A DNA stretch of 64,000 bases from Arthrobacter sp. SLBN-112 (GTDB lineage Bacteria > Actinomycetota > Actinomycetes > Actinomycetales > Micrococcaceae): positions 1,364,001 to 1,428,000 of the forward strand of contig NZ_VFMU01000001.1 of NCBI RefSeq assembly GCF_006715225.1, given 5' to 3'. Below the pieces are notes generated by a model that had not been told where the DNA came from, searched no databases, and saw nothing but the letters and a program-made list of their open reading frames with translations. The translations under genes and the position numbers were made by a program. Shown here piece after piece: positions 1 through 64,000 of this stretch (positions are counted from its first letter, which is position 1; every line of letters begins with the position of its first letter).

Positions 1-957
1 TCCCACCAGACCGTCTCCCGCGTGGTGAACAACAACCCCAATGTCAGCAAGGCGACGCGGGAAAAGGTGGAGGCGGCCATTGCCGAGCTGGGATACCGGC
101 GCAACAGCGCAGCCCGTAGCCTGGTGACGCGGCGCTCGCAGACCATTGGGGTGCTGGCAAGCGAGCTTTCCCAGTACGGGCCGGCGAACACCCTGCTGGG
201 GGTTGAACACGCAGCCCGCAACGCCGGCTACTTCGTCAGCATCGCGGCCCTGCGGGAAGTCAACCGGGATGCCATCTCCAACGCAGTGGGCCACTTCATG
301 GACCAGGCCGTGGACGGGATCGCCGTTCTGGTCCCGCACTCCGACACCCTTGCCGTGCTGGAGCAGATGAATCTTCCGGTGCCCGTGGTGGCGGTGGGCT
401 CGGCCGGCAGCGCTTCCGTCAGCGGCGCGATGGTGGACCAGCGTGCGGGCGCCAGGCTCGCCGTCGAACACCTCATCAAGGAGGGGCACCGCCGCATCGG
501 GCACATCGCAGGCCCGCCTGACTGGACGGACGGCGCCGAACGCGCGGAGGGGTGGCGTGCCGCCCTCCGCGAAGCCGGGCTGGACGAGTCCCTGCTGGTG
601 GAAGGGGACTGGAGCGCGGGCAGCGGCTACGCCATTGGCCGCAAGCTGGCGTCAGGACGCACGGCCACGGCCATCTTCGTTGGAAATGACCAGATGGCCC
701 TGGGCCTGCTGCGCGCCTTCACCGAAGCGGGGGTCAAAGTGCCCGACGACGTCTCCGTGGTGGGCTTCGACGACCAGCCGGAGGCGGGGTACTTTACGCC
801 TCCGCTGACCACCGTCCGCCAGGACTTCGAGGAGCTGGGACGCCGCTGCATGGACATCATGCTGAAGGAGATCGAGACCGGTGCGGCAGTGAGCTCAACC
901 GTGGTCCCGCCTGAACTGATCCTCCGCGCCAGCACGGCCGCGCCAGCGCCCGCCTAA
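1..957 (+). CDS. LacI-family transcriptional regulator (5' end outside window)
   Basis: The frame is open from base 1 and starts inside the helix-turn-helix (SHQTVSRVVNNN), so the true start lies upstream of the window. The hinge motif (RNSAARSLVTRRS) and a full periplasmic-binding-like sensor domain follow, including GFDDQPEAGYFTPPLTTVRQ near the C-terminus, as in LacI/GalR sugar-responsive repressors. The stop TAA is at 955-957. Nothing within the window reveals its target or effector. The downstream gene is a surface protein unlikely to be its operon partner, so its regulon probably lies to the left of the window. Confidence 0.93.
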   Translation, partial: SHQTVSRVVNNNPNVSKATREKVEAAIAELGYRRNSAARSLVTRRSQTIGVLASELSQYGPANTLLGVEHAARNAGYFVSIAALREVNRDAISNAVGHFMDQAVDGIAVLVPHSDTLAVLEQMNLPVPVVAVGSAGSASVSGAMVDQRAGARLAVEHLIKEGHRRIGHIAGPPDWTDGAERAEGWRAALREAGLDESLLVEGDWSAGSGYAIGRKLASGRTATAIFVGNDQMALGLLRAFTEAGVKVPDDVSVVGFDDQPEAGYFTPPLTTVRQDFEELGRRCMDIMLKEIETGAAVSSTVVPPELILRASTAAPAPA

Positions 958-1090
958 CCGGGCAGGTTGAGCGGGCCGCACTGGGCCCCGAAAAAAATCT
1001 CCATGATTCTGCATCCAAATCCGGGGTTGCGCCGGTAGTAGGAGTGTCAGCAAAAAACGCCCGGCAACCGGGCCGTTCAAGGAGATGGAC

Positions 1091-1927
1091 ATGCGCAACA
1101 AAATCTTCACCGCAGGTGCCGGTGCAGCAGCCATTGCAGCCGCAATCGCTCTGGCCGGTCCGGCCCACGCAGCAGACGGGGACGCCCAGCTGTCCGTGCT
1201 GCACGGTGTTCCCGGACTGACCGTGGACGTGTGGGTCAACGGTGACCGCACCTTGGATGACTTCGCCCCGGGAGCCCTTGCCGGGCCGCTGGCCCTGCCG
1301 GCCGGCACCTACGAGATCGCCATTACGGCAGCCGATGCCGCCGACGCCTCGGCGCCTGCCATTGGGCCGGTCAGCGTCACCCTTGCCGCGAACGGAAACT
1401 ACACGGCCGCAGCCCACCTGGGCGCTGACGGCAAACCCACCGCCAGCCTGTTCACCAACGACGTGTCCCAAATCCCCGCCGGGAAGGGCAAGCTGACCGT
1501 CCGGCACGCGGCCGCAGCCCCCGCCGTCGATGTCCTGGCAGGCGGCACCGCCGTCGTCACCAACCTTGCCAATCCTAACGAAAAGACACTCAGCCTCGAT
1601 CCCGGCACTGTCCCCGCCGCCGTGGCCGCCGCAGGCACCACCACCCCGGTGATCGGACCGGCGGACGTGGCGGTGGCCGAAGGTACGCACACCATCGTTT
1701 ACGCCTGGGGCAGCTTGGCCGACCAGAACCTGAAACTGGCCGTGCAGACCATCGAGGGCCTCCATTCCGCACCGGCGTCGGTGCCAGGTGCCCTTGACGG
1801 TTCAGCGGCTGCCGGTGGAGCGGGCACTGCCGTTGCCACTGCCGGATTTGGCCTGGCCGCGCTGGCCCTTCTCGCCGGGGCCGTAGGTGTAGCCCGCGCG
1901 GTCAGCACCCGGCGGGCGCAGCTGTAA
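1091..1927 (+). CDS. secreted DUF4397 surface protein
   Basis: A 278-residue exported protein. An N-terminal signal peptide ends in AHA (residues 25-27). Two DUF4397-like beta-sandwich units follow (about 35-120 starting SVLHGVPGLTVDVWVNG, and 130-225 starting LTVRHAAAAPAVDVL). A hydrophobic helix (about 247-268) and a basic tail (STRRAQL) end the protein, a layout like a cell-wall sorting tail. I chose the ATG at 1091 because AAGGAG at 1079-1084 sits 6 nt before it; the ATG at 1085 overlaps the ribosome site. No LPxTG motif is visible even though a sortase gene follows. DUF4397 proteins are of unknown function and often lie next to sortases in actinobacteria. Confidence 0.85.
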   Translation: MRNKIFTAGAGAAAIAAAIALAGPAHAADGDAQLSVLHGVPGLTVDVWVNGDRTLDDFAPGALAGPLALPAGTYEIAITAADAADASAPAIGPVSVTLAANGNYTAAAHLGADGKPTASLFTNDVSQIPAGKGKLTVRHAAAAPAVDVLAGGTAVVTNLANPNEKTLSLDPGTVPAAVAAAGTTTPVIGPADVAVAEGTHTIVYAWGSLADQNLKLAVQTIEGLHSAPASVPGALDGSAAAGGAGTAVATAGFGLAALALLAGAVGVARAVSTRRAQL

Positions 1928-1956
1928 CCGGGGCAGAAACCGGTTGAAGGACCGTA

Positions 1957-1991
1957 CGCAGGGGCCCGGCCGGCACGGTCGGGCCCCTGCG
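1957..1991 (+). terminator. hairpin terminator after DUF4397 gene
   Basis: A perfect 12-bp inverted repeat (CGCAGGGGCCCG at 1957-1968, complement at 1980-1991) with an 11-nt loop lies 30 bp after the DUF4397 stop and before the sortase start. It has no T-tract, as is common in high-GC actinobacteria. It may separate transcription of the surface protein from the sortase or act as a partial terminator. Confidence 0.65.
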
Positions 1992-2035
1992 CCGGCCACC
2001 ACATAACAAGCAGCAACGGAAGGGAGGCGGCAGGC

Positions 2036-2812
2036 ATGGAGGCAGGCACGACGCCGGCAGCGGAGTACCGCCGTCGCCGTTCGGCAGGTGGGGCGGCAGC
2101 AGCGATGGTGGCCGTTGCGGTTTTTCTGTCCGGCTGCGGTTCCGCCGGTTCCGGCAATCCCGGCAGCGCAAGCGGGCAGGCGTCCCAATCAACGGCTGCC
2201 ACCATTGTTGCCGATCCCGCAGTCTCCCCATCGGCGCAGGGCGTTGCCGCCGCCAGCGATCCGGCAGCCGCAACGGTCCCCACCGGACCGGCCGACTCCC
2301 CAGGTCCTGCTGTCCCGTCCACCAGCGCCATCCCGGTCCGGCCTGCCACTCTGCCGGCCGCCGCGGCGGTGCCGGCGCCAACGTCACTGGCCGTGGCGGG
2401 CACGGCCATCGACATGCCGGTGGTGGCCGGGGGAGTGTCCGCGGAGGGAGCGATGGAAATACCTGACGCCTTTGACCGGGCGGCCTGGTACAAATTCGGT
2501 CCGGCGCCGGGAGCGGCCGAGGGGACCGCTGTCATCGCCGGACACATCGACACGAAGTCCGACCGGGCGCCGTTCTCGGCACTGAAGTCGCTCACGGCCG
2601 GAACCTTGATCCGGGTGGGACGGGATGGGGCCGCCCCGCTCACCTACCGGGTGGTGGGAGTGGAAATGATGGCAAAGGACAAGTTCGACGGTGGCGCACT
2701 CTTCCGCCGGTCCGGTCCCCACGAACTCAAACTGGTCACCTGCGGCGGCAGGTGGCTGGACGAGCGGATGGACTACAGCGACAATGTGATTGTCACCGCA
2801 GTTCCTGAATGA
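2036..2812 (+). CDS. class F sortase, lipoprotein-like
   Basis: A 258-residue sortase. The N-terminus has an Arg-rich stretch, a hydrophobic segment and a lipobox (LSGC, Cys34), followed by a long Ala/Pro/Ser/Thr-rich linker to about residue 120. The catalytic domain has the expected triad: His170 (AGHID), Cys236 (VTCGG) and Arg244 (DERMDYSDN). Class F sortases are actinobacterial transpeptidases that attach or process surface proteins outside the membrane. An AGGGAGG ribosome site lies just before the ATG at 2036. The gene sits between a DUF4397 surface protein and an ECF sigma/anti-sigma pair, suggesting a surface-remodelling unit. Its substrate is not evident. Confidence 0.88.
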   Translation: MEAGTTPAAEYRRRRSAGGAAAAMVAVAVFLSGCGSAGSGNPGSASGQASQSTAATIVADPAVSPSAQGVAAASDPAAATVPTGPADSPGPAVPSTSAIPVRPATLPAAAAVPAPTSLAVAGTAIDMPVVAGGVSAEGAMEIPDAFDRAAWYKFGPAPGAAEGTAVIAGHIDTKSDRAPFSALKSLTAGTLIRVGRDGAAPLTYRVVGVEMMAKDKFDGGALFRRSGPHELKLVTCGGRWLDERMDYSDNVIVTAVPE

Positions 2813-2893
2813 GCCGGTTCCTGTATGAGCCCGTTCCTGCACGATCGGTGGCCAGCCACTAGCTCGTGCGACGTAGCCGGGAAGGAGTTGCCT

Positions 2894-3472
2894 GTGACGC
2901 TTCCCGGGCACGCTTCCCGCGGGTGGGATGACGCCCTGACGGACTCCTTCCTGGCCGGGGATGAGCACGCGCTCGCCGCGGCCTACCGTGAGTTCGCGCC
3001 CCTGGTGCACACCCTGGCCCTGCGTTCCCTGCCGGACAGGGCGGCGGCGGATGACGTGACCCAGGAGGTCTTCATCCGGGCCTGGCGTTCGCGGAGCACG
3101 TTCAACCCCCAGGTGGCCAGGCTGCCTGCGTGGATCGTGGGTATCACCCGGAACGCCATCACCGACGCCCATTCGGCGGCGGCCCGGGAAGCACGCAAGG
3201 CCTTCGCCGCGGCCGGAGCCGGCATGGGGGAAGACGCCGGCACGGGAACAGAGGCAGCGGAAATGCTGGCGGACCGGCTGCTCCTGGACGGCGAACTGGA
3301 GAGGCTGGGCGAGCCGCAGGGATCCATCATGAAGCTCGCCTTCTACGAGGACCTGACGCACGAGCAGATTTCACGCAAGCTGGGCCTTCCCCTTGGTACG
3401 GTCAAGAGCCACATCCGCCGGAGCCTGTCGCATTTACGAAGCAGATTGGAGGTAGACCATGCCGCATCTTGA
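2894..3472 (+). CDS. ECF RNA polymerase sigma factor
   Basis: A 192-residue extracytoplasmic-function sigma factor. Region 2 covers about residues 15-90 (DDVTQEVFIRAWRSR). Region 4 covers about 135-190 and contains the helix-turn-helix ISRKLGLPLGTVKSHIRRS. I chose GTG at 2894 because AAGGAG (2882-2887) is 6 nt upstream; an in-frame ATG at 2825 would add 23 unconserved residues with no ribosome site. It overlaps the following anti-sigma gene by 14 nt, the usual sign of a co-produced sigma/anti-sigma pair of the SigK/RskA type. Its promoter target was not identified. Confidence 0.9.
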   Translation: MTLPGHASRGWDDALTDSFLAGDEHALAAAYREFAPLVHTLALRSLPDRAAADDVTQEVFIRAWRSRSTFNPQVARLPAWIVGITRNAITDAHSAAAREARKAFAAAGAGMGEDAGTGTEAAEMLADRLLLDGELERLGEPQGSIMKLAFYEDLTHEQISRKLGLPLGTVKSHIRRSLSHLRSRLEVDHAAS

Positions 3473-4241
3473 TCCGGAACAGTTGAGCCTCCTGGCGCTC
3501 TATGACGGCTGGGAGGACCCGGCCGGCCGCGGGCACCTTGCAGCCTGCCCAGAGTGCGCCGCGGACTATGCCGCCCTGCGCCGCACCGTGGATGCGGTGA
3601 AGACAACCCCTGACACCAGCCACTTGACCGTCCCGGGCCCGCAGGTATGGGCTGGAATCCACCGGGAACTGGGTCTGTCCGAGTCGGTGCGGGAGGACCC
3701 GCTGTCCCCGCACAGGGCCAAGGAGGCGGCGAAGGAAACCCCCGCAGCCCCTGCCGCGGCGCCGGCACCTGCGCACGTGCCGCCGTCGAACGTTGTTCCC
3801 CTCCGCCGACGGACCTGGTGGCAGCGCCCCGGTACCTGGGTGGCAGCTGCCGCGGCAGCCGTCCTGGTGGTTGTGGGCGCGGTGTTGACGGTGACCCGTC
3901 CGCCCCAGCCCCAGCAGTTGGCCGCTGCCCAGCTGACACCGCTGCCCCAGCACTCCGCCGCAGGATCGGCCAAGGTGGTGACGGCAAGCGATGGGTCCCG
4001 CAACCTGGAAATCAACCTGGACAAGGATGAAGCCAAGGGCTACCAGGAGGTGTGGCTGATCGCCCCGGACCTTTCCCGGCTGGTCAGCCTGGGCGTCATG
4101 AACTCCACATCCGGAACGTTCCAGGTGCCCGCGGGCCTGGACCTCTCCCAGTACCCGGTGGTGGATGTGTCAGACGAGCCCATGGACGGCAACCCGGCGC
4201 ATTCCAGCGTGAGCATCGCCAGGGGCACGCTCACGTCCTGA
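3459..4241 (+). CDS. RskA-family membrane anti-sigma factor
   Basis: A 260-residue single-pass membrane protein. The cytoplasmic N-terminus carries a ZAS-type zinc motif (His26, Cys30, Cys33: HLAACPEC) that binds and holds the sigma factor. A Pro/Ala-rich linker, one transmembrane segment (about 126-146) and an extracellular RskA-like domain (about 160-255, with EVWLIAPDLSRLVSLGVM) follow. It overlaps the upstream sigma factor gene by 14 nt. In known RskA systems, regulated proteolysis of the anti-sigma releases the sigma factor. The signal here is unknown. Confidence 0.9.
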   Translation: MPHLDPEQLSLLALYDGWEDPAGRGHLAACPECAADYAALRRTVDAVKTTPDTSHLTVPGPQVWAGIHRELGLSESVREDPLSPHRAKEAAKETPAAPAAAPAPAHVPPSNVVPLRRRTWWQRPGTWVAAAAAAVLVVVGAVLTVTRPPQPQQLAAAQLTPLPQHSAAGSAKVVTASDGSRNLEINLDKDEAKGYQEVWLIAPDLSRLVSLGVMNSTSGTFQVPAGLDLSQYPVVDVSDEPMDGNPAHSSVSIARGTLTS

Positions 4242-4743
4242 CGGGATCCTGCTTCCGGCGAAGTGCCCGGGCCCACCGGCTGAGCCTGTTCCACCCGACC
4301 ACAGTGGCGGCCGTAACGAGTGCCGCGCCGGCATGCAGATACAGCATCAGGTGCAGTGAGTGGCTGGCCGGGGAGGCGGGCGACGACGGCGCGGCCGGAG
4401 GGGGCGGCCCGCCATGGCCGTGGCCCGGCAACGGGACGGCACTGGCCGTGGCGAAGGCGGCGAAGGCCAGGTGCAGCAGTTGCTGTGCGGCAGCGGCTGC
4501 CACCAGGACTGCCCAGCCGGGAAGCTGCGCGGACGCCGGCCGGTTCCGGCCCACGACAAGTCGCTCCAGGACAACGGCCCCCAGGCTCAGCAGGGCCGCC
4601 AGCGCCGCAACAATGGCGATTGCGGGCGCCTGGCCCCCGCCCGCAACATGGGCGGCCAGTCCCGGGACGGCGGCGAGCGGTCCAGCGAGCCAGCTGGGGG
4701 CGCTGATGAGGTCAGGCCGGCGATCCGTCTGTGTGCCCGCCAT
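4231..4743 (-). CDS. hypothetical integral membrane protein
   Basis: A 170-residue protein with about four hydrophobic segments (AGPLAAVPGLAAHVAGG, AIAIVAALAALLSLGAVVLE, GWAVLVAAAAAQQLLHLAFA and LMLYLHAGAALVTAATVVGW). A His/Gly/Pro-rich loop (GHGHGGPPPPAAP) lies before the last helix and the C-terminus is basic. GGGAGGGGGC lies upstream of the ATG at 4743, which I prefer over longer upstream reading. Its 3' end overlaps the anti-sigma gene by 11 nt in convergent orientation. I recognise no family. The histidine-rich loop could bind metal, but that is speculation. Confidence 0.7.
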   Translation of the reverse strand: MAGTQTDRRPDLISAPSWLAGPLAAVPGLAAHVAGGGQAPAIAIVAALAALLSLGAVVLERLVVGRNRPASAQLPGWAVLVAAAAAQQLLHLAFAAFATASAVPLPGHGHGGPPPPAAPSSPASPASHSLHLMLYLHAGAALVTAATVVGWNRLSRWARALRRKQDPVRT

Positions 4744-4816
4744 CCGTGCGCCCCCTCCCGCTGCCTGGTCCTGGTTCTTCCCTACCCAATCGGGCCGGCA
4801 TGAACCATGAACCGCG

Positions 4817-5773
4817 TCAGCGGCCGAAGTGTGAGCGCGGCGCACCTTCCGGCAGCCGGTCCAGCAGCTCTTCTGCCACCTTGCGCACCTTGATGTTCCG
4901 GTGGCTCGACGCCTTGGCAAGGATGGAGAAGGCTTCCTCGTAGGAGCACCTGTTCTGCGCCATGATCACCCCGCAGGCAACGTTGATGGACGTGCGGCTG
5001 TCCAGGGCCGAGCGGAGGTCGGTGGCCAGCGAGCGGGCCGCGTGCAGGTTGATTGCCATTTGCAGGCTCTTGGTTGCCAGTGCCGCAAACGTGCGTGCCT
5101 CGGCAATGGCCTGCAGCGGGAAGGCTTTGGAGTCGTGGGCGAAGAAGGCCAGCGCCGCGGCGGTCTGGCCGGGCTCCTTGCTGTTGCCCTGGTTGTCTGC
5201 CGGGAGGTCAGTGTCCAGGCGGAGCCGCACGGCCAGGGCGCTGCCGAACCCGGACAGCTGCAGCTGCGCGGAGTAGTTCTGCCACCGGAAGTCCCCGTTC
5301 CGCTGGAGAACCGCAACAGGGTGACCGCCGGACATCACGTCCGTAACCGGGCCCTCGGCCATGTCCCGTTCCCAGTCCAGCAGGCGCTCCACTTCAACGG
5401 TGGTACCCGTAGTGGCTGGCGTCCGTTTGGGCTGGTGCAGCACCAGGCCGCAGCCGACGTCGATCCCGGCCGTGGCGGCCACATGCCCGGCTGAAGCAGC
5501 CACCAGCAGGTCAAGGGATTCGGAGAGGGTTTGCGCACCGTTGACCAGGTCCAGCACCAGGGCCGGGTTCCGGGGCGCACCCCGTTCCCGGCCAGCGGGC
5601 TCCGGATGGGGCACGCGCAGCCTGCGGGCGCCTGCAGGGTGGGGAGGGCCGGCGACGGCTGGGGGAGAGCCCTTGGTCTCGAAGGACTCCTCGTCGCCGG
5701 CCCCGCTTGATACCCGTGTCCTATGGACCGGGAAGCCTGGGTTTACCTGTCGTGCATGCATTGCCAGTCTCAC
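4817..5773 (-). CDS. GAF and ANTAR domain regulator
   Basis: A protein of about 318 residues. An N-terminal Pro/Arg-rich region of low conservation is followed by a GAF-like sensor domain (about 70-240) and a C-terminal ANTAR domain (about 252-306, with SINVACGVIMAQNRCSYEEA). ANTAR domains are three-helix RNA-binding units that prevent transcription termination at paired hairpins in target leaders. The start is uncertain: the GTG at 5773 lies right after AGGGGGG, and an ATG at 5761 is also possible. It is separated by about 300 bp from the divergently transcribed arabinofuranosidase gene. A second GAF-ANTAR protein lies at 54742-55494. Its RNA target is unknown. Confidence 0.85.
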   Translation of the reverse strand: MRLAMHARQVNPGFPVHRTRVSSGAGDEESFETKGSPPAVAGPPHPAGARRLRVPHPEPAGRERGAPRNPALVLDLVNGAQTLSESLDLLVAASAGHVAATAGIDVGCGLVLHQPKRTPATTGTTVEVERLLDWERDMAEGPVTDVMSGGHPVAVLQRNGDFRWQNYSAQLQLSGFGSALAVRLRLDTDLPADNQGNSKEPGQTAAALAFFAHDSKAFPLQAIAEARTFAALATKSLQMAINLHAARSLATDLRSALDSRTSINVACGVIMAQNRCSYEEAFSILAKASSHRNIKVRKVAEELLDRLPEGAPRSHFGR

Positions 5774-6001
5774 ACCCCCCTAGTGAGCCAAGTACCGCCG
5801 AAGCAGAACAGGTCTTGTCTCTGTGAAAAACCTAATTGCCGTCCAGCCTCCGGTGGATGCGTAGCTGGTACCTGTTTTTTCGATTAGGTAGTACTTGGAC
5901 CGCCGCCTGCGCCGCCCCTGTGGATTGTTGCCGCAGGTGAGCGCTGCCTGGCATGGCAACCCAGGGGAGCGGCGGTGTTGTACCGCAGGGGATGAAAACA
6001 C

Positions 6002-6030
6002 TTGACTCCCGGAGCGGCGCCCTCAAGAAT
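6002..6030 (+). promoter_or_regulatory. promoter of arabinofuranosidase gene
   Basis: TTGACT (6002-6007) and AAGAAT (6025-6030) are separated by 17 bp, about 40 bp before the GTG start. A LacI-type palindrome follows directly, where the transcript would begin. The assignment is by eye. Confidence 0.5.
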
Positions 6031-6033
6031 GTT

Positions 6034-6049
6034 TTTATAACGTTGTAAA
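6034..6049. promoter_or_regulatory. LacI-type operator before GH51 gene
   Basis: TTTATAACGTTGTAAA is a 16-bp palindrome with one mismatched pair and the central CG typical of LacI/GalR operators. It lies at the presumed transcription start, so a bound repressor would block the gene. The nearby LacI gene at 8244 is the closest candidate, which is an inference. Confidence 0.65.
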
Positions 6050-6070
6050 GACCGAGCCGAGGATGCTTTC

Positions 6071-7597
6071 GTGACCCAGCCAGAACCCGCCGCAGCAAAA
6101 ATCACCGTCGACCCGTCGTTCACCGTGGGGCCTGTCCGGCGTCGTACTTTCGGTGCCTTTGTTGAGCACCTTGGCCGGTGCGTGTACACCGGCATCTTTG
6201 AACCGGACCACCCCGATGCCGACGGCGACGGCTTCCGTACGGACGTCCTTGAGCTCACCCGTGAACTGGGCGTATCCACCGTCCGGTACCCGGGCGGGAA
6301 CTTCGTGTCCGGCTACCGCTGGGAGGACGGCGTAGGCCCGGTGGACCAGCGGCCCGTGCGCCTGGACCTCGCATGGCATTCCACCGATCCCAACAGCGTG
6401 GGCGTGGACGAGTTCGCCAAGTGGTCCGCCAAGGCCGGCGTGGAACCTATGATGGCGGTGAACCTGGGCACCCGAGGGGTCCAGGAGGCGCTGGACCTCC
6501 TCGAGTACTGCAACATCGACGGCGGCACCGCCCTGTCCGGGCAGCGCCGCGCAAATGGTGCAGTGGACGGCTACGGCATCAGGATGTGGTGCCTGGGCAA
6601 CGAAATGGACGGGCCCTGGCAGATCGGGCACAAAAACGCCCTGGAATACGGGCGCCTGGCTGCCGACACCGCCCGTGCCATGCGCATGGTGGAACCGGAC
6701 CTGGAACTGGTGGCCTGCGGCAGCTCCGGCCCCACCATGCCCACGTTCGGTGAGTGGGAGCGCGTTGTCCTGACAGAAACCTACGAGCTGGTGGACCTGA
6801 TCTCGGCGCACCAGTATTTCGAGGACTTCGGCGACCTCCAGGAACACCTCGCCGCCGGACACAAAATGGATGCCTTCATCCATGACATCATCAGCCACAT
6901 CGACCATGTGAAGTCGGTGAAGAAGTCCAGCAAACAGGTGAACATCTCCTTCGACGAGTGGAACGTCTGGCACATGAGCCGCGACGAATCCAAGGTGCCC
7001 ACCGGCAAGGACTGGCCGGTGGCCCCCGTCCTGCTGGAGGACACCTACACGGTGGCGGATGCCGTGGTGGTGGGAGACCTGCTGGTCACGCTGCTCCGCA
7101 ACACCGACCGCGTCCACTCAGCCAGCCTGGCGCAGCTGGTGAACGTCATCGCCCCCATCATGACCGAGCCGGGCGGCCGCGCCTGGAAGCAGACCACCTT
7201 CCACCCGTTCGCCCTGACCTCCCGGTACGCTTCCGGCACCGTCCTGCAGCTCGCCGTCGAATCCCCGCTGGTCAGCGGCGGCAAGACAACCGATGTTGCC
7301 GCACTGTCCGCCGTCGCCACCTATGACGCGGACAAGGGCGAGGCCGTGGTGTTCGCCGTCAACCGGTCAGCGGAGCAGGCGCTGACGCTGGATGCGGCCG
7401 TGGCGGGGCTGGGTGATGTCCGACTGGTGGAGGCGCTGACCTATGCCCACAAGGACCCGTACTGGAAGGCCAGCGCCGATGATTCCACCTCGGTCCTGCC
7501 AACGGAAAACGGCTCCGTGAAGGTGGACGGCGGCCGGCTTACCGCCGAACTCCCCGCCGTTTCCTGGTCCATGATCCGGCTGGCCGTGAACAGCTGA
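6071..7597 (+). CDS. abfA: GH51 alpha-L-arabinofuranosidase
   Basis: A 508-residue enzyme of glycoside hydrolase family 51, which releases terminal alpha-L-arabinofuranose from arabinan, arabinoxylan or arabino-oligosaccharides. The TIM barrel holds the expected acid/base Glu178 (CLGNEMDGPW) and nucleophile Glu296 (NISFDEWNVWH); YPGGNFVSGY near residue 73 is also typical. No signal peptide is present, so it acts inside the cell on imported oligosaccharides. It starts at GTG 6071 with GAGG 8 nt upstream. It has its own promoter and LacI-type operator just before it. Length and motifs match the family. Confidence 0.95.
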   Translation: MTQPEPAAAKITVDPSFTVGPVRRRTFGAFVEHLGRCVYTGIFEPDHPDADGDGFRTDVLELTRELGVSTVRYPGGNFVSGYRWEDGVGPVDQRPVRLDLAWHSTDPNSVGVDEFAKWSAKAGVEPMMAVNLGTRGVQEALDLLEYCNIDGGTALSGQRRANGAVDGYGIRMWCLGNEMDGPWQIGHKNALEYGRLAADTARAMRMVEPDLELVACGSSGPTMPTFGEWERVVLTETYELVDLISAHQYFEDFGDLQEHLAAGHKMDAFIHDIISHIDHVKSVKKSSKQVNISFDEWNVWHMSRDESKVPTGKDWPVAPVLLEDTYTVADAVVVGDLLVTLLRNTDRVHSASLAQLVNVIAPIMTEPGGRAWKQTTFHPFALTSRYASGTVLQLAVESPLVSGGKTTDVAALSAVATYDADKGEAVVFAVNRSAEQALTLDAAVAGLGDVRLVEALTYAHKDPYWKASADDSTSVLPTENGSVKVDGGRLTAELPAVSWSMIRLAVNS

Positions 7598-7665
7598 CGC
7601 ACCGGGGCAGCAGGGCGGGGGCATCCTTATGACGACGGCGGCCCGCAGGTGGGAGGATGGACGGC

Positions 7666-8244
7666 ATGGAACTGCACATCACGGGCGATCCCGCCGCGGA
7701 CAAGTTGTTGAGTGAGGACGACTTCGCCCTGCTGACCGGCATGCTGCTGGACCAGCAGGTGACCATGGAATCGGCCTTCGCCGGTCCTGAGAAGATCCGC
7801 AGCCGGATTGGGTCGCTGAAGCCGGAGGCCATTGCCGCCCAGGACCCCCAGGCGTTCGTGGAGATGTTCAAGGAACGGCCCGCCGTCCACCGTTTCCCGG
7901 GTTCCATGGCCGCCCGGGTCCAGGCGCTGGCCGAGGCCGTCCAAAACGAGTGGGACGGCGACGCTGCGGCCATCTGGACCAAAGGTTCACCGGACGGCGC
8001 CGAGGTGCTGCGCCGGCTTAAGGCCCTGCCCGGATTCGGTGAGCAGAAGGCGAAGATCTTCCTGGCCCTCCTGGGCAAGCAGCGTGGCCTCCAGGCGCAC
8101 GAATGGCGTGAAGCCGCCGGCCACTACGGCGAGGACGGAAGCTACCTTTCGGTGGCAGACATCGTGGATCCGGAATCCCTGGCAAAGGTGCGCGCCAGCA
8201 AGCAGGCTGCCAAAGCGGCGGCGAAAGCAGGGAAAGAACGTTAA
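7666..8244 (+). CDS. HhH-GPD family base-excision DNA glycosylase-like protein
   Basis: A 192-residue protein of the short actinobacterial HhH-GPD group. The helix-hairpin-helix is visible as LKALPGFGEQKAKIFLALLG (about 120-140). An early segment (LLTGMLLDQQVTMESAF) is typical of this group, and a Lys/Ala-rich tail ends it (QAAKAAAKAGKER). Such proteins excise damaged bases, but the substrate of this subgroup is not firmly known. I chose ATG 7666 because GGGAGG (7651-7656) abuts the alternative ATG at 7657 but is well spaced for 7666. It overlaps the downstream LacI gene by 1 nt, so the two are translationally coupled. Confidence 0.8.
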   Translation: MELHITGDPAADKLLSEDDFALLTGMLLDQQVTMESAFAGPEKIRSRIGSLKPEAIAAQDPQAFVEMFKERPAVHRFPGSMAARVQALAEAVQNEWDGDAAAIWTKGSPDGAEVLRRLKALPGFGEQKAKIFLALLGKQRGLQAHEWREAAGHYGEDGSYLSVADIVDPESLAKVRASKQAAKAAAKAGKER

Positions 8245-9248
8245 TGGCAGTCACCATGAACGACGTCGCGCGCGCGGCGGGCGTTTCCCTCAAGACCGTT
8301 TCCAATGTCCTGAACGACTACGAATTCATCCGGCCGGCCACCAAGCAGCGTGTGCAGGACGCCATTGCGGAGCTGGGCTACGAGGCAAACCTCACTGCCC
8401 GCAGCCTCCGGTCCGGCAAGACCTCCATGCTGGGGTTGGTCCTGTCCGATCTCTCCGCCCCGTACTACGCCGAACTCGCTTCCAAACTGATGAAGGCCGC
8501 CTCCCGCCACGGCTACCGTGTGCTGGTGGAGCAGTCCGATGCCGACGCGGCCGTTGAACTTGGCGCCCTGCAGGGGACGTTCCGGCAGCTTACGGACGGC
8601 CTGCTGTTCACACCGCTGGTGGTGGACGCCGAGGCCATTGCCGCGCGGGCCGGCACCAAGCCGCTGGTGATGCTCGGCGAGCACATCATGGATCCCCGCT
8701 TTGACCTGGTGACCATGAAGAACGAGGAAGCTGCGGCTGCGCTCACGGCGCACCTGCTGGCCGCCGGCCGCCGTCGTATCGCCGTCATTGGAGCCAATGC
8801 CGGGGAATCCGCCGGCAGCGCGGGCCTGCGCCTGAACGGGTACCGGAAGGCGCTGGGGGAGGCGGGCATCCCGTTCGACCCTGCGCTCGTGGTGCCCGCG
8901 GTATGGCGCCGTGACACCGGTGCCGCAGCCGTGGCCGGGCTCCTGGAATCAGGCGTGGAATTCGACGCCGTCTTCGGGCTCAATGACGTACTGGCGCTCG
9001 GCGCACTGCACGAACTCCTGATCCGCGGAGTCAAGGTGCCGCAGGATGTGGCCGTGGCCGGCTTTGACGACATCGACGAAGCCCGGTTCGCGTCCCCGTC
9101 CCTGACCACCGTCTCGCCGGGAATGAACGAGATCGCCGAACGCTCGATCGGCCTGCTGCTGGACCGTATCGCCGGCCGTGAAACATCCGGTGCGGGCGTG
9201 CACGTGGAGGCCGGATTCGAGCTGAAGATCCGGGAATCCGCGCCCTAG
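8244..9248 (+). CDS. LacI-family transcriptional regulator
   Basis: A 334-residue repressor. The N-terminal helix-turn-helix (MNDVARAAGVSLKTVSNVLN), the hinge (NLTARSLRSGKTSMLGLV) and the ligand-binding core ending in AGFDDIDEARFASPSLTTV are all present. The ATG at 8244 overlaps the stop of the glycosylase gene. Because the nearest LacI-type palindrome lies before the GH51 gene at 6034-6049, it may control arabinoside use. This is inferred from proximity only. Confidence 0.92.
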   Translation: MAVTMNDVARAAGVSLKTVSNVLNDYEFIRPATKQRVQDAIAELGYEANLTARSLRSGKTSMLGLVLSDLSAPYYAELASKLMKAASRHGYRVLVEQSDADAAVELGALQGTFRQLTDGLLFTPLVVDAEAIAARAGTKPLVMLGEHIMDPRFDLVTMKNEEAAAALTAHLLAAGRRRIAVIGANAGESAGSAGLRLNGYRKALGEAGIPFDPALVVPAVWRRDTGAAAVAGLLESGVEFDAVFGLNDVLALGALHELLIRGVKVPQDVAVAGFDDIDEARFASPSLTTVSPGMNEIAERSIGLLLDRIAGRETSGAGVHVEAGFELKIRESAP

Positions 9249-9327
9249 ATTCTGCGTATGCAGGTTTTGCCTGCGCCGGTTGCGGGTACAGAAATGGCAC
9301 CGGTTCAAGAGACGGAAAGGTGCCCCC

Positions 9328-9879
9328 ATGATTGCCCTCCTGGTCATCGACATGCAGAACGCGTTCTTCGAAACCCCCGAGCTGGCGGCCCAGCAGGAGC
9401 GGGTGGTCAGCGAATGCAACCGCCTGCTGGAAGGGTTCAAGGCCGCCGGACACAAGGCGCTGCTGGTAGGCACCGAACACGAGCGGGACAAATCCACCTG
9501 GACCCTCAGCATGCTTGACGACGACCAGGGGTTCATCTTCCGCGGCAGCGGGCAGGCCCAATCGGTGCCCGGGCTCGTCACCGAGGACCTGCCCCAGCTG
9601 AACAAGACCAGGGACAGCGCGTTTGTGGGCACCAACCTGCTGGCCCGGCTGCGGAACTGGGGAGCCGACGAGGTGGTGCTCGCCGGCGTTTCCACCCACA
9701 ACTGCATCGCCCAGACTGCCGCTGACGCCTTCGCACACAACATCCGCGTGACGTATGCCAAGGATGCCATGGCCTCCGAAGACGACCAGGACGCGGCCGA
9801 CATGCTCCGCATCCTCTCCACCACCTACCGCCAGCCGGTCCAGTCCAGCGGGGAGATCCTGGGCCGGCTCAATCAGTGA
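9328..9879 (+). CDS. isochorismatase-like cysteine hydrolase
   Basis: A 183-residue cytosolic hydrolase of the isochorismatase superfamily, which includes nicotinamidases and N-carbamoyl amidases. The expected triad is visible: Asp8 ([10 protein letters not shown]), Lys93 (LNKTRDSAF) and Cys126 ([16 protein letters not shown]). ATG 9328 has GGAAAGG 7 nt upstream; an upstream in-frame start at 9280 would add 16 unlikely residues. It stands alone between a LacI gene and the urease operon. An amide hydrolase beside urease would fit nitrogen salvage, but its substrate cannot be read from sequence. Confidence 0.87.
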
Positions 9880-9976
9880 GGTCTGCTGGATAGAGCGGCC
9901 CGATGCTGCTGAAACCTGGTGGAAACGTGCCGGGTCTACGCTGGACCCCACGCCGTTGGCCGTCGAAGGGAAGTCC

Positions 9977-10279
<303 letters not shown>

Positions 10280-10290
10280 GGAGAACCGCA

Positions 10291-10640
10291 ATGATTCCAG
10301 GCGAGTACGTTCTCCGGCCGGAACCCGTGACCGCGAACGCGGGCAGGGAGGCAATCGAGGTTGCTGTCACCAACACCGGCGACCGGCCCGTGCAGGTGGG
10401 TTCCCACTTCCACTTTGCGGAGGCCAACGCAGCCCTGTCCTTCGACCGGGACGCCGCCTACGGCCGGCGCCTGGACATCCCCGCTGGGACGGCTGCCCGT
10501 TTTGAACCGGGGGATTCGCGGAGCGTGCGGCTGATCGCGCTGGTCGGGCGCCGGGAGGTTTTCGGGCTTAGCAACGCGGTCAATGGAAAGCTCGACGGCG
10601 GCGCCCGCCCGGGCGGGTCTGTTACGGAAGGGGGCGCCCA

Positions 10641-10644
<4 letters not shown>
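10291..10644 (+). CDS. ureB: urease subunit beta
   Basis: A 117-residue beta subunit of urease. Conserved segments include [32 protein letters not shown] and [25 protein letters not shown] lies 8 nt before ATG 10291. Its end overlaps the ureC start (GTGA at 10641-10644), so alpha and beta chains are translationally coupled. A Gly-rich tail ([14 protein letters not shown]) extends slightly beyond the usual length of about 100 residues. Confidence 0.97.
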
Positions 10645-12386
<1,742 letters not shown>

Positions 12387-12412
12387 TTTCTTCCAAGCCC
12401 CCGGAGTCCCAT

Positions 12413-12892
12413 GTGATTATCGACAAAGTCCTCGGCAACCTGCATGACCTGCCGGACCCTGAAACCTACGCCGGGCTCCACCGGGAAAAAGTGGTGCTTC
12501 CCAGCGCCTCCCTCGTCAAACGCATCCAGCGCGCCACCACGGACCACGGCAAGGAAATCGGCATCCGCCTCCCCGCCGGCTCCGGAGACCTCCGCGACGG
12601 CGACATCCTGCACGTGGACGAGACCAACATGATCGTCGTCTCCGTCCTGCCCACCGACGTCCTGGTCATCGCGCCCCGCACCATCCACGAAATGGGCGTC
12701 ACCGCACACTCCCTCGGCAACCGGCACCTCCAGGCACAGTTCTTTCACGCGTCGTCTGAATATGGAGCCGACGTCATGGTGTGCGCCTACGACCACACCG
12801 TCGAGGACTACCTCCGCCACAACTCAGTGCCCTACACCCGCCAGGAACGCGTCCTCCCTGTACCTTTCCGCCATGCTGAGCACTCGCACTAG
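12413..12892 (+). CDS. ureE: urease accessory protein UreE (nickel chaperone)
   Basis: A 159-residue nickel-binding chaperone that delivers Ni2+ to the urease activation complex. Family segments include REKVVLPSASLVKRIQRATT, TIHEMGVTAHSLGNRHLQAQ (with the interface metal-binding His) and VMVCAYDHTVEDYLR. The His-rich tail is short (FRHAEHSH), unlike the long poly-His tails of some species. It starts at GTG 12413 with GGAG 7 nt upstream; ATG 12411 is out of frame. A 150-bp gap holding a large hairpin element separates it from ureF. Confidence 0.94.
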   Translation: MIIDKVLGNLHDLPDPETYAGLHREKVVLPSASLVKRIQRATTDHGKEIGIRLPAGSGDLRDGDILHVDETNMIVVSVLPTDVLVIAPRTIHEMGVTAHSLGNRHLQAQFFHASSEYGADVMVCAYDHTVEDYLRHNSVPYTRQERVLPVPFRHAEHSH

Positions 12893-12941
12893 TAGTCCTG
12901 TCGCCGCGCTGCGCGCTGCACGGGAGGTGTCCCTTGGGTGC

Positions 12942-13011
12942 GACGGCCCGGATTGGGGGCCGTGCCCGCTTCGCGGTGCCCGCCACGCCGCGGCCCCCAA
13001 TCCGGGCCGTC
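12942..13011. repeat. palindromic element, copy 1 (ureE-ureF gap)
   Basis: Perfect 21-bp inverted arms (12942-12962 and 12991-13011) enclose a 28-nt loop (12963-12990, beginning TGCCCGCTTCGCGG and ending CCACGCCG). A near-identical loop recurs in copy 2 at 14413-14440 (27 of 28 bases the same). The stem arms of the two copies are unrelated in sequence. It ends 31 nt before the GTG start of ureF. CCTTGGGTG lies just upstream, and a near-match precedes copy 2. Confidence 0.8.
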
Positions 13012-13042
13012 ACGATGCTCCGTACCGTTGGGCGGCACTGCA

Positions 13043-13711
13043 GTGAGCAGTTACCAGCTTGCTCTTCAGCAGCTCACCGATTCTGCGCTTCCTACTGGGG
13101 CTTTTGCTCACTCTTTTGGGTTTGAAACGTACATCGATCGGGAGCTCGTTTTTGATGAAGGGACTTTCGGAATCTGGCTCGGCGCCTTCATCTCGCAGTC
13201 GCTCGCATACTCGGATGGGTTGGCCGTTCGGCTCTTCTATGAGGGTGTTGATCTGGGGGAGCTGGATGCTCTCTTGTCTGCTTCTCTTCTGCCGCGGCAG
13301 GTTCGGGAGGCCAGCCTCAAGATGGGGTCCCGGCTGCTGGAGATCGGTGGGGAGGTGTTTCCCTCACCTGCGCTGGAACTGTACCGGGACCTGGTGACCA
13401 CGGGCCGCGCCGCCGGGCACCAGCCGCTGGCGTTCGCCGTCGTCGCCCGCTCCCTGGGCGTGCCCCAGCAGCAGGCGCTCGCCGCCTACCTTTTCGCCAC
13501 CGTCACCACCCTGACGCAGAACGCCGTCCGTGCCATCCCCCTGGGCCAGAACGCCGGGCAGCGGGTGCTGCGGAAAGCTCACGACGGCGTCGGTGCCGCC
13601 ATCGAAGTGATCGCCCGCCTCACGCCGGACGACCTTGGCGCCGTCAGCCCCGGACTCGAAATTTCGCAAATGCGGCACGAACGCCAACGTGCCCGGATGT
13701 TCATGAGCTGA
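13043..13711 (+). CDS. ureF: urease accessory protein UreF
   Basis: A 222-residue accessory protein that joins UreD and UreG in the complex that loads nickel into urease. Conserved residues include [20 protein letters not shown] near the N-terminus and [16 protein letters not shown] near 165-185. I chose GTG 13043; in-frame extension to 12938 would read through the palindromic element and is not UreF-like. No clear ribosome site precedes the GTG. Codons from the start to about 13370 are rich in T-ending forms (gct, ctt, ttt, gat), then switch abruptly to the C/G-ending use of the neighbours. Confidence 0.92.
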
Positions 13712-13736
13712 CCGCTTTTTATTTCAAGGAGGACGC

Positions 13737-14354
13737 ATGTCTGAACCCATTAAGATCGGCATCGGCGGACCCGTCGGTGCCGGCAAAACCCAGCTGGTGG
13801 AGCGGCTCACCCGGCACATGAGCGGCGAGATCTCCATGGCCGCCATCACCAACGACATCTACACCATCGAGGACGCCAAAATCCTCGCCGCCAACGGCAT
13901 CCTTCCCGTGGACCGGATCATCGGTGTCGAAACCGGCGGCTGCCCCCACACCGCCATCCGCGAAGACACCTCCATGAACACCGCCGCCATTGAGGAACTC
14001 AAGGCACGGCACCCAGACCTGCAGGTCATCTTCGTCGAATCCGGCGGCGACAACCTCTCCGCCACCTTCAGCCCCGAACTCGTGGACTTCTCCATCTACA
14101 TCATCGACGTGGCCCAAGGCGAGAAAATCCCGCGCAAAGCAGGCCAGGGAATGATCAAGTCCGACCTCTTCATCATCAACAAGACCGACCTCGCACCCCA
14201 TGTCGGCGCGGACTTGTCAGTCATGGAACGGGATTCCCGCGAGTTCCGAGGGTCTAAGCCGTTCTGCTTTACCAACCTCAAAACTGACGAAGGACTGTAC
14301 AAGGTCATCGATTGGATACGCCACGACGTCCTGATGCTTGACCTGGCGCAATGA
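13737..14354 (+). CDS. ureG: urease accessory GTPase UreG
   Basis: A 205-residue SIMIBI-class GTPase that powers nickel transfer to urease. The P-loop is GPVGAGKT (residues 11-18). The nickel-binding CPH motif is Cys69-Pro70-His71 ([13 protein letters not shown]), and the guanine-specificity motif NKTD is present in [15 protein letters not shown] strong AAGGAGG lies 5 nt before ATG 13737. Its stop overlaps the ATG of ureD (ATGA at 14351-14354). Codon use is normal for the genome, in contrast to the 5' parts of ureF and ureD on either side. Confidence 0.97.
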
Positions 14355-15307
14355 CCTCAAGCAGTTCCAGCGTCCAGTCACCTTGGGCGGCGCCCGCGGA
14401 CGAAGGGGACCGTGCCCGCTTCGCGGTGCCCACCACGCCGCGGCCCCCTTCATCCGCGTCCGCTGTTCGCCCAGTGCGAGGTCGTTTGGAGTTGGGCGTC
14501 GAGGCGCGCGGGGGGAAGTCTCTTGCCTCGCACCAATTCCATGAAGGTGCCTTACGGGTGATGCGACCTCACTACCTTGATGACTCCGGGCAGGTTTGTT
14601 ATGTCGTCGTCAATCCTGGTGGGGCTTATCTTGGGGCTGATCTCTTCCTCGTGGAGGTGAAGGTGGGGGACGGAGCTGACCTGCTGCTGACGACGCAGTC
14701 CGCGACCAAGGTTTATCGCACTCCCGGGTCTTTTGCTGAGCAGCGGATGGCTGTCCGTTTGGGGGAGGGGGCGCGGCTGGAACTCATGCCGGACCAGCTC
14801 ATCGCCTACCGGGAGGCCAGCTACCGGCAACGGACTTCTGTGACCCTGCGGCCGTCGTCGAGCCTTGTCATGGCGGAAGTGGTGACGCCCGGCTGGTCGC
14901 CGGACGGGGCCGCTTTCCGGTACGAGGAAGTCCGGCTGCGGAACGAGATCCATGTCGAAGCTGATCAGGGCACCCCACTGCTGGCGCTGGACAACCTGCT
15001 CATCCGTCCGCCGCTCCACGACGTCAACGGGCCCGGTTTCATGGAGGGCTACAGCCACCTGGGTTCGCTGGTGGTGGTGGACGCGCGGGTGGACCAGGCG
15101 CTCGCCGACGAACTGCATGGGCTGACCGGCGGCCGCGAAGCATTGACCGGCATCTCCCTGACCCGCACCGTGTCCGGAACCACCGGGCTGGTGCTGCGCA
15201 GCCTTTCCAACAGCACCGATGAACTGAACCTGCTGCTTCGATCCTGCACCGATTACCTGCGCGAACGCTGGTATGGGCAGGGCCCGCTGGACCTGAGGAA
15301 GCACTGA
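14351..15307 (+). CDS. ureD: urease accessory protein UreD (UreH)
   Basis: An accessory scaffold of the urease activation complex, 318 residues from ATG 14351. The conserved family start ([14 protein letters not shown]) only begins at residue 44. The first 41 residues include a stretch encoded by palindromic element copy 2. An in-frame GTG at 14474 directly after that element (VRGRLELG, giving 277 residues) matches normal UreD length and may be the real start. ATG 14351 overlaps the ureG stop, but neither start has an obvious ribosome site. T-ending codons dominate from about 14545 to 14765. Later family motifs include [16 protein letters not shown]. Confidence 0.9.
14390..14463. repeat. palindromic element, copy 2 (within 5' end of ureD)
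   Basis: Imperfect 23-bp inverted arms (14390-14412 and 14441-14463, 19 of 23 pairs matching) enclose a 28-nt loop (14413-14440) differing from copy 1 by a single base. The stems do not resemble copy 1 beyond the few bases next to the loop. It lies inside the annotated ureD frame and ends 10 nt before an alternative GTG start. CCTTGGGCG lies directly upstream (14381-14389). Confidence 0.75.
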
Positions 15308-15552
15308 TGGCCAGCCTCGCCGCGCTCTACCGGGTCCGGGACGCGCTGCCGCTCCGGACCCGGACGCTCTTCACCTTCGGTGCCGTGGCCGCACTGCATG
15401 CTGCCGCCGTCGCACTTATGCTTGCCGGAAACACGCTGATTGCGTGGCTTGGATCCATCGACCTGGGTGACGCCGGCCTGCCGCTGGCAGCGCTGCTGCT
15501 GGCGGCCTGGGGTGGCGCCGCACTGGCGTCGAGGCAGCCCCGGAACGAATAA
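15307..15552 (+). CDS. small membrane protein coupled to ureD
   Basis: An 81-residue protein whose ATG overlaps the ureD stop (TGATG), so it is translationally coupled to the urease operon. It has two hydrophobic helices (TFGAVAALHAAAVALMLAGN and LPLAALLLAAWGGAALAS) separated by a short acidic loop, and basic residues at both ends. I recognise no family. Urease operons of related bacteria often end with a nickel permease, but the metal-binding HxxxxD signature of NiCoT permeases is absent. A strong terminator follows at once. Confidence 0.65.
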   Translation: MASLAALYRVRDALPLRTRTLFTFGAVAALHAAAVALMLAGNTLIAWLGSIDLGDAGLPLAALLLAAWGGAALASRQPRNE

Positions 15553-15589
15553 GGGCGTGGTGCCGGCGTTCACTGCCGGCACCACGCCC
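15553..15589. terminator. bidirectional terminator, end of urease operon
   Basis: A perfect 15-bp stem (15553-15567 with 15575-15589) with a 7-nt loop starts right after the stop codon of the last urease-operon gene. It lies 30 bp before the convergent stop of the beta-helix gene. Its position suits termination from both sides. Confidence 0.88.
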
Positions 15590-15618
15590 ACCATCCTTAC
15601 TGAACGGTCTGCAGCCGC

Positions 15619-17544
15619 TTAGCCGAAATCGGCTACATAGCTGGGAACTCCGACGGCGTCGGTTGACACCGGCGCTCCGGTCTCGTTGACCACGTGGTCC
15701 AGTGTCCCGGCGCCAAGATTCACCGTCAGCAGGCTGTGCAGCTTCACACCGGGCGTCACCGGGACCTCGAAGCCGCGGGTGGCGTGGATGGTGGGGTCCA
15801 CGTTGTTGTACACATAGCTGCCGCCGCCCCACAGTTCGTGGGTTTTGACGGCGTCTGCCACTTTGTAGCCGGCCCAGCCCAGAACCCCGTCATGCTGCCA
15901 GGCAGCCTGGTTGGGGGCGTCGTAGGGCAGTTCATTCTGGAAGAAGACGGTCTTGCCGTCTTCACCGTTCCAGATGACGTTGTACTCCTGATAGTGCTCC
16001 ACGAACAGGCCCGTGGCGGTGACGTTGTTGCCATTTACGATTACGCCGTTCCTGCCGGTGTTGGTGGTCCAACCGACACCGTTGCCGTGGTCGGCGCGCC
16101 ACGCCCAGATGTGGTCCAGGAGGACGTTGTCGCTGTTGACTTCCAGGCTGACCGAGGCCTTGCCCACGTGGGGCCCACCGATGCGGAAGAACACATCGTG
16201 GAGCGTGGTGGGGTTGGTCGGATCGTTATGGGCGGCAGAGGTGGCCGGTCCGCTCCCCGCGCCCGGGATTGCCTTCCCGATGCGCATCAGGGCAGGGGAA
16301 TTCATCTCGCCGGCATCAACGGTGACAGCGGCAATGTCTACTCCTGGGACATCCGCGACTGTCAGGGGAACTGATCCGTTGACTGCGGACAGTGTGGCCA
16401 TTCCGAGTCCTAGGACAACAGTTCCAGCCCGCTTGACCTCAATGCTCCGGTCGATGTCGTAGATGCCGGGGGTAAGGAGCAGGTTCTTACCACGGGCCAG
16501 CTGCGAATTGATGGTCTGCACCGAATCGTTGGGCGTTGCGACGTAGAAGTCTGCCAACGGAATGCTGCGGCCCGCAGTGGGACCGTTTTCCCACGTGGTG
16601 CCGGCAGAGTCCTGGCGGGCGGCGGGCACGAACACGCTGTACTGCCCGGCCGCGTCCACCGTCAGGTACGGCTTTTCCCTGCTGACGGGAGTGCTGGGCA
16701 GCGTGGTGTATGGCGGGTCCGGGAAGGAGTCTGCAGGTGCCCCTGTCACGCCCGAGAACACCTGGTTCCAGACTCCGTTGGACCAGCTCCCAATGCTGCT
16801 GTCACGCACCAGGTACTGCTGCTGGGAGCCATTGATGACGGCACCCGTCTTTGAGTCCGCTATGAAGCCGCCGCTGGCGTACTGCGGGCCGGCGGTGCAG
16901 TAGTCCATCAGGGAGAGGTTGCCGCCGGTGATGTTGACCCTGCGCATGGGGGAGGCCTGGGATGCTGCCCAGAAGTTGGCGGAGCTGCGGCAGCCTTCGA
17001 GACCCGTGACATTGATGGTGAGGTTGGACAGGGAGCGCCAGAAGTTGTTCAGCGCGATGCAGTTGTCCGCGGTGAGGCAGCGGTTGTAGACGTCCACGTG
17101 GCCGTTGATGGTGACATCAGTGGGGGCAGCGCCGAGCCCCGCCACCTCGGTGGAATAGCCCACCTGGACGATCAGCGGCTCTTCGGGAGTGCCGTAGGTG
17201 CCGGGTTTGAACAGCAGTGAGTAGCGCTTTGAGCCCATTTCATCGTCCACCTGTTGGGCGGCGATCGCATCAACCGTGGCCTGGATCTGCGCCACCGGCA
17301 TGCCGGGGTCGAATACGTACGTATTGGGTCCGAACGGGTTCTGCGAAGTCTGTGCCGGGGGCGTTGGCGACGCCGGAGCCTGTACCGCGGGCTTCGGGGC
17401 TGACGGTTCGGCCTGTGCCGGAGCGGTACCGCCGGCGGCGAAAAGTCCAACGAGAAGTGCGGTGGCGGCGGCAACGGTGGCGGGATGACGCCGGCGCTCC
17501 GCCGGAAAGGGGCCGGTTGAATCAGGGCGTGAGGCTAGCGGCAT
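15619..17544 (-). CDS. secreted beta-helix protein, GH55-like glucanase candidate
   Basis: A 641-residue exported protein. The signal peptide ends at AQA (about residue 45), followed by a Pro/Ala-rich linker. Two pectate-lyase-like beta-helix halves begin at FGPNTYVFDPGMPVAQIQAT and GRSIPLADFYVATPNDSVQT. Close relatives carry the mistaken label adenylyl cyclase in many actinobacterial genomes; the sequence shows no cyclase domain. The two-helix layout resembles GH55 exo-beta-1,3-glucanases, and the neighbouring GH1, importer and CelR-like operators support a beta-glucan role. ATG 17544 has AGGA at good spacing; the frame stays open far upstream without coding character. Enzyme activity is inferred. 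Confidence 0.72.
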   Translation of the reverse strand: MPLASRPDSTGPFPAERRRHPATVAAATALLVGLFAAGGTAPAQAEPSAPKPAVQAPASPTPPAQTSQNPFGPNTYVFDPGMPVAQIQATVDAIAAQQVDDEMGSKRYSLLFKPGTYGTPEEPLIVQVGYSTEVAGLGAAPTDVTINGHVDVYNRCLTADNCIALNNFWRSLSNLTINVTGLEGCRSSANFWAASQASPMRRVNITGGNLSLMDYCTAGPQYASGGFIADSKTGAVINGSQQQYLVRDSSIGSWSNGVWNQVFSGVTGAPADSFPDPPYTTLPSTPVSREKPYLTVDAAGQYSVFVPAARQDSAGTTWENGPTAGRSIPLADFYVATPNDSVQTINSQLARGKNLLLTPGIYDIDRSIEVKRAGTVVLGLGMATLSAVNGSVPLTVADVPGVDIAAVTVDAGEMNSPALMRIGKAIPGAGSGPATSAAHNDPTNPTTLHDVFFRIGGPHVGKASVSLEVNSDNVLLDHIWAWRADHGNGVGWTTNTGRNGVIVNGNNVTATGLFVEHYQEYNVIWNGEDGKTVFFQNELPYDAPNQAAWQHDGVLGWAGYKVADAVKTHELWGGGSYVYNNVDPTIHATRGFEVPVTPGVKLHSLLTVNLGAGTLDHVVNETGAPVSTDAVGVPSYVADFG

Positions 17545-17611
17545 TGCTGGTCCTGTCAGTGGTGGGGCTGGACGACCATGACGGCTGCCTTTGGCAGCCC
17601 GGTCGAGTGGT

Positions 17612-17623
17612 GGGAGCGCTCCC
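17612..17623. promoter_or_regulatory. CelR/CebR-like operator 1
   Basis: GGGAGCGCTCCC is a perfect 12-bp palindrome (TGGGAGCGCTCCCG in context), 68 bp upstream of the secreted beta-helix gene. It matches the known operator core of the LacI-type cellulose/cellobiose regulators CelR (Thermobifida) and CebR (Streptomyces). Confidence 0.8.
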
Positions 17624-17668
17624 GTCGGGGAAGCGTAACACCGGGGCTCTGTGGCAGCAAGGGTCGGT

Positions 17669-17680
17669 GGGAGCGCTCCT
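17669..17680. promoter_or_regulatory. CelR/CebR-like operator 2
   Basis: GGGAGCGCTCCT differs from the perfect palindrome only at its last base. It lies just upstream of the TTGACA box of the transporter promoter, midway between the divergent genes. Confidence 0.75.
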
Positions 17681-17688
17681 AAAAGTTC

Positions 17689-17718
17689 TTGACAATTCCT
17701 TGTGAGGTGGGACACCAT
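17689..17718 (+). promoter_or_regulatory. promoter of beta-glucoside importer operon
   Basis: TTGACA (17689-17694) is followed after 18 bp by CACCAT (17713-17718), a poor -10. The third operator directly overlaps the expected transcript start. The -35 is strong; the -10 assignment is weak. Confidence 0.45.
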
Positions 17719-17719
17719 G

Positions 17720-17737
17720 TGTGAGAGCGCTCCCACA
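17720..17737. promoter_or_regulatory. CelR/CebR-like operator 3
   Basis: TGTGAGAGCGCTCCCACA is an 18-bp palindrome with one mismatched pair. It sits just after the presumed -10 of the importer operon, where a bound repressor would block transcription. With sites 1 and 2 it forms a three-site array between divergent genes. Confidence 0.8.
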
Positions 17738-17835
17738 GGCGGCCGCCGTGCCGGCCATCCAGACCGCTCCACTCTCCCTGCCTCCGACCGTGCACGCGGA
17801 TCGATAGGGCATCCCTGACGAAGGAGTCTTCCCCT

Positions 17836-19128
17836 GTGAAAATCGCCAGCAAGTTCACCGTGCTCTCGGCTGCCGCCGCCTGCCTTGCCCTTTCGCTCAC
17901 CGGCTGCGGATCCGCGGCTCCCGAGGAGACCGGCGTGAACGGCGCTACCGGATCTGAGCCCGTAACGCTCACGGTGGGCACGTTCAATGAGTTCGGCTAC
18001 GAAAAACTCTTTGAGGAATATGAAGAGCTGAATCCGAACGTCACCATCGAGCACAAGAAGGCGGCAACCACCAACGAGGCACGCGACAACCTCACCACGC
18101 GCCTGGCCGCCGGCTCCGGGCTGTCCGACATCGAAGCCGTAGAGGTGGACTGGCTTCCGGAACTCCTGCAGTATCCGGACCGCTTCGCCGACCTGAAGGA
18201 CTCTGCAGTGGAAGGGCGGTGGCTGGACTGGAAGGCCGAGGCCGCCACGACCCCTGACGGAAAGCTCCTTGGCTACGGGACCGATTCCGGCCCTGAAGCC
18301 GTTTGCTACAACGCCGAACTGCTCAAGAAGGCCGGCTTGCCCACGGAGCGCGGGGAGGTGGCCAAGATGCTGGGCACCACCTGGGACAGCTACTTCCAGG
18401 CCGGCAAGGCATTCAAGGCCGCAAGCCCGGATTCTGCATGGTTCGATTCGGCAGGGGCAATCTACCAAGGCATGAGCAATCAGCTTGAAAAGGTCTACGA
18501 GGAGGAAGACGGCACCGTCATCGCCACGGAGAACCAGCAGGTCAAGGACACCTACAAGCAGGTTCTGAAAGCCTCCACCGAGGACGGGTTGTCCGCCCAC
18601 CTCAAGCAGTGGAGCGATGACTGGGCTTCCGGTTTCCAAACCGGCGCCTTCGCCACTACGCTCTGCCCGGGCTGGATGCTCGGTGTCATCGAGGGCAACG
18701 CGTCCGGGGTAGCCGGTTGGGACGTGGCCAACGTCTTCCCCGGTGGCGGCGGAAACTGGGGCGGCTCCTACCTGACGGTTCCCACCCAGGGCGCACACCA
18801 GGCCGAGGCTAAGAAGCTGGCTGGTTGGCTGACGGCGCCAGAGCAGCAGATCAAGGCATTCACCGCCAAGGGCACCTTCCCCAGCCAGAAGGAAGCCCTG
18901 GACAGCAGCGCACTGCTCGGCCAGACGAATGCGTTCTTCAACGGCGCCCCTACCGGCGAAATCTTTGCCGAGCGGGCCAAGGCCGTTGACGTGACCCCCT
19001 TCAAGGGCACCAAATTCTTCGCCATCAATGACGCCATGCAGCAGGCCCTCACCCGCGTGGACGTCGACAAGACGGACGACGCCGCCTCCTCCTGGGAGAA
19101 GTTCGTTACCGCAGTGAAGTCCCTCTAA
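17836..19128 (+). CDS. sugar ABC transporter substrate-binding lipoprotein
   Basis: A 430-residue extracellular solute-binding protein, family 1. The signal sequence ends in a lipobox (LSLTGC, Cys24), anchoring it to the outer face of the membrane. The core has typical features (LTVGTFNEFGYEKLFEEYEE, LTTRLAAGSGLSDIEAVEVD, GPEAVCYNAELLKKAGLP). It starts at GTG 17836 with AAGGAG 10 nt upstream. It is the first gene of an operon with two permeases, GH1 and a LacI regulator, so the ligand is probably a beta-glucoside such as cellobiose or laminari-oligosaccharides. No ATPase is encoded here; a shared MsiK-type ATPase elsewhere would be expected. Confidence 0.93.
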   Translation: MKIASKFTVLSAAAACLALSLTGCGSAAPEETGVNGATGSEPVTLTVGTFNEFGYEKLFEEYEELNPNVTIEHKKAATTNEARDNLTTRLAAGSGLSDIEAVEVDWLPELLQYPDRFADLKDSAVEGRWLDWKAEAATTPDGKLLGYGTDSGPEAVCYNAELLKKAGLPTERGEVAKMLGTTWDSYFQAGKAFKAASPDSAWFDSAGAIYQGMSNQLEKVYEEEDGTVIATENQQVKDTYKQVLKASTEDGLSAHLKQWSDDWASGFQTGAFATTLCPGWMLGVIEGNASGVAGWDVANVFPGGGGNWGGSYLTVPTQGAHQAEAKKLAGWLTAPEQQIKAFTAKGTFPSQKEALDSSALLGQTNAFFNGAPTGEIFAERAKAVDVTPFKGTKFFAINDAMQQALTRVDVDKTDDAASSWEKFVTAVKSL

Positions 19129-19130
19129 GC

Positions 19131-20123
19131 ATGGCTGTCACCGACCGGGTCAAGCCACGGAGCCCCAGGAGGCAGTCCCTGCCTCCGGAAGGGACGAAGG
19201 GTGTCCGGCGCCTGGCCTTCTCCCAGAAGGTGTCCAAGTGGGACGTCAAGGTGTCCCCCTACCTCTACATCTCGCCGTTCTTCATCCTGTTTGCCCTCAC
19301 CGGGCTCTTCCCGCTGGTGTATACGGCGTGGGTTTCGCTGCACAGCTGGAACCTCATTGGCGGGCAGGGGAAGTTCACGGGCCTGGAAAACTACGCCTTC
19401 GCGGTGGCCCAGCCCTACTTCTGGAACGCGGTGGGCAACACCTTCAGTATCTTCGTCCTGTCTTCCCTTCCCCAGGTTGTCATTGCCCTGGTGGTAGCGG
19501 CGGTGCTGGACGCGAACCTGAGGGCCAGGACATTCTGGCGGATGGGGGTGCTGGTGCCGTTCGTCGTGGCACCGGTGGCCGTGGGCCTGATCTTCAACAA
19601 CCTCTTCGCGGACCAGTTTGGCCTGATCAATGAGATGTTGAAGGCGGCGGGGCTGGACCCGGTCCGGTGGCATTCCGATTCCCTTGCAAGCCATCTGGCG
19701 ATCGCCACCATGGTGAATTTCCGCTGGACCGGCTACAACGCACTGATCTTCCTCGCAGCCATGCAGGCCATCCCGCGGGATGTGTTCGAAGCGGCAACCA
19801 TCGACGGCGCGGGCCGGCTGCGGCAGTTCTTCTCCGTGACCGTCCCCATGCTGCGGCCCACGGTGATCTTCGTGGTGATCACCTCCACCATCGGCGGCCT
19901 GCAGATCTTCGACGAGCCGCGGGTCTTTGATCAGTCAGGCCTGGGCGGAGCGGACCGGCAGTGGCAGACGCTGACGATGTATATCTGGGAACTCGGATGG
20001 GGCCAGCGCAACTTTGGCAGGGCCTCGGCCGTGGCCTGGCTGCTCTTCCTCATCATTGTGCTGATTGCCCTGCTCAACTTCCTCATCACCAAGCGCATCG
20101 CAAGCCAGGGAGGCCGCAAATGA
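19131..20123 (+). CDS. sugar ABC transporter permease (MalF type)
   Basis: A 330-residue inner-membrane permease with about six transmembrane helices, beginning after a basic N-terminus (LYISPFFILFALTGLFPLVY). The EAA-type cytoplasmic loop that contacts the ATPase is visible (EAATIDGAGRLRQFFSVTVP). It starts 2 nt after the binding-protein stop and overlaps the next permease by 4 nt. It pairs with the following MalG-type permease to form the channel for a beta-glucoside. Confidence 0.94.
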   Translation: MAVTDRVKPRSPRRQSLPPEGTKGVRRLAFSQKVSKWDVKVSPYLYISPFFILFALTGLFPLVYTAWVSLHSWNLIGGQGKFTGLENYAFAVAQPYFWNAVGNTFSIFVLSSLPQVVIALVVAAVLDANLRARTFWRMGVLVPFVVAPVAVGLIFNNLFADQFGLINEMLKAAGLDPVRWHSDSLASHLAIATMVNFRWTGYNALIFLAAMQAIPRDVFEAATIDGAGRLRQFFSVTVPMLRPTVIFVVITSTIGGLQIFDEPRVFDQSGLGGADRQWQTLTMYIWELGWGQRNFGRASAVAWLLFLIIVLIALLNFLITKRIASQGGRK

Positions 20124-21037
20124 GTTCAATTCCCATGATCGAACAGACGGCCGGCAAGGCGGCCGCCCGGGCTGCGGCCCGCCGCGGGCCCCGCGCCCGG
20201 CGCTCCGGGTCCGGCAGGGGGGATGCCCGCAGGCCCGGCTTCCTCACCTATGGCTTCCTCGTTGCTGTCCTCCTGGGATCCCTCTTTCCGCTGTACTGGT
20301 CCTTCCTGGTGGGCAGCCATGACAACACCGTCCTGAGCCGCGGCATCCCGCTGCTGCCCGGAGGTAACTTCCTGGCCAACGCCGCCAAAGTTTTTGACAG
20401 CATCCCGTTCTGGAAGGCCATGGGCAACAGCCTCATCGTCTCGTGCGTGACTGCGGCCTCCGTCGTCGTGTTCTCCACCCTGGCCGGGTTCGCCTTCGCC
20501 AAGCTCCGCTTCCGGGGCAGCAAGGGGCTGCTGGTGTTCGTCATCGCAACCATGGCGGTTCCCACCCAGCTCGGCGTGGTCCCGCTGTTCATCGTGATGT
20601 CCAAACTGGGGTGGACCGGCTCGCTCTGGGCCGTCATCATCCCCGGCGTCGTGACGGCTTTCGGCGTGTTCTGGATGACGCAGTATCTGCGTGACGCCCT
20701 TCCGGATGAACTCATCGAGGCGGTAAGGATGGACGGTGCCTCAATGATCCAGGCCTTCTGGTACATCGGATTCCCGGCCGCCCGCCCTGCTGCCGCCATG
20801 CTCGCCCTGTTCACCTTCGTGGCCACATGGACGAACTTCTTCTGGCCGTTCATTGTCCTGGACCCGTCGAACCCCACCCTCCCGGTGGCCCTGCAGCTGC
20901 TGCAGGCCGCCCACTTCGTGGACTACTCCGTGGTCCTGGCTGGTGCCGTCCTGGCCACCATCCCGCTCCTGCTCCTCTTTGTTGTGGCAGGCAGGCAACT
21001 CGTATCTGGAATTATGCAAGGAGCAGTCAAAGGATGA
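20120..21037 (+). CDS. sugar ABC transporter permease (MalG type)
   Basis: A 305-residue inner-membrane permease. An Ala/Arg-rich N-terminus precedes about six transmembrane helices (first FLTYGFLVAVLLGSLFPLYW). The EAA loop is EAVRMDGASMIQAFWYIGFP. ATG 20120 overlaps the previous stop (ATGA), which decides the start; in-frame extension further upstream lies inside the previous gene. Its own stop overlaps the GH1 start the same way, so four genes are tightly coupled. Confidence 0.94.
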   Translation: MSSIPMIEQTAGKAAARAAARRGPRARRSGSGRGDARRPGFLTYGFLVAVLLGSLFPLYWSFLVGSHDNTVLSRGIPLLPGGNFLANAAKVFDSIPFWKAMGNSLIVSCVTAASVVVFSTLAGFAFAKLRFRGSKGLLVFVIATMAVPTQLGVVPLFIVMSKLGWTGSLWAVIIPGVVTAFGVFWMTQYLRDALPDELIEAVRMDGASMIQAFWYIGFPAARPAAAMLALFTFVATWTNFFWPFIVLDPSNPTLPVALQLLQAAHFVDYSVVLAGAVLATIPLLLLFVVAGRQLVSGIMQGAVKG

Positions 21038-22518
21038 GTTCCACCCAACTTCCGTTTCCGGAGGGCTTCCTCTGGGGCGCGGCAACAGCTGCCTACCAAA
21101 TCGAAGGCGCGGCACACACCGGAGGGCGGCAGGACTCCATCTGGGATGTCTTCGCACGCCAGCCCGGGGCGGTGGCTGACGGGCATAACGGGGACGTTGC
21201 CTGCGACCATTACCGGCGCTACAAACAGGACGTAGCCCTCATGGCACACATGAACATGAAGGCCTACCGGTTCTCCACGTCCTGGGCGCGGTGCATGCCC
21301 GACGGCGTCACGCCCAACCCCGAAGGCATCGCCTTCTACTCCCACCTGGTGGACGAGCTGCTGGCAGCAGGCATTACGCCCTGGCTCACCCTCTACCACT
21401 GGGACCTGCCCCAGGCACTCGAGGACAATGGCGGCTGGGCCAACCGGGACACGGCCCACCGTTTCGCCGAGTACGCGGCCCTCATGCACAGTGCGCTGGG
21501 GGACCGGGTCCGGATCTGGACCACCCTCAACGAACCGTGGTGCTCAGCTTTCCTCGGCTATGCGGCCGGCATCCACGCACCCGGGCGCCAGGACTCGCGT
21601 GCGGCTTTGGCTGCCGCCCACCACCTCTTGCTCGGCCATGGCCTCGCGGCCGGGGAAATTCACCGTCAGGACTCCGGGGCCTCAGTAGGCATCACCCTAA
21701 ACCTGACGGTCCCGGACCCGCGGGATCCCGGCAGCGAGGGCGACAGGGATGCGGCAAGGAGGATCGACGGCCAGTTCAACAGGATCTTCCTGGACCCGCT
21801 GTTCCGGGGGGAGTACCCCGCCGATCTGCTCGCGGATGTGGCGCACCTTGGCCTGGCTGACCTGGTGCAGGATGGTGACCTGGAGACCATTTCGACGCCC
21901 CTGGACCTGCTGGGCGTGAACTACTACCACGGGGAATCCCTTACGAAGGACCCGGCGGACGTGAGGGACGAGGCCGGGCAGAAGACGACGGCGGATCCGG
22001 AGCAGGCGGCCCGACCGGTGTCCTCACCGTTCCTGGCGGCTGACGGCGCGCGTTCCGTGCCCCGCGGCCTGCCGGTGACGGGGATGGGCTGGGAGGTTCA
22101 GCCGGAAGGTCTACGGCGTTTGCTCAACCGCCTGCAGGCTGAGTATACGGGCCCGGCAGGGATCCCGATCTACATCACGGAGAACGGTGCAGCCTATGAT
22201 GACGTTCCCGACGCCGGCGGATTTGTGGACGACCAGGACCGGCTGGGGTTCTTCGCAGCCCATCTCGAAGCTGTGCACGCGGCCATTGGAGACGGCGTGG
22301 ATGTCCGTGGTTATCTCGCATGGTCCTTGCTGGACAACTTTGAATGGTCCTTCGGGTACCACCAGCGCTTTGGCCTGGTCCGGGTGGACTATCCAACCCA
22401 GGAACGCATCCCGAAAGCGAGCGGTCTATGGTACTCGGCAGTGGCATCCACCAACGCCGTTCCAGTGCGCGGCAACCTCGTGCCGCAGCCAGGTCAGGGT
22501 GTCGTATTGTCGGTGTAA
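21034..22518 (+). CDS. GH1 beta-glucosidase
   Basis: A 494-residue family 1 glycosidase without a signal peptide, acting on imported beta-glucosides in the cytoplasm. The acid/base is Glu167 (TTLNEPWC) and the nucleophile Glu383 (IPIYITENGAAYDD). The N-terminal signature FPEGFLWGAATAAYQIEGA is canonical. ATG 21034 overlaps the permease stop, with AAGGAG 10 nt upstream. Its stop overlaps the ATG of the LacI gene (TAATG). It should release glucose from cellobiose, laminaribiose or similar disaccharides taken up by the adjacent ABC system. Confidence 0.96.
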   Translation: MSSTQLPFPEGFLWGAATAAYQIEGAAHTGGRQDSIWDVFARQPGAVADGHNGDVACDHYRRYKQDVALMAHMNMKAYRFSTSWARCMPDGVTPNPEGIAFYSHLVDELLAAGITPWLTLYHWDLPQALEDNGGWANRDTAHRFAEYAALMHSALGDRVRIWTTLNEPWCSAFLGYAAGIHAPGRQDSRAALAAAHHLLLGHGLAAGEIHRQDSGASVGITLNLTVPDPRDPGSEGDRDAARRIDGQFNRIFLDPLFRGEYPADLLADVAHLGLADLVQDGDLETISTPLDLLGVNYYHGESLTKDPADVRDEAGQKTTADPEQAARPVSSPFLAADGARSVPRGLPVTGMGWEVQPEGLRRLLNRLQAEYTGPAGIPIYITENGAAYDDVPDAGGFVDDQDRLGFFAAHLEAVHAAIGDGVDVRGYLAWSLLDNFEWSFGYHQRFGLVRVDYPTQERIPKASGLWYSAVASTNAVPVRGNLVPQPGQGVVLSV

Positions 22519-23573
22519 TGAACGCAAACTCCAGCCGCCCGGCGGCCCCTCCCGTGGCAGGGCGGACCAGTCCCACACTGGAGGACCTGGCGTCGGCCGC
22601 CGGGGTGTCCCGCTCCACTGCATCCCGTGCCATCAACGGCGGATCCAAGGTGAGCCGGGAAGCCCAGGCCGCGGTTGACGCTGCGATCGTGGCGCTGGGT
22701 TACACGCCAAACCGTGCGGCGCGAAGCCTGGTCACCCGGCGGACAGGTTCGGTGGCGCTGGTCATCCCTGAGCCGGACGCCCGTGTCATGATGGACCCGT
22801 ATTTCGCCGCGGTGATCACCGGAGTCAATGAAGCACTCCGGGACACGGACCTGCAGCTGGTCCTGCTCATGTCACGGGCAGGGGACGACTCTGCACGGAC
22901 CATCCGCTACCTTCGCGGTGGCCATGTCGACGGTGCAATCGTGGTGTCCCACCACCGCGCTGACGACTGGGTAGAAACCCTGGGCGCCACCGGGTTGCCA
23001 ACTGTCTTCATCGGCAGGCCGTGGGACACGGCATCCGGGATTCCCTACGTTGACCTCGACAACTTCGAGGGCGGACGACTGGCGGCACGGCACCTGGCGG
23101 GCATCGGCCGCACCAGGCTCGGAAGTATCGCCGGCCCCACTGACATGACGGCCGCCGTCGACCGCCTGGACGGATGGCTGCAGGGACTTAGGGAAGCCGG
23201 CCTCCAAGCCGGGCCCGTCATCCACGGCGACTTTACGACGGCGGGAGGTGCCGACGCCGCGAAGAGCCTCCTGGACGGGACGCCTGGGCTGGACGGCGTG
23301 TTCGCTGCATCCGACCTCATGGCGCTTGGCGTCGTGGAGACTCTTCGCGCCGCGGGTCGTCGCGTCCCGGATGACGTGGCGGTGGTGGGCTTCGACAACC
23401 ACGACATCCAGGCGGCAAACGGACTGGGACTCACCACGGTGGCCCATCCTATGGTTGACATGGCGGCCACCGCAGGACGGCTTCTCGCCCGGGCCATTGA
23501 GGAGCCGGGGATCGCCTTGGAGTCCGTCATTTATCCGGCGGAACTGGTGGTCCGCGGAAGCACTGCCTCCTGA
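22518..23573 (+). CDS. LacI-family regulator, candidate CelR/CebR-type repressor
   Basis: A 351-residue repressor. The helix-turn-helix is TLEDLASAAGVSRSTASRAI and the hinge PNRAARSLVTRRTGSVALV. The sensor core ends with VVGFDNHDIQAANGLGLTTV. ATG 22518 overlaps the GH1 stop, so it is produced with the enzyme it presumably controls. Three operators with the core GGGAGCGCTCCC lie at the head of this operon, and that sequence is the known target of CelR and CebR. Assignment as their cognate repressor is inferred from position and motif, with cello- or laminari-oligosaccharides as likely inducers. Confidence 0.9.
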   Translation: MNANSSRPAAPPVAGRTSPTLEDLASAAGVSRSTASRAINGGSKVSREAQAAVDAAIVALGYTPNRAARSLVTRRTGSVALVIPEPDARVMMDPYFAAVITGVNEALRDTDLQLVLLMSRAGDDSARTIRYLRGGHVDGAIVVSHHRADDWVETLGATGLPTVFIGRPWDTASGIPYVDLDNFEGGRLAARHLAGIGRTRLGSIAGPTDMTAAVDRLDGWLQGLREAGLQAGPVIHGDFTTAGGADAAKSLLDGTPGLDGVFAASDLMALGVVETLRAAGRRVPDDVAVVGFDNHDIQAANGLGLTTVAHPMVDMAATAGRLLARAIEEPGIALESVIYPAELVVRGSTAS

Positions 23574-23604
23574 CCGCAGGTACCGGCTCTTGCCCAGCGA
23601 AGGA

Positions 23605-24054
23605 TTAGGCCGCGATCCCGCCCTTGGTCTTCCGGTGGGTCCGGTGCCTTCCCGGTGCCAGACGTGAGTGCGCGCCGGCCAGGACCTCGCTGCCGTCCGG
23701 CACTGTGCTGTCGGTATCCAGATGGACGCCGTGCTCGATCAGGACACTGGAGCCTATCCTCGAGTGGCTGCCGATGTGCACCCGGTTGCCGATTACCGTG
23801 CCCCGGCCGATGCGCACGCCGTCCCCGATCACCGTCCGGTCACCGATGGTCGCGTCCCGGTCGATCCAGCTGCCGTGTCCAATTCGGCAGCCGGAACCAA
23901 CTCTGGCGCCGTGTTCCACGTAGGTCAGGGCCCCGATCCTGGCGCTGTCCGCCACCGTGGCACCGGGCGCAATGAGCCCGCCGCCGTTGTCGTGGCGGGC
24001 ATACCGGGTGACCTTCCCGGCGTCGTCCTCAACTGACACAAACTTTGCGGTCAT
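23605..24054 (-). CDS. hexapeptide-repeat (left-handed beta-helix) protein
   Basis: A 149-residue protein made almost entirely of imperfect hexapeptide repeats (IGALTYVEHGARVGSG, RIGHGSWIDRDATIGD, TVIGDGVRIGRGTVIG), from about residue 27 to 120. This predicts a left-handed beta-helix as in LpxA/acyltransferase or gamma-carbonic anhydrase folds. No catalytic His triad or transferase domain is evident, so the function is open. GAGGG lies 5 nt before the ATG at 24054. It stands alone, convergent with the LacI gene, and a TetR-type palindrome lies upstream. Confidence 0.8.
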   Translation of the reverse strand: MTAKFVSVEDDAGKVTRYARHDNGGGLIAPGATVADSARIGALTYVEHGARVGSGCRIGHGSWIDRDATIGDRTVIGDGVRIGRGTVIGNRVHIGSHSRIGSSVLIEHGVHLDTDSTVPDGSEVLAGAHSRLAPGRHRTHRKTKGGIAA

Positions 24055-24081
24055 ACCATCCCTCGTTAACGCCGCGGCTAT

Positions 24082-24095
24082 TTACCGCGCAGTAA
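24082..24095. promoter_or_regulatory. TetR-type palindrome before hexapeptide gene
   Basis: TTACCGCGCAGTAA is a 14-bp palindrome with one mismatched pair and the TTAC-n6-GTAA form common for TetR-family operators. It lies 28 bp before the start of the hexapeptide-repeat gene. No TetR gene is present in the window. Confidence 0.4.
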
Positions 24096-24146
24096 GTTAA
24101 CGGGCGGGAGCGCCCTGGGATTCCCGAATGGGAGGCTGAAAGGGTG

Positions 24147-24806
24147 CTACGCCACCAGGTTCGCGGCGGCGGTGTCCATGTGTTCCAGGATGGTCTTCCG
24201 GGCCAGTGTCGCGTCGCCGGTGTCAATGGCAGCCACGATGTCCTTGTGGCGGTCCACGCTCATGTTGCTGACACCCTTTTCCAGGCCCGCGAACATGATG
24301 GACATCCGGATGGAGCCCTCCAGTGACTCCCAGGAGTGGAGCAGCGTCTCGTTCCCCGTGAGCCGGCAGAGGGTGCGGTGGAACTCGAGGTCGGATTCGA
24401 TCCGTTCCTCAAGGGTGCCGTTGGCTGCGGCATCCATGGCGTCAACGGCTTTGTGCAGGGATTCGGTGACCTGCTGCCGGTCCGGCAGTTCGCACAGCGT
24501 CCGGGCGGCGAGGGACTCCAGGGCGGCGCGGACGGCGTAGATGTCCCGGATTTCCTTCCCGTCCAGGTGCCGGACCGACAGCCTTCCGCGGGGTCCTGCG
24601 GAGAGCAGGCCTTCCTGCTCCAGCTGACGGAGGGCTTCGCGGAGGGTGCCGCGGCTGATCTGCAGCATCTCGGACAGTTCGGTCTCCACCAGGTGCCGGC
24701 CCGGTTCCAGCTCACCACTGGTGATGGCTGTCCGCAGCGCGGAGAGCGCCTGCTCGCGCAGGCTCTTCCTTTCCAGTCCCAGCAGCGGGGCAGTCAATCC
24801 GGCCAT
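24147..24806 (-). CDS. GntR/FadR-family transcriptional regulator
   Basis: A 219-residue regulator. The winged helix has KSLREQALSALRTAITSGEL and LSEMLQISRGTLREALRQLE. An all-helical FCD ligand-binding domain follows (about 85-210, with the metal-site residues in LEFHRTLCRLTGN and SVDRHKDIVAAI). I chose ATG 24806 because GAGGA lies about 8 nt upstream; ATG 24827 lacks a ribosome site. A palindrome matching ACTGT-n2-ACAGT lies in its own promoter, and three more lie between the transporter and isomerase genes at 28270-28353. It probably represses itself and the whole short-chain sugar locus until the substrate or an intermediate binds. Confidence 0.93.
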   Translation of the reverse strand: MAGLTAPLLGLERKSLREQALSALRTAITSGELEPGRHLVETELSEMLQISRGTLREALRQLEQEGLLSAGPRGRLSVRHLDGKEIRDIYAVRAALESLAARTLCELPDRQQVTESLHKAVDAMDAAANGTLEERIESDLEFHRTLCRLTGNETLLHSWESLEGSIRMSIMFAGLEKGVSNMSVDRHKDIVAAIDTGDATLARKTILEHMDTAAANLVA

Positions 24807-24831
24807 GGCTTCTGTCCTCAATGTCATAAGT

Positions 24832-24847
24832 CGACTGTTTACAGTCG
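24832..24847. promoter_or_regulatory. GntR operator at its own gene
   Basis: CGACTGTTTACAGTCG has 7-bp perfect arms around a TT centre and lies 26 bp before the GntR start. The core ACTGT-n2-ACAGT recurs three times at 28270-28353, supporting it as the binding site of this regulator and implying autoregulation. Confidence 0.75.
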
Positions 24848-24866
24848 GTAATGGTTTGATCTTACG

Positions 24867-24909
24867 GCAGAAAGCACGGAACCGGCCGGGACGGTGCCGT
24901 GCTTTCTGC
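24867..24909 (-). terminator. terminator after transketolase operon
   Basis: A perfect 13-bp stem (24867-24879 with 24897-24909) around a 17-nt loop starts 14 bp past the stop of the transketolase C-terminal gene. It separates that operon from the promoter of the GntR gene. Confidence 0.75.
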
Positions 24910-24922
24910 ATTTCTGGTTTCC

Positions 24923-25942
24923 CTAGCCGAGCTCTGCGAGGACCTTGGCTACGATGCGGTCCACGGCCAGGCCGTAGCGGTCGTGCAGGGTGGGCAGTGC
25001 GCCGGCGTCCAGGAACTGGTCCGGCAGTGCCACGGGCACCACACGCTTGCCGAGGCCGGCAGTCACGACGGCGGAGGCAACGGTTTCGAACAGCCCGCCC
25101 ACCACGGAGTGGTTTTCCAGAGTGACGGCCAGGCGGTCCGTGTTGATCTCCGCGAGCACAGTCTCGGCGTCGAACGGCTTGATGGTGGGGGTGTGCACGA
25201 CGGCGACGTCCACCTTGTGTGCCGCCAGCGCCTTTGCTGCCTGGAGGGCACGCATGGTCATCAGGCCGGAGGAGATGAACACAACGTCGTTGCCGCCGCG
25301 CAGGACCTTGGCCTTGCCCAGTTCAAACGTGTAGCCGTATTCATCCAGCACGGTGGGCACGTTGCCGCGCAGCAGGCGCAGGTAGGTGGGTCCTTCGGAG
25401 GCTGCGAGCTGCGGGACGGCCTGCTCGATGTCCACCGAATCGCACGGGTCCACGATGGTCAGGTTGGGCATGCCGCGGAAGATCGCCATGTCCTCCGTAG
25501 CCTGGTGGCTGGGGCCATATCCGGTGGTGAGGCCCGGCAGGCCGCCCACGATATTCACGTTGAGGTTCGGCTCGGCCGCGTCCAGGCACAGGAAGTCGTA
25601 GGCGCGGCGGGCTGCGAACACCGAGTAGGTGGACGCGAATGGCACCAGCCCGGTCTCAGCCAGGCCGGCGGCTGCGCCGAAGAGCAGCTGCTCGGCCATG
25701 CCCATCTGGAAGAACCGCTCCGGGAAGGCCTTGGCGAAGATGTGCATGTCCGTGTACTTGCCCAGGTCCGCGGTGAGGCCAACGATCCTGTCGTTCTCCT
25801 GCGCGGCCTTGACCAGCGCGTGCCCGAACGGCGCGGAGCTGGTTTTCTGGCCGGGGTCGGCAAAGGAGGCGATCATGGCCGAGGTCTTGAGCTTCGGCTT
25901 CGCGGCTGTTGTCGTGTTGGGAGCTTCCGTGGTGGTGCTCAT
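24923..25942 (-). CDS. transketolase, C-terminal subunit
   Basis: A 339-residue subunit carrying the pyrimidine-binding and C-terminal domains of a split ThDP-dependent transketolase. The conserved glutamate that activates the thiamine ring lies in the GMAEQLLFGAAAGLAETG region (about 75-92). The C-terminal domain is seen in VDVAVVHTPTIKPFDAETVL. Its ATG overlaps the stop of the N-terminal subunit (ATGA), so the two are made together. Split transketolases in catabolic loci often have special ketose substrates, for example the apulose-4-phosphate transketolase AptAB. Here it lies in one regulon with a DAK-type kinase and an RpiB-like isomerase. Confidence 0.9.
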   Translation of the reverse strand: MSTTTEAPNTTTAAKPKLKTSAMIASFADPGQKTSSAPFGHALVKAAQENDRIVGLTADLGKYTDMHIFAKAFPERFFQMGMAEQLLFGAAAGLAETGLVPFASTYSVFAARRAYDFLCLDAAEPNLNVNIVGGLPGLTTGYGPSHQATEDMAIFRGMPNLTIVDPCDSVDIEQAVPQLAASEGPTYLRLLRGNVPTVLDEYGYTFELGKAKVLRGGNDVVFISSGLMTMRALQAAKALAAHKVDVAVVHTPTIKPFDAETVLAEINTDRLAVTLENHSVVGGLFETVASAVVTAGLGKRVVPVALPDQFLDAGALPTLHDRYGLAVDRIVAKVLAELG

Positions 25943-26850
25943 GCTGAAGCCTTTCCTTCATAACCGGCAGTGAGCTGCTCGCGGCAGATCTGCCATTCGT
26001 GTTCTTCGATGCGCATGAAGTGCGCCTTTTCGCGGTCTTCCAGCAGCGGCACGCCCCGGCCCACCTTCGTGTCGCACAGGATCACGGAGGGACGTCCGAC
26101 GGCGGCGGCCTGGGCAGCTGCGTTGTCGAACGCTGCCAGCAGCGCGCCGACGTCGTTCCCGTCCACCCGCTGGGTGTACCAGCCGAACGATTCCCACTTT
26201 TCCGTAACGGGCTCGGTGCGGAGCACGGTGTCCGTCTTGCCGTCCGCCTGCAGGGCGTTGATGTCCACCATGGCGGTGAGGTTGCCCAGCTGGTGGTGGT
26301 GGGCGCCCATGGCGGCTTCCCAGGTGGAGCCCTCGTCCAGCTCACCGTCGGAGAGGAAGTTGAACACCCGGGCACCGGAGCCCTGGTAGCGCAGGCCCAG
26401 GGCCATGCCGACGGCGATGGTCAGGCCGTGCCCCAGCGAACCGCCGGAGATTTCCATGCCGGGTGTGTAGGTGGACATCCCGGACATCGGCAGCCGCGAA
26501 TCGTCCGATCCGTACGTTTCCAGCTCCCCTACCGGGACGATGCCGGCCTCAGCCAGGGCGGCGTAGTGGCCGATGGCGTAGTGGCCGGTGGAGAGGAGGA
26601 ACCGGTCGCGGCCCTCCCAGTGCGGGTCCTCGGCGCGGAAATTCAGCTGGTCCCCGTAGACGGTGGCGAGCATGTCCGCGGCGCCGAGCGCCTGGCCCAC
26701 GTATCCCTGGCCCTGGACCTCGCCCATGTTCAGGGCGTGGTGCCGGATCCGGTAGGCGGCGGCGCTGATCTTGTCCACACGTTCCGGGGTCACTGCGGTC
26801 TGCAGTATTCGTCCCTGCGGGGCGGCGTCCTGGACGGTTTCTGTCGGCAT
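25939..26850 (-). CDS. transketolase, N-terminal (ThDP-binding) subunit
   Basis: A 303-residue ThDP-pyrophosphate-binding half of a split transketolase. The cofactor motif runs from SDGELDEGSTWEA to NLTAMVDIN (about 165-200), and GGSLGHGLTIAVGMALGLRY precedes it. GGAG lies 6 nt before ATG 26850. It follows the MHS transporter gene by 35 bp and overlaps the C-terminal subunit, giving an operon transporter-TktN-TktC. Transfer of two-carbon units would link a non-standard ketose phosphate to xylulose 5-phosphate or other pentose-phosphate intermediates. Confidence 0.9.
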   Translation of the reverse strand: MPTETVQDAAPQGRILQTAVTPERVDKISAAAYRIRHHALNMGEVQGQGYVGQALGAADMLATVYGDQLNFRAEDPHWEGRDRFLLSTGHYAIGHYAALAEAGIVPVGELETYGSDDSRLPMSGMSTYTPGMEISGGSLGHGLTIAVGMALGLRYQGSGARVFNFLSDGELDEGSTWEAAMGAHHHQLGNLTAMVDINALQADGKTDTVLRTEPVTEKWESFGWYTQRVDGNDVGALLAAFDNAAAQAAAVGRPSVILCDTKVGRGVPLLEDREKAHFMRIEEHEWQICREQLTAGYEGKASA

Positions 26851-26885
26851 TACTGGCTCCGTGATCGTTTGGTGCGTGACGTTAT

Positions 26886-28223
26886 TCAGGCGTTGACAGT
26901 GTTGGGGGTGCTTTTGGTGGCTTCATCTGCCAGCTCGCGCTCCCGCTTGCCCCAGGTTTCCCGGGTGGCGAAGGCCGCCCAGAGTCCGATCAGGGCGTAG
27001 GTGCCGAAGAGCAGCGCCGGGCCCATCCAGCCGAAGCTGACGAACAGGAGGGTGGTGATGAACGGGGTGAAACCGGAAACCATGGCGGAGATCTGGTAGG
27101 CCAGGCTGGCACCGGAGGCGCGGGTCTTGGCTTGGAAGAGCTCGGGGAACCAGGCGCCCTGGGCGCCGGCCAGGGAGTTCTGGCAGACCGCGTACGAGAT
27201 CACGATGGTGATGATGATGGCGATGAACAGGCCGGTGTTGACCAGCAGGAACATCGGGATCGCGAACAGGGCGGCAAAGGCTGTTGACCAGATGTACAGG
27301 GGGCGGCGGCCGATGCGGTCGGTCAAGGCAGCCCAGGCCTGGGTGGCGAAGATGCCGATGGCCGAGGCGATGCAGAGGGCGATCAGGGTCTGGCTCTTGT
27401 CCGCCAGGTGCTGGCTGTTGATGTAGGAAATCATGTAGGTGATGGATACTGCGTAGCCGGCAGTTTCGGCGATGCGCAGGCCGATGCCCTTGACGATGTT
27501 GCGCCAGTCCGTCTTGATGACCTCGACGATGGGGGCCTTCACGATGGCGCCGCTGTCCTTGACCTCGTCAAAGACGGGGGACTCCGGGACCTTGGAGCGG
27601 ATGATGAGGCCCACGATCACCAGCAGGATGCTGGCGAGGAACGGCAGGCGCCAGGCAAGTTCGTTGCCGAGCTGGACGCTGAACAGGAACGTCAGGTTGG
27701 CCAGCAGCAGGCCCACGGGGAAGCCGGCCTGGACAATGCCGGTGTACTTGCCCTTGGACTTCCAGGGCGCGTGCTCGTAGCTCATCAGGATGGCGCCGCC
27801 CCATTCCGCGCCGAAGGCCAGGCCCTGGACGATGCGGACGAAGACGAGCAGTGCGGGGGCAAGCAGCCCGACCGCCGCGTAGGTGGGGAGCAGGCCGATG
27901 GCGAACGTGGCCAAGCCCATCAGGATCAGCGAGGCCACCAGGACGGGCTTGCGGCCCACCTTGTCACCGAGGTGGCCGCCGATGATGCCGCCCAGGGGAC
28001 GGGCTGCGAAGCCGACGCCCAAGGTGGCGAAGGAGGCCAGGGTGCCGGTGACGGGATCGCTCCCGGGGAAGAATGCGGTGCCGAAGTACAGTGCGGCAGC
28101 GGTGCCGAAGCCGATGAAGTCATAGGTCTCGATGACGGCCCCCACGCCGGATCCGATGGCAACTCGCCTGGCGTCCTTGGTGCCGTGGACCGGACCGCGC
28201 ATGGTCAGAGCATCTTTGCTCAT
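26886..28223 (-). CDS. MFS transporter, metabolite:H+ symporter (MHS) type
   Basis: A 445-residue membrane protein of the major facilitator superfamily with about 12 transmembrane helices. The MHS signature loop is present (GGHLGDKVGRKPVLVASLI), with GAVIETYDFIGFGTAAALYF in helix 1 and QGLAFGAEWGGAIL in helix 4. ATG 28223 has AAAGGGAA at good spacing; the longer frame to 28322 lacks support. It is the first gene of the operon with the split transketolase and lies opposite the isomerase operon. MHS members usually carry organic acids or small polar compounds with protons. Here the substrate is probably that of the locus. Confidence 0.9.
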   Translation of the reverse strand: MSKDALTMRGPVHGTKDARRVAIGSGVGAVIETYDFIGFGTAAALYFGTAFFPGSDPVTGTLASFATLGVGFAARPLGGIIGGHLGDKVGRKPVLVASLILMGLATFAIGLLPTYAAVGLLAPALLVFVRIVQGLAFGAEWGGAILMSYEHAPWKSKGKYTGIVQAGFPVGLLLANLTFLFSVQLGNELAWRLPFLASILLVIVGLIIRSKVPESPVFDEVKDSGAIVKAPIVEVIKTDWRNIVKGIGLRIAETAGYAVSITYMISYINSQHLADKSQTLIALCIASAIGIFATQAWAALTDRIGRRPLYIWSTAFAALFAIPMFLLVNTGLFIAIIITIVISYAVCQNSLAGAQGAWFPELFQAKTRASGASLAYQISAMVSGFTPFITTLLFVSFGWMGPALLFGTYALIGLWAAFATRETWGKRERELADEATKSTPNTVNA

Positions 28224-28269
28224 GGTGGTTCCCTTTCGAAGAGCGGCTGGAGGAATTCCGCCGCTGTCG

Positions 28270-28281
28270 ACTGTTAACAGA
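28270..28281. promoter_or_regulatory. GntR operator near transporter start
   Basis: ACTGTTAACAGA matches the ACTGT-n2-ACAGT motif except for the last base and lies 47 bp upstream of the MHS transporter start. It is one of three copies in this 187-bp divergent promoter region. Confidence 0.65.
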
Positions 28282-28314
28282 TTGATAGGAACCAGTGTGA
28301 CCCACATCATCTTC

Positions 28315-28326
28315 ACTGTCAACAGT
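28315..28326. promoter_or_regulatory. GntR operator, middle copy
   Basis: ACTGTCAACAGT has perfect 5-bp arms with a CA centre and is followed by CGAC, as in the GntR promoter copy. It lies between the two divergent starts. Confidence 0.7.
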
Positions 28327-28341
28327 CGACTTTGATAGTTG

Positions 28342-28353
28342 ACTGTTGACAGT
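28342..28353. promoter_or_regulatory. GntR operator near isomerase start
   Basis: ACTGTTGACAGT (in the context TTGACTGTTGACAGTTAA) has perfect arms and overlaps possible TTGACT/TTGACA -35 boxes. It lies 58 bp before the isomerase start. Confidence 0.7.
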
Positions 28354-28410
28354 TAACGAGGCTACTGTGGTCCCCATCACTACTGCTCGGCACGAACCAG
28401 AGGATCAATG

Positions 28411-29235
28411 ATGTTCCATTCCAGACTCGGGTGCTCATCCATCAGCTTCCGGCACCAGGACCTGGGCGCCGCCCTGCGCAGCATGAAGGGGCTGGGCTTC
28501 GAGGAGATCGACCTCGGTGCGCTGCCCGGAGTGTGCGACCACGTTCCCTATGAACTGACAGAAGCAGCCGTTATTGCTGTATCCGGGGAAGTTCTGGCCT
28601 CGGGCCTGCGGGTCCGGTCCGTAAACGGCGACATCGGGGACCTGAACGCGGTGCTGGATGGCGACGGCGAAGCCGTCAGGCAGCGCCATCTCGACGCCCT
28701 GCTCACCCTAACCGCCAATATCGGAGCCAAGGCCCTGGTGCTGCCCTGCGGCGCACTGGACCACACCCCGGTGCGCAGCGTCGGGGAGGACCTCGACCTC
28801 ATCGCCGCCCAGCTCACAGGTGCCGGCCGGCGCGCCGCCGAATTCGGCGTCGAACTTTGGACCGAATCCCTGCACTTCCTGCGGTTCTGCTGGAACCTGG
28901 AGCGGGCGGGGATGCTTGCCGACCGGCTGGCGGGGACCGGCGTGGGAATCGTCATGGACTTCAGCCACATTGTGGCGTCCGGCGAGGACGTGGGGGCCTA
29001 CGTGGACCGGCACCGGGGCCTCATCAGCCACGTCCACCTGCGCGACGCCGTGCCGGGAAACATCAACCTCAGCATCGGCAACGGCGACGCCGACTTCGCC
29101 GGTGGCCTGAAGCGGCTTGCCGCGGACGGCTACGCCGGCCACTTCTCGCTGGAACTGGAAACCCGGGACGTCACCAACGACGAACGCCCGGCCGCCGCCG
29201 CAAAGGCGGCAAGCTTCATCACCGACCTCATTTGA
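28411..29235 (+). CDS. TIM-barrel sugar (phosphate) isomerase/epimerase
   Basis: A 274-residue xylose-isomerase-like TIM-barrel protein. It begins RLGCSSISFRHQDLGAALR and carries candidate metal ligands in VELWTESLHFLRFC (Glu), GIVMDFSHIVASGEDV (Asp/His), LISHVHLRDAVPG (His) and HFSLELETRD (Glu). AGAGGA (28399-28404) suits ATG 28411 better than ATG 28408. It is the first gene of the operon isomerase-SDR-kinase-RpiB. In known pathways such proteins act as D-apiose isomerase or as erythrulose-phosphate epimerase (EryC). Which applies here is not decidable from sequence. Confidence 0.82.
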   Translation: MFHSRLGCSSISFRHQDLGAALRSMKGLGFEEIDLGALPGVCDHVPYELTEAAVIAVSGEVLASGLRVRSVNGDIGDLNAVLDGDGEAVRQRHLDALLTLTANIGAKALVLPCGALDHTPVRSVGEDLDLIAAQLTGAGRRAAEFGVELWTESLHFLRFCWNLERAGMLADRLAGTGVGIVMDFSHIVASGEDVGAYVDRHRGLISHVHLRDAVPGNINLSIGNGDADFAGGLKRLAADGYAGHFSLELETRDVTNDERPAAAAKAASFITDLI

Positions 29236-29238
29236 ACC

Positions 29239-29298
29239 ATCGACTGCTCCATACCTGCCGTTATGGCCCCTCATAACGGCAGTTACGGAGCAATCGAT
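29239..29298. other. long intercistronic hairpin
   Basis: A 27-bp inverted repeat (29239-29265 with 29272-29298, 24 of 27 pairs matching) with a 6-nt loop (GCCCCT) fills the gap between the isomerase and SDR genes. The inner 11 bp are perfect. It could be an attenuator, an RNA-processing or stability element, or a small mobile remnant. Confidence 0.75.
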
Positions 29299-29343
29299 CC
29301 ACCCAAACAAGCCATCCACGCACACAATTCAAGGAGCACCACC

Positions 29344-30117
29344 ATGACCACCATCCACCGCACTGCAGTCCTCACCGGAGCCACCTCGGAACGCGGCATC
29401 GGCATCACCACCGCCCGCCGCTACGCCCGGGAAGGCTGGGGCATCGTCATCCTGGACCTCGACGGAGAGAAGTCAGCCAAGGTTGCCGCCGAAATCGGCA
29501 ACGAATTCAACGTCCCCGCCTTCGGCCACGAGATCGACGTCGCCAACGAAGCGTCCGTGATCGCTGCCCAGGCCGCCGTCGCCGCCGAGGTGGCAGCCGG
29601 CAACCTCCCACCCGTCGGCGCCCTGGCCAACATCGCCGGCATCACCTCCCCGCTTCCGTTCCTGGAAACCACCCTTGAGCTGTGGCACAAGGTCATGGAC
29701 GTCAACGCCACCGGCACCTACCTGGTGACCAAGGCATTCCTGCCGGACATGATCGAAAACGGCTGGGGCCGGATCGTGAACATGTCCTCCGTGTCCGCCC
29801 AGCGCGGCGGCGGCGTCTTCGGCAAGGTCCCCTACTCCGCCGCCAAGGCAGCCATCCTCGGCTTCACTAAGGCCCTGGCCCGCGAGCTCGGCACCACCGG
29901 CGTCACCGTCAACGCCATCACCCCCGGCGCCGTGGACACCAACATCCGCGTGGGCAGCACCGAGGAGCAGGAAGCCGCCATTAACGCCGGCATCCCGCTG
30001 GGCCGCAACGCCACCACGGAAGAAGTGGCCTCCGTGATCACCTTCCTGTCCTCCGAGGACTCCGCCTACCTCACCGGCACCACCATCGACATCAACGGCG
30101 GCAGCCACATCCACTAG
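29344..30117 (+). CDS. SDR-family oxidoreductase
   Basis: A 257-residue short-chain dehydrogenase with a modified nucleotide-binding motif (LTGATSERGIGITTARR), an NAG-equivalent ANIAGI, Ser in VNMSSVSAQRGG and the catalytic pair YSAAK. AAGGAG lies 8 nt before ATG 29344. It sits between a TIM-barrel isomerase and a DAK-type kinase, so it likely oxidises a polyol or reduces a ketose feeding the kinase. Tetritol dehydrogenases are among its possible functions. Cofactor choice is unclear: the Asp in ILDLDGEKSAK at the end of the second strand favours NAD(H). Confidence 0.9.
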   Translation: MTTIHRTAVLTGATSERGIGITTARRYAREGWGIVILDLDGEKSAKVAAEIGNEFNVPAFGHEIDVANEASVIAAQAAVAAEVAAGNLPPVGALANIAGITSPLPFLETTLELWHKVMDVNATGTYLVTKAFLPDMIENGWGRIVNMSSVSAQRGGGVFGKVPYSAAKAAILGFTKALARELGTTGVTVNAITPGAVDTNIRVGSTEEQEAAINAGIPLGRNATTEEVASVITFLSSEDSAYLTGTTIDINGGSHIH

Positions 30118-30163
30118 CAGCCCCCACTAAACCCGCCCCCACCCCGGACGCCGGAGAACCACC

Positions 30164-31939
30164 ATGACCAAGATCTTCAATGACCCCTCAGAGTTCGCCG
30201 AGGAGGCCCTGGCAGGCTTCTGCGACGTCCACTCCGACCTCGTCCGCCAGGTTGCCGGCGGCGCCGTCCGCCGTTACCGGCCGGCACAACCCAAGGTCGC
30301 TGTCCTGGCCGGCGGCGGCTCCGGCCACTACCCGGCCTTCGCCGGACTTATCGGAAGCGGCTTCGCCGACGGTGCGGTGGTGGGCAACATCTTCACCTCA
30401 CCCTCGGCCCAGCAGGCATATTCGGTGGCGAAGGCGGCCGAATCCGGGGCCGGCGTCGTCTTTACCTACGGCAACTACGCGGGCGACGTGATGAACTTCG
30501 GGATGGCCAGCGAACGCCTGGCCACCGAGGGCATCGCCGTGGAAAACGTCCTGGTGACGGACGACATCGCCAGCGCCCCGCCGTCGGAATCCGCCAAGCG
30601 CCGCGGCATCGCCGGTGACTTCACGGTGTTCAAGGTGATGGGCGCGGCCGCCGAGGATGGCGCCGACCTGGCCGAGGTGGTCCGCCTGGGCCGCAAGGCC
30701 AACAGCCTGACCCGGACCATTGGCAGCGCGTTTGCCGGCTGCACGTTCCCAGGCGCCGAATCGCCGCTGTTCACCCTTCCCGACGGGCAGATGGGCCTGG
30801 GCCTTGGCATCCACGGCGAGCCCGGCCTCCACGACACCGACCTGCCCTCCGCCAGGGAACTCGGCCAGGAACTGGTGGCCCGGGTGCTCGCCGAAACGCC
30901 GCCCAACGCCGGCAAGCGGATCGCCGTCATCCTCAACGGGCTCGGCTCCACCAAGCATGAGGAGCTGTTCGTCCTCTGGGGCACCGTGGCCCCGCTGCTG
31001 CGCGCCGAGGGCTACACGCTGGTCATGCCGGAGGTTGGCGAGCTGGTCACCAGCCTGGACATGGCCGGCGTCTCGCTGACCGTCACCTGGCTGGACGAGG
31101 AACTTGAGCCCCTGTGGACAGCGCCGGCGGAAACTCCCGCCTACCGCCGCGGCAATGCGGCCCGGGAAGCCGGTACCCTGGGCGCCGAGGAGGCGCCCGA
31201 CGACGGTGCCTCCGCTGCAGCATTCGTCGCCACGGACGCCTCCCGCGGGTACGCTGCCGCGTGCCTTGCTGCCATTGAAGCCGCCCGCACGTCCCTGCAC
31301 GACGCCGAGGAACGCCTTGGCCGGATGGACGCCATAGCCGGAGACGGTGACCACGGCCGCGGCATGGTGCGCGGGGTGGACGCCGCCGCGGCAGCAGCGT
31401 CGGACGCATTGGGGCGGGGAGCCGGCGCCGGGGACGTGCTGGCCGCCGCCGGCGATGCCTGGGCGGACAAAGCAGGTGGAACCTCCGGGGTCCTGTGGGG
31501 AGCGGGACTGCGCGCGTTTGGTGAGACGCTGGGAAACACGTCCGCGCCTGCGCCCAGTGCCCTGGCGGCAGCCGTGACAGCGTTCGCGGACCGGATCGTC
31601 CAGCTGGGCAAAGCCGAAAAGGGCGACAAGACCATGGTGGACGCCCTGCTGCCCTTTGCCTCCGCCTTCAGCCGCGGGGTGGGGTACGGCGTGGAACCGA
31701 ACCAAGCCTGGCAGGACGCCGCACGTGAGGCGGCCGCCGCGGCGGAAGCCACCGCGGACCTCCTTCCCCTCAAGGGCCGGGCCCGCCCCCTTGCAGAGAA
31801 GAGCCTGGGCGCGGCGGACCCCGGTGCCACGTCGCTGGCGATGGTCTTCGCCGTCATGGGGCCGCATTTCACCGCCGCTGCTGTACGGAACGCCGAAGAA
31901 ACGGTGCCCGCCGCGGCACCGGCGGGAGCAAAGCAATGA
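30164..31939 (+). CDS. dihydroxyacetone-kinase-family ketose kinase (DhaK-DhaL fusion)
   Basis: A 591-residue ATP-dependent kinase. The DhaK domain (about 1-330) contains GGGSGHYPAF and His217 (GLGIHGEP), the residue that binds the substrate carbonyl. A linker leads to the DhaL domain (about 355-575) with the Mg-ATP motif MDAIAGDGDHGRGM and DKAGGTSGVLWGAGLRAFGE. Fusion proteins of this family phosphorylate dihydroxyacetone, erythrulose (DerK/LerK) or apulose (AplK). The neighbours (split transketolase, RpiB-like isomerase) argue against simple dihydroxyacetone use. The ribosome site is GGAGAACC. Its stop overlaps an upstream ATG of the next frame. Confidence 0.92.
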   Translation: MTKIFNDPSEFAEEALAGFCDVHSDLVRQVAGGAVRRYRPAQPKVAVLAGGGSGHYPAFAGLIGSGFADGAVVGNIFTSPSAQQAYSVAKAAESGAGVVFTYGNYAGDVMNFGMASERLATEGIAVENVLVTDDIASAPPSESAKRRGIAGDFTVFKVMGAAAEDGADLAEVVRLGRKANSLTRTIGSAFAGCTFPGAESPLFTLPDGQMGLGLGIHGEPGLHDTDLPSARELGQELVARVLAETPPNAGKRIAVILNGLGSTKHEELFVLWGTVAPLLRAEGYTLVMPEVGELVTSLDMAGVSLTVTWLDEELEPLWTAPAETPAYRRGNAAREAGTLGAEEAPDDGASAAAFVATDASRGYAAACLAAIEAARTSLHDAEERLGRMDAIAGDGDHGRGMVRGVDAAAAAASDALGRGAGAGDVLAAAGDAWADKAGGTSGVLWGAGLRAFGETLGNTSAPAPSALAAAVTAFADRIVQLGKAEKGDKTMVDALLPFASAFSRGVGYGVEPNQAWQDAAREAAAAAEATADLLPLKGRARPLAEKSLGAADPGATSLAMVFAVMGPHFTAAAVRNAEETVPAAAPAGAKQ

Positions 31940-31956
31940 CAACGGAAGGACACACC

Positions 31957-32427
31957 ATGGGGCTGCGGCTCATTGTCGGCGCGGACGAGGCCGGCGTTGA
32001 CTACAAGGACAAGGTGCTGGCGGACCTGCGGCAGGATCCGCGCGTCAGCGAAGTCATCGACATCGGCGTCAATCGAAGTGACGCGCCGGACGACTTCACG
32101 AGGCCCTACCAGTACGTGGGCATCACGGCCGGGGAGATGATTCGGGACGGCGCCGCCGACCGGGCCATCCTCTTCTGCGGCACCGGAATCGGCGTGGCGA
32201 TCGCCGCCAACAAGGTGGAAGGCATCCGGGCCACTGCCGCCCACGACTCCTTCTCCGTGGAGCGTTCCATCCTGTCCAACGACTGCCAGGTGCTCACCAT
32301 GGGCCAGCGCGTGGTGGGCATCGAACTCGCCCGGCGCCTGGTGAAGGAATGGATCGGCTACACGTTCGATCCGTCGTCGGCCTCTGCCGGCAAGGTGAAG
32401 GTCCTCACCGACTTCGAGGGCTGCTAG
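31957..32427 (+). CDS. RpiB/LacAB-family sugar-phosphate isomerase
   Basis: A 156-residue isomerase with the active-site cysteine motif ILFCGTGIGVAIAANKVEGI, preceded by RPYQYVGITAGEMIRDG and followed by SILSNDCQVLTMGQRVVG. It resembles the EryI/DerI branch that converts D-erythrulose 4-phosphate to D-erythrose 4-phosphate, though ribose-5-phosphate isomerase activity cannot be excluded. I chose ATG 31957 (GGAAGGA 6 nt upstream) over ATG 31936, which overlaps the kinase stop. Coupling to the kinase suggests that the product of phosphorylation is its substrate. Confidence 0.87.
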   Translation: MGLRLIVGADEAGVDYKDKVLADLRQDPRVSEVIDIGVNRSDAPDDFTRPYQYVGITAGEMIRDGAADRAILFCGTGIGVAIAANKVEGIRATAAHDSFSVERSILSNDCQVLTMGQRVVGIELARRLVKEWIGYTFDPSSASAGKVKVLTDFEGC

Positions 32428-32450
32428 CACCCGGCCGCAAAGGGGGAACC

Positions 32451-32720
32451 ATGAAGCCGTACCCCTCCCGTGACTGGAGCCGTTTGACCGGGGTTCCCGT
32501 GGAGATCCGGAAAGACTTCCAGGTTGTCCGGACCGGCGTGGTGGACGACGCCATGCGGGATCCGGCGGTCCTGTGGCTCGCGGCCGACGCAGAAGCCGGG
32601 AGGGCATTGTTTACCGCCGCCGAAGGCTACGAGGCATGGATCCGTCCGCAGGAGCTGGGCGGGAAACTGTGCTTCAAAATGGCTGCCGCCCAGCTGCAGG
32701 GTGCTCCTAGACTGGGGTGA
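32451..32720 (+). CDS. small hypothetical protein, paralogue of 35772-36002
   Basis: An 89-residue protein. The segment DWSRLTGVPVEIRKDFQVVR and the ending EGYEAWI align with DWTPLLGQVIEVRKHAATIR and EGFTAWI in the protein at 35772-36002. The two therefore belong to one small, uncharacterised actinobacterial family of about 80 residues. AGGGGGAACC precedes the ATG. It follows the RpiB gene by 23 bp and overlaps the start of the SRPBCC gene. No catalytic motif is visible. A compact beta-rich fold is plausible. Confidence 0.7.
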   Translation: MKPYPSRDWSRLTGVPVEIRKDFQVVRTGVVDDAMRDPAVLWLAADAEAGRALFTAAEGYEAWIRPQELGGKLCFKMAAAQLQGAPRLG

Positions 32721-33166
32721 TGATCACAGTCACCGGAAGTGTGGAAACCAAACTGTCCGCGGAGAAGGCCTTTGCCTTCATGAGTGAGTTCGAGAACACC
32801 AGCAAGTGGGACCCCAACACCCCCGTCATGGACAAGCTCACCCCGGGGCCGGTGGCCGTGGGGCACAAGTACCATGCAGAGTCCGAGTTCCGGGGAAAGC
32901 GCCAGACCCTGGTCTACGAGGTCATCGAGCTGACGGACAACCACATCAAGCTGCGCGGCGAGAACAAGACCGTGACGGCCTTCGATTCCATCGACGTCAG
33001 CCCCAACGGGACCGGCTCGGTGGTGAAGTACACGGCCGAATTCAGCATCAACGGGCCGGCCAAGATCATCCAGCCGCTGCTGAAGCCTGCGTTCATGTCG
33101 CTCCGGGATCCTGCGCTGAAAGGTATCCGGGACACGCTGAATTCGCTGGCAGCAGGCAGTGACTAA
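32720..33166 (+). CDS. SRPBCC-family protein
   Basis: A 148-residue protein of the polyketide-cyclase/START-like SRPBCC fold. It begins ITVTGSVETKLSAEKAFAFM with the usual FMSEFENTSKWDP segment and ends in an amphipathic helix (LRDPALKGIRDTLNSLAAGS). Such domains bind hydrophobic ligands in a deep cavity; no specific function can be named. ATG 32720 overlaps the stop of the preceding small gene (TGATG). The next gene is convergent. Confidence 0.85.
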   Translation: MITVTGSVETKLSAEKAFAFMSEFENTSKWDPNTPVMDKLTPGPVAVGHKYHAESEFRGKRQTLVYEVIELTDNHIKLRGENKTVTAFDSIDVSPNGTGSVVKYTAEFSINGPAKIIQPLLKPAFMSLRDPALKGIRDTLNSLAAGSD

Positions 33167-33223
33167 GGCAACCGCAAACTCAAGTCATTTGAACGGTCCT
33201 CCGCTTGGAGGGCTCTGCAGTTG

Positions 33224-34591
33224 CTAGAAGTTGAATTCTTCCTGGTGCAGTTGCCGCCGGGGCAGGCCGGCCTGGGTGAGGGCCGCTGTCGCGGCGGATG
33301 AGAACCGGGGAGATGCGCAGATGAAGACGTCGCGGCTTGCAAGGTCGGGGACCATGGACTTCAGGTTTTGGGCGGTCAGTGCGTTCCGGGGCTCGGATGA
33401 TGGTCCTGTCAGGAAGATGAGTTCCGCTCCCCGGCGCCGGGCGATGTGCTCCAGTTCGTCGCGGAAGATTATCTCCTCCGGCGAGGATGCGCGGTAGAGC
33501 AGGGTCAGGCTTGGCCCGGGGACTGGCAGTGTTTCGAAGAGGGCGCGCATGGGGGTGATGCCGACGCCGCCGCCGATCAGGAGGACTCCCCGTCCCTGGC
33601 GCCGCTCGTTCGTCATGGCGCCGTACGGGCCGGCGGCGAGGACTCTTGTGCCCGGCCGCACGGCGTGGATCAGTCGGGTGCCGTCGCCGACCGCCTTCAC
33701 CGTTATCCGAAGGAACCCGTGGTGGGGCGGGGCTGAGAGCGAGAAGGGGTGGGATGAGCTCCACAGGGTTCCGGTCAGGAACCGCCAGCGGAAGAACTGT
33801 CCGGATTCGGCCCGGAGTTCGTGGAGGTGGCGGCCGCGAAGGATGATGCTGGCCGCTCCACCTCCTTCATTGATCACGTGATCAACGCGCAGCCGGTGGC
33901 GGCACAGCTGCGTGAGCGGTGCCAGGACCCTGTACCGCAGGACCAGCCCGAAGCTGAACGTGTAGAGCAGGCTCCATGCCACTTGCACGAGGGGGAGTCC
34001 GGCCAGGTCGGGGCCGGCGAGCTCGTGGGAGAAAGACAAGGCGACCGCGAGGTAGGTCATAAGGTGAAGGGCGTGCCAGGTTTCGTACCTGAGCTTGCGG
34101 CGGACGCTCCGGGCGGAAATGAACCCCACAGCCAAGAAGATGACCGTTCCCGCGGTGGCCGCGAGAAGGCCGGGCATGCCGACGACATCAGTAGCGGCGG
34201 CCCATAAGGAGATCCGTTGTCCCGCAGCCCAAGAGGCAGTGGCGGCGCCGCCATGGATGAGGATGAGGCAGAAAACAGCCCTGCCGCCGAAGCTGTGCCA
34301 CCGGGCCAGCCGGTCCGCGCCGACCCCCAGCTCCAGGGCGGGAGCGCGGGACATCAGGGCCACCATGACTGTTACGCCGTACCCGGCAAGCAGCCCGGAT
34401 GTGTGGGCCAGGAGGGGCATATTGAACTGCAGCGGCTGGGGAGCTTTGATACCGGCCAGCATCATGGCCCCGACTGCGCCGGCCATGATCAGCCAGAGCA
34501 CGGCGGGCGGTGAGACACTCTCCGCCACAGTCTCTTCGGGGGCACCAGGAAATGTTGGTGCATCCCGTCGTCGGTCAGCTGGGAGTGTCAT
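33224..34591 (-). CDS. ferric-reductase-like transmembrane flavocytochrome
   Basis: A 455-residue membrane oxidoreductase. About six to seven helices in the N-terminal half include paired histidines that could bind haem (RWHSFGGRAVFCLILIHGG and YETWHALHLMTYLAVALSFS). The C-terminal half is a ferredoxin-reductase module with FAD-binding HPFSLSAPP, the NAD-binding GGGVGITPMRALFE and the ending FICASPRF. It likely moves electrons from NAD(P)H across the membrane to ferric iron or another acceptor. No FMN-binding partner gene is seen; the upstream minus-strand genes encode a small anchored protein and a PepSY-like protein. Confidence 0.88.
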   Translation of the reverse strand: MTLPADRRRDAPTFPGAPEETVAESVSPPAVLWLIMAGAVGAMMLAGIKAPQPLQFNMPLLAHTSGLLAGYGVTVMVALMSRAPALELGVGADRLARWHSFGGRAVFCLILIHGGAATASWAAGQRISLWAAATDVVGMPGLLAATAGTVIFLAVGFISARSVRRKLRYETWHALHLMTYLAVALSFSHELAGPDLAGLPLVQVAWSLLYTFSFGLVLRYRVLAPLTQLCRHRLRVDHVINEGGGAASIILRGRHLHELRAESGQFFRWRFLTGTLWSSSHPFSLSAPPHHGFLRITVKAVGDGTRLIHAVRPGTRVLAAGPYGAMTNERRQGRGVLLIGGGVGITPMRALFETLPVPGPSLTLLYRASSPEEIIFRDELEHIARRRGAELIFLTGPSSEPRNALTAQNLKSMVPDLASRDVFICASPRFSSAATAALTQAGLPRRQLHQEEFNF

Positions 34592-34651
34592 TGGCTTGTT
34601 TCTTCGGGGCCGGCCACCTGGCCGCCGTCGTCTTTTGTTTTATGCCATTCC

Positions 34652-34921
34652 TCAACGGCCTCCACGTCTGCGGGCGCCGTCTGTCTTATCCTTGGCGGGC
34701 GCGGGCAGCTCCTGCTGATTCGGCGCGGCCATTACAGGCGGGTTGTTGGGGGCTGTCCGCACGGAGGCGGAGGGCGGCTGTACGGGTGAAACGGCTGGGG
34801 CGTTAACGCCGAGCTGCACGCCCGCGATGATGGCAGCGCCGGCCACCATGACGGACAATGCCCGCTGCAGCCACGGCCATACCCGGAATCCGTGCCTTGA
34901 TGCCGGACGCGAGGCGATCAT
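34652..34921 (-). CDS. small single-pass membrane protein
   Basis: An 89-residue protein. A basic N-terminus (MIASRPASRHGFRVWPWLQR) leads to one hydrophobic helix (ALSVMVAGAAIIAGVQLGV), then a Pro/Ala/Ser-rich outer segment and a basic tail (KDKTDGARRRGGR). A strong AGGAGG lies 6 nt before ATG 34921, which is the main evidence that the gene is real. It lies 60 bp upstream of the flavocytochrome on the same strand and is probably co-transcribed. No known family is recognised. Confidence 0.65.
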   Translation of the reverse strand: MIASRPASRHGFRVWPWLQRALSVMVAGAAIIAGVQLGVNAPAVSPVQPPSASVRTAPNNPPVMAAPNQQELPAPAKDKTDGARRRGGR

Positions 34922-35028
34922 GAGGGTCCTCCTGGAACGGGTGATCCGGCAGTCGCTCGGCGGGGTGGATGTTTGAGGGTGTTTGGGTGGACGCGTCACG
35001 ATCGCGTCCACCCAAGGCGGTGGCGCGT

Positions 35029-35628
35029 TCAGTGACCGCCAGGGCCGCCGGTTTCGGTGGCGGTGATGGTGAAGTTTGTGTCGAGTTTGACGGTGGTGCG
35101 GGTGCCGTCGGAGGTGGTGATGTGGGCTTCGTAGACGGCGGACCCGTCGTCTTCAGTGGTCATGGACTCGATGGCGGCGCCGGAGTTGGCGGCCAGGATG
35201 GCGGCCTTGACCTTGTCGGCGGTGTCGCCGGTGAGGTCGGTCTCACTCCCGTGGTGGCCGTGGCCGCCGCGCCCGCCTCCGGTTTCGGTGGCGGTGATGG
35301 TGAAGTTTGTGTCGAGTTTGACGGTGGTGCGGGTGCCGTCGGAGGTGGTGATGTGGGCTTCGTAGGCGGCGGACCCGTCGTCTTCAGTGGTCATGGACTC
35401 GATGGTTGCGCCGGAGTTGGCGGCCAGGATGGCGGCCTTGACCTTATCGGCGGTGTCCCCGGTGAGGGCCGTTTCGTTCCCGTGTCCGGCCCCCGCCGGT
35501 GCGGTGCTGGAGGCGGTTGGTGTCGTGGTTGCGGCGTTAGCCGGCAACGCGGCGGCAGTGAGGGCGCCGCCGCCGACGAGCGCGCCGATCAGGGTGGCGC
35601 CTGCCGCAATTTTCCGGAAGTTGTACAT
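35029..35628 (-). CDS. secreted protein with two tandem PepSY-like repeats
   Basis: A 199-residue exported protein. The signal peptide ends near LPANA (residue 32). Two nearly identical 77-residue units follow, each containing LTGDTADKVKAAILAANSGA, IESMTTEDDGSA and GTRTTVKLDTNFTITATETG, resembling PepSY domains. Both units end in Gly/His-rich linkers (GGGRGGHGHHG, GGPGGH). ATG 35628 has AGGAGA 6 nt upstream; the frame extends further without support. The two units are about 97 percent identical at DNA level, implying a recent duplication. PepSY domains are known protease-inhibitor-like or metal/redox-associated modules, and the flavocytochrome nearby fits the latter. Confidence 0.85.
   Translation of the reverse strand: MYNFRKIAAGATLIGALVGGGALTAAALPANAATTTPTASSTAPAGAGHGNETALTGDTADKVKAAILAANSGATIESMTTEDDGSAAYEAHITTSDGTRTTVKLDTNFTITATETGGGRGGHGHHGSETDLTGDTADKVKAAILAANSGAAIESMTTEDDGSAVYEAHITTSDGTRTTVKLDTNFTITATETGGPGGH
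35050..35490. repeat. 231-bp tandem duplication inside PepSY-like gene
   Basis: Copy 1 (35050-35280) and copy 2 (from 35281) share almost every base over about 200 bp, with only about five differences seen by eye until the copies diverge near 35485. The 231-bp period equals 77 codons and keeps the frame. Confidence 0.9.
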
Positions 35629-35648
35629 GGTGTCTCTCCTGGCTGGTT

Positions 35649-35669
35649 CTACTTCGGCTTTCGAAGTAG
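35649..35669. promoter_or_regulatory. inverted repeat upstream of PepSY-like gene
   Basis: CTACTTCG and CGAAGTAG form a perfect 8-bp stem with a 5-nt spacer, 20 bp upstream of the PepSY-like start. It could be an operator or a leader hairpin. Confidence 0.5.
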
Positions 35670-35771
35670 TACCTATCCTCGGAGGTAATCCTGTCGCAAT
35701 AACTTTCGCCCTGCTTGGGCACACTGTGAGGGTTCCAGAAACGCCGTACCGCTGATTTCGCGGCCTCGAAG

Positions 35772-36002
35772 TCAGCTGGAGCTTGTCCTGTGCAAGCCGG
35801 ATTCCCATTTGTAGTCGATCCAGGCCGTGAACCCCTCGTGTCGTTCATACATCATGCGCGGCTCGGCGCCATGGGACTCAAGCCACAGGATCATGCCGTC
35901 GGAAGTGACGCCGTCAACACGTCCCACCCGGATCGTGGCTGCATGCTTCCGGACTTCGATCACTTGGCCCAGGAGCGGCGTCCAGTCGCGCTGGAGGTGC
36001 AT
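35772..36002 (-). CDS. small hypothetical protein, paralogue of 32451-32720
   Basis: A 76-residue protein aligning with the protein at 32451-32720 (DWTPLLGQVIEVRKHAATIR, MILWLESHGAE, HEGFTAWIDYKWESG). The chosen ATG (36002) places the start five residues before the shared DW motif, close to the seven residues seen in the paralogue. A GTG at 36083 would overlap the next gene and is less likely. No ribosome site is obvious. Function is unknown. Confidence 0.6.
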   Translation of the reverse strand: MHLQRDWTPLLGQVIEVRKHAATIRVGRVDGVTSDGMILWLESHGAEPRMMYERHEGFTAWIDYKWESGLHRTSSS

Positions 36003-36067
36003 CCGTCTGGCGGCCGGGCCGTTATCAGCGGCCCGGACCCCAGCGCCTGACGTTCCGAGGGCCCGAG

Positions 36068-36928
36068 TCAGGCCGGGAAGCACGTCAAGGCCGTCGAGTA
36101 TGCCACCTGCAGGGCTTCCCGCACCGGAAGTGCGCGGTGGGCGTCGGACAGGATTTCGACACCCCAGGGGCCTTGGAAACCAAGACCTTGAAGGGCCCTG
36201 ATGAAGCCGGTGACGTCCTGGTCACCCTGCCCGCAGAGCCGCCGGTGGTCCCGCGTGTCCTCAAAGAGAGTGCCTCTTACCTCTGTATCGGCGTCATTGA
36301 GTTCCACGCCAAAGACCTGGTCAACTGTCAGCTTCTGTGCCAGTTCTTCCAGCGGCGTCCCGTGCCGGAAGACGTGCCAGTAGTCAACCACCAGGCCGCA
36401 CGCGGGCATATCCACGGCCCGCATCAAATCAGCCGCCCGGGGGATGGAACGGACCATGGAGAAAGCCATGGGTTCCAAAGCGATGCGGGTTCCACGGGTG
36501 ACGGCTTCCTTGGTGAGCCGCTGCAGCGGCTCCACGAACTGGCCGTAGTCGTCCAGACCGTCGCCCATGGCTGTCCCGACCTTGATGAAACTGGCACCCA
36601 ATGCCTCAGCTGCCTCGAGCAACAGGTCCAGCTGGGGCTTCCATTCGTCCTGGCGGGAGTCGTCCCACCAGTTGCTGAGGAGCTCAACTTCAACGTGGTT
36701 GAATCCCGCCTGGTCAATGAGTTTACGAAGTGCGGGAAAGCCAATGGAGTCCTTGGCCGCGGCGAGATCATCATGGGCGAGCCCGAACCCTGACCAGCCG
36801 GTCACGGCCAAGGCTGCAAGCCGTTCGGCGATCGGTACCGGACTGGTTTCCGGGTGGCTCAAGGGGGCAATGTTGCCGGCGCTGGTCCAACAGGAGGCGA
36901 TCAGTTCAGGTGTGTGCGGGGAAGTCAT
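36068..36928 (-). CDS. TIM-barrel sugar isomerase/epimerase (IolE/IolI-like)
   Basis: A 286-residue xylose-isomerase-like TIM-barrel protein. Candidate metal ligands are in HVEVELLSNWWDD (Glu), RIALEPMAFSMVRSI (Glu), CGLVVDYWHVFRHG (Asp/His) and FGVELNDADTEVRG (Glu). It is transcribed divergently from the ABC importer, with the TGGAACGTTCCA operator between them, so it probably belongs to the cyclitol regulon. It may epimerise or dehydrate an inosose or keto-sugar. No clear ribosome site precedes ATG 36928. Confidence 0.82.
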   Translation of the reverse strand: MTSPHTPELIASCWTSAGNIAPLSHPETSPVPIAERLAALAVTGWSGFGLAHDDLAAAKDSIGFPALRKLIDQAGFNHVEVELLSNWWDDSRQDEWKPQLDLLLEAAEALGASFIKVGTAMGDGLDDYGQFVEPLQRLTKEAVTRGTRIALEPMAFSMVRSIPRAADLMRAVDMPACGLVVDYWHVFRHGTPLEELAQKLTVDQVFGVELNDADTEVRGTLFEDTRDHRRLCGQGDQDVTGFIRALQGLGFQGPWGVEILSDAHRALPVREALQVAYSTALTCFPA

Positions 36929-36936
36929 AGGACAAT

Positions 36937-36948
36937 TGGAACGGTCTA
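36937..36948. promoter_or_regulatory. weak second LacI half-operator
   Basis: TGGAACGGTCTA matches the first seven bases of the perfect site TGGAACGTTCCA 42 bp away and lies 9 bp before the start of the minus-strand isomerase gene. It may be an auxiliary site. Confidence 0.4.
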
Positions 36949-36978
36949 TTGACTTCGGGTCAAGCCCCGTTCTATTGT
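36949..36978 (+). promoter_or_regulatory. promoter of cyclitol importer operon
   Basis: TTGACT (36949-36954) and TATTGT (36973-36978) are 18 bp apart. The perfect LacI-type operator begins at the next base, fitting repression of this promoter. Confidence 0.55.
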
Positions 36979-36990
36979 TGGAACGTTCCA
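36979..36990. promoter_or_regulatory. LacI-type operator of cyclitol locus
   Basis: TGGAACGTTCCA is a perfect 12-bp palindrome with a central CG, immediately downstream of the -10 box. The LacI regulator at 45633 within the same locus is the likely ligand-responsive repressor. Confidence 0.75.
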
Positions 36991-37109
36991 CAATGCGAGG
37001 TGGATCACATCCGTTCAAATCGACATTTCTTCCCTTCTCCCGCCCTGCCTTCAGAGGGCATAGCGGCATGGGCGGCAGTCGAAGTACGCGACATCAAAGG
37101 AGATTTCAC

Positions 37110-38105
37110 GTGGCGAAGTTCAATTGGCGCCGGGGCGCAATGGCGCTGGCCGTAGTACCGCTTCTGGCATTGGGTGCATGCTCGACCGGCGGAAAGACTG
37201 ATACATCAGGCGCAGCCGCAGGAGGCGGCGGCCAGGTGGCGACTACCGCGCGCATCAAGATAGCGATGATCACCCATGCCGCGGCAGGGGACACGTTCTG
37301 GGACATCGTGCGTAAAGGTGCCGAGACCGCGGCGCAGAAGGACAACGTCGAGTTCCTGTATAGCGGTGACGCTGAAGGCGGCCGCCAGGCGCAACTCGTG
37401 CAACAGGCCATTGACCAGAAGGTCGACGGCATCCTGGTGACCCTGGCCAAACCGGACGCCCTCAAGGACGTCGTCAAGAAGGCCGTCGACGCGGGCATCC
37501 CCGTCGTCACATTCAACGCCGGCGAAGATGAGTCCAAAGCGATGGGCGCGATCACGCACTTCGGCCAGAGCGACAAGCTTGCAGGCGTGACGGTCGGCAA
37601 ACGCTTGGCAGCCGAGGGTGCCAAGCACCCGATCTGTGTCATCCAGGAGCAGGGCCACGTAGGCCTGGAGAACCGGTGCGCGGGTATCAAGGAAAACGTG
37701 CCTGGCACTGAGATCCTCAACGTCAACGGTGCTGACATGACCTCTGTGTCATCGACAGTGACCGCCAAACTTCAATCCACCCCTGACGCCGACGCGATCG
37801 TCGGGCTTGGAGCACCGTTCACGCTCACCATCGTGAAGTCCGTCAAGGAGAGCGGGAGCAAGATCAAGGTTGCCTCGTTCGACCTCAACGGCGATCTGGC
37901 CAAGGCCATCGCCGACGGAAGCGTCGCGTTCACCGTTGACCAGCAGCCCTACCTCCAGGGCTACGGCAGCGTTGACGCCATCTGGCTGAACAAAGTAGGC
38001 GGCTTCAAGGTCGGCGGCGGCCAGCAGGTCTACACGGGTCCGGCTGTGGTGGATAAGACCAACGCAGGCGACGTTTCCAAGTTCGCCCAGGCCGGTATCC
38101 GCTAA
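37110..38105 (+). CDS. sugar/cyclitol ABC transporter binding lipoprotein
   Basis: A 331-residue periplasmic-binding-protein-like domain (RbsB/IbpA group) with a lipobox (LALGAC, Cys24). The core has IAMITHAAAGDTFWDIVRKG, AIDQKVDGILVTLAKPDAL and a C-terminal GYGSVDAIWLNKVGG segment. I chose GTG 37110 because AAAGGAG lies 7 nt upstream; the long upstream frame is non-coding. It is the first gene of the importer in front of the inositol-type enzymes. The ligand may be a cyclitol such as myo- or scyllo-inositol or a related sugar. Confidence 0.92.
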   Translation: MAKFNWRRGAMALAVVPLLALGACSTGGKTDTSGAAAGGGGQVATTARIKIAMITHAAAGDTFWDIVRKGAETAAQKDNVEFLYSGDAEGGRQAQLVQQAIDQKVDGILVTLAKPDALKDVVKKAVDAGIPVVTFNAGEDESKAMGAITHFGQSDKLAGVTVGKRLAAEGAKHPICVIQEQGHVGLENRCAGIKENVPGTEILNVNGADMTSVSSTVTAKLQSTPDADAIVGLGAPFTLTIVKSVKESGSKIKVASFDLNGDLAKAIADGSVAFTVDQQPYLQGYGSVDAIWLNKVGGFKVGGGQQVYTGPAVVDKTNAGDVSKFAQAGIR

Positions 38106-38122
38106 CCGGCACCAAAACCGCA

Positions 38123-38156
38123 GGGATGCCGGCGCCCTGTACCGGCCCGGCATCCC
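38123..38156 (+). other. intercistronic hairpin after binding-protein gene
   Basis: GGGATGCCGG (38123-38132) pairs with CCGGCATCCC (38147-38156). Hairpins after binding-protein genes commonly protect that part of the mRNA or partly stop transcription, raising binding protein above permease. Confidence 0.6.
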
Positions 38157-38178
38157 ACGCCAAAGGAGTTTAGTCATC

Positions 38179-39222
38179 ATGGCCAATGCTGTCCTAACCG
38201 CCGCGCCTCTCGATGAGCGCGTCAGCACCCGGAACAACATCCAGAAATTGTTGGTACGCCCGGAGATCGGCGCCCTCGTCGGAGCCGTCGTCCTCTTCAT
38301 CTTCTTTTCCGCGATCGCCCCTGTCTTCCTGCAGCCCAACTCCCTGGCGACCGTCCTTTATGGAAGCTCAACGATCGGAATCATGGCTGTAGGCGTCGCC
38401 CTGTTGATGATTGGCGGCGAGTTCGATCTCTCCACAGGCGTTGCAGTCATCACCTCCGCCCTGTCCGCCTCCATGTTCAGCTGGTACTTCGGTATGAACA
38501 TCTGGGTGGGAGTCCTCTTCGCTCTGCTGGTGTCTCTTGGCATCGGGTTTATCAATGGCTGGATCCTGGTCAAGACCAAGCTGCCCAGCTTCATCGTTAC
38601 CCTTGCCACCTTCCTGATGCTCGCGGGCCTGAACCTGGGCCTGACGCGCATGATCGGCGGTGCTGTGGCCACCCCTTCCATATCTCAGATCGACGGGTTC
38701 GATGCAGCAAAGGCGATCTTCGCTTCGAGCGTGAACATCGCGGGCATTGAAGTGAACGTCACAGTCTTCATTTGGCTCGCCATGGTGGCCGTAGCCTCCT
38801 GGGTGCTGCTCCGCACGCAGATCGGTAACTGGATCTTCGCTTCCGGCGGCGACGCCAATGCCGCACGTGCTGTGGGTGTACCGGTCACCAAGACCAAGAT
38901 CGGCCTGTTCATGGCTGTCGGTTTCTGCGGCTGGATCCTGGGCATGCATAACCTCTTTGCTTTCAACACCGTGCAGTCCGGTGAAGGTGTAGGCAATGAG
39001 TTCCTTTACATCATCGCGGCCGTGATCGGTGGCTGCCTACTGACCGGCGGTTACGGTTCCGCAGTCGGTGGCGCGATCGGCGCGTTCATCTTCGGTATGG
39101 CCAACAAGGGCATCGTCTACGCGCAATGGAACCCGGACTGGTTCAAGTTCTTCCTCGGACTGATGTTGCTGCTGGCCACCATCGTCAACCTCATCGTCAA
39201 GCGCCGAGCCGAAAGCAAGTAG
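38179..39222 (+). CDS. sugar/cyclitol ABC transporter permease (RbsC/FrcC type)
   Basis: A 347-residue permease of the branched-chain/ribose type with about eight to ten transmembrane helices. Family features include [19 protein letters not shown] near residue 75, [20 protein letters not shown] and [20 protein letters not shown], with the C-terminal [19 protein letters not shown] region conserved. AAAGGAG lies upstream of ATG 38179. It lies between the binding-protein and ATPase genes of one importer. Confidence 0.94.
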
Positions 39223-39227
39223 CCATC

Positions 39228-40154
39228 ATGAACGCACAGCAAATTGACCAGCAGACCCTGTTGAAGGATGAAAAGGATCCGCTGACACACACCCCGGTGC
39301 ACCTGCTCTCGCTCGAAGCCATCGGCAAGCATTACGGCAACGTCATCGCCCTGCGTGACGTGACCATGGCCGTGGACAACGGCCGCGTCACCTGCGTTCT
39401 GGGTGACAACGGCGCGGGCAAGTCCACCCTGATCAAGATCATCGCCGGCCTGCACCAGCACGATGAAGGCTCCTTCAGGATCGGCGGCGAGGAACGCAAA
39501 CTAAGCAGTCCCCGCGAAGCCCTCGACGCTGGAATCGCCACCGTCTACCAGGACCTCGCCGTGGTGCCGCTGATGCCGATCTGGCGGAACTTCTTCCTCG
39601 GCTCGGAACTCACGTCCGGCTTCGGCCCGTTCAAGAGCATGGACGTCCAGAAGATGAAGGACATCACGCTCAAGGAACTGGCCGAGATGGGCATCGACCT
39701 GCGCGATGTGGAACAGCCCATCGGCCAGCTCTCCGGCGGTGAGCGCCAGTGCGTGGCCATCGCCCGGGCGGTGTACTTCGGCGCGAAGGTCCTCATCCTG
39801 GACGAGCCGACGGCGGCCCTCGGCGTGAAGCAGTCCGGCGTGGTCCTGCGGTACATCCTGCAAGCCCGCGACCGTGGACTCGGGGTCATCTTCATCACCC
39901 ACAACCCGCACCACGCATTCCCCGTCGGGGACCGGTTCCTGCTGCTCAAGCGCGGCAAGTCGATCGGCTACTACGACAAGAAGGACATCACCCTGGACGA
40001 GCTGACGGCCCAGATGGCCGGCGGCGCCGAACTCGCCGAACTCGCCCACGAGCTCGAACAGCTCGGCGGTCACGCAGAAGCCCTCAATGAGGTCAAAACC
40101 GAAGTGGCCGAAGTCGCCCACACGGCACACGAAAGCAACACGAAGCGCCACTAA
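39228..40154 (+). CDS. ABC transporter ATPase, single-domain (FrcA type)
   Basis: A 308-residue ATPase with one nucleotide-binding domain: Walker [10 protein letters not shown] (59-67), signature QLSGGERQ and Walker [13 protein letters not shown]. RbsA-type partners usually have two such domains; the single-domain form resembles FrcA. After the domain ends near residue 265, a Glu/Ala/His-rich tail of about 40 residues follows ([20 protein letters not shown]) that may form a coiled coil. ATG 39228 is 5 bp after the permease stop, with no strong ribosome site. Confidence 0.93.
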
Positions 40155-40158
40155 GCGC

Positions 40159-40166
40159 GAACGTTC
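40159..40166. promoter_or_regulatory. possible internal LacI site
   Basis: GAACGTTC followed by ACAA echoes the core and right flank of the operator at 36979-36990 (GAACGTTC-CACAA). It lies 20 bp before the aldehyde dehydrogenase start and may allow separate control of the enzyme genes. Confidence 0.4.
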
Positions 40167-40186
40167 ACAACCTGGATGGAGCAACC

Positions 40187-41617
40187 ATGGAAATGCTAAT
40201 TGCCGGAAACTGGCGCGGCGCCGCCGACGGTCGGATCGAGGAAGTCCGCTCGCCGTTCGACGGCCGGACTATCGACACAGTGCCGGTGGCAACGGTCAAG
40301 GACGCCCAGGAAGCCCTTGACCGGGCCGAGATCGGAGCCCACCTGCAACGGACCACCCCCGCGCACGTGCGGGTCGACATCCTCCTCCGGGCAGCAGCAC
40401 TGGCCGATGAACGGGCCGAGGACATCGCCCAGGCAATTAGCGCCGAAACCGGTAAGCCCATTACGGAAGCCAGGGGCGAGGCGAGCCGTTCCGGCAACAT
40501 CATCCGCTTGGCAGCCCATGAAGGAAGCCAGCTGTACGGCTCCACCCTCCCATTGGATGCCAATGCCGGCACCGGCCTGGACAAGATTGGGTTCACGCTG
40601 AGGCAACCGGTGGGAATCGTTGTTGCCATTACACCCTTCAACTACCCCGCCTTGCTGGTGTTGCACAAGGTCGCACCCGCGCTGGCAGCCGGTAACGCCG
40701 TCGTACTTAAACCGGCCCGCACCACGCCGCTGACGGCGCTGAAGCTGGCGCAGTGCTTCGTTGACGCCGGCCTGCCGCCCGAGGCGCTGTCCGTGATCAC
40801 CGGGCCCGGCAGCACCCTTGGTGATGTCCTGGTGACGGATCCGCGGGTGCGGAAGGTGTCCTTCACGGGCTCCACCAGTACCGGGACGCATATCAGCTCG
40901 ATCGCCGGCGTAAAGAAGCTGTCCCTGGAACTTGGCGCCTCCTGCCCCGTGATCATCCTGCCGGATGCGGATCTCGAACTGGCTTCAACCGCGGTTGCCG
41001 CGGGTGGATTCATCAATGCTGGCCAGGTTTGCATCTCCGTGCAGCGGGTCATCGTGGACCGTCGCGTGGAGGCTGACTTCCTGGACGCACTGGTTCCGAA
41101 GGTCGAAGCGATCACCCTGGGCAACCCCAAGGAAGATGACACCCGCCTTGGCTCGCTGATCTCCGAAGGTGAAGCCTCCCGCGTTCATGCCTCCATTTCG
41201 GAGGCCCGCCATTCGGGTGCCCGGGTCCTCACGGGTGGTGACCGGGACGGCGCGGTAGTGACTCCCGCCGTCGTCGCCGGAGTTGACCCGAGGTCGAACC
41301 TGAGCCGAAACGAACTGTTCGGTCCCGCCGTCGCAGTCTCCTCAGCCCAGGACATGGAATCGGCTATCGCGATGGCCAACGACAACGATTACGGACTGGG
41401 CGCGGGCATCTTCACCAGCGACGTCGCCGCCGCCGTCCAAGCCATGCGGCAGATCGACGCCGGCAATATCCACATCAACTGGTCCCCGCTCTGGCGGGCG
41501 GACCTCATGCCCTACGGCGGCCTGAAAGGCAGCGGCATCGGCAAGGAAGGCGTCCGCTCCGCTGTACAGGAAATGACCGAGGAAAAGACGATCGTCCTGC
41601 ACGGACGCCCCTGGTAA
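40187..41617 (+). CDS. NAD(P)-dependent aldehyde dehydrogenase
   Basis: A 476-residue aldehyde dehydrogenase. The substrate-binding Asn is in VAITPFNYPALLVL, the general-base Glu in LSLELGASCP and the nucleophile Cys in INAGQVCISVQR. The family resembles lactaldehyde, succinate-semialdehyde and glyceraldehyde dehydrogenases. GGATGGAG lies 6 nt before ATG 40187. It is the first catabolic gene after the importer. The substrate is likely an aldehyde released by the HpcH-type aldolase or the cyclitol pathway. Confidence 0.92.
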   Translation: MEMLIAGNWRGAADGRIEEVRSPFDGRTIDTVPVATVKDAQEALDRAEIGAHLQRTTPAHVRVDILLRAAALADERAEDIAQAISAETGKPITEARGEASRSGNIIRLAAHEGSQLYGSTLPLDANAGTGLDKIGFTLRQPVGIVVAITPFNYPALLVLHKVAPALAAGNAVVLKPARTTPLTALKLAQCFVDAGLPPEALSVITGPGSTLGDVLVTDPRVRKVSFTGSTSTGTHISSIAGVKKLSLELGASCPVIILPDADLELASTAVAAGGFINAGQVCISVQRVIVDRRVEADFLDALVPKVEAITLGNPKEDDTRLGSLISEGEASRVHASISEARHSGARVLTGGDRDGAVVTPAVVAGVDPRSNLSRNELFGPAVAVSSAQDMESAIAMANDNDYGLGAGIFTSDVAAAVQAMRQIDAGNIHINWSPLWRADLMPYGGLKGSGIGKEGVRSAVQEMTEEKTIVLHGRPW

Positions 41618-41619
41618 CC

Positions 41620-43590
41620 ATGACAACCGGAAACAAGGCAATGACCACACCATCCCAGACCATCAGGCTCACCACCGCACAGGCAGTCGTCAAGTACCTG
41701 TCCGTGCAGTATTCCCTCGCCGACGGCGCCCGCCGCCGCCTTATCCCCGCAGCGCTCGGGATTTTCGGCCATGGCAACGTCGCCGGCCTCGGACAGGCAC
41801 TGGACGAACTCGCCGACGACATGCCGTTCATCCAAGGCCGGCACGAGCAGTACCTTGCCCACATCTCCACCGCCTACGCCAAGGCAAGCCGCCGCCAGGC
41901 AGTCCTCGCCGTGACGGCCTCCATCGGCCCGGGAGCACTGAACCTGGTCACCGCAGCCGGCCTGGCCACGGTGAACCGGCTGCCGCTGCTGCTCCTGCCC
42001 GGCGACACCTACGCCACCCGCCACCAAGGCCCGGTGCTGCAGCAGCTGGAACATCCCACCGAGGCTGACGCAACCGTCAACGATGCGTTCCGGCCTGTGT
42101 CGCGCTTCTTCGACCGGATCAACCGCCCGGAACAGCTCCTGACAGCACTCCCGCAGGCCATGCGCGTGCTCACCAGCCCCACCGATACCGGTGCCGTGGT
42201 CATCTCGCTGCCCCAGGACGTGCAGTCCCACGCCTACGACTTCCCGGTGGAGTTCTTTGAACCCCGCGACTGGAAGATCCGCCGGCCGCTTCCGGACCTG
42301 GAGGAAGTTGCGGACGTCGCCCGGCTCATCCGCTCCGCCAAGCGTCCCGTGATCATCGCCGGCGGCGGCATCCACTACTCGGACGCCCACGCAGCCCTTG
42401 AAGGCCTGGCCGGACAGCTCGGAATCCCCGTCGTGGAAACCTTCGGCGGCAAGGGCGCCGTGACCAAGGACGAATGGTGGCAGGTGGGCGGCGTCGGGCT
42501 GGAAGGCAACTTCGCCTCCAATGCCTTGGTCAAGCAGGCCGACCTGGTGCTGAGCGTCGGTACCCGCCTCACCGACTTTGCCACCGGATCCCAGTCGATC
42601 TTCGAGAACCCCGAGGTGCGCTTCGCATCCCTGAACATCGTGGACGCGGACACCCGCAAGCAGGGCGCCACCGGCATCCTGGCCGACGCCAGGCTGGGAC
42701 TGGAAGCACTGGCCCAGGCCCTGGAAGGCCACAGCACCAGCGAAAAATGGCAGGAGACCGTCCACACGGAGAAGGCCAAGTGGGCACCCATCCGGTCGCA
42801 GTGGCTCGACGCGGACACCGCTTACCGCCCGGAAGACCACCCGGACGCCCCCGTCACCGGTGCAGTCCTGACCCAGCCCCAGCTCATCGGCCTCATGCAG
42901 GAACACGCGCGCTCCGGGGACACTATCATCGCCGCAGCCGGCGGGCCTCCCGGTGACCTGCAGAAGGTCTGGGATGCGACGGGCAACCGCAACTGCCACC
43001 TTGAATTCGGTTTCTCCTGCATGGGCTACGAAATCGCCGCCGGCATGGGCGTGCGCCTGGCCGAGGGCAACAACGAGAACCGCGTGGTCACCTTCATCGG
43101 CGATGGCACATTCCTTATGGCCCCCACCGAAATCCTCACCGCCGCGCAGGAAGGCCTCAACGTCACCATCGTTGTGTCCGAGAACCACGGTTACCAGGTC
43201 ATCCACCGCCTGCAGATGAACCGCATGGGCCGAGAATTCGGCAACGAATTCCGTTACCGCACCGCGGGCGGCAGTGTCGCTGCAGAGGACGCCCCCAAGG
43301 CACGGCTGGACGGCGATTACCTCAAGGTGGACCTGCGGCAGATCGCCGAAGGCCTGGGCGCGCTGGCCATCCGCGCCACCACCGCGGCCGAAGTCCGCGA
43401 AGCCCTGGCCTCCACCCGCGAGACCGAGGGGCCTGTGGTGATCGTGGTTCCCACCGTTCCCCACGTGGACCTGCCCGGCGGCGACGTCTGGTGGGACGTT
43501 GCGCCCGCTGAAATCTCGGGCCAGGAATGGGTGCAGAACCTCCGGGCCGACTACGACCAGGCCCGCGGCCGCCAGCGGTGGTTCGGATGA
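41620..43590 (+). CDS. iolD: 3D-trihydroxycyclohexane-1,2-dione hydrolase
   Basis: A 656-residue ThDP-dependent hydrolase that opens the cyclitol ring of trihydroxycyclohexane-1,2-dione to give 5-deoxyglucuronate. IolD features are strong: PFIQGRHEQYLAHISTAYAK, ASIGPGALNLVTAAGLATVN and LPGDTYATRHQGPVLQQLEH; the cofactor motif begins at IGDGTFLMAPTE (about 495). It starts 2 bp after the dehydrogenase stop (ATG 41620; 41641 is possible). It is the clearest marker that this locus handles inositol-type rings. Confidence 0.93.
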   Translation: MTTGNKAMTTPSQTIRLTTAQAVVKYLSVQYSLADGARRRLIPAALGIFGHGNVAGLGQALDELADDMPFIQGRHEQYLAHISTAYAKASRRQAVLAVTASIGPGALNLVTAAGLATVNRLPLLLLPGDTYATRHQGPVLQQLEHPTEADATVNDAFRPVSRFFDRINRPEQLLTALPQAMRVLTSPTDTGAVVISLPQDVQSHAYDFPVEFFEPRDWKIRRPLPDLEEVADVARLIRSAKRPVIIAGGGIHYSDAHAALEGLAGQLGIPVVETFGGKGAVTKDEWWQVGGVGLEGNFASNALVKQADLVLSVGTRLTDFATGSQSIFENPEVRFASLNIVDADTRKQGATGILADARLGLEALAQALEGHSTSEKWQETVHTEKAKWAPIRSQWLDADTAYRPEDHPDAPVTGAVLTQPQLIGLMQEHARSGDTIIAAAGGPPGDLQKVWDATGNRNCHLEFGFSCMGYEIAAGMGVRLAEGNNENRVVTFIGDGTFLMAPTEILTAAQEGLNVTIVVSENHGYQVIHRLQMNRMGREFGNEFRYRTAGGSVAAEDAPKARLDGDYLKVDLRQIAEGLGALAIRATTAAEVREALASTRETEGPVVIVVPTVPHVDLPGGDVWWDVAPAEISGQEWVQNLRADYDQARGRQRWFG

Positions 43591-44390
43591 GCGCCTCTCC
43601 AGCAGTTGGTGGAAAGCACGACGGCGGCCCGCTGGACGGCGGCCGGCTGCGTCAGCGGTTGGCGGCAGGCGAGGTCACCGTGGGGACCTTTGTGGGCATG
43701 GCCTCGGCAACGGCCGCGGAAGTATGCGCGGCGGCCGGTGCTGACTGGGTCCTGATCGACCTTGAGCACGGCTCCGGCGGCGAAGAGGCCCTGCGTGACG
43801 GGGTACTTGCAGCCGGGAGTTATGGCGTTCCCACCATCGTCCGGGTGGAAACCGGCGAGCGGATCCGCATCGGACGTGCTCTTGACCAGGGCGCAGCAGG
43901 CATCATGGTGCCCCGCCTGAACACAGTCGGGGAAGCGGGCACCGCGGTGCGCCACCTGATGTACCCGCCGCACGGCGACCGGGGCGTCGCAACGTACAAC
44001 CGCTCGTGCCGCTGGGGCATGGACCGGGCGCCCCTGACCGCGGACCAGCAGGCCGCCGTCGGAGTCATCCAGATCGAAACCCTCGATGCCCTGGACCACG
44101 TGGAAGAGATCGCGGCCCAGGACGGCGTGGACGTCCTCTTCGTCGGCCCGCTGGACTTGTCCTACGCCCTGGGCGTGCCGCTCCAACTGGACAGCAATGC
44201 CTTCCAGGAGGCGCTGCAGCGGGTAGTTGCGGCCGCGGACCTGCACCACAAGGCGGCCGGCATCCTGGCAGTGGACGGCATGGCGGCAGCAAAGTACGTC
44301 CGGCAGGGCTTCCGTTTCGTGGCCATCGGCTCGGATTCCACCATCATGGCGGCGGCGTTCCGTGACGCTTTCGACGCCGCCCGCAACTAA
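43587..44390 (+). CDS. HpcH/HpaI-family class II aldolase
   Basis: A 267-residue pyruvate-type, metal-dependent aldolase. The fold's motifs are ADWVLIDLEHGSGGEE, GAAGIMVPRLNTVGEA, VGVIQIETLDALDHVEEIAA and VLFVGPLDLSYALGVPL. ATG 43587 overlaps the iolD stop (ATGA), so the two are coupled. Family members cleave 2-keto-3-deoxy sugar acids to pyruvate plus an aldehyde. Placed right after iolD where iolJ would be expected, it may cleave a deoxy-keto acid derived from the ring-opened product. That role is inferred. Confidence 0.9.
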   Translation: MSASPAVGGKHDGGPLDGGRLRQRLAAGEVTVGTFVGMASATAAEVCAAAGADWVLIDLEHGSGGEEALRDGVLAAGSYGVPTIVRVETGERIRIGRALDQGAAGIMVPRLNTVGEAGTAVRHLMYPPHGDRGVATYNRSCRWGMDRAPLTADQQAAVGVIQIETLDALDHVEEIAAQDGVDVLFVGPLDLSYALGVPLQLDSNAFQEALQRVVAAADLHHKAAGILAVDGMAAAKYVRQGFRFVAIGSDSTIMAAAFRDAFDAARN

Positions 44391-44418
44391 CAAGAATTCC
44401 AACTAGAAAGGCATGAAC

Positions 44419-45630
44419 GTGAGCCTAGAATCCCGCACCGTCGGTGTCGGCCTGATCAGCGTCGGATGGATGGGAAAGCTCCACTCCCGCGCTTACCAGA
44501 CAGTCCCTTACGCCTACCCCGAGCTGGGCCTGACCACCAGGCTCGTCATCGCGGCAGACACAGAACCGAGCCGAGTGGAATACGCCCGGAACGTTCTCGG
44601 CTTCGCGGAAGGCACCACCGACTACAACGACGTCCTGAACCACCCGGACGTGGACGTCGTCTCCATCTGTGCCCCCAACTTCCTGCACGCCGAAATAGGC
44701 ATCGCCGCAGCCAGGGCCGGCAAGCACTTCTGGATCGAAAAGCCGGTGGGACGCGGCTACGAGGAAACGGCAGCCGTGCAGGAAGCGGCCCTGGAGGCCG
44801 GTGTCGTCACTTCCATTGGCTACAACTACCGCCACGCACCGGCAGTGGAGCACGCGCGGAAGCTGGTTGCTGAGGGCCGGTTGGGCCGCATCACGAACGT
44901 CCGCGCCGTCTTCTTCTCAGGCTATGCATCCGAACCCAATGGTGCCTTGTCCTGGCGCTTCGACCGGAAGCTTGCCGGTACGGGCGTCCTGGCCGATCTG
45001 TTCAGCCATGCTACGGACCTGTGCCAGTATGTAGTGGGGCCCATCGCCGAGGTGACCGCGCTGACCAGCACTGTTTACTCCCAGCGCCCCAAGCTGGCTA
45101 TGGGATCCGGGACACACTTCGCAGTGATCGAGAACGGTGAAATGGGAGAGGTCGAGAATGAGGACTACGCTGCGGCGCTGGTTCGCTTCGGCCCGTCCGC
45201 CATCGGAGCCGGTGCCGTCGGCACCATCGAATCGTCCCGCGTCGCCGTCGGTCCCGAATGCGGCTACGAGATCGAGGTCTATGGAACCGAAGGCTCACTC
45301 AAGTGGGACTTCGAGCGCATGAACGAACTCAAAGTCTGCCTGGGCCGGAACAACGACGAGCAAGGCTACACCACGGTCAACGCGAGCCCGCGCTACGGAG
45401 ATTACTCCCACTTCCAGCCTGGCCCCGGCAACAGCATGGGCTTTGATGACCTTAAGGTCATTGAGGCCAAAAAGTTCCTTGTCGCCGTCACCGGAGGAGT
45501 GCAGGAGAACTCCAACATCAACGACGCCGCTTCCGCTGCCGCCATTGTCAGCGCAGCCGAAGCATCATCGTTGTCAGGTCAGTGGCAGAAGATCGAGGAA
45601 ATCCACGGCACCACGGCAGCTCGGGCCTAG
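44419..45630 (+). CDS. Gfo/Idh/MocA oxidoreductase (levoglucosan/inositol dehydrogenase-like)
   Basis: A 403-residue NAD-dependent sugar dehydrogenase. The Rossmann motif is VGLISVGWMGKLHSRAY, with the catalytic EKP motif in FWIEKPVGRGYEE. The substrate domain includes GYNYRHAPAVEHARKLV and LADLFSHATDLCQYVVG (catalytic Asp/His region). The length of about 400 and the YRHAPAV and PNGALSWRFD segments resemble levoglucosan dehydrogenase more than classic IolG. GTG 44419 is 7 nt after AAAGG, whereas ATG 44413 is too close to it. It likely oxidises a ring hydroxyl to a ketone. Confidence 0.88.
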   Translation: MSLESRTVGVGLISVGWMGKLHSRAYQTVPYAYPELGLTTRLVIAADTEPSRVEYARNVLGFAEGTTDYNDVLNHPDVDVVSICAPNFLHAEIGIAAARAGKHFWIEKPVGRGYEETAAVQEAALEAGVVTSIGYNYRHAPAVEHARKLVAEGRLGRITNVRAVFFSGYASEPNGALSWRFDRKLAGTGVLADLFSHATDLCQYVVGPIAEVTALTSTVYSQRPKLAMGSGTHFAVIENGEMGEVENEDYAAALVRFGPSAIGAGAVGTIESSRVAVGPECGYEIEVYGTEGSLKWDFERMNELKVCLGRNNDEQGYTTVNASPRYGDYSHFQPGPGNSMGFDDLKVIEAKKFLVAVTGGVQENSNINDAASAAAIVSAAEASSLSGQWQKIEEIHGTTAARA

Positions 45631-45632
45631 CC

Positions 45633-46652
45633 ATGGCAACCCCATCCGCCCGGCGGCCAACAATCGTGGACGTTGCAGAACGTGCAGGCGTTTCCAAGTC
45701 CTTGGTTTCCCTCGTCCTCCGCGACTCACCGCGCGTCAGCGACGAACGCCGCCAGCGGGTGCTGAAGGTCGTGGAAGAGATGGGCTACGAACTGAACCTG
45801 GCAGCCCGGTCCCTGGCCACCAGGGACAGCGGAACCATCGGTGTGCTGGTCAGTGACATGCACAACCCCTGGGCCTTTGATGTTGCCGATGCTGCCCGGA
45901 CCGTCCTGGAACGGGCAGGCCACACGGTGCTCTTCAGCGCTGTGACGGCGGCTGACAGGGGAGTGGACCAATCCATTCTCCAGGCCTTCCGTGACCTGCG
46001 CGTGGCCGGCTTGCTGGTGGTGGGAACTGTGCCTGACAAGGCACCGTTCAGCCGTGCAGTTTCCGGTGGGGCAGTGGTCTTTGCCGGTGGTGGACCGGAT
46101 TATATCGACACCGCGGACGTCGTCCGCAGTGACGACGCCCATGGCATGGCCATGGTTGTTGAGCACCTGATCGCCCAGGGGCACGAGAACATCGTGCACC
46201 TGGGCGGACTTGGGGGCTCGGTGGGCCGGGAACGCGTGGATGGGTATTCGGCGGCCATGGAAGAGCATGGGCTTAACCGCCATATCCGTGTGGTTGACAC
46301 CGACTTCTTCCAGGAGTCAGGCTATGTCGCGGCTCAACGGGCCCTTAGCTCGTCGCGTTCGAAGCATCAGCGCCCCACAGCGCTGGCCTGCATCAACGAC
46401 CTCGCCGCCTTCGGTGCCATGACAGCCGCGGATGAACGGGGCATGGAAGTAGCCATCACCGGATACGACAACATTGCGCTCGGTGCGATGCCCCGCCTGG
46501 GACTGACCACAGTTGATCCGGACAGCTCCAAAATCGGGGTGACTGGAGCCAACACCCTGCTGGAACGCATCCATGGCGAAGGCAACGGATTCGTCCACCA
46601 TCCCATCACCCCGCACCTCGTGGTGCGCACCTCAAGCCTCCTCGGCCTGTAG
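45633..46652 (+). CDS. LacI-family regulator of the cyclitol locus
   Basis: A 339-residue repressor with the helix-turn-helix TIVDVAERAGVSKSLVSLVL, hinge LNLAARSLATRDSGTIGVL and a sensor core ending ITGYDNIALGAMPRLGLTTV. It starts 3 bp after the preceding oxidoreductase and is thus inside the operon it presumably controls. The perfect palindrome TGGAACGTTCCA at the head of the importer operon and a partial copy before the aldehyde dehydrogenase are its likely sites. The inducer is unknown. Confidence 0.9.
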   Translation: MATPSARRPTIVDVAERAGVSKSLVSLVLRDSPRVSDERRQRVLKVVEEMGYELNLAARSLATRDSGTIGVLVSDMHNPWAFDVADAARTVLERAGHTVLFSAVTAADRGVDQSILQAFRDLRVAGLLVVGTVPDKAPFSRAVSGGAVVFAGGGPDYIDTADVVRSDDAHGMAMVVEHLIAQGHENIVHLGGLGGSVGRERVDGYSAAMEEHGLNRHIRVVDTDFFQESGYVAAQRALSSSRSKHQRPTALACINDLAAFGAMTAADERGMEVAITGYDNIALGAMPRLGLTTVDPDSSKIGVTGANTLLERIHGEGNGFVHHPITPHLVVRTSSLLGL

Positions 46653-46681
46653 CCGCTTACCCCTGTAGCAACACCTCGCCG

Positions 46682-46701
46682 CTGCGCCGCATCCGGCGCA
46701 G
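46682..46701 (+). terminator. short hairpin after LacI gene
   Basis: CTGCGCCG and CGGCGCAG form an 8-bp perfect stem with a 4-nt loop, 30 bp after the LacI stop. It could be a weak terminator or processing site dividing the long operon. Confidence 0.4.
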
Positions 46702-46731
46702 TTCCCAGACCCCACATCTTCAAGGATGACG

Positions 46732-47664
46732 ATGGCTTCTTTAACCACACCCCAAATCTTTGTTGCCCTCGGCAGCGTCGAACCTGATCTGGTTGAACCG
46801 CTGCTCTCCGAGCACCAGCGGCTCATCCAAGACCCCACCGACGAAGAGCTGGCCACAGCAGACGCCGCAATCGTCAGGGCAGCGTACCGGGTGGACCGGG
46901 ACCTGCTGGACCGCATGCCGGCACTCAAAGTCATCGCCAGGACCGGCGTCGGAACTGATCTGGTGGACGTTGCTGAAGCCAACCGCCGTGGAATCCCTGT
47001 GGTCATCACGCCCGGAAGCAACACTGCTTCGGTGGCGGAAGGTGTGTTCGCCCACCTGCTTGCGCTGGTCAAGAAACTTGCTCCGCTGACCGCGCTGGTC
47101 CGTGACGGACGCTGGGAGGAGCGCTCCGCCGTCGGGGTTGGAGACCTGGAAGGGTTCACGCTTGGCATCATCGGCTACGGACGCATCGGCCGGCGCGTGG
47201 CCCGCATCGCTGAAGCCTTCGACCTGAAAGTCCTGGCCTACGATCCCTATGCCGACGTTCCTGCCGGGATCCGCTGTGAAAGCGTTGAACAGCTCCTTGC
47301 CGGCAGCGACTTCGTCACCCTGCACGTTCCGCTCACGCCTGAAAACCGGAACCTCATGAATGCCGGCCGGCTTGCCGGCATGAAGTCCGGGGCAGTACTC
47401 ATCAACTGCAGCCGGGGCGGCCTCATCGACCTGGATGCAGCCCACGAAGCACTGACGTCAGGGCAACTCTCCGGGCTCGGCTTGGACGTCTATGACCCCG
47501 AACCACCGTCCCATCACCCGCTCTTCGACCATGAAAACGTCGTCCTGACCCCTCACCTGATGGGCTTTACCCGGCAGGGTATGGCCCACACCGTCAGGGA
47601 TGCCGCACGGGGCGCCGTTGACGTGCTCGCGGGCCGTACCCCCTTGGCGGTGGCAGCGCCGTGA
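46732..47664 (+). CDS. D-isomer 2-hydroxyacid dehydrogenase
   Basis: A 310-residue NAD(P)-dependent dehydrogenase. The cofactor motif is LGIIGYGRIGRRVARI, the catalytic Arg is in INCSRGGLID, the Glu in VYDPEPPSHHPL and the His in VVLTPHLMGFTRQG. ATG 46732 is 5 nt after AAGGA (46722-46726), which rules out the ATG at 46726. It probably reduces or oxidises a short hydroxyacid produced in the pathway, such as glyoxylate/glycolate, hydroxypyruvate/glycerate or tartronate-type compounds. Confidence 0.9.
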   Translation: MASLTTPQIFVALGSVEPDLVEPLLSEHQRLIQDPTDEELATADAAIVRAAYRVDRDLLDRMPALKVIARTGVGTDLVDVAEANRRGIPVVITPGSNTASVAEGVFAHLLALVKKLAPLTALVRDGRWEERSAVGVGDLEGFTLGIIGYGRIGRRVARIAEAFDLKVLAYDPYADVPAGIRCESVEQLLAGSDFVTLHVPLTPENRNLMNAGRLAGMKSGAVLINCSRGGLIDLDAAHEALTSGQLSGLGLDVYDPEPPSHHPLFDHENVVLTPHLMGFTRQGMAHTVRDAARGAVDVLAGRTPLAVAAP

Positions 47665-47682
47665 CCGCCCGCATTGGAACCA

Positions 47683-47712
47683 CCGACGGCGCAACTGCCG
47701 ACGGCGCAACTG
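47683..47712. repeat. 15-bp tandem repeat, two copies
   Basis: CCGACGGCGCAACTG occurs twice in a row (47683-47697, 47698-47712) and is followed by a partial third copy. It lies in the 120-bp gap between the hydroxyacid dehydrogenase and the IolG-like gene. Confidence 0.8.
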
Positions 47713-47784
47713 CCGACGTAAACCATGAAGCAACAACCCACGCCCAGGCTTTCCAGGGCAACCCGCTAGAAAGGACCCCCACCA

Positions 47785-48798
47785 ATGTCCGCTGACCGCC
47801 CCCTCAAGGTTGCCCTGTTCGGTTCCGGCCGCATCGGCCACGTCCACGCCCGCAACATCCTGGCCAATCCGGACCTGGAACTGGCCGCCATCGCCGACCC
47901 CTACATCGAAGGCGCACAAGCCCTTGCGGCCGGAACTGGCGCCGTGGCCGTCGCCACTGCAGATGAGGTCTTCGCCATCGACGGACTCGACGCCATCATC
48001 ATCGGTTCGCCCACAAACACGCACGTTGACCTGATTTCCCGGGCCGCGGCACACGGTGTGGCAACCCTGTGCGAGAAGCCGATCGATTTGGACATCGACC
48101 GGGTCCTCTCATGCCGGGAGAGCCTCCGCGGCAGCCACACCCCCCTTATGCTCGGTTTCAACCGCAGGTTCGACCCCAACTTCTCCTCTGTCCAAGCCAG
48201 AGTGCAGGCCGGGGAGATCGGCAAGCTGGAGCAGCTGACCATCATCAGCCGCGATCCTGCCCCGGCGCCGGCCGGCTATATCGCAACCTCCGGCGGCATC
48301 TTCCGTGACCAGAGCATCCACGACCTGGACATGGCCAGGTTTTTCGTCCCCGACATCATCGAGGTTTCCGCGACGGGCTCGAATCTCTTCTGCGACTACA
48401 TCGAGGAGGCCGGCGACTTCGATTCCGTGGTCATCACCCTGCGGGGAAGCGGCGGGGAGCAGATCACCATCATCAATTCCCGCCACAGTGCCTTCGGCCA
48501 TGACCAGCGGCTTGAAGCCTTCGGCAGTGAAGGGATGCTGACCGCAGGCAACCTGACCCCCACCAGTGTCCGGAAGTTCACGGCAGCCGGCGCGGAAGAA
48601 GCCGATCCATACCTGAACTTCTTCCTCGAGCGTTATGCCCAGGCTTACCGGGCCGAACTGGACAACTTTGTGCAGTCCATCCGGACGGGAGTCCCGTGCA
48701 GCCCGGGCTTCGACGACGGAGTGCAGGCCCTCGTCCTGGCCAACGCTGCAGAAGAATCAGCCCGCTCCGGGCGTGTGGTCAAGGTCGGAAAGGAGTAG
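47785..48798 (+). CDS. iolG: inositol 2-dehydrogenase (IolG-like)
   Basis: A 337-residue Gfo/Idh/MocA enzyme of the size and pattern of myo-inositol 2-dehydrogenase. The Rossmann motif is VALFGSGRIGHVHARNI, the catalytic Lys is in LCEKPIDLDI, and the active-site Asp/His are in GGIFRDQSIHDLDMARFF. MLGFNRRFDPNFSSVQ is highly typical of IolG. AAAGGA lies 9 nt upstream of ATG 47785. It would oxidise myo-inositol (or an isomer) to inosose using NAD+. Its neighbours are the SDR and IolE-type dehydratase. Confidence 0.9.
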   Translation: MSADRPLKVALFGSGRIGHVHARNILANPDLELAAIADPYIEGAQALAAGTGAVAVATADEVFAIDGLDAIIIGSPTNTHVDLISRAAAHGVATLCEKPIDLDIDRVLSCRESLRGSHTPLMLGFNRRFDPNFSSVQARVQAGEIGKLEQLTIISRDPAPAPAGYIATSGGIFRDQSIHDLDMARFFVPDIIEVSATGSNLFCDYIEEAGDFDSVVITLRGSGGEQITIINSRHSAFGHDQRLEAFGSEGMLTAGNLTPTSVRKFTAAGAEEADPYLNFFLERYAQAYRAELDNFVQSIRTGVPCSPGFDDGVQALVLANAAEESARSGRVVKVGKE

Positions 48799-48800
48799 CA

Positions 48801-49580
48801 ATGCCACTCCTCAAGGACAAAGTGCTCCTCGTCAGCGGCGGCACACAAGGGCTGGGCGCCGGAGTCGCACGGCGCGCGGCATCTGAGGGAGCTGCCGGCA
48901 TCGCCATCACTGGGAGGAACGCGGACGCGGGCGAACAACTCGCGGCCGAAATCACAGCCTCCGGCGTGGAGACGCGGTTCATCAAAACCGACCTTGCCGA
49001 CGTTGAACAGGCCCGCAATTCCGTATTCGAGACGGTCTCCGTCTTCGGCCAGCTGGACTGTGCAGTCAACGCGGCCGGCCTCACCACCCGGGGCACCATG
49101 CTCGACACCACCCCGGAGCTCTTCGACGCCCACATCGCAGTCAACCTGAAATCGCCGTTCTTCATCATGGCCGAAACCATCAGGCACTTCCGCGAGCGGG
49201 GCGTCCCTGGAAGCATCCTGAACGTCATTTCCATAGCCGAACTTGGCGGCCAGCCCTACCTGGCACCGTACGTGGCGGCTAAAGCGGGCCTGGCCGGTGT
49301 TACCCGCAATGCCGCCCACGCCCATCGCTGGGACAAGATCCGCATCAACGGCCTGGACATCGGCTGGACCGCCACTGACGGCGAAGCCGATACCCAGAAG
49401 AAATTCCACGGTGCGGGGGATGACTGGCTGGAGAAAGCCAACGCCTCCGTCCCGATGGGCAAGCTCGGACAAGTGGACGAGATCGCCGAATTCATTGTTT
49501 TTCTCCTCTCCGACAGGAGCGGTGTAGTCACAGGCTCAGTCATCGACTGGGACCAGAACGTACTTGGAGGATCAGATTGA
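48801..49580 (+). CDS. SDR-family oxidoreductase in cyclitol operon
   Basis: A 259-residue short-chain dehydrogenase. The cofactor motif is VSGGTQGLGAG, NAG is present as VNAAGL, and the active site comprises Ser in NVISIAELGG and YVAAK. It lacks an acidic residue and has TGRN after the second strand, so NADP(H) is possible. AAGGAGT precedes ATG 48801, 2 bp after the IolG stop. It may act on a cyclitol or inosose isomer. Confidence 0.92.
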   Translation: MPLLKDKVLLVSGGTQGLGAGVARRAASEGAAGIAITGRNADAGEQLAAEITASGVETRFIKTDLADVEQARNSVFETVSVFGQLDCAVNAAGLTTRGTMLDTTPELFDAHIAVNLKSPFFIMAETIRHFRERGVPGSILNVISIAELGGQPYLAPYVAAKAGLAGVTRNAAHAHRWDKIRINGLDIGWTATDGEADTQKKFHGAGDDWLEKANASVPMGKLGQVDEIAEFIVFLLSDRSGVVTGSVIDWDQNVLGGSD

Positions 49581-50464
49581 GCACCATCACCAGCCGCCTC
49601 GCCGCAGCACCCATTTCCTGGGGCGTCTGCGAAGTCCCCGGGTGGGGCTACCAGTTGGAGGCAGACAAGGTTCTGTCCGAAATGACCGCCCTGGGCATCA
49701 GCGCCACCGAATTCGGACCGGCCGGGTTCCTTCCCGAAGAGGCCAACCAGCGCGCCGAGGTCCTGAAGCGGCACAACCTGCAGGCCATCGGCGGTTTCTT
49801 CCCGGTCATCCTGCACGATCCGTCCAAGAATCCCCTGGACGTTGTCGCAGCGGAGCTGGATGCCTATGAAGCCGCGGGCGCCAGCATCATGGTCCTCGCC
49901 GCTGAGACCGGCGTTGCCGGTTACGACCAGCGCCACGAGCTCGACGCCGAAGGCTGGGACCTGTTCGGCAGGAACCTTGACGCTGTGGTCAAGGCCGCCG
50001 CGGACAAGGGCATCCAGGCAGTCGTCCACCCGCACGTCGGCACCATGATTGAAAGCACCTCGGACGTTGACCGGGTCTTGAACGGTACCGCTGCCAACCT
50101 TTGCCTGGACACCGGACACCTGCTGATCGGCGGCACCAACCCCGCATTGCTGGTGCGCGACTACGCGTCCCGCATCGGCCACACCCACCTGAAGGACGTG
50201 CGGGCATCAGTCGCACGGCGCGTCCAGGCTGGCGAAATCTCCTACACGGACGGCGTGAAGACCGGAATGTATGTGCCGTTGGGCCAGGGCGACGTCGGCA
50301 TCGAGGGCATCGTCCGGGACCTGCTGGACGCCGGGTACCCCGGTTGGTTCACGATGGAACAGGACACCATCCTGGAAACCGAGCCCACGGACGAAGGACC
50401 GGTCCGGGACGTGCGCCAGTCCGTCGCTTTCCTGCGCAAGCTCGATGCGGAGATTGGCGGGTGA
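49577..50464 (+). CDS. iolE: inosose dehydratase-like protein
   Basis: A 295-residue TIM-barrel protein of the IolE/MocC type. The N-terminus AAAPISWGVCEVPGWGYQ is the hallmark of inosose dehydratases. Metal ligands are expected in AVVHPHVGTMIES (His), NLCLDTGHLLIGG (Asp/His), HTHLKDV (His) and WFTMEQDTI (Glu). It begins at TTG 49577, overlapping the SDR stop (TTGA), with GGAGG 6 nt upstream supporting that rare start. It would dehydrate 2-keto-inositol to the trihydroxycyclohexane-dione used by IolD. Confidence 0.93.
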   Translation: MSTITSRLAAAPISWGVCEVPGWGYQLEADKVLSEMTALGISATEFGPAGFLPEEANQRAEVLKRHNLQAIGGFFPVILHDPSKNPLDVVAAELDAYEAAGASIMVLAAETGVAGYDQRHELDAEGWDLFGRNLDAVVKAAADKGIQAVVHPHVGTMIESTSDVDRVLNGTAANLCLDTGHLLIGGTNPALLVRDYASRIGHTHLKDVRASVARRVQAGEISYTDGVKTGMYVPLGQGDVGIEGIVRDLLDAGYPGWFTMEQDTILETEPTDEGPVRDVRQSVAFLRKLDAEIGG

Positions 50465-51486
50465 GCGCTGTCCGCTGGGGCGTGCTGACCACGGCAAGGA
50501 TCGCCCAAAACCGCTTCCTGCCTTCGATGAGCAGGGCCAGGAATGCAGTGGCGTCGGCCATCAGCAGCCCGAACGGCAAGGCCGCGGAAGTCGCTGAGCA
50601 GTTCGGCATCCCCGCAGCCTACAGTTCCCACGAGGAGCTCTTGGCGGACCCGGGCATCGAGGCCGTGTACCTTCCGTTTCCCAACGCACTGCACGCAGAC
50701 TGGATTATTGCCGCGGCTGAAGCAGGAAAAGACATCCTCTGCGAAAAGCCGCTCGTCGCCACCAGCCACGACTACCGGCGGGTGGTGGAAGCGTGCGAAC
50801 GCAACGGGGTGACCCTCATGGAGGCGTTCATGTACCGCTTCCATCCACAGCACCAGAAGGTGCGGGAGTTCATTGATTCCGGCCGGATCGGCGACCTCGT
50901 CTCCATGCACGCACGTTTCCACTTCGCCATGGACCGGACCGATGGTGAGGCCCGGCTCCAGCCGGGCATGGACGGAGGCGCCCTCAACGATGTCGGCTGC
51001 TACGCCGTGGACATCATGAACATGGTCATGGGCCGCGCCCCGGAGTCCGTCTACGCGAAAGGCACAAGCCGGACCGATCCGGTGGAAACCACCATGGCGG
51101 CCATCCTGGACTATGGCGATGTCCTGGGAACCCTGGACTGCGGCTTCGAGGGCCCCCGCACGCACACCTTCCAGGTGATCGGCACCAAAGGCCAGATCAC
51201 CCTCGACAAGGCATTCGACCCCGACCCGGGTGAGGTAGCCCGCGTCACTGTCTCCCTGCGCGATGGGCGGACAGAATCGTTCGACATCGGCGAGGACCAG
51301 TTCAAGGTGGAGATTGAAAGGTTCAGCGCCTGGGTCCGCAATTCCGGCCCGGAACTGATCCACAAGGAACTGACCGAACAGAACCTCGCCGTCCGCCTTG
51401 CCCTCCAGGAATCACTTGCCACCGGCCTGCCCCGCCCTGTCAACGAAGTACATGCGGCGGAGCACCACCTACTACAGGAGCAGTAA
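50461..51486 (+). CDS. Gfo/Idh/MocA oxidoreductase, third in locus
   Basis: A 341-residue oxidoreductase of the dihydrodiol-dehydrogenase/glucose-fructose oxidoreductase branch. The Rossmann motif is VRWGVLTTARIAQNRFLP, the catalytic EKP motif is ILCEKPLVATSHD, and MEAFMYRFHPQHQKV and GGALNDVGCYAVDIMNMVMG follow. GTG 50461 overlaps the IolE stop (GTGA). It may reduce or oxidise a keto-sugar or a different inositol isomer. It differs clearly from the two other Gfo/Idh proteins of the locus. Confidence 0.9.
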   Translation: MSAVRWGVLTTARIAQNRFLPSMSRARNAVASAISSPNGKAAEVAEQFGIPAAYSSHEELLADPGIEAVYLPFPNALHADWIIAAAEAGKDILCEKPLVATSHDYRRVVEACERNGVTLMEAFMYRFHPQHQKVREFIDSGRIGDLVSMHARFHFAMDRTDGEARLQPGMDGGALNDVGCYAVDIMNMVMGRAPESVYAKGTSRTDPVETTMAAILDYGDVLGTLDCGFEGPRTHTFQVIGTKGQITLDKAFDPDPGEVARVTVSLRDGRTESFDIGEDQFKVEIERFSAWVRNSGPELIHKELTEQNLAVRLALQESLATGLPRPVNEVHAAEHHLLQEQ

Positions 51487-52979
51487 TGACCATCATCAAC
51501 CACTTCATCAGCGGCACCGAGACCGCCGGCAGCGGCGCTGGCACCAAGCCCGTCCACAACCCCGCCACGGGTGCCGTGACCGCGGAGCTGCGTCTGGCCA
51601 GCAGCGAAGACCTGGACAAGACTGTGGCAATCGCCAAGAAGGCTGCCGAGTCCTGGGGTGACATTTCGCTGGCCAAGCGCACAGCCGTGCTGTTCAAGTT
51701 CCGCGAACTCGTGGCGGCGCACGTGGAAGAGCTCGCCCAACTGATCACAGCCGAACACGGCAAGGTCCTTAACGACGCCAAGGGCGAAATCGGCCGGGGC
51801 CTGGAGGTCATCGAGTTTGCCTGCGGCATCCCGCAATTGCTTAAGGGGGAGTACTCGGACCAGGTTTCCACCGGTATTGACGTTTTTTCGTTCCGTGAGC
51901 CGGTGGGCGTGGTTGCCGGCATCACCCCGTTCAATTTCCCGGTGATGGTGCCGCTGTGGATGGCCCCGATGGCCATCGCCACCGGCAACGCCTTCATCCT
52001 CAAGCCCTCGCATCGGGTACCGTCCGCTGCCATGCTGCTCGCGAAGCTGTGGAAGGACGCCGGATTGCCGGACGGCGTCTTCCAGGTGCTGCACGGCGAC
52101 CGTGAAGTGGTTTCGGGACTGCTGACCCACCCGGACGTGGACGCCATCTCCTTCGTCGGCTCCACCCCGGTAGCCAAGTACATCACCGAAGTTGCCACCA
52201 AGCACGGCAAGCGCGTCCAGGCACTCGGCGGGGCAAAGAACCACGCCATCGTGCTGCCCGACGCCGACCTCGACAACGCTGCCGACCACCTGGCCGCGGC
52301 CGCGTTCGGTTCCGCAGGGCAGCGCTGCATGGCCATTTCAGTCGCTGTCGCCGTCGGGGACGCCGCAGACCTCCTGGTCAAGAAGGTCGAAGAGCGGGCC
52401 TTGGACGTCAAGGTCAGGAACGGCACCGAAGCCGACGCCGATATGGGCCCGGTCATCAGCCCCGAATCCCGCGACTTCATCGTCAGGACCATCACCGAAG
52501 CCGAACAGGCCGGCGCCGCAATGGTGGTGGACGGCCGCGAGTTGGTGGTGCCCGGCCACGAGGACGGTTTTTGGGTCGGCCCCACAGTCATCGACCATGT
52601 GAAGACGGAGATGAGTGCCTACAAGGAGGAGATCTTCGGCCCTGTCCTGGTGGTGGTCCGGGTTGAAGACCTGGACGAAGGCATCAAGCTGATCAACGCC
52701 AACCCCTACGGCAATGGCACGGCCATCTTTACGTCCTCCGGTGCAGCGGCAAGGAAGTTCCAGCGCTCCGTGGACGTGGGGATGATCGGCATCAACGTGC
52801 CCCTGCCTGTGCCCGTGGCCTACTACTCCTTCGGCGGCTGGAAGGCCTCGCTGTTTGGGGACAAGCACATCTACGGGCCTGAGGGCGTCTCCTTCTACAC
52901 CCGCGGCAAAGTCGTCACGTCCCGCTGGCCGGAAACGAACCACGCCTCGGGCGCCTCATACAACTTCCCGTCGAACTAA
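51486..52979 (+). CDS. iolA: (methyl)malonate-semialdehyde dehydrogenase, CoA-acylating
   Basis: A 497-residue enzyme of the MmsA/IolA family, which converts malonate semialdehyde or methylmalonate semialdehyde with CoA and NAD+ to acetyl- or propionyl-CoA plus CO2. The Asn motif is GITPFNFPVMVPLWM. The nucleophile Cys is in FGSAGQRCMAISVAV, and GGAKNHAIVLPDADLD replaces the usual general-base Glu, as in this family. ATG 51486 overlaps the previous stop (TAATG). As the last gene of the operon it fits the final step of inositol breakdown. Confidence 0.94.
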   Translation: MTIINHFISGTETAGSGAGTKPVHNPATGAVTAELRLASSEDLDKTVAIAKKAAESWGDISLAKRTAVLFKFRELVAAHVEELAQLITAEHGKVLNDAKGEIGRGLEVIEFACGIPQLLKGEYSDQVSTGIDVFSFREPVGVVAGITPFNFPVMVPLWMAPMAIATGNAFILKPSHRVPSAAMLLAKLWKDAGLPDGVFQVLHGDREVVSGLLTHPDVDAISFVGSTPVAKYITEVATKHGKRVQALGGAKNHAIVLPDADLDNAADHLAAAAFGSAGQRCMAISVAVAVGDAADLLVKKVEERALDVKVRNGTEADADMGPVISPESRDFIVRTITEAEQAGAAMVVDGRELVVPGHEDGFWVGPTVIDHVKTEMSAYKEEIFGPVLVVVRVEDLDEGIKLINANPYGNGTAIFTSSGAAARKFQRSVDVGMIGINVPLPVPVAYYSFGGWKASLFGDKHIYGPEGVSFYTRGKVVTSRWPETNHASGASYNFPSN

Positions 52980-53002
52980 GGCTCGTCGGAAGCAGCTTGC
53001 TC

Positions 53003-53040
53003 CGTTGGCGGTCCCGGGCCCCGGTCCGGAACCGCCAACG
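53003..53040. terminator. terminator at end of cyclitol operon
   Basis: CGTTGGCGGT (53003-53012) pairs with ACCGCCAACG (53031-53040) around an 18-nt GC-rich loop, 24 bp after the iolA stop. It lies before the convergent esterase gene. Confidence 0.7.
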
Positions 53041-53078
53041 CGTGAGGGATGCAGCCGTGGCACGGCACTCCCAACTTT

Positions 53079-54638
53079 TCAATTCTCTTGCAGCGAAGCT
53101 TCCGCCTGCACTTCCGCTGCTGCGAAGAACTCCCGGATCTCCTGCCGGGGGTCGGCTTCCAGCCGGGGCTCTTCGTCGAGCACCATGGTGGTGCGCTGCG
53201 TTCCGTACTCCGGCCACGCGAGGTGTTCCGAGCCGGGCGTTCCCGTGCCTGCGAACGCTGCCCACGCCCGGCTCATGGCGTAGCTGAGCGGCTGGGGTGC
53301 CTTGCCCCGCGTGAGGAAGGCGGCCTCAGGCGCATCCAGATGCCGGAAGACGAAGGGGATCTCCAGCGCGTGACAGGCTCCCAGCTTCCCGCCCATCGCC
53401 GGGCTGCGCCACGTGAACAGGTACGCGAAGTTCCTTCCGCCGGCAGCCTCCTGGCGGGCGGCCAGGAGCCGGTTGCTGGGCTGGCGGTAGAGGGAATCGG
53501 CGATGGCCGCTTCCAAGAGCTCCTTGCCGGCCGGTTCCCTGCCCAACAGCGTGGTGAGCGCCTCTGTGTAACCGGGTGCAGCCTCAGCTGGGACCCCGGC
53601 GCCGGACAGTACGGCCGCGGCGCGGTCCGGGTACTCCGGGTCCGCCGCGGAGTCCGGGCGCATCTCGACGGCGAATGAACCCTCGTTCAGGTTGGTTCCG
53701 ATCAGCAGGTCCACGCCGCGGTTGACCCCGTTGCGGACGGCTTCCAGCGGTGGCACCGGCAGTGACGGCGTGCCCACCGTGGGCTGGAACGGCAGCGGAA
53801 CTGCGAACGACTCCTCAGCAGCACGCCTCTCCAGGGCGGCCTGGGCTTCCAGCAGCCGCTCCACCGGCAGGGTCAGCAGCTCCCTGGCGGAGGAGCCATC
53901 CAAACCGCACAATTCAAGGAATGCGGCGGTGACGTGGGCCGATTCCTCCGGCCGGCGGTAACGTTCGGCCGTGCCGCTTTGCATGATGGCCCGGCGGAAG
54001 AGCCCTTCCGACGACGGCATGCCCAGCAGGGTGCCGATGGCTGCGGCGCCGGCGGACTCGCCGAAGATCGTCACGCTGTGGGGGTCGCCGCCGAAGGCGC
54101 CGATGTTGCGGCGGACCCAGCGCAGTGCCTCCAGCTGGTCCAGCAGGGCAAGGTTGGACGAGTCCCCGTAGTCCGGCCCCAGCAGGTCCGGCAAATGCAG
54201 GAAACCCAGCGCGCCCAGGCGGTAGTTAACGGACACCAGCACCACGCCCGCCGCAGCGGCGAGCCGGGCGCCGTCGTACATTGCATCACTGTTGGCGCCC
54301 ATCAGGTACGCGCCGCCATGGATCCATACCATCACCGGCCTGGCCGGCCCATCCGTCCCGGGCGTCCAGACGTTCAGGTTGAGGCAGCCCTCTTCGCTCC
54401 AGGAGCGCGGCGTGGAGCCGGGGGGTGCAGGGGATTCGGGGTTCTGGGGCGCCGCCGGGCCAGGGGCGGTGCAATCGAGCACGCCCGTCCAGGGCAGCAC
54501 CGGCACCGGTGGCCGGAAGCGGTTGGCTCCCGACGGCGGTTCCGCGTAGGGGATGCCAAGGAACCGCTCGATGGTGGTCCCGTCAGTCTCGACGGAGCTG
54601 CCGCGGACGGATCCGTCCGGGGTGGAGAGGCGCGTCAT
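53079..54638 (-). CDS. type-B carboxylesterase
   Basis: A 519-residue alpha/beta-hydrolase of the carboxylesterase/para-nitrobenzyl esterase family. The oxyanion motif is PVMVWIHGGAYLMG, the nucleophile Ser is in TIFGESAGAAAIG, and the acid Glu and His are expected in NLNEGSFAVE and CHALEIPFVFRH. No signal peptide is present, so the enzyme is intracellular. ATG 54638 is in the usual place before the family's N-terminal strands, but no ribosome site is seen and the message may be leaderless. It diverges from the GAF-ANTAR gene. Confidence 0.92.
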   Translation of the reverse strand: MTRLSTPDGSVRGSSVETDGTTIERFLGIPYAEPPSGANRFRPPVPVLPWTGVLDCTAPGPAAPQNPESPAPPGSTPRSWSEEGCLNLNVWTPGTDGPARPVMVWIHGGAYLMGANSDAMYDGARLAAAAGVVLVSVNYRLGALGFLHLPDLLGPDYGDSSNLALLDQLEALRWVRRNIGAFGGDPHSVTIFGESAGAAAIGTLLGMPSSEGLFRRAIMQSGTAERYRRPEESAHVTAAFLELCGLDGSSARELLTLPVERLLEAQAALERRAAEESFAVPLPFQPTVGTPSLPVPPLEAVRNGVNRGVDLLIGTNLNEGSFAVEMRPDSAADPEYPDRAAAVLSGAGVPAEAAPGYTEALTTLLGREPAGKELLEAAIADSLYRQPSNRLLAARQEAAGGRNFAYLFTWRSPAMGGKLGACHALEIPFVFRHLDAPEAAFLTRGKAPQPLSYAMSRAWAAFAGTGTPGSEHLAWPEYGTQRTTMVLDEEPRLEADPRQEIREFFAAAEVQAEASLQEN

Positions 54639-54741
54639 GGTTGACAGGTTACGACACGCGCGCAGGTAGGCTGGCATCACCGTTCGGCAGTGGGCGGCCA
54701 CGGTGGTGTGGCTTTTAACTAATGTCCGGGAGGTAAGACGC

Positions 54742-55494
54742 GTGCTCAACGCCGGCGTCCCTGAAGACGAGGATTTCGCAGACGTTGCCCTGCACATCCA
54801 GGAGTCATTCCTGCAGAACCCCGAGGTTGAGGCGTTCCTCCAGGATCTGGCGTCCTACGCGGCGGCGCGGATTGGCGGCCAGGGGCACGTATGCTCCTGT
54901 GAAATCGTGGTGCTGCGGCCCAAGAAACCCGCGGCGAGCGCCGGCAGCAACCGCAGTGCACCGCTGATGTCGCAGCTGGAGTTGAGACTCGGCGACGGTC
55001 CGGGCACCACGGCCATGCGGACGGCAAAGACAGTGCTGGTTCCGGACCTGCGGCGGGAAGAGCGTTGGCCGGAATACGTCCAGGCCGTCCAGCGGCAGGG
55101 TTTCCGCTCGGTGCTGAGCATCCCGGCGTCGCTGGAGGGGGATTCGCAGGGCGTCCTCACGTTCCACTGCTCGCAGCCCCTCACCTTTGGCAGCCAGGGC
55201 ATCGATGCCGCCGAAGCGTTCGTCCGGCAGGCTTCCAAGGGCCTGGGTCTTGCCCTGCGGATGCTGAAGCTGGAAGAGACCAGGGACGGCATGAGCGCCG
55301 CCATGCAGACACGCACGGTGATCGACCTGGCAACCGGGGCCATCATGGCGCAGAACCGCTGCAGCCAGGCAACGGCGTTCAAGCTGCTGCGGGATGCCTC
55401 AAGCACCAGGAACATGAAACTCCGGGACGTTGCGGCAGCCGTTGTCGCGTCAGTGGCCGGCGCCGCGGACACCTTCACCTACTTCGACGAGTGA
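54742..55494 (+). CDS. GAF and ANTAR domain regulator, second copy
   Basis: A 250-residue protein with a GAF-like domain (about 15-165) and a C-terminal ANTAR domain (about 190-240, TVIDLATGAIMAQNRCSQAT). The GAF part lacks the long N-terminal extension of the related protein at 4817-5773; the two share the ANTAR core GxIMAQNRCS. I chose GTG 54742 with GGGAGG 8 nt upstream. ANTAR proteins act as RNA-binding antiterminators; ligand and target are unknown. Its 3' end overlaps the convergent small gene by 16 nt. Confidence 0.88.
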   Translation: MLNAGVPEDEDFADVALHIQESFLQNPEVEAFLQDLASYAAARIGGQGHVCSCEIVVLRPKKPAASAGSNRSAPLMSQLELRLGDGPGTTAMRTAKTVLVPDLRREERWPEYVQAVQRQGFRSVLSIPASLEGDSQGVLTFHCSQPLTFGSQGIDAAEAFVRQASKGLGLALRMLKLEETRDGMSAAMQTRTVIDLATGAIMAQNRCSQATAFKLLRDASSTRNMKLRDVAAAVVASVAGAADTFTYFDE

Positions 55495-55799
55495 GGATCT
55501 TTCCGCTCCGGGTCCTTCTGCTTCGGGTCGTGCCGTTCCGGCTGCCGCGCGGAAAGGGCAGAGCCGCTCAGGGGAGCCCGGAGCGGCAGGCCCTCCGCAG
55601 CGCAATGTTCATTGACAGCCTGCGCCAGCGCATCACGTTCCTTGGCTGAAAGGTGGGCCTGGCCCGAACAGTAGTCCCGGATGACGTGTTCAGAGGCGTC
55701 CCCGCCCAGCCCGGCGAACTCCAGCCACAGTTGTGCCAGGTCCAGCCGGTACTCCTTGATGACGGCACCGGTCAGGGCCTGCTGGTCCACGGCATCCAT
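55479..55799 (-). CDS. small hypothetical protein
   Basis: A 106-residue, mostly helical protein (LTGAVIKEYRLDLAQLWLEF, SAKERDALAQAVNEHCAAEG) with a highly charged, Lys/Asp/Pro-rich tail (PKQKDPERKDPHSSK). AAGGA lies 6 nt before ATG 55799, supporting a real gene. It is convergent with the GAF-ANTAR gene. I recognise no family; the compact helical core could be a regulatory or adaptor domain. Confidence 0.65.
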   Translation of the reverse strand: MDAVDQQALTGAVIKEYRLDLAQLWLEFAGLGGDASEHVIRDYCSGQAHLSAKERDALAQAVNEHCAAEGLPLRAPLSGSALSARQPERHDPKQKDPERKDPHSSK

Positions 55800-55901
55800 T
55801 GCTCATCCTTGCCTTGGTTGCAGTACTACGGTTGCGGTTCGGAGCGGCCGGCACGGTGGATGGGCAGAGATTGAGAAGTTTGAGCGGGAATTTGAGGCAT
55901 C

Positions 55902-55931
55902 CCTGCCGGGGGACCTTCGCCCCTAGGCAGG
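55902..55931 (+). other. leader hairpin before Cys-rich gene
   Basis: CCTGCC (55902-55907) and GGGG pair with CCCC and GGCAGG (55926-55931), leaving a TA bulge and a short loop. It lies 64 bp upstream of the Cys-rich gene, in the 195-bp gap after the convergent small gene. Nothing else is clear in this gap. Confidence 0.4.
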
Positions 55932-55994
55932 AAACTCCGGGAAGCGGTCCACTGAAGTGTCTGGAGCAGGCGAGGACAAGAGGAGGCATAGACC

Positions 55995-56279
55995 ATGGGC
56001 ACATGTGATGTCTGCGGCAGCAGCGAGGGCCGCATGTTTACCGTCAGTATGGGAAACCAGTCCGGCACCTTCGACAGCTTCGAATGCGCCATCCACATGA
56101 TGGCTCCCGCATGTGAGCACTGCGGCTGCCGGATCCTGGGCCATCCTGTTGAAAGCGAAGCCGGCATCTACTGTTGCCTCCATTGCGCCAGGGAAGCAGG
56201 AAATCCCCACCAGGCCGCCAAAGCCGGGCACTCCACGGTGGCGGTGCCGGCGCAGGGGACGTCAACAGGCCAAGGCTAG
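55995..56279 (+). CDS. small cysteine-rich (zinc-ribbon-like) protein
   Basis: A 94-residue protein with several metal-binding pairs: CDVCGSSEG (4-7), FECAIHM, CEHCGCRILGH (about 40-46) and YCCLHCAREAG (about 59-63). The spacing suggests one or two zinc ribbons, or a metallothionein-like cluster. GAGGAGG lies 9 nt before ATG 55995. The tail (from about 70) is low-complexity. It directly precedes a universal stress protein gene, 35 bp away, and may be part of the same stress response. Confidence 0.75.
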   Translation: MGTCDVCGSSEGRMFTVSMGNQSGTFDSFECAIHMMAPACEHCGCRILGHPVESEAGIYCCLHCAREAGNPHQAAKAGHSTVAVPAQGTSTGQG

Positions 56280-56314
56280 CCCACGTCAGATAGTCCACCA
56301 GGAAAAGGAAAACC

Positions 56315-56752
56315 GTGGCCGGTAACGGAAGCTTCAGGATCGTGGTGGGCGTGGATGGTTCCGACCAGTCCCGGTCGGCCATGGACTGGGCGATTGAGGA
56401 GTCCCGGCTCCGCAAGGGTGACGTCCAGGCGTTGACCGCATGGAGCTTCCCCTACGTCAGTGATGCACTCGGCACCGCTTGGGACTACGAGATCTTCCAG
56501 AAGGACGCGCAGGCCATCCTTGAGGCGGAGCTGGAACGCATCAAGGACCAGAGCGTACCCGTCACGGGAAAGATCGTGGAGGGCAACCCGGCGGCCGCAC
56601 TCATTGAAGCTTCCCGCGACGCGGACCTGGTGGCAGTCGGTTCCCGCGGCCATGGCGGATTCACCGGAATGCTGCTCGGTTCTGTCTCCCACCAGACCAT
56701 CCACCACGCGCACTGCCCGGTGCTGGTGATCCGCGAACCTGCCGCCGATTAG
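56315..56752 (+). CDS. universal stress protein, UspA family
   Basis: A 145-residue single-domain universal stress protein. It begins FRIVVGVDGSDQSRSAMDWA and carries the ATP-binding motif SRGHGGFTGMLLGSVS followed by HCPVLVIRE. Such proteins bind ATP and support survival under starvation or hypoxia. It starts at GTG 56315 with AAAAGGAA upstream. It is followed by a strong terminator and likely co-transcribed with the Cys-rich protein. Confidence 0.94.
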   Translation: MAGNGSFRIVVGVDGSDQSRSAMDWAIEESRLRKGDVQALTAWSFPYVSDALGTAWDYEIFQKDAQAILEAELERIKDQSVPVTGKIVEGNPAAALIEASRDADLVAVGSRGHGGFTGMLLGSVSHQTIHHAHCPVLVIREPAAD

Positions 56753-56770
56753 GTCTTTTGGGAAGAATTA

Positions 56771-56801
56771 TGGCCCGGACTCCGCAGGGAAGTCCGGGCC
56801 A
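56771..56801. terminator. terminator after Usp gene
   Basis: An 11-bp perfect stem (56771-56781 with 56791-56801) with a 9-nt loop lies 18 bp after the Usp stop and 12 bp before the convergent end of the GH1 gene. It serves both strands. Confidence 0.85.
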
Positions 56802-56812
56802 CTGAACGGAAC

Positions 56813-58072
56813 CTAGGCAGGCTGCGGCGCTTCCGCCAGGCTCTGCTGCCGTGCCAGGCTGCCCAGCCAGCGTGCGCTCTCCTTCGGCGTCCGCTCCAGG
56901 GTGGAGCGGTCGACGGCGATCAGGCCGAACTTGGGCCGGTAACCGAAGATCCACTCGAAGTTGTCGAACGCCGTCCAGGCGATGTACCCCCGCACGTCGA
57001 TGCCGTCGGCAAGGCAGGAGGCAACGCCGTCGACCGCTGCCTTCAGGTAGTCCACCCGCTGGGTGTCATCCTCGGTGGCAAGGCCGTTTTCGGTGACCAT
57101 GACGGGGATGCCGGCGATCCGGTGTGCCTCGCGGATGGTCGCTTCCAGGGCCTGGGGGTAGATCTCCTCACCCATCTGGTTGGTGGGCACGCCCTCCGGC
57201 GCCGGCGCGTGGCCGTCCGGGCCGTACACAGTGCGCCCGTAGGTCTGGATGCCCACGAAGTCATCGCCGCGGGACGCTTCGAGGAAGCGTTCGTTGACGT
57301 CGCGGCGCACCCGGTCCGCGATTTGCTCACCGCCGTCGATGGCCTGGATGTCCGAATTTGCCAGGGTCCAGCCCACCTGAAGGTCGGGGCGGTGCGCCTT
57401 GATGGCTGCCGTGGCAGCCCGGTGTGCGGCCACCTTCACCTGGAAGCCAGCCTCCGTGGAGCAGAACTGGAACGGGGCAACAGTGCTGGCGTCGACGCCC
57501 AGGCGTTCCGCGGCGGCAGCCCACATGGGCACCGAGCCGCGGTTCTCCGGTGCTTCCCCGCCGATGCCGAACGACTCAAGGAGCCAGGGAAGATTGGGCT
57601 CGTTCAGGGTACAGGCGACGCCGATCAGGTCACCCACGTGCGCCATCACCTGATCGCAGTAGCGGGCGAAGAGGTCAGGGGTCTCCTTGCCTTCCCAGCC
57701 ACCGGCCTGAAGCAGCCAGCGCGGTGAGGTGAAGTGGTGGAAGGTGACCACCGGGGTGAGGCCGTGTTCGTGGCATGCCTCCAGCACCCGCTTGTAGTGG
57801 TCCAGTTCCGCCACCGAAAAGTGGCCTCTTTCCGGCTCGATCCGGGCCCACTCAATGGAGAAGCGGTAACTGGTGAAGCCCAGCCCCGCGATCAGCGCGA
57901 TGTCCTCGCGGTAGCGGTGGTAGTGGTCCACGGCATCGCCGGAGGGCTCGGCGAAGATGGTTCCGGGCAGGTGCTCCAGGAACCAGGTATCGCTGTTGAC
58001 GTTGTTGCCTTCCACCTGGTGGCCTGCAGTGGCCACGCCCCAGAGGAAGTCGCGGGGGAACGGGTTGGTCAT
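56813..58072 (-). CDS. GH1 family glycosidase
   Basis: A 419-residue family 1 glycosidase, shorter than the usual 440-500. Acid/base Glu is in ACTLNEPNLPWLLE and the nucleophile in IPVMVTENGLATEDD. The N-terminal motif is FPRDFLWGVATAGHQVEG. The acid/base motif reads NEPN rather than the common NEPW, which marks a side branch. ATG 58072 has AAAGGAAC upstream; no signal peptide is present. It diverges from a Dpp-type importer, and a shared palindrome lies between them, so it probably processes what the importer brings in. Confidence 0.92.
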   Translation of the reverse strand: MTNPFPRDFLWGVATAGHQVEGNNVNSDTWFLEHLPGTIFAEPSGDAVDHYHRYREDIALIAGLGFTSYRFSIEWARIEPERGHFSVAELDHYKRVLEACHEHGLTPVVTFHHFTSPRWLLQAGGWEGKETPDLFARYCDQVMAHVGDLIGVACTLNEPNLPWLLESFGIGGEAPENRGSVPMWAAAAERLGVDASTVAPFQFCSTEAGFQVKVAAHRAATAAIKAHRPDLQVGWTLANSDIQAIDGGEQIADRVRRDVNERFLEASRGDDFVGIQTYGRTVYGPDGHAPAPEGVPTNQMGEEIYPQALEATIREAHRIAGIPVMVTENGLATEDDTQRVDYLKAAVDGVASCLADGIDVRGYIAWTAFDNFEWIFGYRPKFGLIAVDRSTLERTPKESARWLGSLARQQSLAEAPQPA

Positions 58073-58174
58073 GGGGTTCCTTTCGTGATGGACGCATGGA
58101 GGCGTCCCAGGCTTCGCTGCCCTGCATCCATCCTGTCGGCCCGCGTGACCGCCGCCACAATACTTTTTCAATCA

Positions 58175-58187
58175 ATGACATTGTCAT
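58175..58187. promoter_or_regulatory. palindromic operator between GH1 and importer
   Basis: ATGACATTGTCAT is a perfect 13-bp palindrome (6-bp arms around a central T) in the 218-bp divergent promoter region. It would be shared by the GH1 gene and the ABC operon. Its regulator is not encoded next to it in this window. Confidence 0.6.
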
Positions 58188-58290
58188 GTTTGGTGCAGGC
58201 GGCCCCGGCCGATTCTTGAAGGGAGCCGGGCACTTCCGGCCCCAAAAAACTCTTCCGTTGCAGTCATAGAAGAATGCGAAGGCGCACCAC

Positions 58291-59847
58291 ATGAAACTTC
58301 TGACCACCACCGCACGCGGCAGCGCTGCCGTCCTGACTGGTGCCCTGCTGATGGGTTCCCTGGCCGCCTGCGGCGGCGGGTCCAGCCAGGCAGCCGCCAA
58401 GGCTGACACCAGCAGCCTGACTCTCGCCATCGACAGCGACTCGGCCTCCTTCGGCTTCGACCCGCTGCGCGTCTCTGCAGCGCAGCGCCAGTTCTTCGAG
58501 GGCCTCTACGACAGCCTGATGACGCTGCAGCCGGACGGCTCCGCCGGCCCCGGCCTGGCCAAGGTGTTCAGCTACAACGCTGACAACACCGTCCTGACGC
58601 TGACCCTGAAGGACGGCGTGGCATTCACGGACGGCTCCAAGCTCGACGCCGACCTGGTCAAGGCCAACCTGGACCGCCGGTCCGACCCCGCCCTGAGCGC
58701 CTACTCGGCCGTAGCCAAGGGCGGTGCGCAGGAGATCACGTCGGTGGACGTGGTCAGCCCCACCCAGGTGGCACTGACCTTCGCCAAGCCGCAGCCCGGC
58801 TTCGAGAAGAACCTGGCCTCCACCACGGGCATGATCGTGGGCAAGAACGGCGTCACCGACACTTCAACCTTGGCCGCCACGCCCGACGGCTCCGGACCCT
58901 ACACCCTTGATCCCTCCACCGTGAAGGGCAACAAATACGTCCTGGTCAAGAACGACAAGAGCCCGGACGCTTCCAAGTACGCCTACAAGAAGGTGGTCTT
59001 CAGTGTTGTCCTGGACCCCCAGGCACGTGCCAATGCGCTGGTCTCCGGCCAGGCTGACGTCGCGATGCTGACGTCGAACACCGTTGACTTCGCCAAGTCC
59101 AAGGGCGTCGGTGTCTCCCGGATTGGCGGCACCGTCAACACCATGATCTCCTTCGACAAGATCGGCAAGACGGCCCCGGCCTTCGCGCAGGAAAAGGTCC
59201 GCCAGGCGATCCAGTACGCCATCAACCGCCAGGCCCTGGTGGACGCCCTGCACAAGGGTGACATCGCCGCCTGGAACGCCCTCCCCAAGGATTCGGCAGG
59301 CTTCACCAAGGACCTCGAAACGAAGTTCGCCTACAACCCGGAGAAAGCCAAGAGCCTGCTGGCCGAGGCCGGCTACCCCAACGGTTTTGATTTCACCATC
59401 CTCGCCGGGGCCCAGACCCAGACGGACCTGCAGGCAGTCCAGAAGGACCTCGCCGCCGTCGGCATCACCATGAACGTCAAGATGGCCGCCTCCACCGACG
59501 AAGCGTTCGCCGCCGTCGCCACTACGCCACTGGGCTACGCGCCGCTGAACTGGGACAACCCGGTTGGCGTGATGTACGGGGCCATCCTGAACGGCTTCAC
59601 GAACGTCCAGAAGGCCACCGATGACCAGCTGAGCGCCGCCACCGGCGAGCTGGCCGCCGCCAAGGATGACGCCGCCGTCAAGGCAGCCGCCACCAAGCTG
59701 AACACCCGCCTGGTGGAGTCCGGCTGGATGATCCCGCTGTACGAGGCGCTGACCAACCAGGGCTACAACACCAAGAAGGTGGCCCAGGTGAAGTTCGCCG
59801 GCACCAACGCCTACCCGCTCCTGTCGTCCTACACCCCGGCCAGCTAA
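58291..59847 (+). CDS. Dpp/Opp-type ABC transporter binding lipoprotein
   Basis: A 518-residue family 5 solute-binding protein with a lipobox (GSLAAC, Cys27). Conserved segments are LFEGLYDS-type RQFFEGLYDSLMTLQPDGSA, LTLTLKDGVAFTDGSKLDAD, VRQAIQYAINRQALVDAL and NGFDFTILAGAQTQTDLQAV. Family 5 proteins bind peptides, nickel or, in several bacteria, oligosaccharides. The divergent GH1 enzyme argues for a glycoside ligand here. It is the first gene of a four-gene operon with tightly overlapping members. Confidence 0.92.
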   Translation: MKLLTTTARGSAAVLTGALLMGSLAACGGGSSQAAAKADTSSLTLAIDSDSASFGFDPLRVSAAQRQFFEGLYDSLMTLQPDGSAGPGLAKVFSYNADNTVLTLTLKDGVAFTDGSKLDADLVKANLDRRSDPALSAYSAVAKGGAQEITSVDVVSPTQVALTFAKPQPGFEKNLASTTGMIVGKNGVTDTSTLAATPDGSGPYTLDPSTVKGNKYVLVKNDKSPDASKYAYKKVVFSVVLDPQARANALVSGQADVAMLTSNTVDFAKSKGVGVSRIGGTVNTMISFDKIGKTAPAFAQEKVRQAIQYAINRQALVDALHKGDIAAWNALPKDSAGFTKDLETKFAYNPEKAKSLLAEAGYPNGFDFTILAGAQTQTDLQAVQKDLAAVGITMNVKMAASTDEAFAAVATTPLGYAPLNWDNPVGVMYGAILNGFTNVQKATDDQLSAATGELAAAKDDAAVKAAATKLNTRLVESGWMIPLYEALTNQGYNTKKVAQVKFAGTNAYPLLSSYTPAS

Positions 59848-59923
59848 CACCCGCACCGTCCCGGCGTGCCCTCCCAAACAGGGTGGGGGGCGCCGGGACG
59901 GTACCTGACCGATGGAGGTCACC

Positions 59924-60865
59924 ATGGCACTATTCATCACTAAGCGCCTGTTCATGGCGCTGGCCACCGTGCTGGTGGTTGCGGTGCTGGCATTCCTGCT
60001 GGTGCACGCAATGCCGGGCAGCCCGGGGGCCGTCTCCCTCGGCGCCGGCGCCTCCCAGGAAGCCATCGACGAGGTCAACCAGCGGATGGGCTGGAACGAT
60101 CCGCTGTTCACCCAATTCTTCACCTGGCTCGGTTCGGCCGTGCAGGGCGACCTGGGGATCTCGCTCATCGATGGCCGCTCTGTCAGCGCCGACCTCGCCA
60201 GCCGCCTGCCCGTCACTGCCTCGCTCGCTGCGGGGGCCACGGTTCTCAGCGCCATCCTGGGCATCGCCCTGGGCGTCACCGCCGCCGTTCGCGGCGGTCT
60301 CCTGGACCAGGTAATCGGCGGCTTCGTGGGCCTCCTCGTTGCACTGCCGGCGTTCTGGGTGGGCGTCATCTTCGTGTTCCTGTTTGCCGTCCAGTCCTCC
60401 GTCTTCCCGGCCACCGGCTATGTGCCGTTCGAGGTCTCGCCGCAGGACTGGGCCCTGTCCCTGGCACTGCCGGTCATCACCCTTGCGGTGGGCGGTGCGG
60501 CGTTCATTGCCCGCCAGACCCGGGCCTCCATGCTCGAAGCGCTGCAGCAGGAACACATCCGCACGCTGCGGGCCACGGCAACCCCCACCTGGAAGATCCT
60601 CTACGTCCACGCCCTGCGCTACGCCAGCCTGCCGATCGTGGCCGGCATCGCCCTGCAGTTCATTGGCCTGTTCGGCGGCTCCGTCATCGCGGAGCAGCTG
60701 TTCGCGATGCCCGGCCTGGGCCAGGCCGTCCAGACCTCCGTCAGCACCCATGATGCCCCCGCCGTCCAGGGCGTGGTGGTGATCGCCACCGTGGTGGTGG
60801 TTGCCGTCAACCTGGTGCTGGAGCTGGCCACCAAGTTCCTCGACCCGAAGTTGCGTGCCTCATGA
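59924..60865 (+). CDS. ABC transporter permease (DppB type)
   Basis: A 313-residue permease with about six transmembrane helices. It begins ITKRLFMALATVLVVAVLAF. The extracellular domain includes MPGSPGAV and NQRMGWNDPLFTQFF, and the ATPase-contact loop is ARQTRASMLEALQQEHIRTL. GGAGG lies 6 nt before ATG 59924, so I prefer this start to ATG 59912. It overlaps the following fusion gene by 4 nt (ATGA). Confidence 0.93.
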   Translation: MALFITKRLFMALATVLVVAVLAFLLVHAMPGSPGAVSLGAGASQEAIDEVNQRMGWNDPLFTQFFTWLGSAVQGDLGISLIDGRSVSADLASRLPVTASLAAGATVLSAILGIALGVTAAVRGGLLDQVIGGFVGLLVALPAFWVGVIFVFLFAVQSSVFPATGYVPFEVSPQDWALSLALPVITLAVGGAAFIARQTRASMLEALQQEHIRTLRATATPTWKILYVHALRYASLPIVAGIALQFIGLFGGSVIAEQLFAMPGLGQAVQTSVSTHDAPAVQGVVVIATVVVVAVNLVLELATKFLDPKLRAS

Positions 60866-62991
60866 TCCCAACAGTTGCCCCGGCCCCCGCGGACGCGGAC
60901 CAGGCAGGAAGTACGACGCCGGCAGGAACGCCCGCGCGCAACGCCGGCAGGGCAGCCATCACCAGGTTCTCCCGGCACCGGCTGCTGACCTCGCCGGGTG
61001 CCGTGGCCGGGCTTATCTGGCTCGCGGCCATTGTCATCGCATCACTGACCGCCCCGCTGTGGCTGCCGTTCAAGACCGAGGACCAGGACTTTACCGCGGT
61101 CCTTTCCGGCCCCACCGCTGCCCACTGGCTGGGGACCGACGAACTGGGCCGGGACATCCTCAGCCGCATCTTCGCCGCCGCCGCCGGCACCCTGGGGACG
61201 TCGATGCTCACGGTGATTGTCGGCGTCGGGCTCGGCACCGTCCTGGCCATGCTTGCCGCCGGTGCCGGGGAACGGACCGAAGCCGTGATCAGCAGGGTCA
61301 CAGAAATCATGATGTCCCTGCCGGGAACGGTGATCATCCTGGCGGTCATCGACGCCGTGGGTACCAACATTCCGGTGGTCATGGCCATCCTGGGTATCCT
61401 GATGTCCGCCGGCATCTACCGCGTGATCCTGGGCCAGGCCAAATCCCTGCAGTCCCAGCTTTATGTTGATGCGGCAAAGGTTGACGGCGTCGGCCCGCTG
61501 CAGATCAGCCTCCGCCACGTCCTGCCCGGACTGGCCAACACCATCGTGGTCCAGGCCGCGCTCATCTTCGCAGTCGGCATGCTCATCCAGGCCGGCCTGG
61601 CGTTCATCGGGTTCGGGCCGCCCATCCCGCAGCCCAGCTGGGGCGGCATGATCCAGGGCGCCTCCCAGCACGTCTACGACGCCCCCTGGATGATGGTGCC
61701 CACCGGCGCCGTGTTGGCGCTGACGGTCCTGTCCGCCAACGCCATCGGCAACGCCCTGGGCAAGGCACCCAACGCCGCGGCCCCGCACCTGCCCTCCGCC
61801 GCCGCACGCCGGCAGCGCGCCAAAGCTGTTGCCGCCATCGCCGCCGCAGCGCCCGCTGCTGCCTCCCAGGACGGTACGCCCGGCGACACCGCTGCGAAGG
61901 GAACGCTCAGCGTCCGCAACCTCTCGGTCGGCGTCGACAGTTCAGGGACTGGCAACGGCGTCCGCCTGGTCACCGATGTCTCCTTCAACGTCCAGCCCGG
62001 CACCGTCCTGGGCCTGGTGGGGGAGTCCGGCTGCGGCAAGACCATGACCGCATTGTCCCTGTTGGGCCTGCTTCCCTCGGGCGTCAGCGTCACCGCCGGG
62101 CAGATCCTCTGGAACGGCAGGAACCTGGCTGCGGTGGCGGACAGGGACATGGAAGCTGTCCGCGGCCGCGAGATCGCCCTGATCAGCCAGGAACCCATGC
62201 GCGCCCTGGACCCGATGTTCACCGTGGGCTACCAGCTCACCGCCACCATCCGCCGGCTCCGCGGCCTGAATCGGGCCGAGGCGCGCAAGGAAGCGCACAG
62301 CCTGCTGGAAAAGGTAGGCATCGTGGACGCCGCCCGGATCCTGAAGACCTATCCGCACCAGATCAGCGGCGGCATGGCCCAGCGCGTGGCCATTGCCCTG
62401 GCGCTCTCCGGACAGCCCCGCCTGCTCGTCGCGGACGAACCCACCACCGCCCTGGACGTCACGGTCCAGGCCGAAATCCTGTCCCTGCTTCGGAACCTGG
62501 TGAAGGACACCGGCATGTCCGTGGTGATGGTCACCCACGACCTCGGCGTGGTGGCGGACATCTGCGACCAGGTGGCCGTGATGTACGCCGGCCAGGTGGT
62601 GGAGAACGGCAGCACCCAGGCCGTCCTGGACCACCCCCGCCACCCCTACACCCTGGCCCTCCTGGCGGCCGACCCGCACGCCAACCATGCAGACGACATG
62701 CCCGAGCGGCTTGCCACCATCAGCGGACAGGTGCCGCAGCCCAAGGACTGGCCCACCGGCTGCCGCTTCGCCGCCCGCTGCCAGTTCGCCGGCTCCGCCT
62801 GCGTGGAGCCCGTCCCGCTGCTGCGCTCCGGCACCGGCGACGGGCTGGTGCGGTGTGTCAAGGCGGACCAGCTGGCCGTCGAGGGCATGGACTGGCTGGC
62901 CACGGACGTGCCTGCCTCCCGCACCCTGCAGGTCAATCCCAAGCAGAACCTGCGCGCTCTGAACACCATCGTTGAAAAGGACCCGGCATGA
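60862..62991 (+). CDS. ABC transporter permease-ATPase fusion (DppC-DppD type)
   Basis: A 709-residue fusion. Residues 1-300 are a DppC permease ([40 protein letters not shown]). After an Ala-rich linker (about 305-345) comes a DppD ATPase with Walker A GESGCGKT, signature [15 protein letters not shown], Walker [13 protein letters not shown] and the family's C-terminal Cys motif ([17 protein letters not shown]). The subunits are normally separate proteins; no stop or frameshift separates them here. It overlaps both neighbours by 4 nt. Confidence 0.92.
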
Positions 62992-63995
62992 GCACCGCAG
63001 TCACCGAACGCCGCGGTTCCACGCCGCCCTCCGCCACCACCCCCATCCTTGAGGTCAAGGACCTGGTGGTCCGTTATGGCCGGGGCCGGAAGGCAGCCGC
63101 CGCACCGGCCGCCGTCGACCTCGTCAGCTTCAGCATTGCCCCCGGTGAGACGGTGGGCCTGGTGGGGGAGTCCGGTTCCGGAAAGTCCACCATCGGCAAG
63201 GCGATCCTTGGCCTGCAGAAGGTCTCCGGCGGCACCATCACCTACCAGGGCAAGGACATCACCTCCGCCGGCGCGGCCCAGCGCCGCGCCCTGGGCGGGG
63301 AACTGCGGGCCGTCTTCCAGGACCCCAATTCCTCGCTGAACCCGCGGAACACGGTTGGCACGTCCCTGGCTGAGCCGCTGCGCCTCCGCGGGGTGTCCGC
63401 AGCGGAGGCGCGCACCAGGGCCGGGGACATGCTGGAACGCGTGGGGCTTCCGCGCGAGGCAGTGGACCGGTACCCCAGCCAGTTCTCCGGGGGCCAGCGC
63501 CAGCGCATTTCCGTGGCCCGCGCCCTGATCTGCGACCCCCAGCTGGTGGTCTGTGACGAGGCCGTCAGCGCCCTCGACCTGTCCACCCAGGCCCAGGTGC
63601 TCAATCTCCTGGCCGACCTCCGTGACGAGCGTGGCCTCAGCTACCTCTTCATCGCCCACGACATCGCCGTGGTCCAGTTCCTGGCCCAGCGCGTGGTGGT
63701 GCTCTACCGCGGCCAGGTCATGGAAAGCGGACCTGCCGCTGCGGTCACGGAAAACCCGAAGCACCCTTTCACCCAAGCCCTCGTGGCAGCATCCCCGGTG
63801 CCCCGGCCGGCGGAACAGGCGGAACGCCGCGAAGCCCGCGAATCGCTGGGCGTCCGCACCGGCGCTGCTGCAGTACCCGGGCCCGGCGGCTGCCCCTTCC
63901 GGCTCCGCTGCCCCCTGGCCACCGAACTGTGCGCCACGGAGCGGCCCGCCCTGCGGCGGGTTGGGGTTGCCGACGTCGCCTGCCACTACGCCTGA
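62988..63995 (+). CDS. ABC transporter ATPase (DppF type)
   Basis: A 335-residue ATPase with Walker A GESGSGKST, signature QFSGGQRQRISVARAL and Walker B LVVCDEAVSALD (Glu-Ala in place of the usual Glu-Pro). The oligopeptide-family C-terminal Cys motif is CPFRLRCPLATELCATE. It is complete, ending 5 bp before the window edge. It pairs with the ATPase half of the preceding fusion to energise uptake. Confidence 0.94.
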   Translation: MSTAVTERRGSTPPSATTPILEVKDLVVRYGRGRKAAAAPAAVDLVSFSIAPGETVGLVGESGSGKSTIGKAILGLQKVSGGTITYQGKDITSAGAAQRRALGGELRAVFQDPNSSLNPRNTVGTSLAEPLRLRGVSAAEARTRAGDMLERVGLPREAVDRYPSQFSGGQRQRISVARALICDPQLVVCDEAVSALDLSTQAQVLNLLADLRDERGLSYLFIAHDIAVVQFLAQRVVVLYRGQVMESGPAAAVTENPKHPFTQALVAASPVPRPAEQAERREARESLGVRTGAAAVPGPGGCPFRLRCPLATELCATERPALRRVGVADVACHYA

Positions 63996-64000
63996 CAAGC

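Follow-up and report, generated by a model that had tools for sequence, protein, structure and literature searches.

The two hairpins of the urease operon of Arthrobacter sp. SLBN-112, identified within a stretch of 64,000 nucleotides (the window), are members of a low-copy family of palindromic elements of Arthrobacter sensu lato, in which the loop is nearly fixed and the stem changes its letters while its arms remain complementary. Overall they are best explained, with roughly even probability, as a resident inserted palindromic element that comes with its own stem and would act as a hairpin of the minus strand. Element 1 is located in a leader ORF between ureE and ureF, and element 2 lies in frame in the N-terminal part of ureD (Table 1). 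The ancestral start codon of ureF (ATG, 12873) is inside the 3' end of ureE, as seen by comparison with the empty-site arrangement in relatives, and the stop codon of the leader ORF (TGA, 13044-13046) overlaps the present start codon of ureF (GTG, 13043).

Table 1. Coordinates, in the window, of the urease genes and of the two palindromic elements
Feature	Position	Strand	Remark
ureE	12413..12892	+	upstream neighbour; from ORF list
Leader ORF, 57 codons	12873..13046	+	old ureF ATG through element 1
Element 1, outer limits of perfect 21-bp hairpin	12942..13011	+	arms 12942-12962 / 12991-13011
Element 1 core, 44 nt	12955..12998	+	common to element 2
Element 1 conserved 28-nt loop motif	12962..12989	+	used as search query
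ureF, present start GTG	13043..13711	+	frame and stop as in ORF 12938-13711
ureG	13737..14354	+	from ORF list
ureD	14351..15307	+	start ATG overlaps ureG stop
Element 2, hairpin	14390..14463	+	arms 14390-14412 / 14441-14463
Element 2 core, 44 nt	14405..14448	+	
Element 2 conserved 28-nt loop motif	14412..14439	+	one base different from element 1

In agreement with the original prediction, the loops (12963-12990 and 14413-14440) are 28 nt each and one base apart, each stem is self-complementary (21 bp at 100% in element 1, with 28 nt between the arms, and 19/23 in element 2) and the motif CCTTGGG(T/C)G stands 5' of both elements. The two stems had also been described as sharing almost nothing beyond a few bases next to the loop; their outer parts are indeed unrelated, and near the loop about 8 nt on each side are common, so that the two elements share a 44-nt block of 95% identity. 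A direct repeat, GTGCCCGC, is noticed on reading the loop motif of element 1 (12962-12969 and 12976-12983). An origin by chance of the loop pair and of the hairpins is excluded because the shuffle controls gave none: no loop match with up to 3 mismatches occurs in 100 shuffles of the window, and in each of the four foldings all 200 shuffles gave a poorer fold than element 1 (z of -5.80 on the + strand and -6.73 on the - strand) or element 2 (-3.15 and -4.65, respectively). Three terminator-like sites are present in 12800-14600, none of them at the hairpins, in a scan that allows loops of 3-8 nt only, and no T run is seen by eye 3' of either hairpin.

The loop and the stem have evolved very differently. 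The between-species divergence of the loop is 0.053 at ureF and 0.044 at ureD in a set that leaves out loops with more than 3 mismatches, that of the stem is 0.394 and 0.438, and that of the ureF+ureG coding DNA is 0.167 (ureF set) and 0.176 (ureD set). Among 50 elements, 14 of 16 stem pairs have changed on both sides and 95.3% of the 800 cells are paired, with 197 two-sided against 10 one-sided cells; the covariation score is 0.634, compared with 0.153 for shuffled and at most 0.215 for slid arms. The view that a fixed element has not simply been copied is thus upheld by the strong covariation of the stems. Four 14-nt stem types are found at both ureF and ureD, so stems are not invented at each site; the stem is therefore copied along with the rest of the unit and drifts afterwards, one pair at a time. 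Stem types carry some signal of the gene tree (39 changes vs 49.9 shuffled at ureF; 45 vs 52.9 at ureD). Concerted evolution of the ureF and ureD copies within a genome was considered and rejected: the shuffle p is 0.007, yet the two copies agree no better than those of nearest relatives, the within-genome loops being closer than the relatives' loops in 10 and farther in 8 of 27 comparisons, and within-genome conversion is accordingly not claimed.

The covariance model identifies 3 copies in the genome of this strain, two of them being the urease hairpins, and 0-4 copies per genome in 41 genomes under strict filters. The loop is matched in 102 of 150 genomes of the genus (none with a reversed-pattern control), and UreG is present in 134 of 150. 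Neither a genome-wide REP with conserved stems nor a lack of conserved pairing in orthologous operons, the two outcomes that the original prediction had named as contrary to it, was found in this genome and its relatives, and pairing is kept in the urease operons of other species. Most of the distinct copies found by pattern (117/122) are at five junctions, namely, ureE/ureF, ureG/ureD, grpE/dnaJ, glpK/leuS and cysH/cysD. Many urease operons are without the element. The empty ureF sites have a compact ureE-ureF overlap, 46 of 53 having the old ATG in frame with ureF, and the DNA inserted at filled ureF sites amounts to about 130-190 nt with the short loop and about 190-240 nt with the long loop. 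Among the short-loop genomes, 10 have the ureD copy in the opposite orientation. A phage origin was rejected, the exact 20-mer of the loop having 0 matches in viral contigs.

The glpK/leuS junction has been analysed with loci found through GlpK (n=30), which form a fair set; the pattern-picked set meets the mismatch limit exactly, and its loop conservation is therefore biased. These loci include 22 glpK/leuS junctions, the other 8 being without leuS in the stretch fetched. All the 22 junctions carry a member, with 16 short loops (15 exact), 3 long loops and 3 of a third class; L400 and L401 have an ordinary short loop. The glpK loci L406, L408, L414, L415, L417 and L418 are element-free and are not followed by leuS, and hence do not represent empty junctions. 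Occurrence at few sites across the genus, together with the filling of every glpK/leuS junction seen, fits long residence better than active jumping.

Two loop cassettes, one 28 nt long and the other about 85 nt, are found repeatedly on the same stems, as exemplified by the pairs L062/L051, L394/L396 and L411/L410, and the loop forms thus reassort with stems. On the gene tree the loop form is near random at ureF (16 changes vs 17.7 shuffled) and may have some tree signal at ureD (20 vs 23.6; 32/500 shuffles as low). The long forms are confined, in 48 of 49 cases, to the urease locus. The reading frame is mostly kept: the leader frame is open through the element in all 69 filled ureF sites and ends in ATGA, GTGA or TTGA in 60 of them, and the element is in frame in ureD at 62 of 71 filled sites.

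The mismatches in the stems differ between the two strands. Pairs were counted from aligned arms, ungapped counts being misleading as a register slip in one stem type yields most of the G.T. In 71 distinct stems the loop strand has 805 Watson-Crick pairs, 15 A.C (13 contexts), 0 G.T and 9 others, with L051, L147 and four more set aside as hybrid or unpaired and L153 realigned; an earlier aligned count had three G.T, all of them in elements that combine two arm types (L051, L147, L153). A further 33 distinct glpK/leuS arm pairs have 743 Watson-Crick pairs, 10 A.C, 1 G.T and 8 others. Together the A.C and G.T contexts are in a ratio of 21:1 (two-sided p 1e-5 if equally likely, the contexts not being independent events). 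The excess of A.C is seen both at urease and glpK, whose mRNA strand is the loop strand (18 contexts to 1), and in the 3 contexts at dnaJ and cysD, whose mRNA strand is the opposite one. Hence the folded molecule, from this sequence pattern, seems to be the strand opposite to the loop strand, as single-stranded DNA or antisense RNA, and not the urease mRNA. Strand-biased mutation could be behind part of the asymmetry. An alignment of 36 long-loop forms folds at -31.5 kcal/mol as minus strand and -24.0 as plus strand; the minus-strand fold has G.U at one pair in 32/36 and several G.C/G.U exchanges, and the plus-strand fold also has two common G.U pairs (34/36 and 28/36). These observations suggest that the target of selection, or of a copying process, is a single strand in its folded form rather than the urease mRNA.

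According to the explanation that we favour, both hairpins would be copies of a single small palindromic element, inserted with a stem of its own and long resident at a small number of junctions between genes in Arthrobacter sensu lato. The decisive structure would be the hairpin of one strand, complementary to the printed strand, with a near-fixed loop on an almost perfect stem, and the letters of the stem would be free to drift, as pairing alone counts. A change in one arm (A.C here, equivalent to G.T or G.U wobble in the strand that folds) would soon be matched in the other arm, whether through selection, through template switching at the inverted repeat or through the two combined. Between copies or strains, entire stems and loop cassettes would be exchanged, presumably by recombination or conversion. 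We infer that the folding strand is single-stranded DNA rather than antisense RNA, and a putative trans-acting enzyme or binding protein may recognise the loop. The urease operon would tolerate the element since translation continues, through a leader ORF, probably translated and coupled to ureF, and through an in-frame insert in UreD.

Other explanations account for parts of these data. The palindromes may be functionless by-products of replication, which slips between the arms and recopies imperfect arms to perfect ones. The large surplus of two-sided over one-sided changes agrees with this, template switching is a process known to create and maintain perfect stems (PMC8794818) and to be capable of inverting the spacer of an inverted repeat (PMC8604942), and the perfect coding palindromes of hairworm mitochondria have been discussed as repeat conversion (PMC6649704). 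We nevertheless consider it unlikely, as it leaves unexplained the loop as the most conserved part, the same loop at unrelated loci with unrelated stems and the A.C/G.T asymmetry. Regulation by the mRNA, in which the hairpins would act on the translation or processing of ureF and ureD, for instance by coupling via the leader ORF, is distinctly unlikely; RNA regulators of ureF and ureD translation were among the possibilities named in the original prediction. Both hairpins are just before a gene or in its 5' part, the leader frame terminates at a start codon in most of the filled ureF sites and the folds are very stable; the mismatches on the urease mRNA strand are, however, A.C and not G.U, the ureD copy occurs in both orientations, and many urease operons lack the element, which is found in unrelated operons too, at the dnaJ, cysD and glpK-leuS junctions. 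A small antisense RNA gene, yielding a structured minus-strand RNA in two loop forms, is very unlikely. The tolerance of the long-loop minus-strand helices to G.U is in its favour. Against it, the Rfam covariance-model search has no match in 12000-15500 of the window and, in 14 loci, a sole match far below the family threshold (L174); no promoter pattern of the sigma-70 type, the type covered by the scan, is found on either strand in 12800-14600; and the minus strand is the mRNA strand at dnaJ and cysD, making one common RNA role awkward.

The loop alone might move by insertion into existing palindromes, the stem being an old terminator of the target. The glpK/leuS stem follows the stop codon as a terminator does, and short, long and third-class loops are found at that junction, the short and long ones on the same stem. 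This is highly improbable in view of a private new site in L294, where an element is inserted after a permease gene: its loop and stem are both absent in 19 of 19 relatives (L420-L438), and a terminator-like palindrome that L294 has in common with relatives sits downstream, intact, the element having brought its own stem. An ordinary REP or a RAYT-driven repeat is hardly credible. The elements are indeed palindromic and mostly at gene junctions, and this genome contains a dispersed family, of 11 copies, that carries the long-loop motif CTCGCAAGCTCG, but the copy number and the variation of the stems led to the rejection of an ordinary REP, copies lie inside coding frames, and Y1 transposase, the only enzyme class searched, is missing here and was detected in just 1 of the 61 genomes searched.

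The closest kind of element known, compared by description, is the Rickettsia palindromic element (RPE). RPEs are palindromic inserts of 105-146 bp, present in frame in conserved protein genes and in intergenic regions (PMC2229807, PMC10969869), they are dispersed over many genes, with 44 insertions in R. conorii, and their arms lose identity over time (PMC6649704). The present element resembles them as a palindromic insert of about 100-150 nt (longer with the long loop) in frame in protein genes with empty orthologues. It differs in its small copy number at recurring sites, its near-fixed loop, its exchangeable loop cassettes and its arms, which stay complementary while their letters change. 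Mitochondria of Nematomorpha also have near-perfect inverted repeats inside coding sequence, with identical arms, for which repeat conversion or template switching is discussed (PMC6649704); there a conserved protein is encoded on both arms, and the passages concerned mention no conserved loop or shared inserted unit. REPs have a common consensus motif in multiple copies (PMC12306157). The present elements, like REP/RAYT repeats and bacterial MITEs, are short, palindromic, near genes and non-autonomous; unlike REPs they have variable stems, few copies and no Y1 transposase here, and the ureD copies are in frame and not extragenic.

REPs are linked to RAYT. In integron attC sites and the origin hairpins of Rep/HUH proteins a folded single strand is recognised, and the structure of one strand outweighs the sequence of the stem. 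Rep origins have a conserved loop, a nonanucleotide, on variable stems. In the present elements the A.C excess and the better folding of the minus strand point to a possible constraint of this kind on one strand; their loop, of 28 nt, differs from that of Rep origins.

No report of the element is seen in the titles, the starts of abstracts and some passages of the open PMC literature. As a tentative possibility, it may represent a novel class of genetic elements, in which a hairpin of folded single-stranded DNA or minus-strand RNA combines exchangeable conserved loop cassettes with sequence-free stems and arm-to-arm correction, resides at operon junctions and is read through by ribosomes; if this is true, stem mismatches would report which strand folds. 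The family is a clean natural example of an element whose loop and stem evolve by opposite rules at many orthologous sites, and the upkeep of pairing in long stems, by selection, double mutation or template switching, becomes testable with real sequence histories. The count of A.C against G.T is a simple way to tell the folding strand of a palindrome from sequence only. With this family, the range of in-frame palindromic inserts, so far documented best in Rickettsia, would reach free-living soil bacteria of high G+C content. A search at the family level matched 16 of 245 genomes, the reversed control matching 2; five of the 16 belong to three other genera, and three of these five have 2-mismatch matches only, so that just G218 and G273 are convincing.

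Within the urease operon, ureF and ureG are bracketed by two hairpins with nearly identical loops on unrelated outer stems, as the original prediction had it: a single base separates the loops, and the two elements have a common 44-nt core of 95% identity with nothing clear beyond it. None of 200 shuffles folds as well in any of the four foldings (both elements, both strands), and of the two strands the minus strand, complementary to the printed loop strand, gives the better fold in both elements. A simple scan of 12800-14600 revealed neither a sigma-70-type promoter pattern nor a terminator-like site at the hairpins.

Positions and properties of features in the window
Feature	Position	Description
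Element 1	12942-13011	Between ureE and ureF; 28-nt loop on a perfect 21-bp stem
Element 2	14390-14463	Inside the ureD frame; 19 of 23 stem positions paired
Leader ORF		57 codons; ends on the ureF GTG
Direct repeat	35044-35484	Two copies of 210 nt, 95% identity, spacing 231

The loop was used as a query for this genome and its relatives, as proposed at the outset. At 3 or fewer mismatches the 4.40 Mb genome has three copies, the urease pair and a third at the grpE/dnaJ junction (a covariance model trained on 50 copies likewise finds three), and 102 of 150 genomes of the genus contain the loop, against 0 of 150 for the reversed-pattern control. The covariance model is positive in 36 of 41 genomes, with 0-4 copies per genome. 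Named records include 100 stretches with the loop, the 80 listed all being from Arthrobacter, Pseudarthrobacter or Paenarthrobacter. Family-wide, a 24-nt pattern is positive in 16 of 245 genomes, 5 of these in three other genera; since the reversed control matched 2 genomes, only G218 and G273 are considered convincing among these five. The 122 distinct elements found by pattern, with labels merged where just one neighbouring gene was hit, lie at ureE/ureF (40), ureG/ureD (40), grpE/dnaJ (28), glpK/leuS (6), cysH/cysD (3) and elsewhere (5); the glpK/leuS count is too low because the loop there deviates from the search pattern. The grpE/dnaJ junction of Arthrobacter horti (L262) has two elements with different stems, in opposite orientation and about 280 bp apart.

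Mean pairwise difference at the ureE/ureF junction (ureF site, 48 genomes) is 0.053 for the loop, 0.394 for the stem and 0.167 for ureF+ureG coding sequence, and at the ureG/ureD junction (ureD site, 47 genomes) 0.044, 0.438 and 0.176 respectively, the loop values being somewhat low as these sets exclude long loops and loops with more than 3 mismatches. The frame of the loop differs between ureF and ureD, and the opposite strand is read at cysD and in the inverted short-loop copies found at the ureD site of 10 genomes; its conservation is therefore not for protein. Covariation of the stems, for which a test had been suggested, is evident when 50 distinct elements, chosen without obvious hybrids, are aligned: 95.3% of 800 cells are paired, two-sided changes occur at 14 of 16 stem pairs and in 197 cells against 10 one-sided, and the pairing or covariation score is reached by 0 of 500 shuffles, with slid controls far lower. 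Single compensated pairs distinguish related species at glpK/leuS, so stems do change in place. By a 14-nt string, 19 stem types are recognised at ureF (68 rows) and 25 at ureD (76 rows), 4 being common to both. The urease locus was fetched from 130 genomes (30 + 100; UreG is present in 134 of 150), and on a FastTree ureF+ureG tree of 128 of them stem types change less often than in shuffles, yet far above the minimum (ureF 39 changes, shuffled 49.9, minimum 18; ureD 45, 52.9 and 24).

The filled or empty state of a site is largely inherited on this tree, with 17 changes against 42.5 in shuffles at ureF and 27 against 40.1 at ureD. Empty sites mostly have 34-73 nt (a few 93-102) between the ureE stop and the UreF anchor, sites with the short 28-nt loop mostly 171-222 nt, and those with a second, long loop of about 85 nt mostly 231-282 nt; there are some exceptions. 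A ureF start is possible within ureE in 46 of 53 empty sites. In all 69 filled sites no stop codon interrupts the frame of the old ureF start codon until at most 60 nt before the UreF anchor, or until past it, and 60 of these frames close with ATGA, GTGA or TTGA, where the stop overlaps a potential start codon. For ureD, the interval between the ureG stop and a conserved UreD motif preserves a single frame in 39 of 45 short-loop, 23 of 26 long-loop and 38 of 40 empty sites. As the sites share descent, none of these frame counts represents independent trials. A private insertion 3' of a permease gene (L294) has its loop and stem both missing in 19 of 19 relatives read. Among 30 GlpK loci, leuS follows within the fetched stretch in 22; all 22 have a family member and no empty glpK/leuS junction was found among them, the loop being short in 16 (15 exact), long in 3 and of a third class in 3. 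This third loop, GCCCGCTTCGCGGACGCCCGAAGCCGCTCCC or one base shorter (L399, L405, L416), is found on the stems GTTATGGGGG, GTTAAGGGGG and GTTGAGGGGG, in each case with a matching arm particular to that stem.

The long loop has covarying inner helices and occurs on the same stems as the short loop. At the ureF site, the short-loop locus L062 and the long-loop locus L051 have identical stems and almost identical flanks; at glpK the two members of the pair L394/L396, and likewise those of L411/L410, have a common stem, with short versus long loop. A strict search found the long loop in 42 of 150 genomes, with 48 of 49 places within the urease locus. Short and long loops are distributed almost at random over the gene tree (ureF 16 changes against 17.7 shuffled, 86 of 500 shuffles being as low; ureD 20 against 23.6, 32 of 500). 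Arms of mixed type in a few elements (L047, L051, L084, L104, L147) form the pattern that recombination within the core would produce.

Among 71 distinct stems, six further ones being set aside as hybrid or unpaired, loop-strand mismatches are A.C in 15 cases (13 contexts), G.T in 0 and others in 9; 33 distinct arm pairs at glpK/leuS have 10, 1 and 8 respectively. The A.C to G.T ratio by contexts is 21:1 (p ~1e-5 under equal chance), a figure weakened by shared descent and strand-biased mutation. Such A.C mismatches are G.T/G.U wobbles on the opposite strand. At loci where loop strand and mRNA strand coincide the bias is 18:1 by contexts, and the three contexts from dnaJ and cysD, where the two are opposite, have the same A.C direction; the bias is thus independent of the direction of transcription. 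In the long-loop alignment (n=36) the minus strand folds at -31.5 kcal/mol versus -24.0 for the plus strand. One pair of the minus-strand fold is G.U in 32/36, and G.C alternates with G.U at several others; in the plus-strand fold, too, G.U is common at two pairs (34/36 and 28/36). The proposal that the hairpins are RNA regulators in the urease mRNA fares poorly, as mismatches on the mRNA strand are A.C and not G.U; this asymmetry and the better minus-strand folding argue for a folded minus strand and against a hairpin acting in that mRNA.

The nearest described kind is the Rickettsia palindromic element, described in the relevant passages of PMC2229807 and PMC10969869 as a palindromic insert in frame. 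The Arthrobacter hairpins share this property and differ in their conserved loop, stems that drift yet are kept paired, loop cassettes and narrow range of sites. Template switching may keep the stems paired, a route documented in the pertinent part of PMC8794818 and among the explanations that PMC6649704 discusses, where it treats them, for coding palindromes of hairworm mitochondria, but it leaves the conserved loop unexplained. We favour an element recognised as a minus-strand hairpin: the loop would face outward to a putative partner, and stem pairing would be upheld by selection, possibly also by template switching.

The long-loop 12-mer CTCGCAAGCTCG occurs at 11 places in the genome under study (G000, L439-L449; reversed control 0), in contexts that look like hairpins with differing stems, as in a related dispersed palindrome family. 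Two ureD sites (L064 and L297) have an additional tandem copy of GTGCCCGCTCCGCG within the loop. An unrelated repeat, GGTCGAGCTTGTCGAGACC, and its relatives are found at the ureE/ureF or ureG/ureD sites of other genomes (L085, L094, L121, L141), and all 9 ureD sites labelled as this type have it in frame. Apparent half elements, with the left arm kept and the loop or right arm missing, are seen at a ureD site (L139) and a ureF site (L157).
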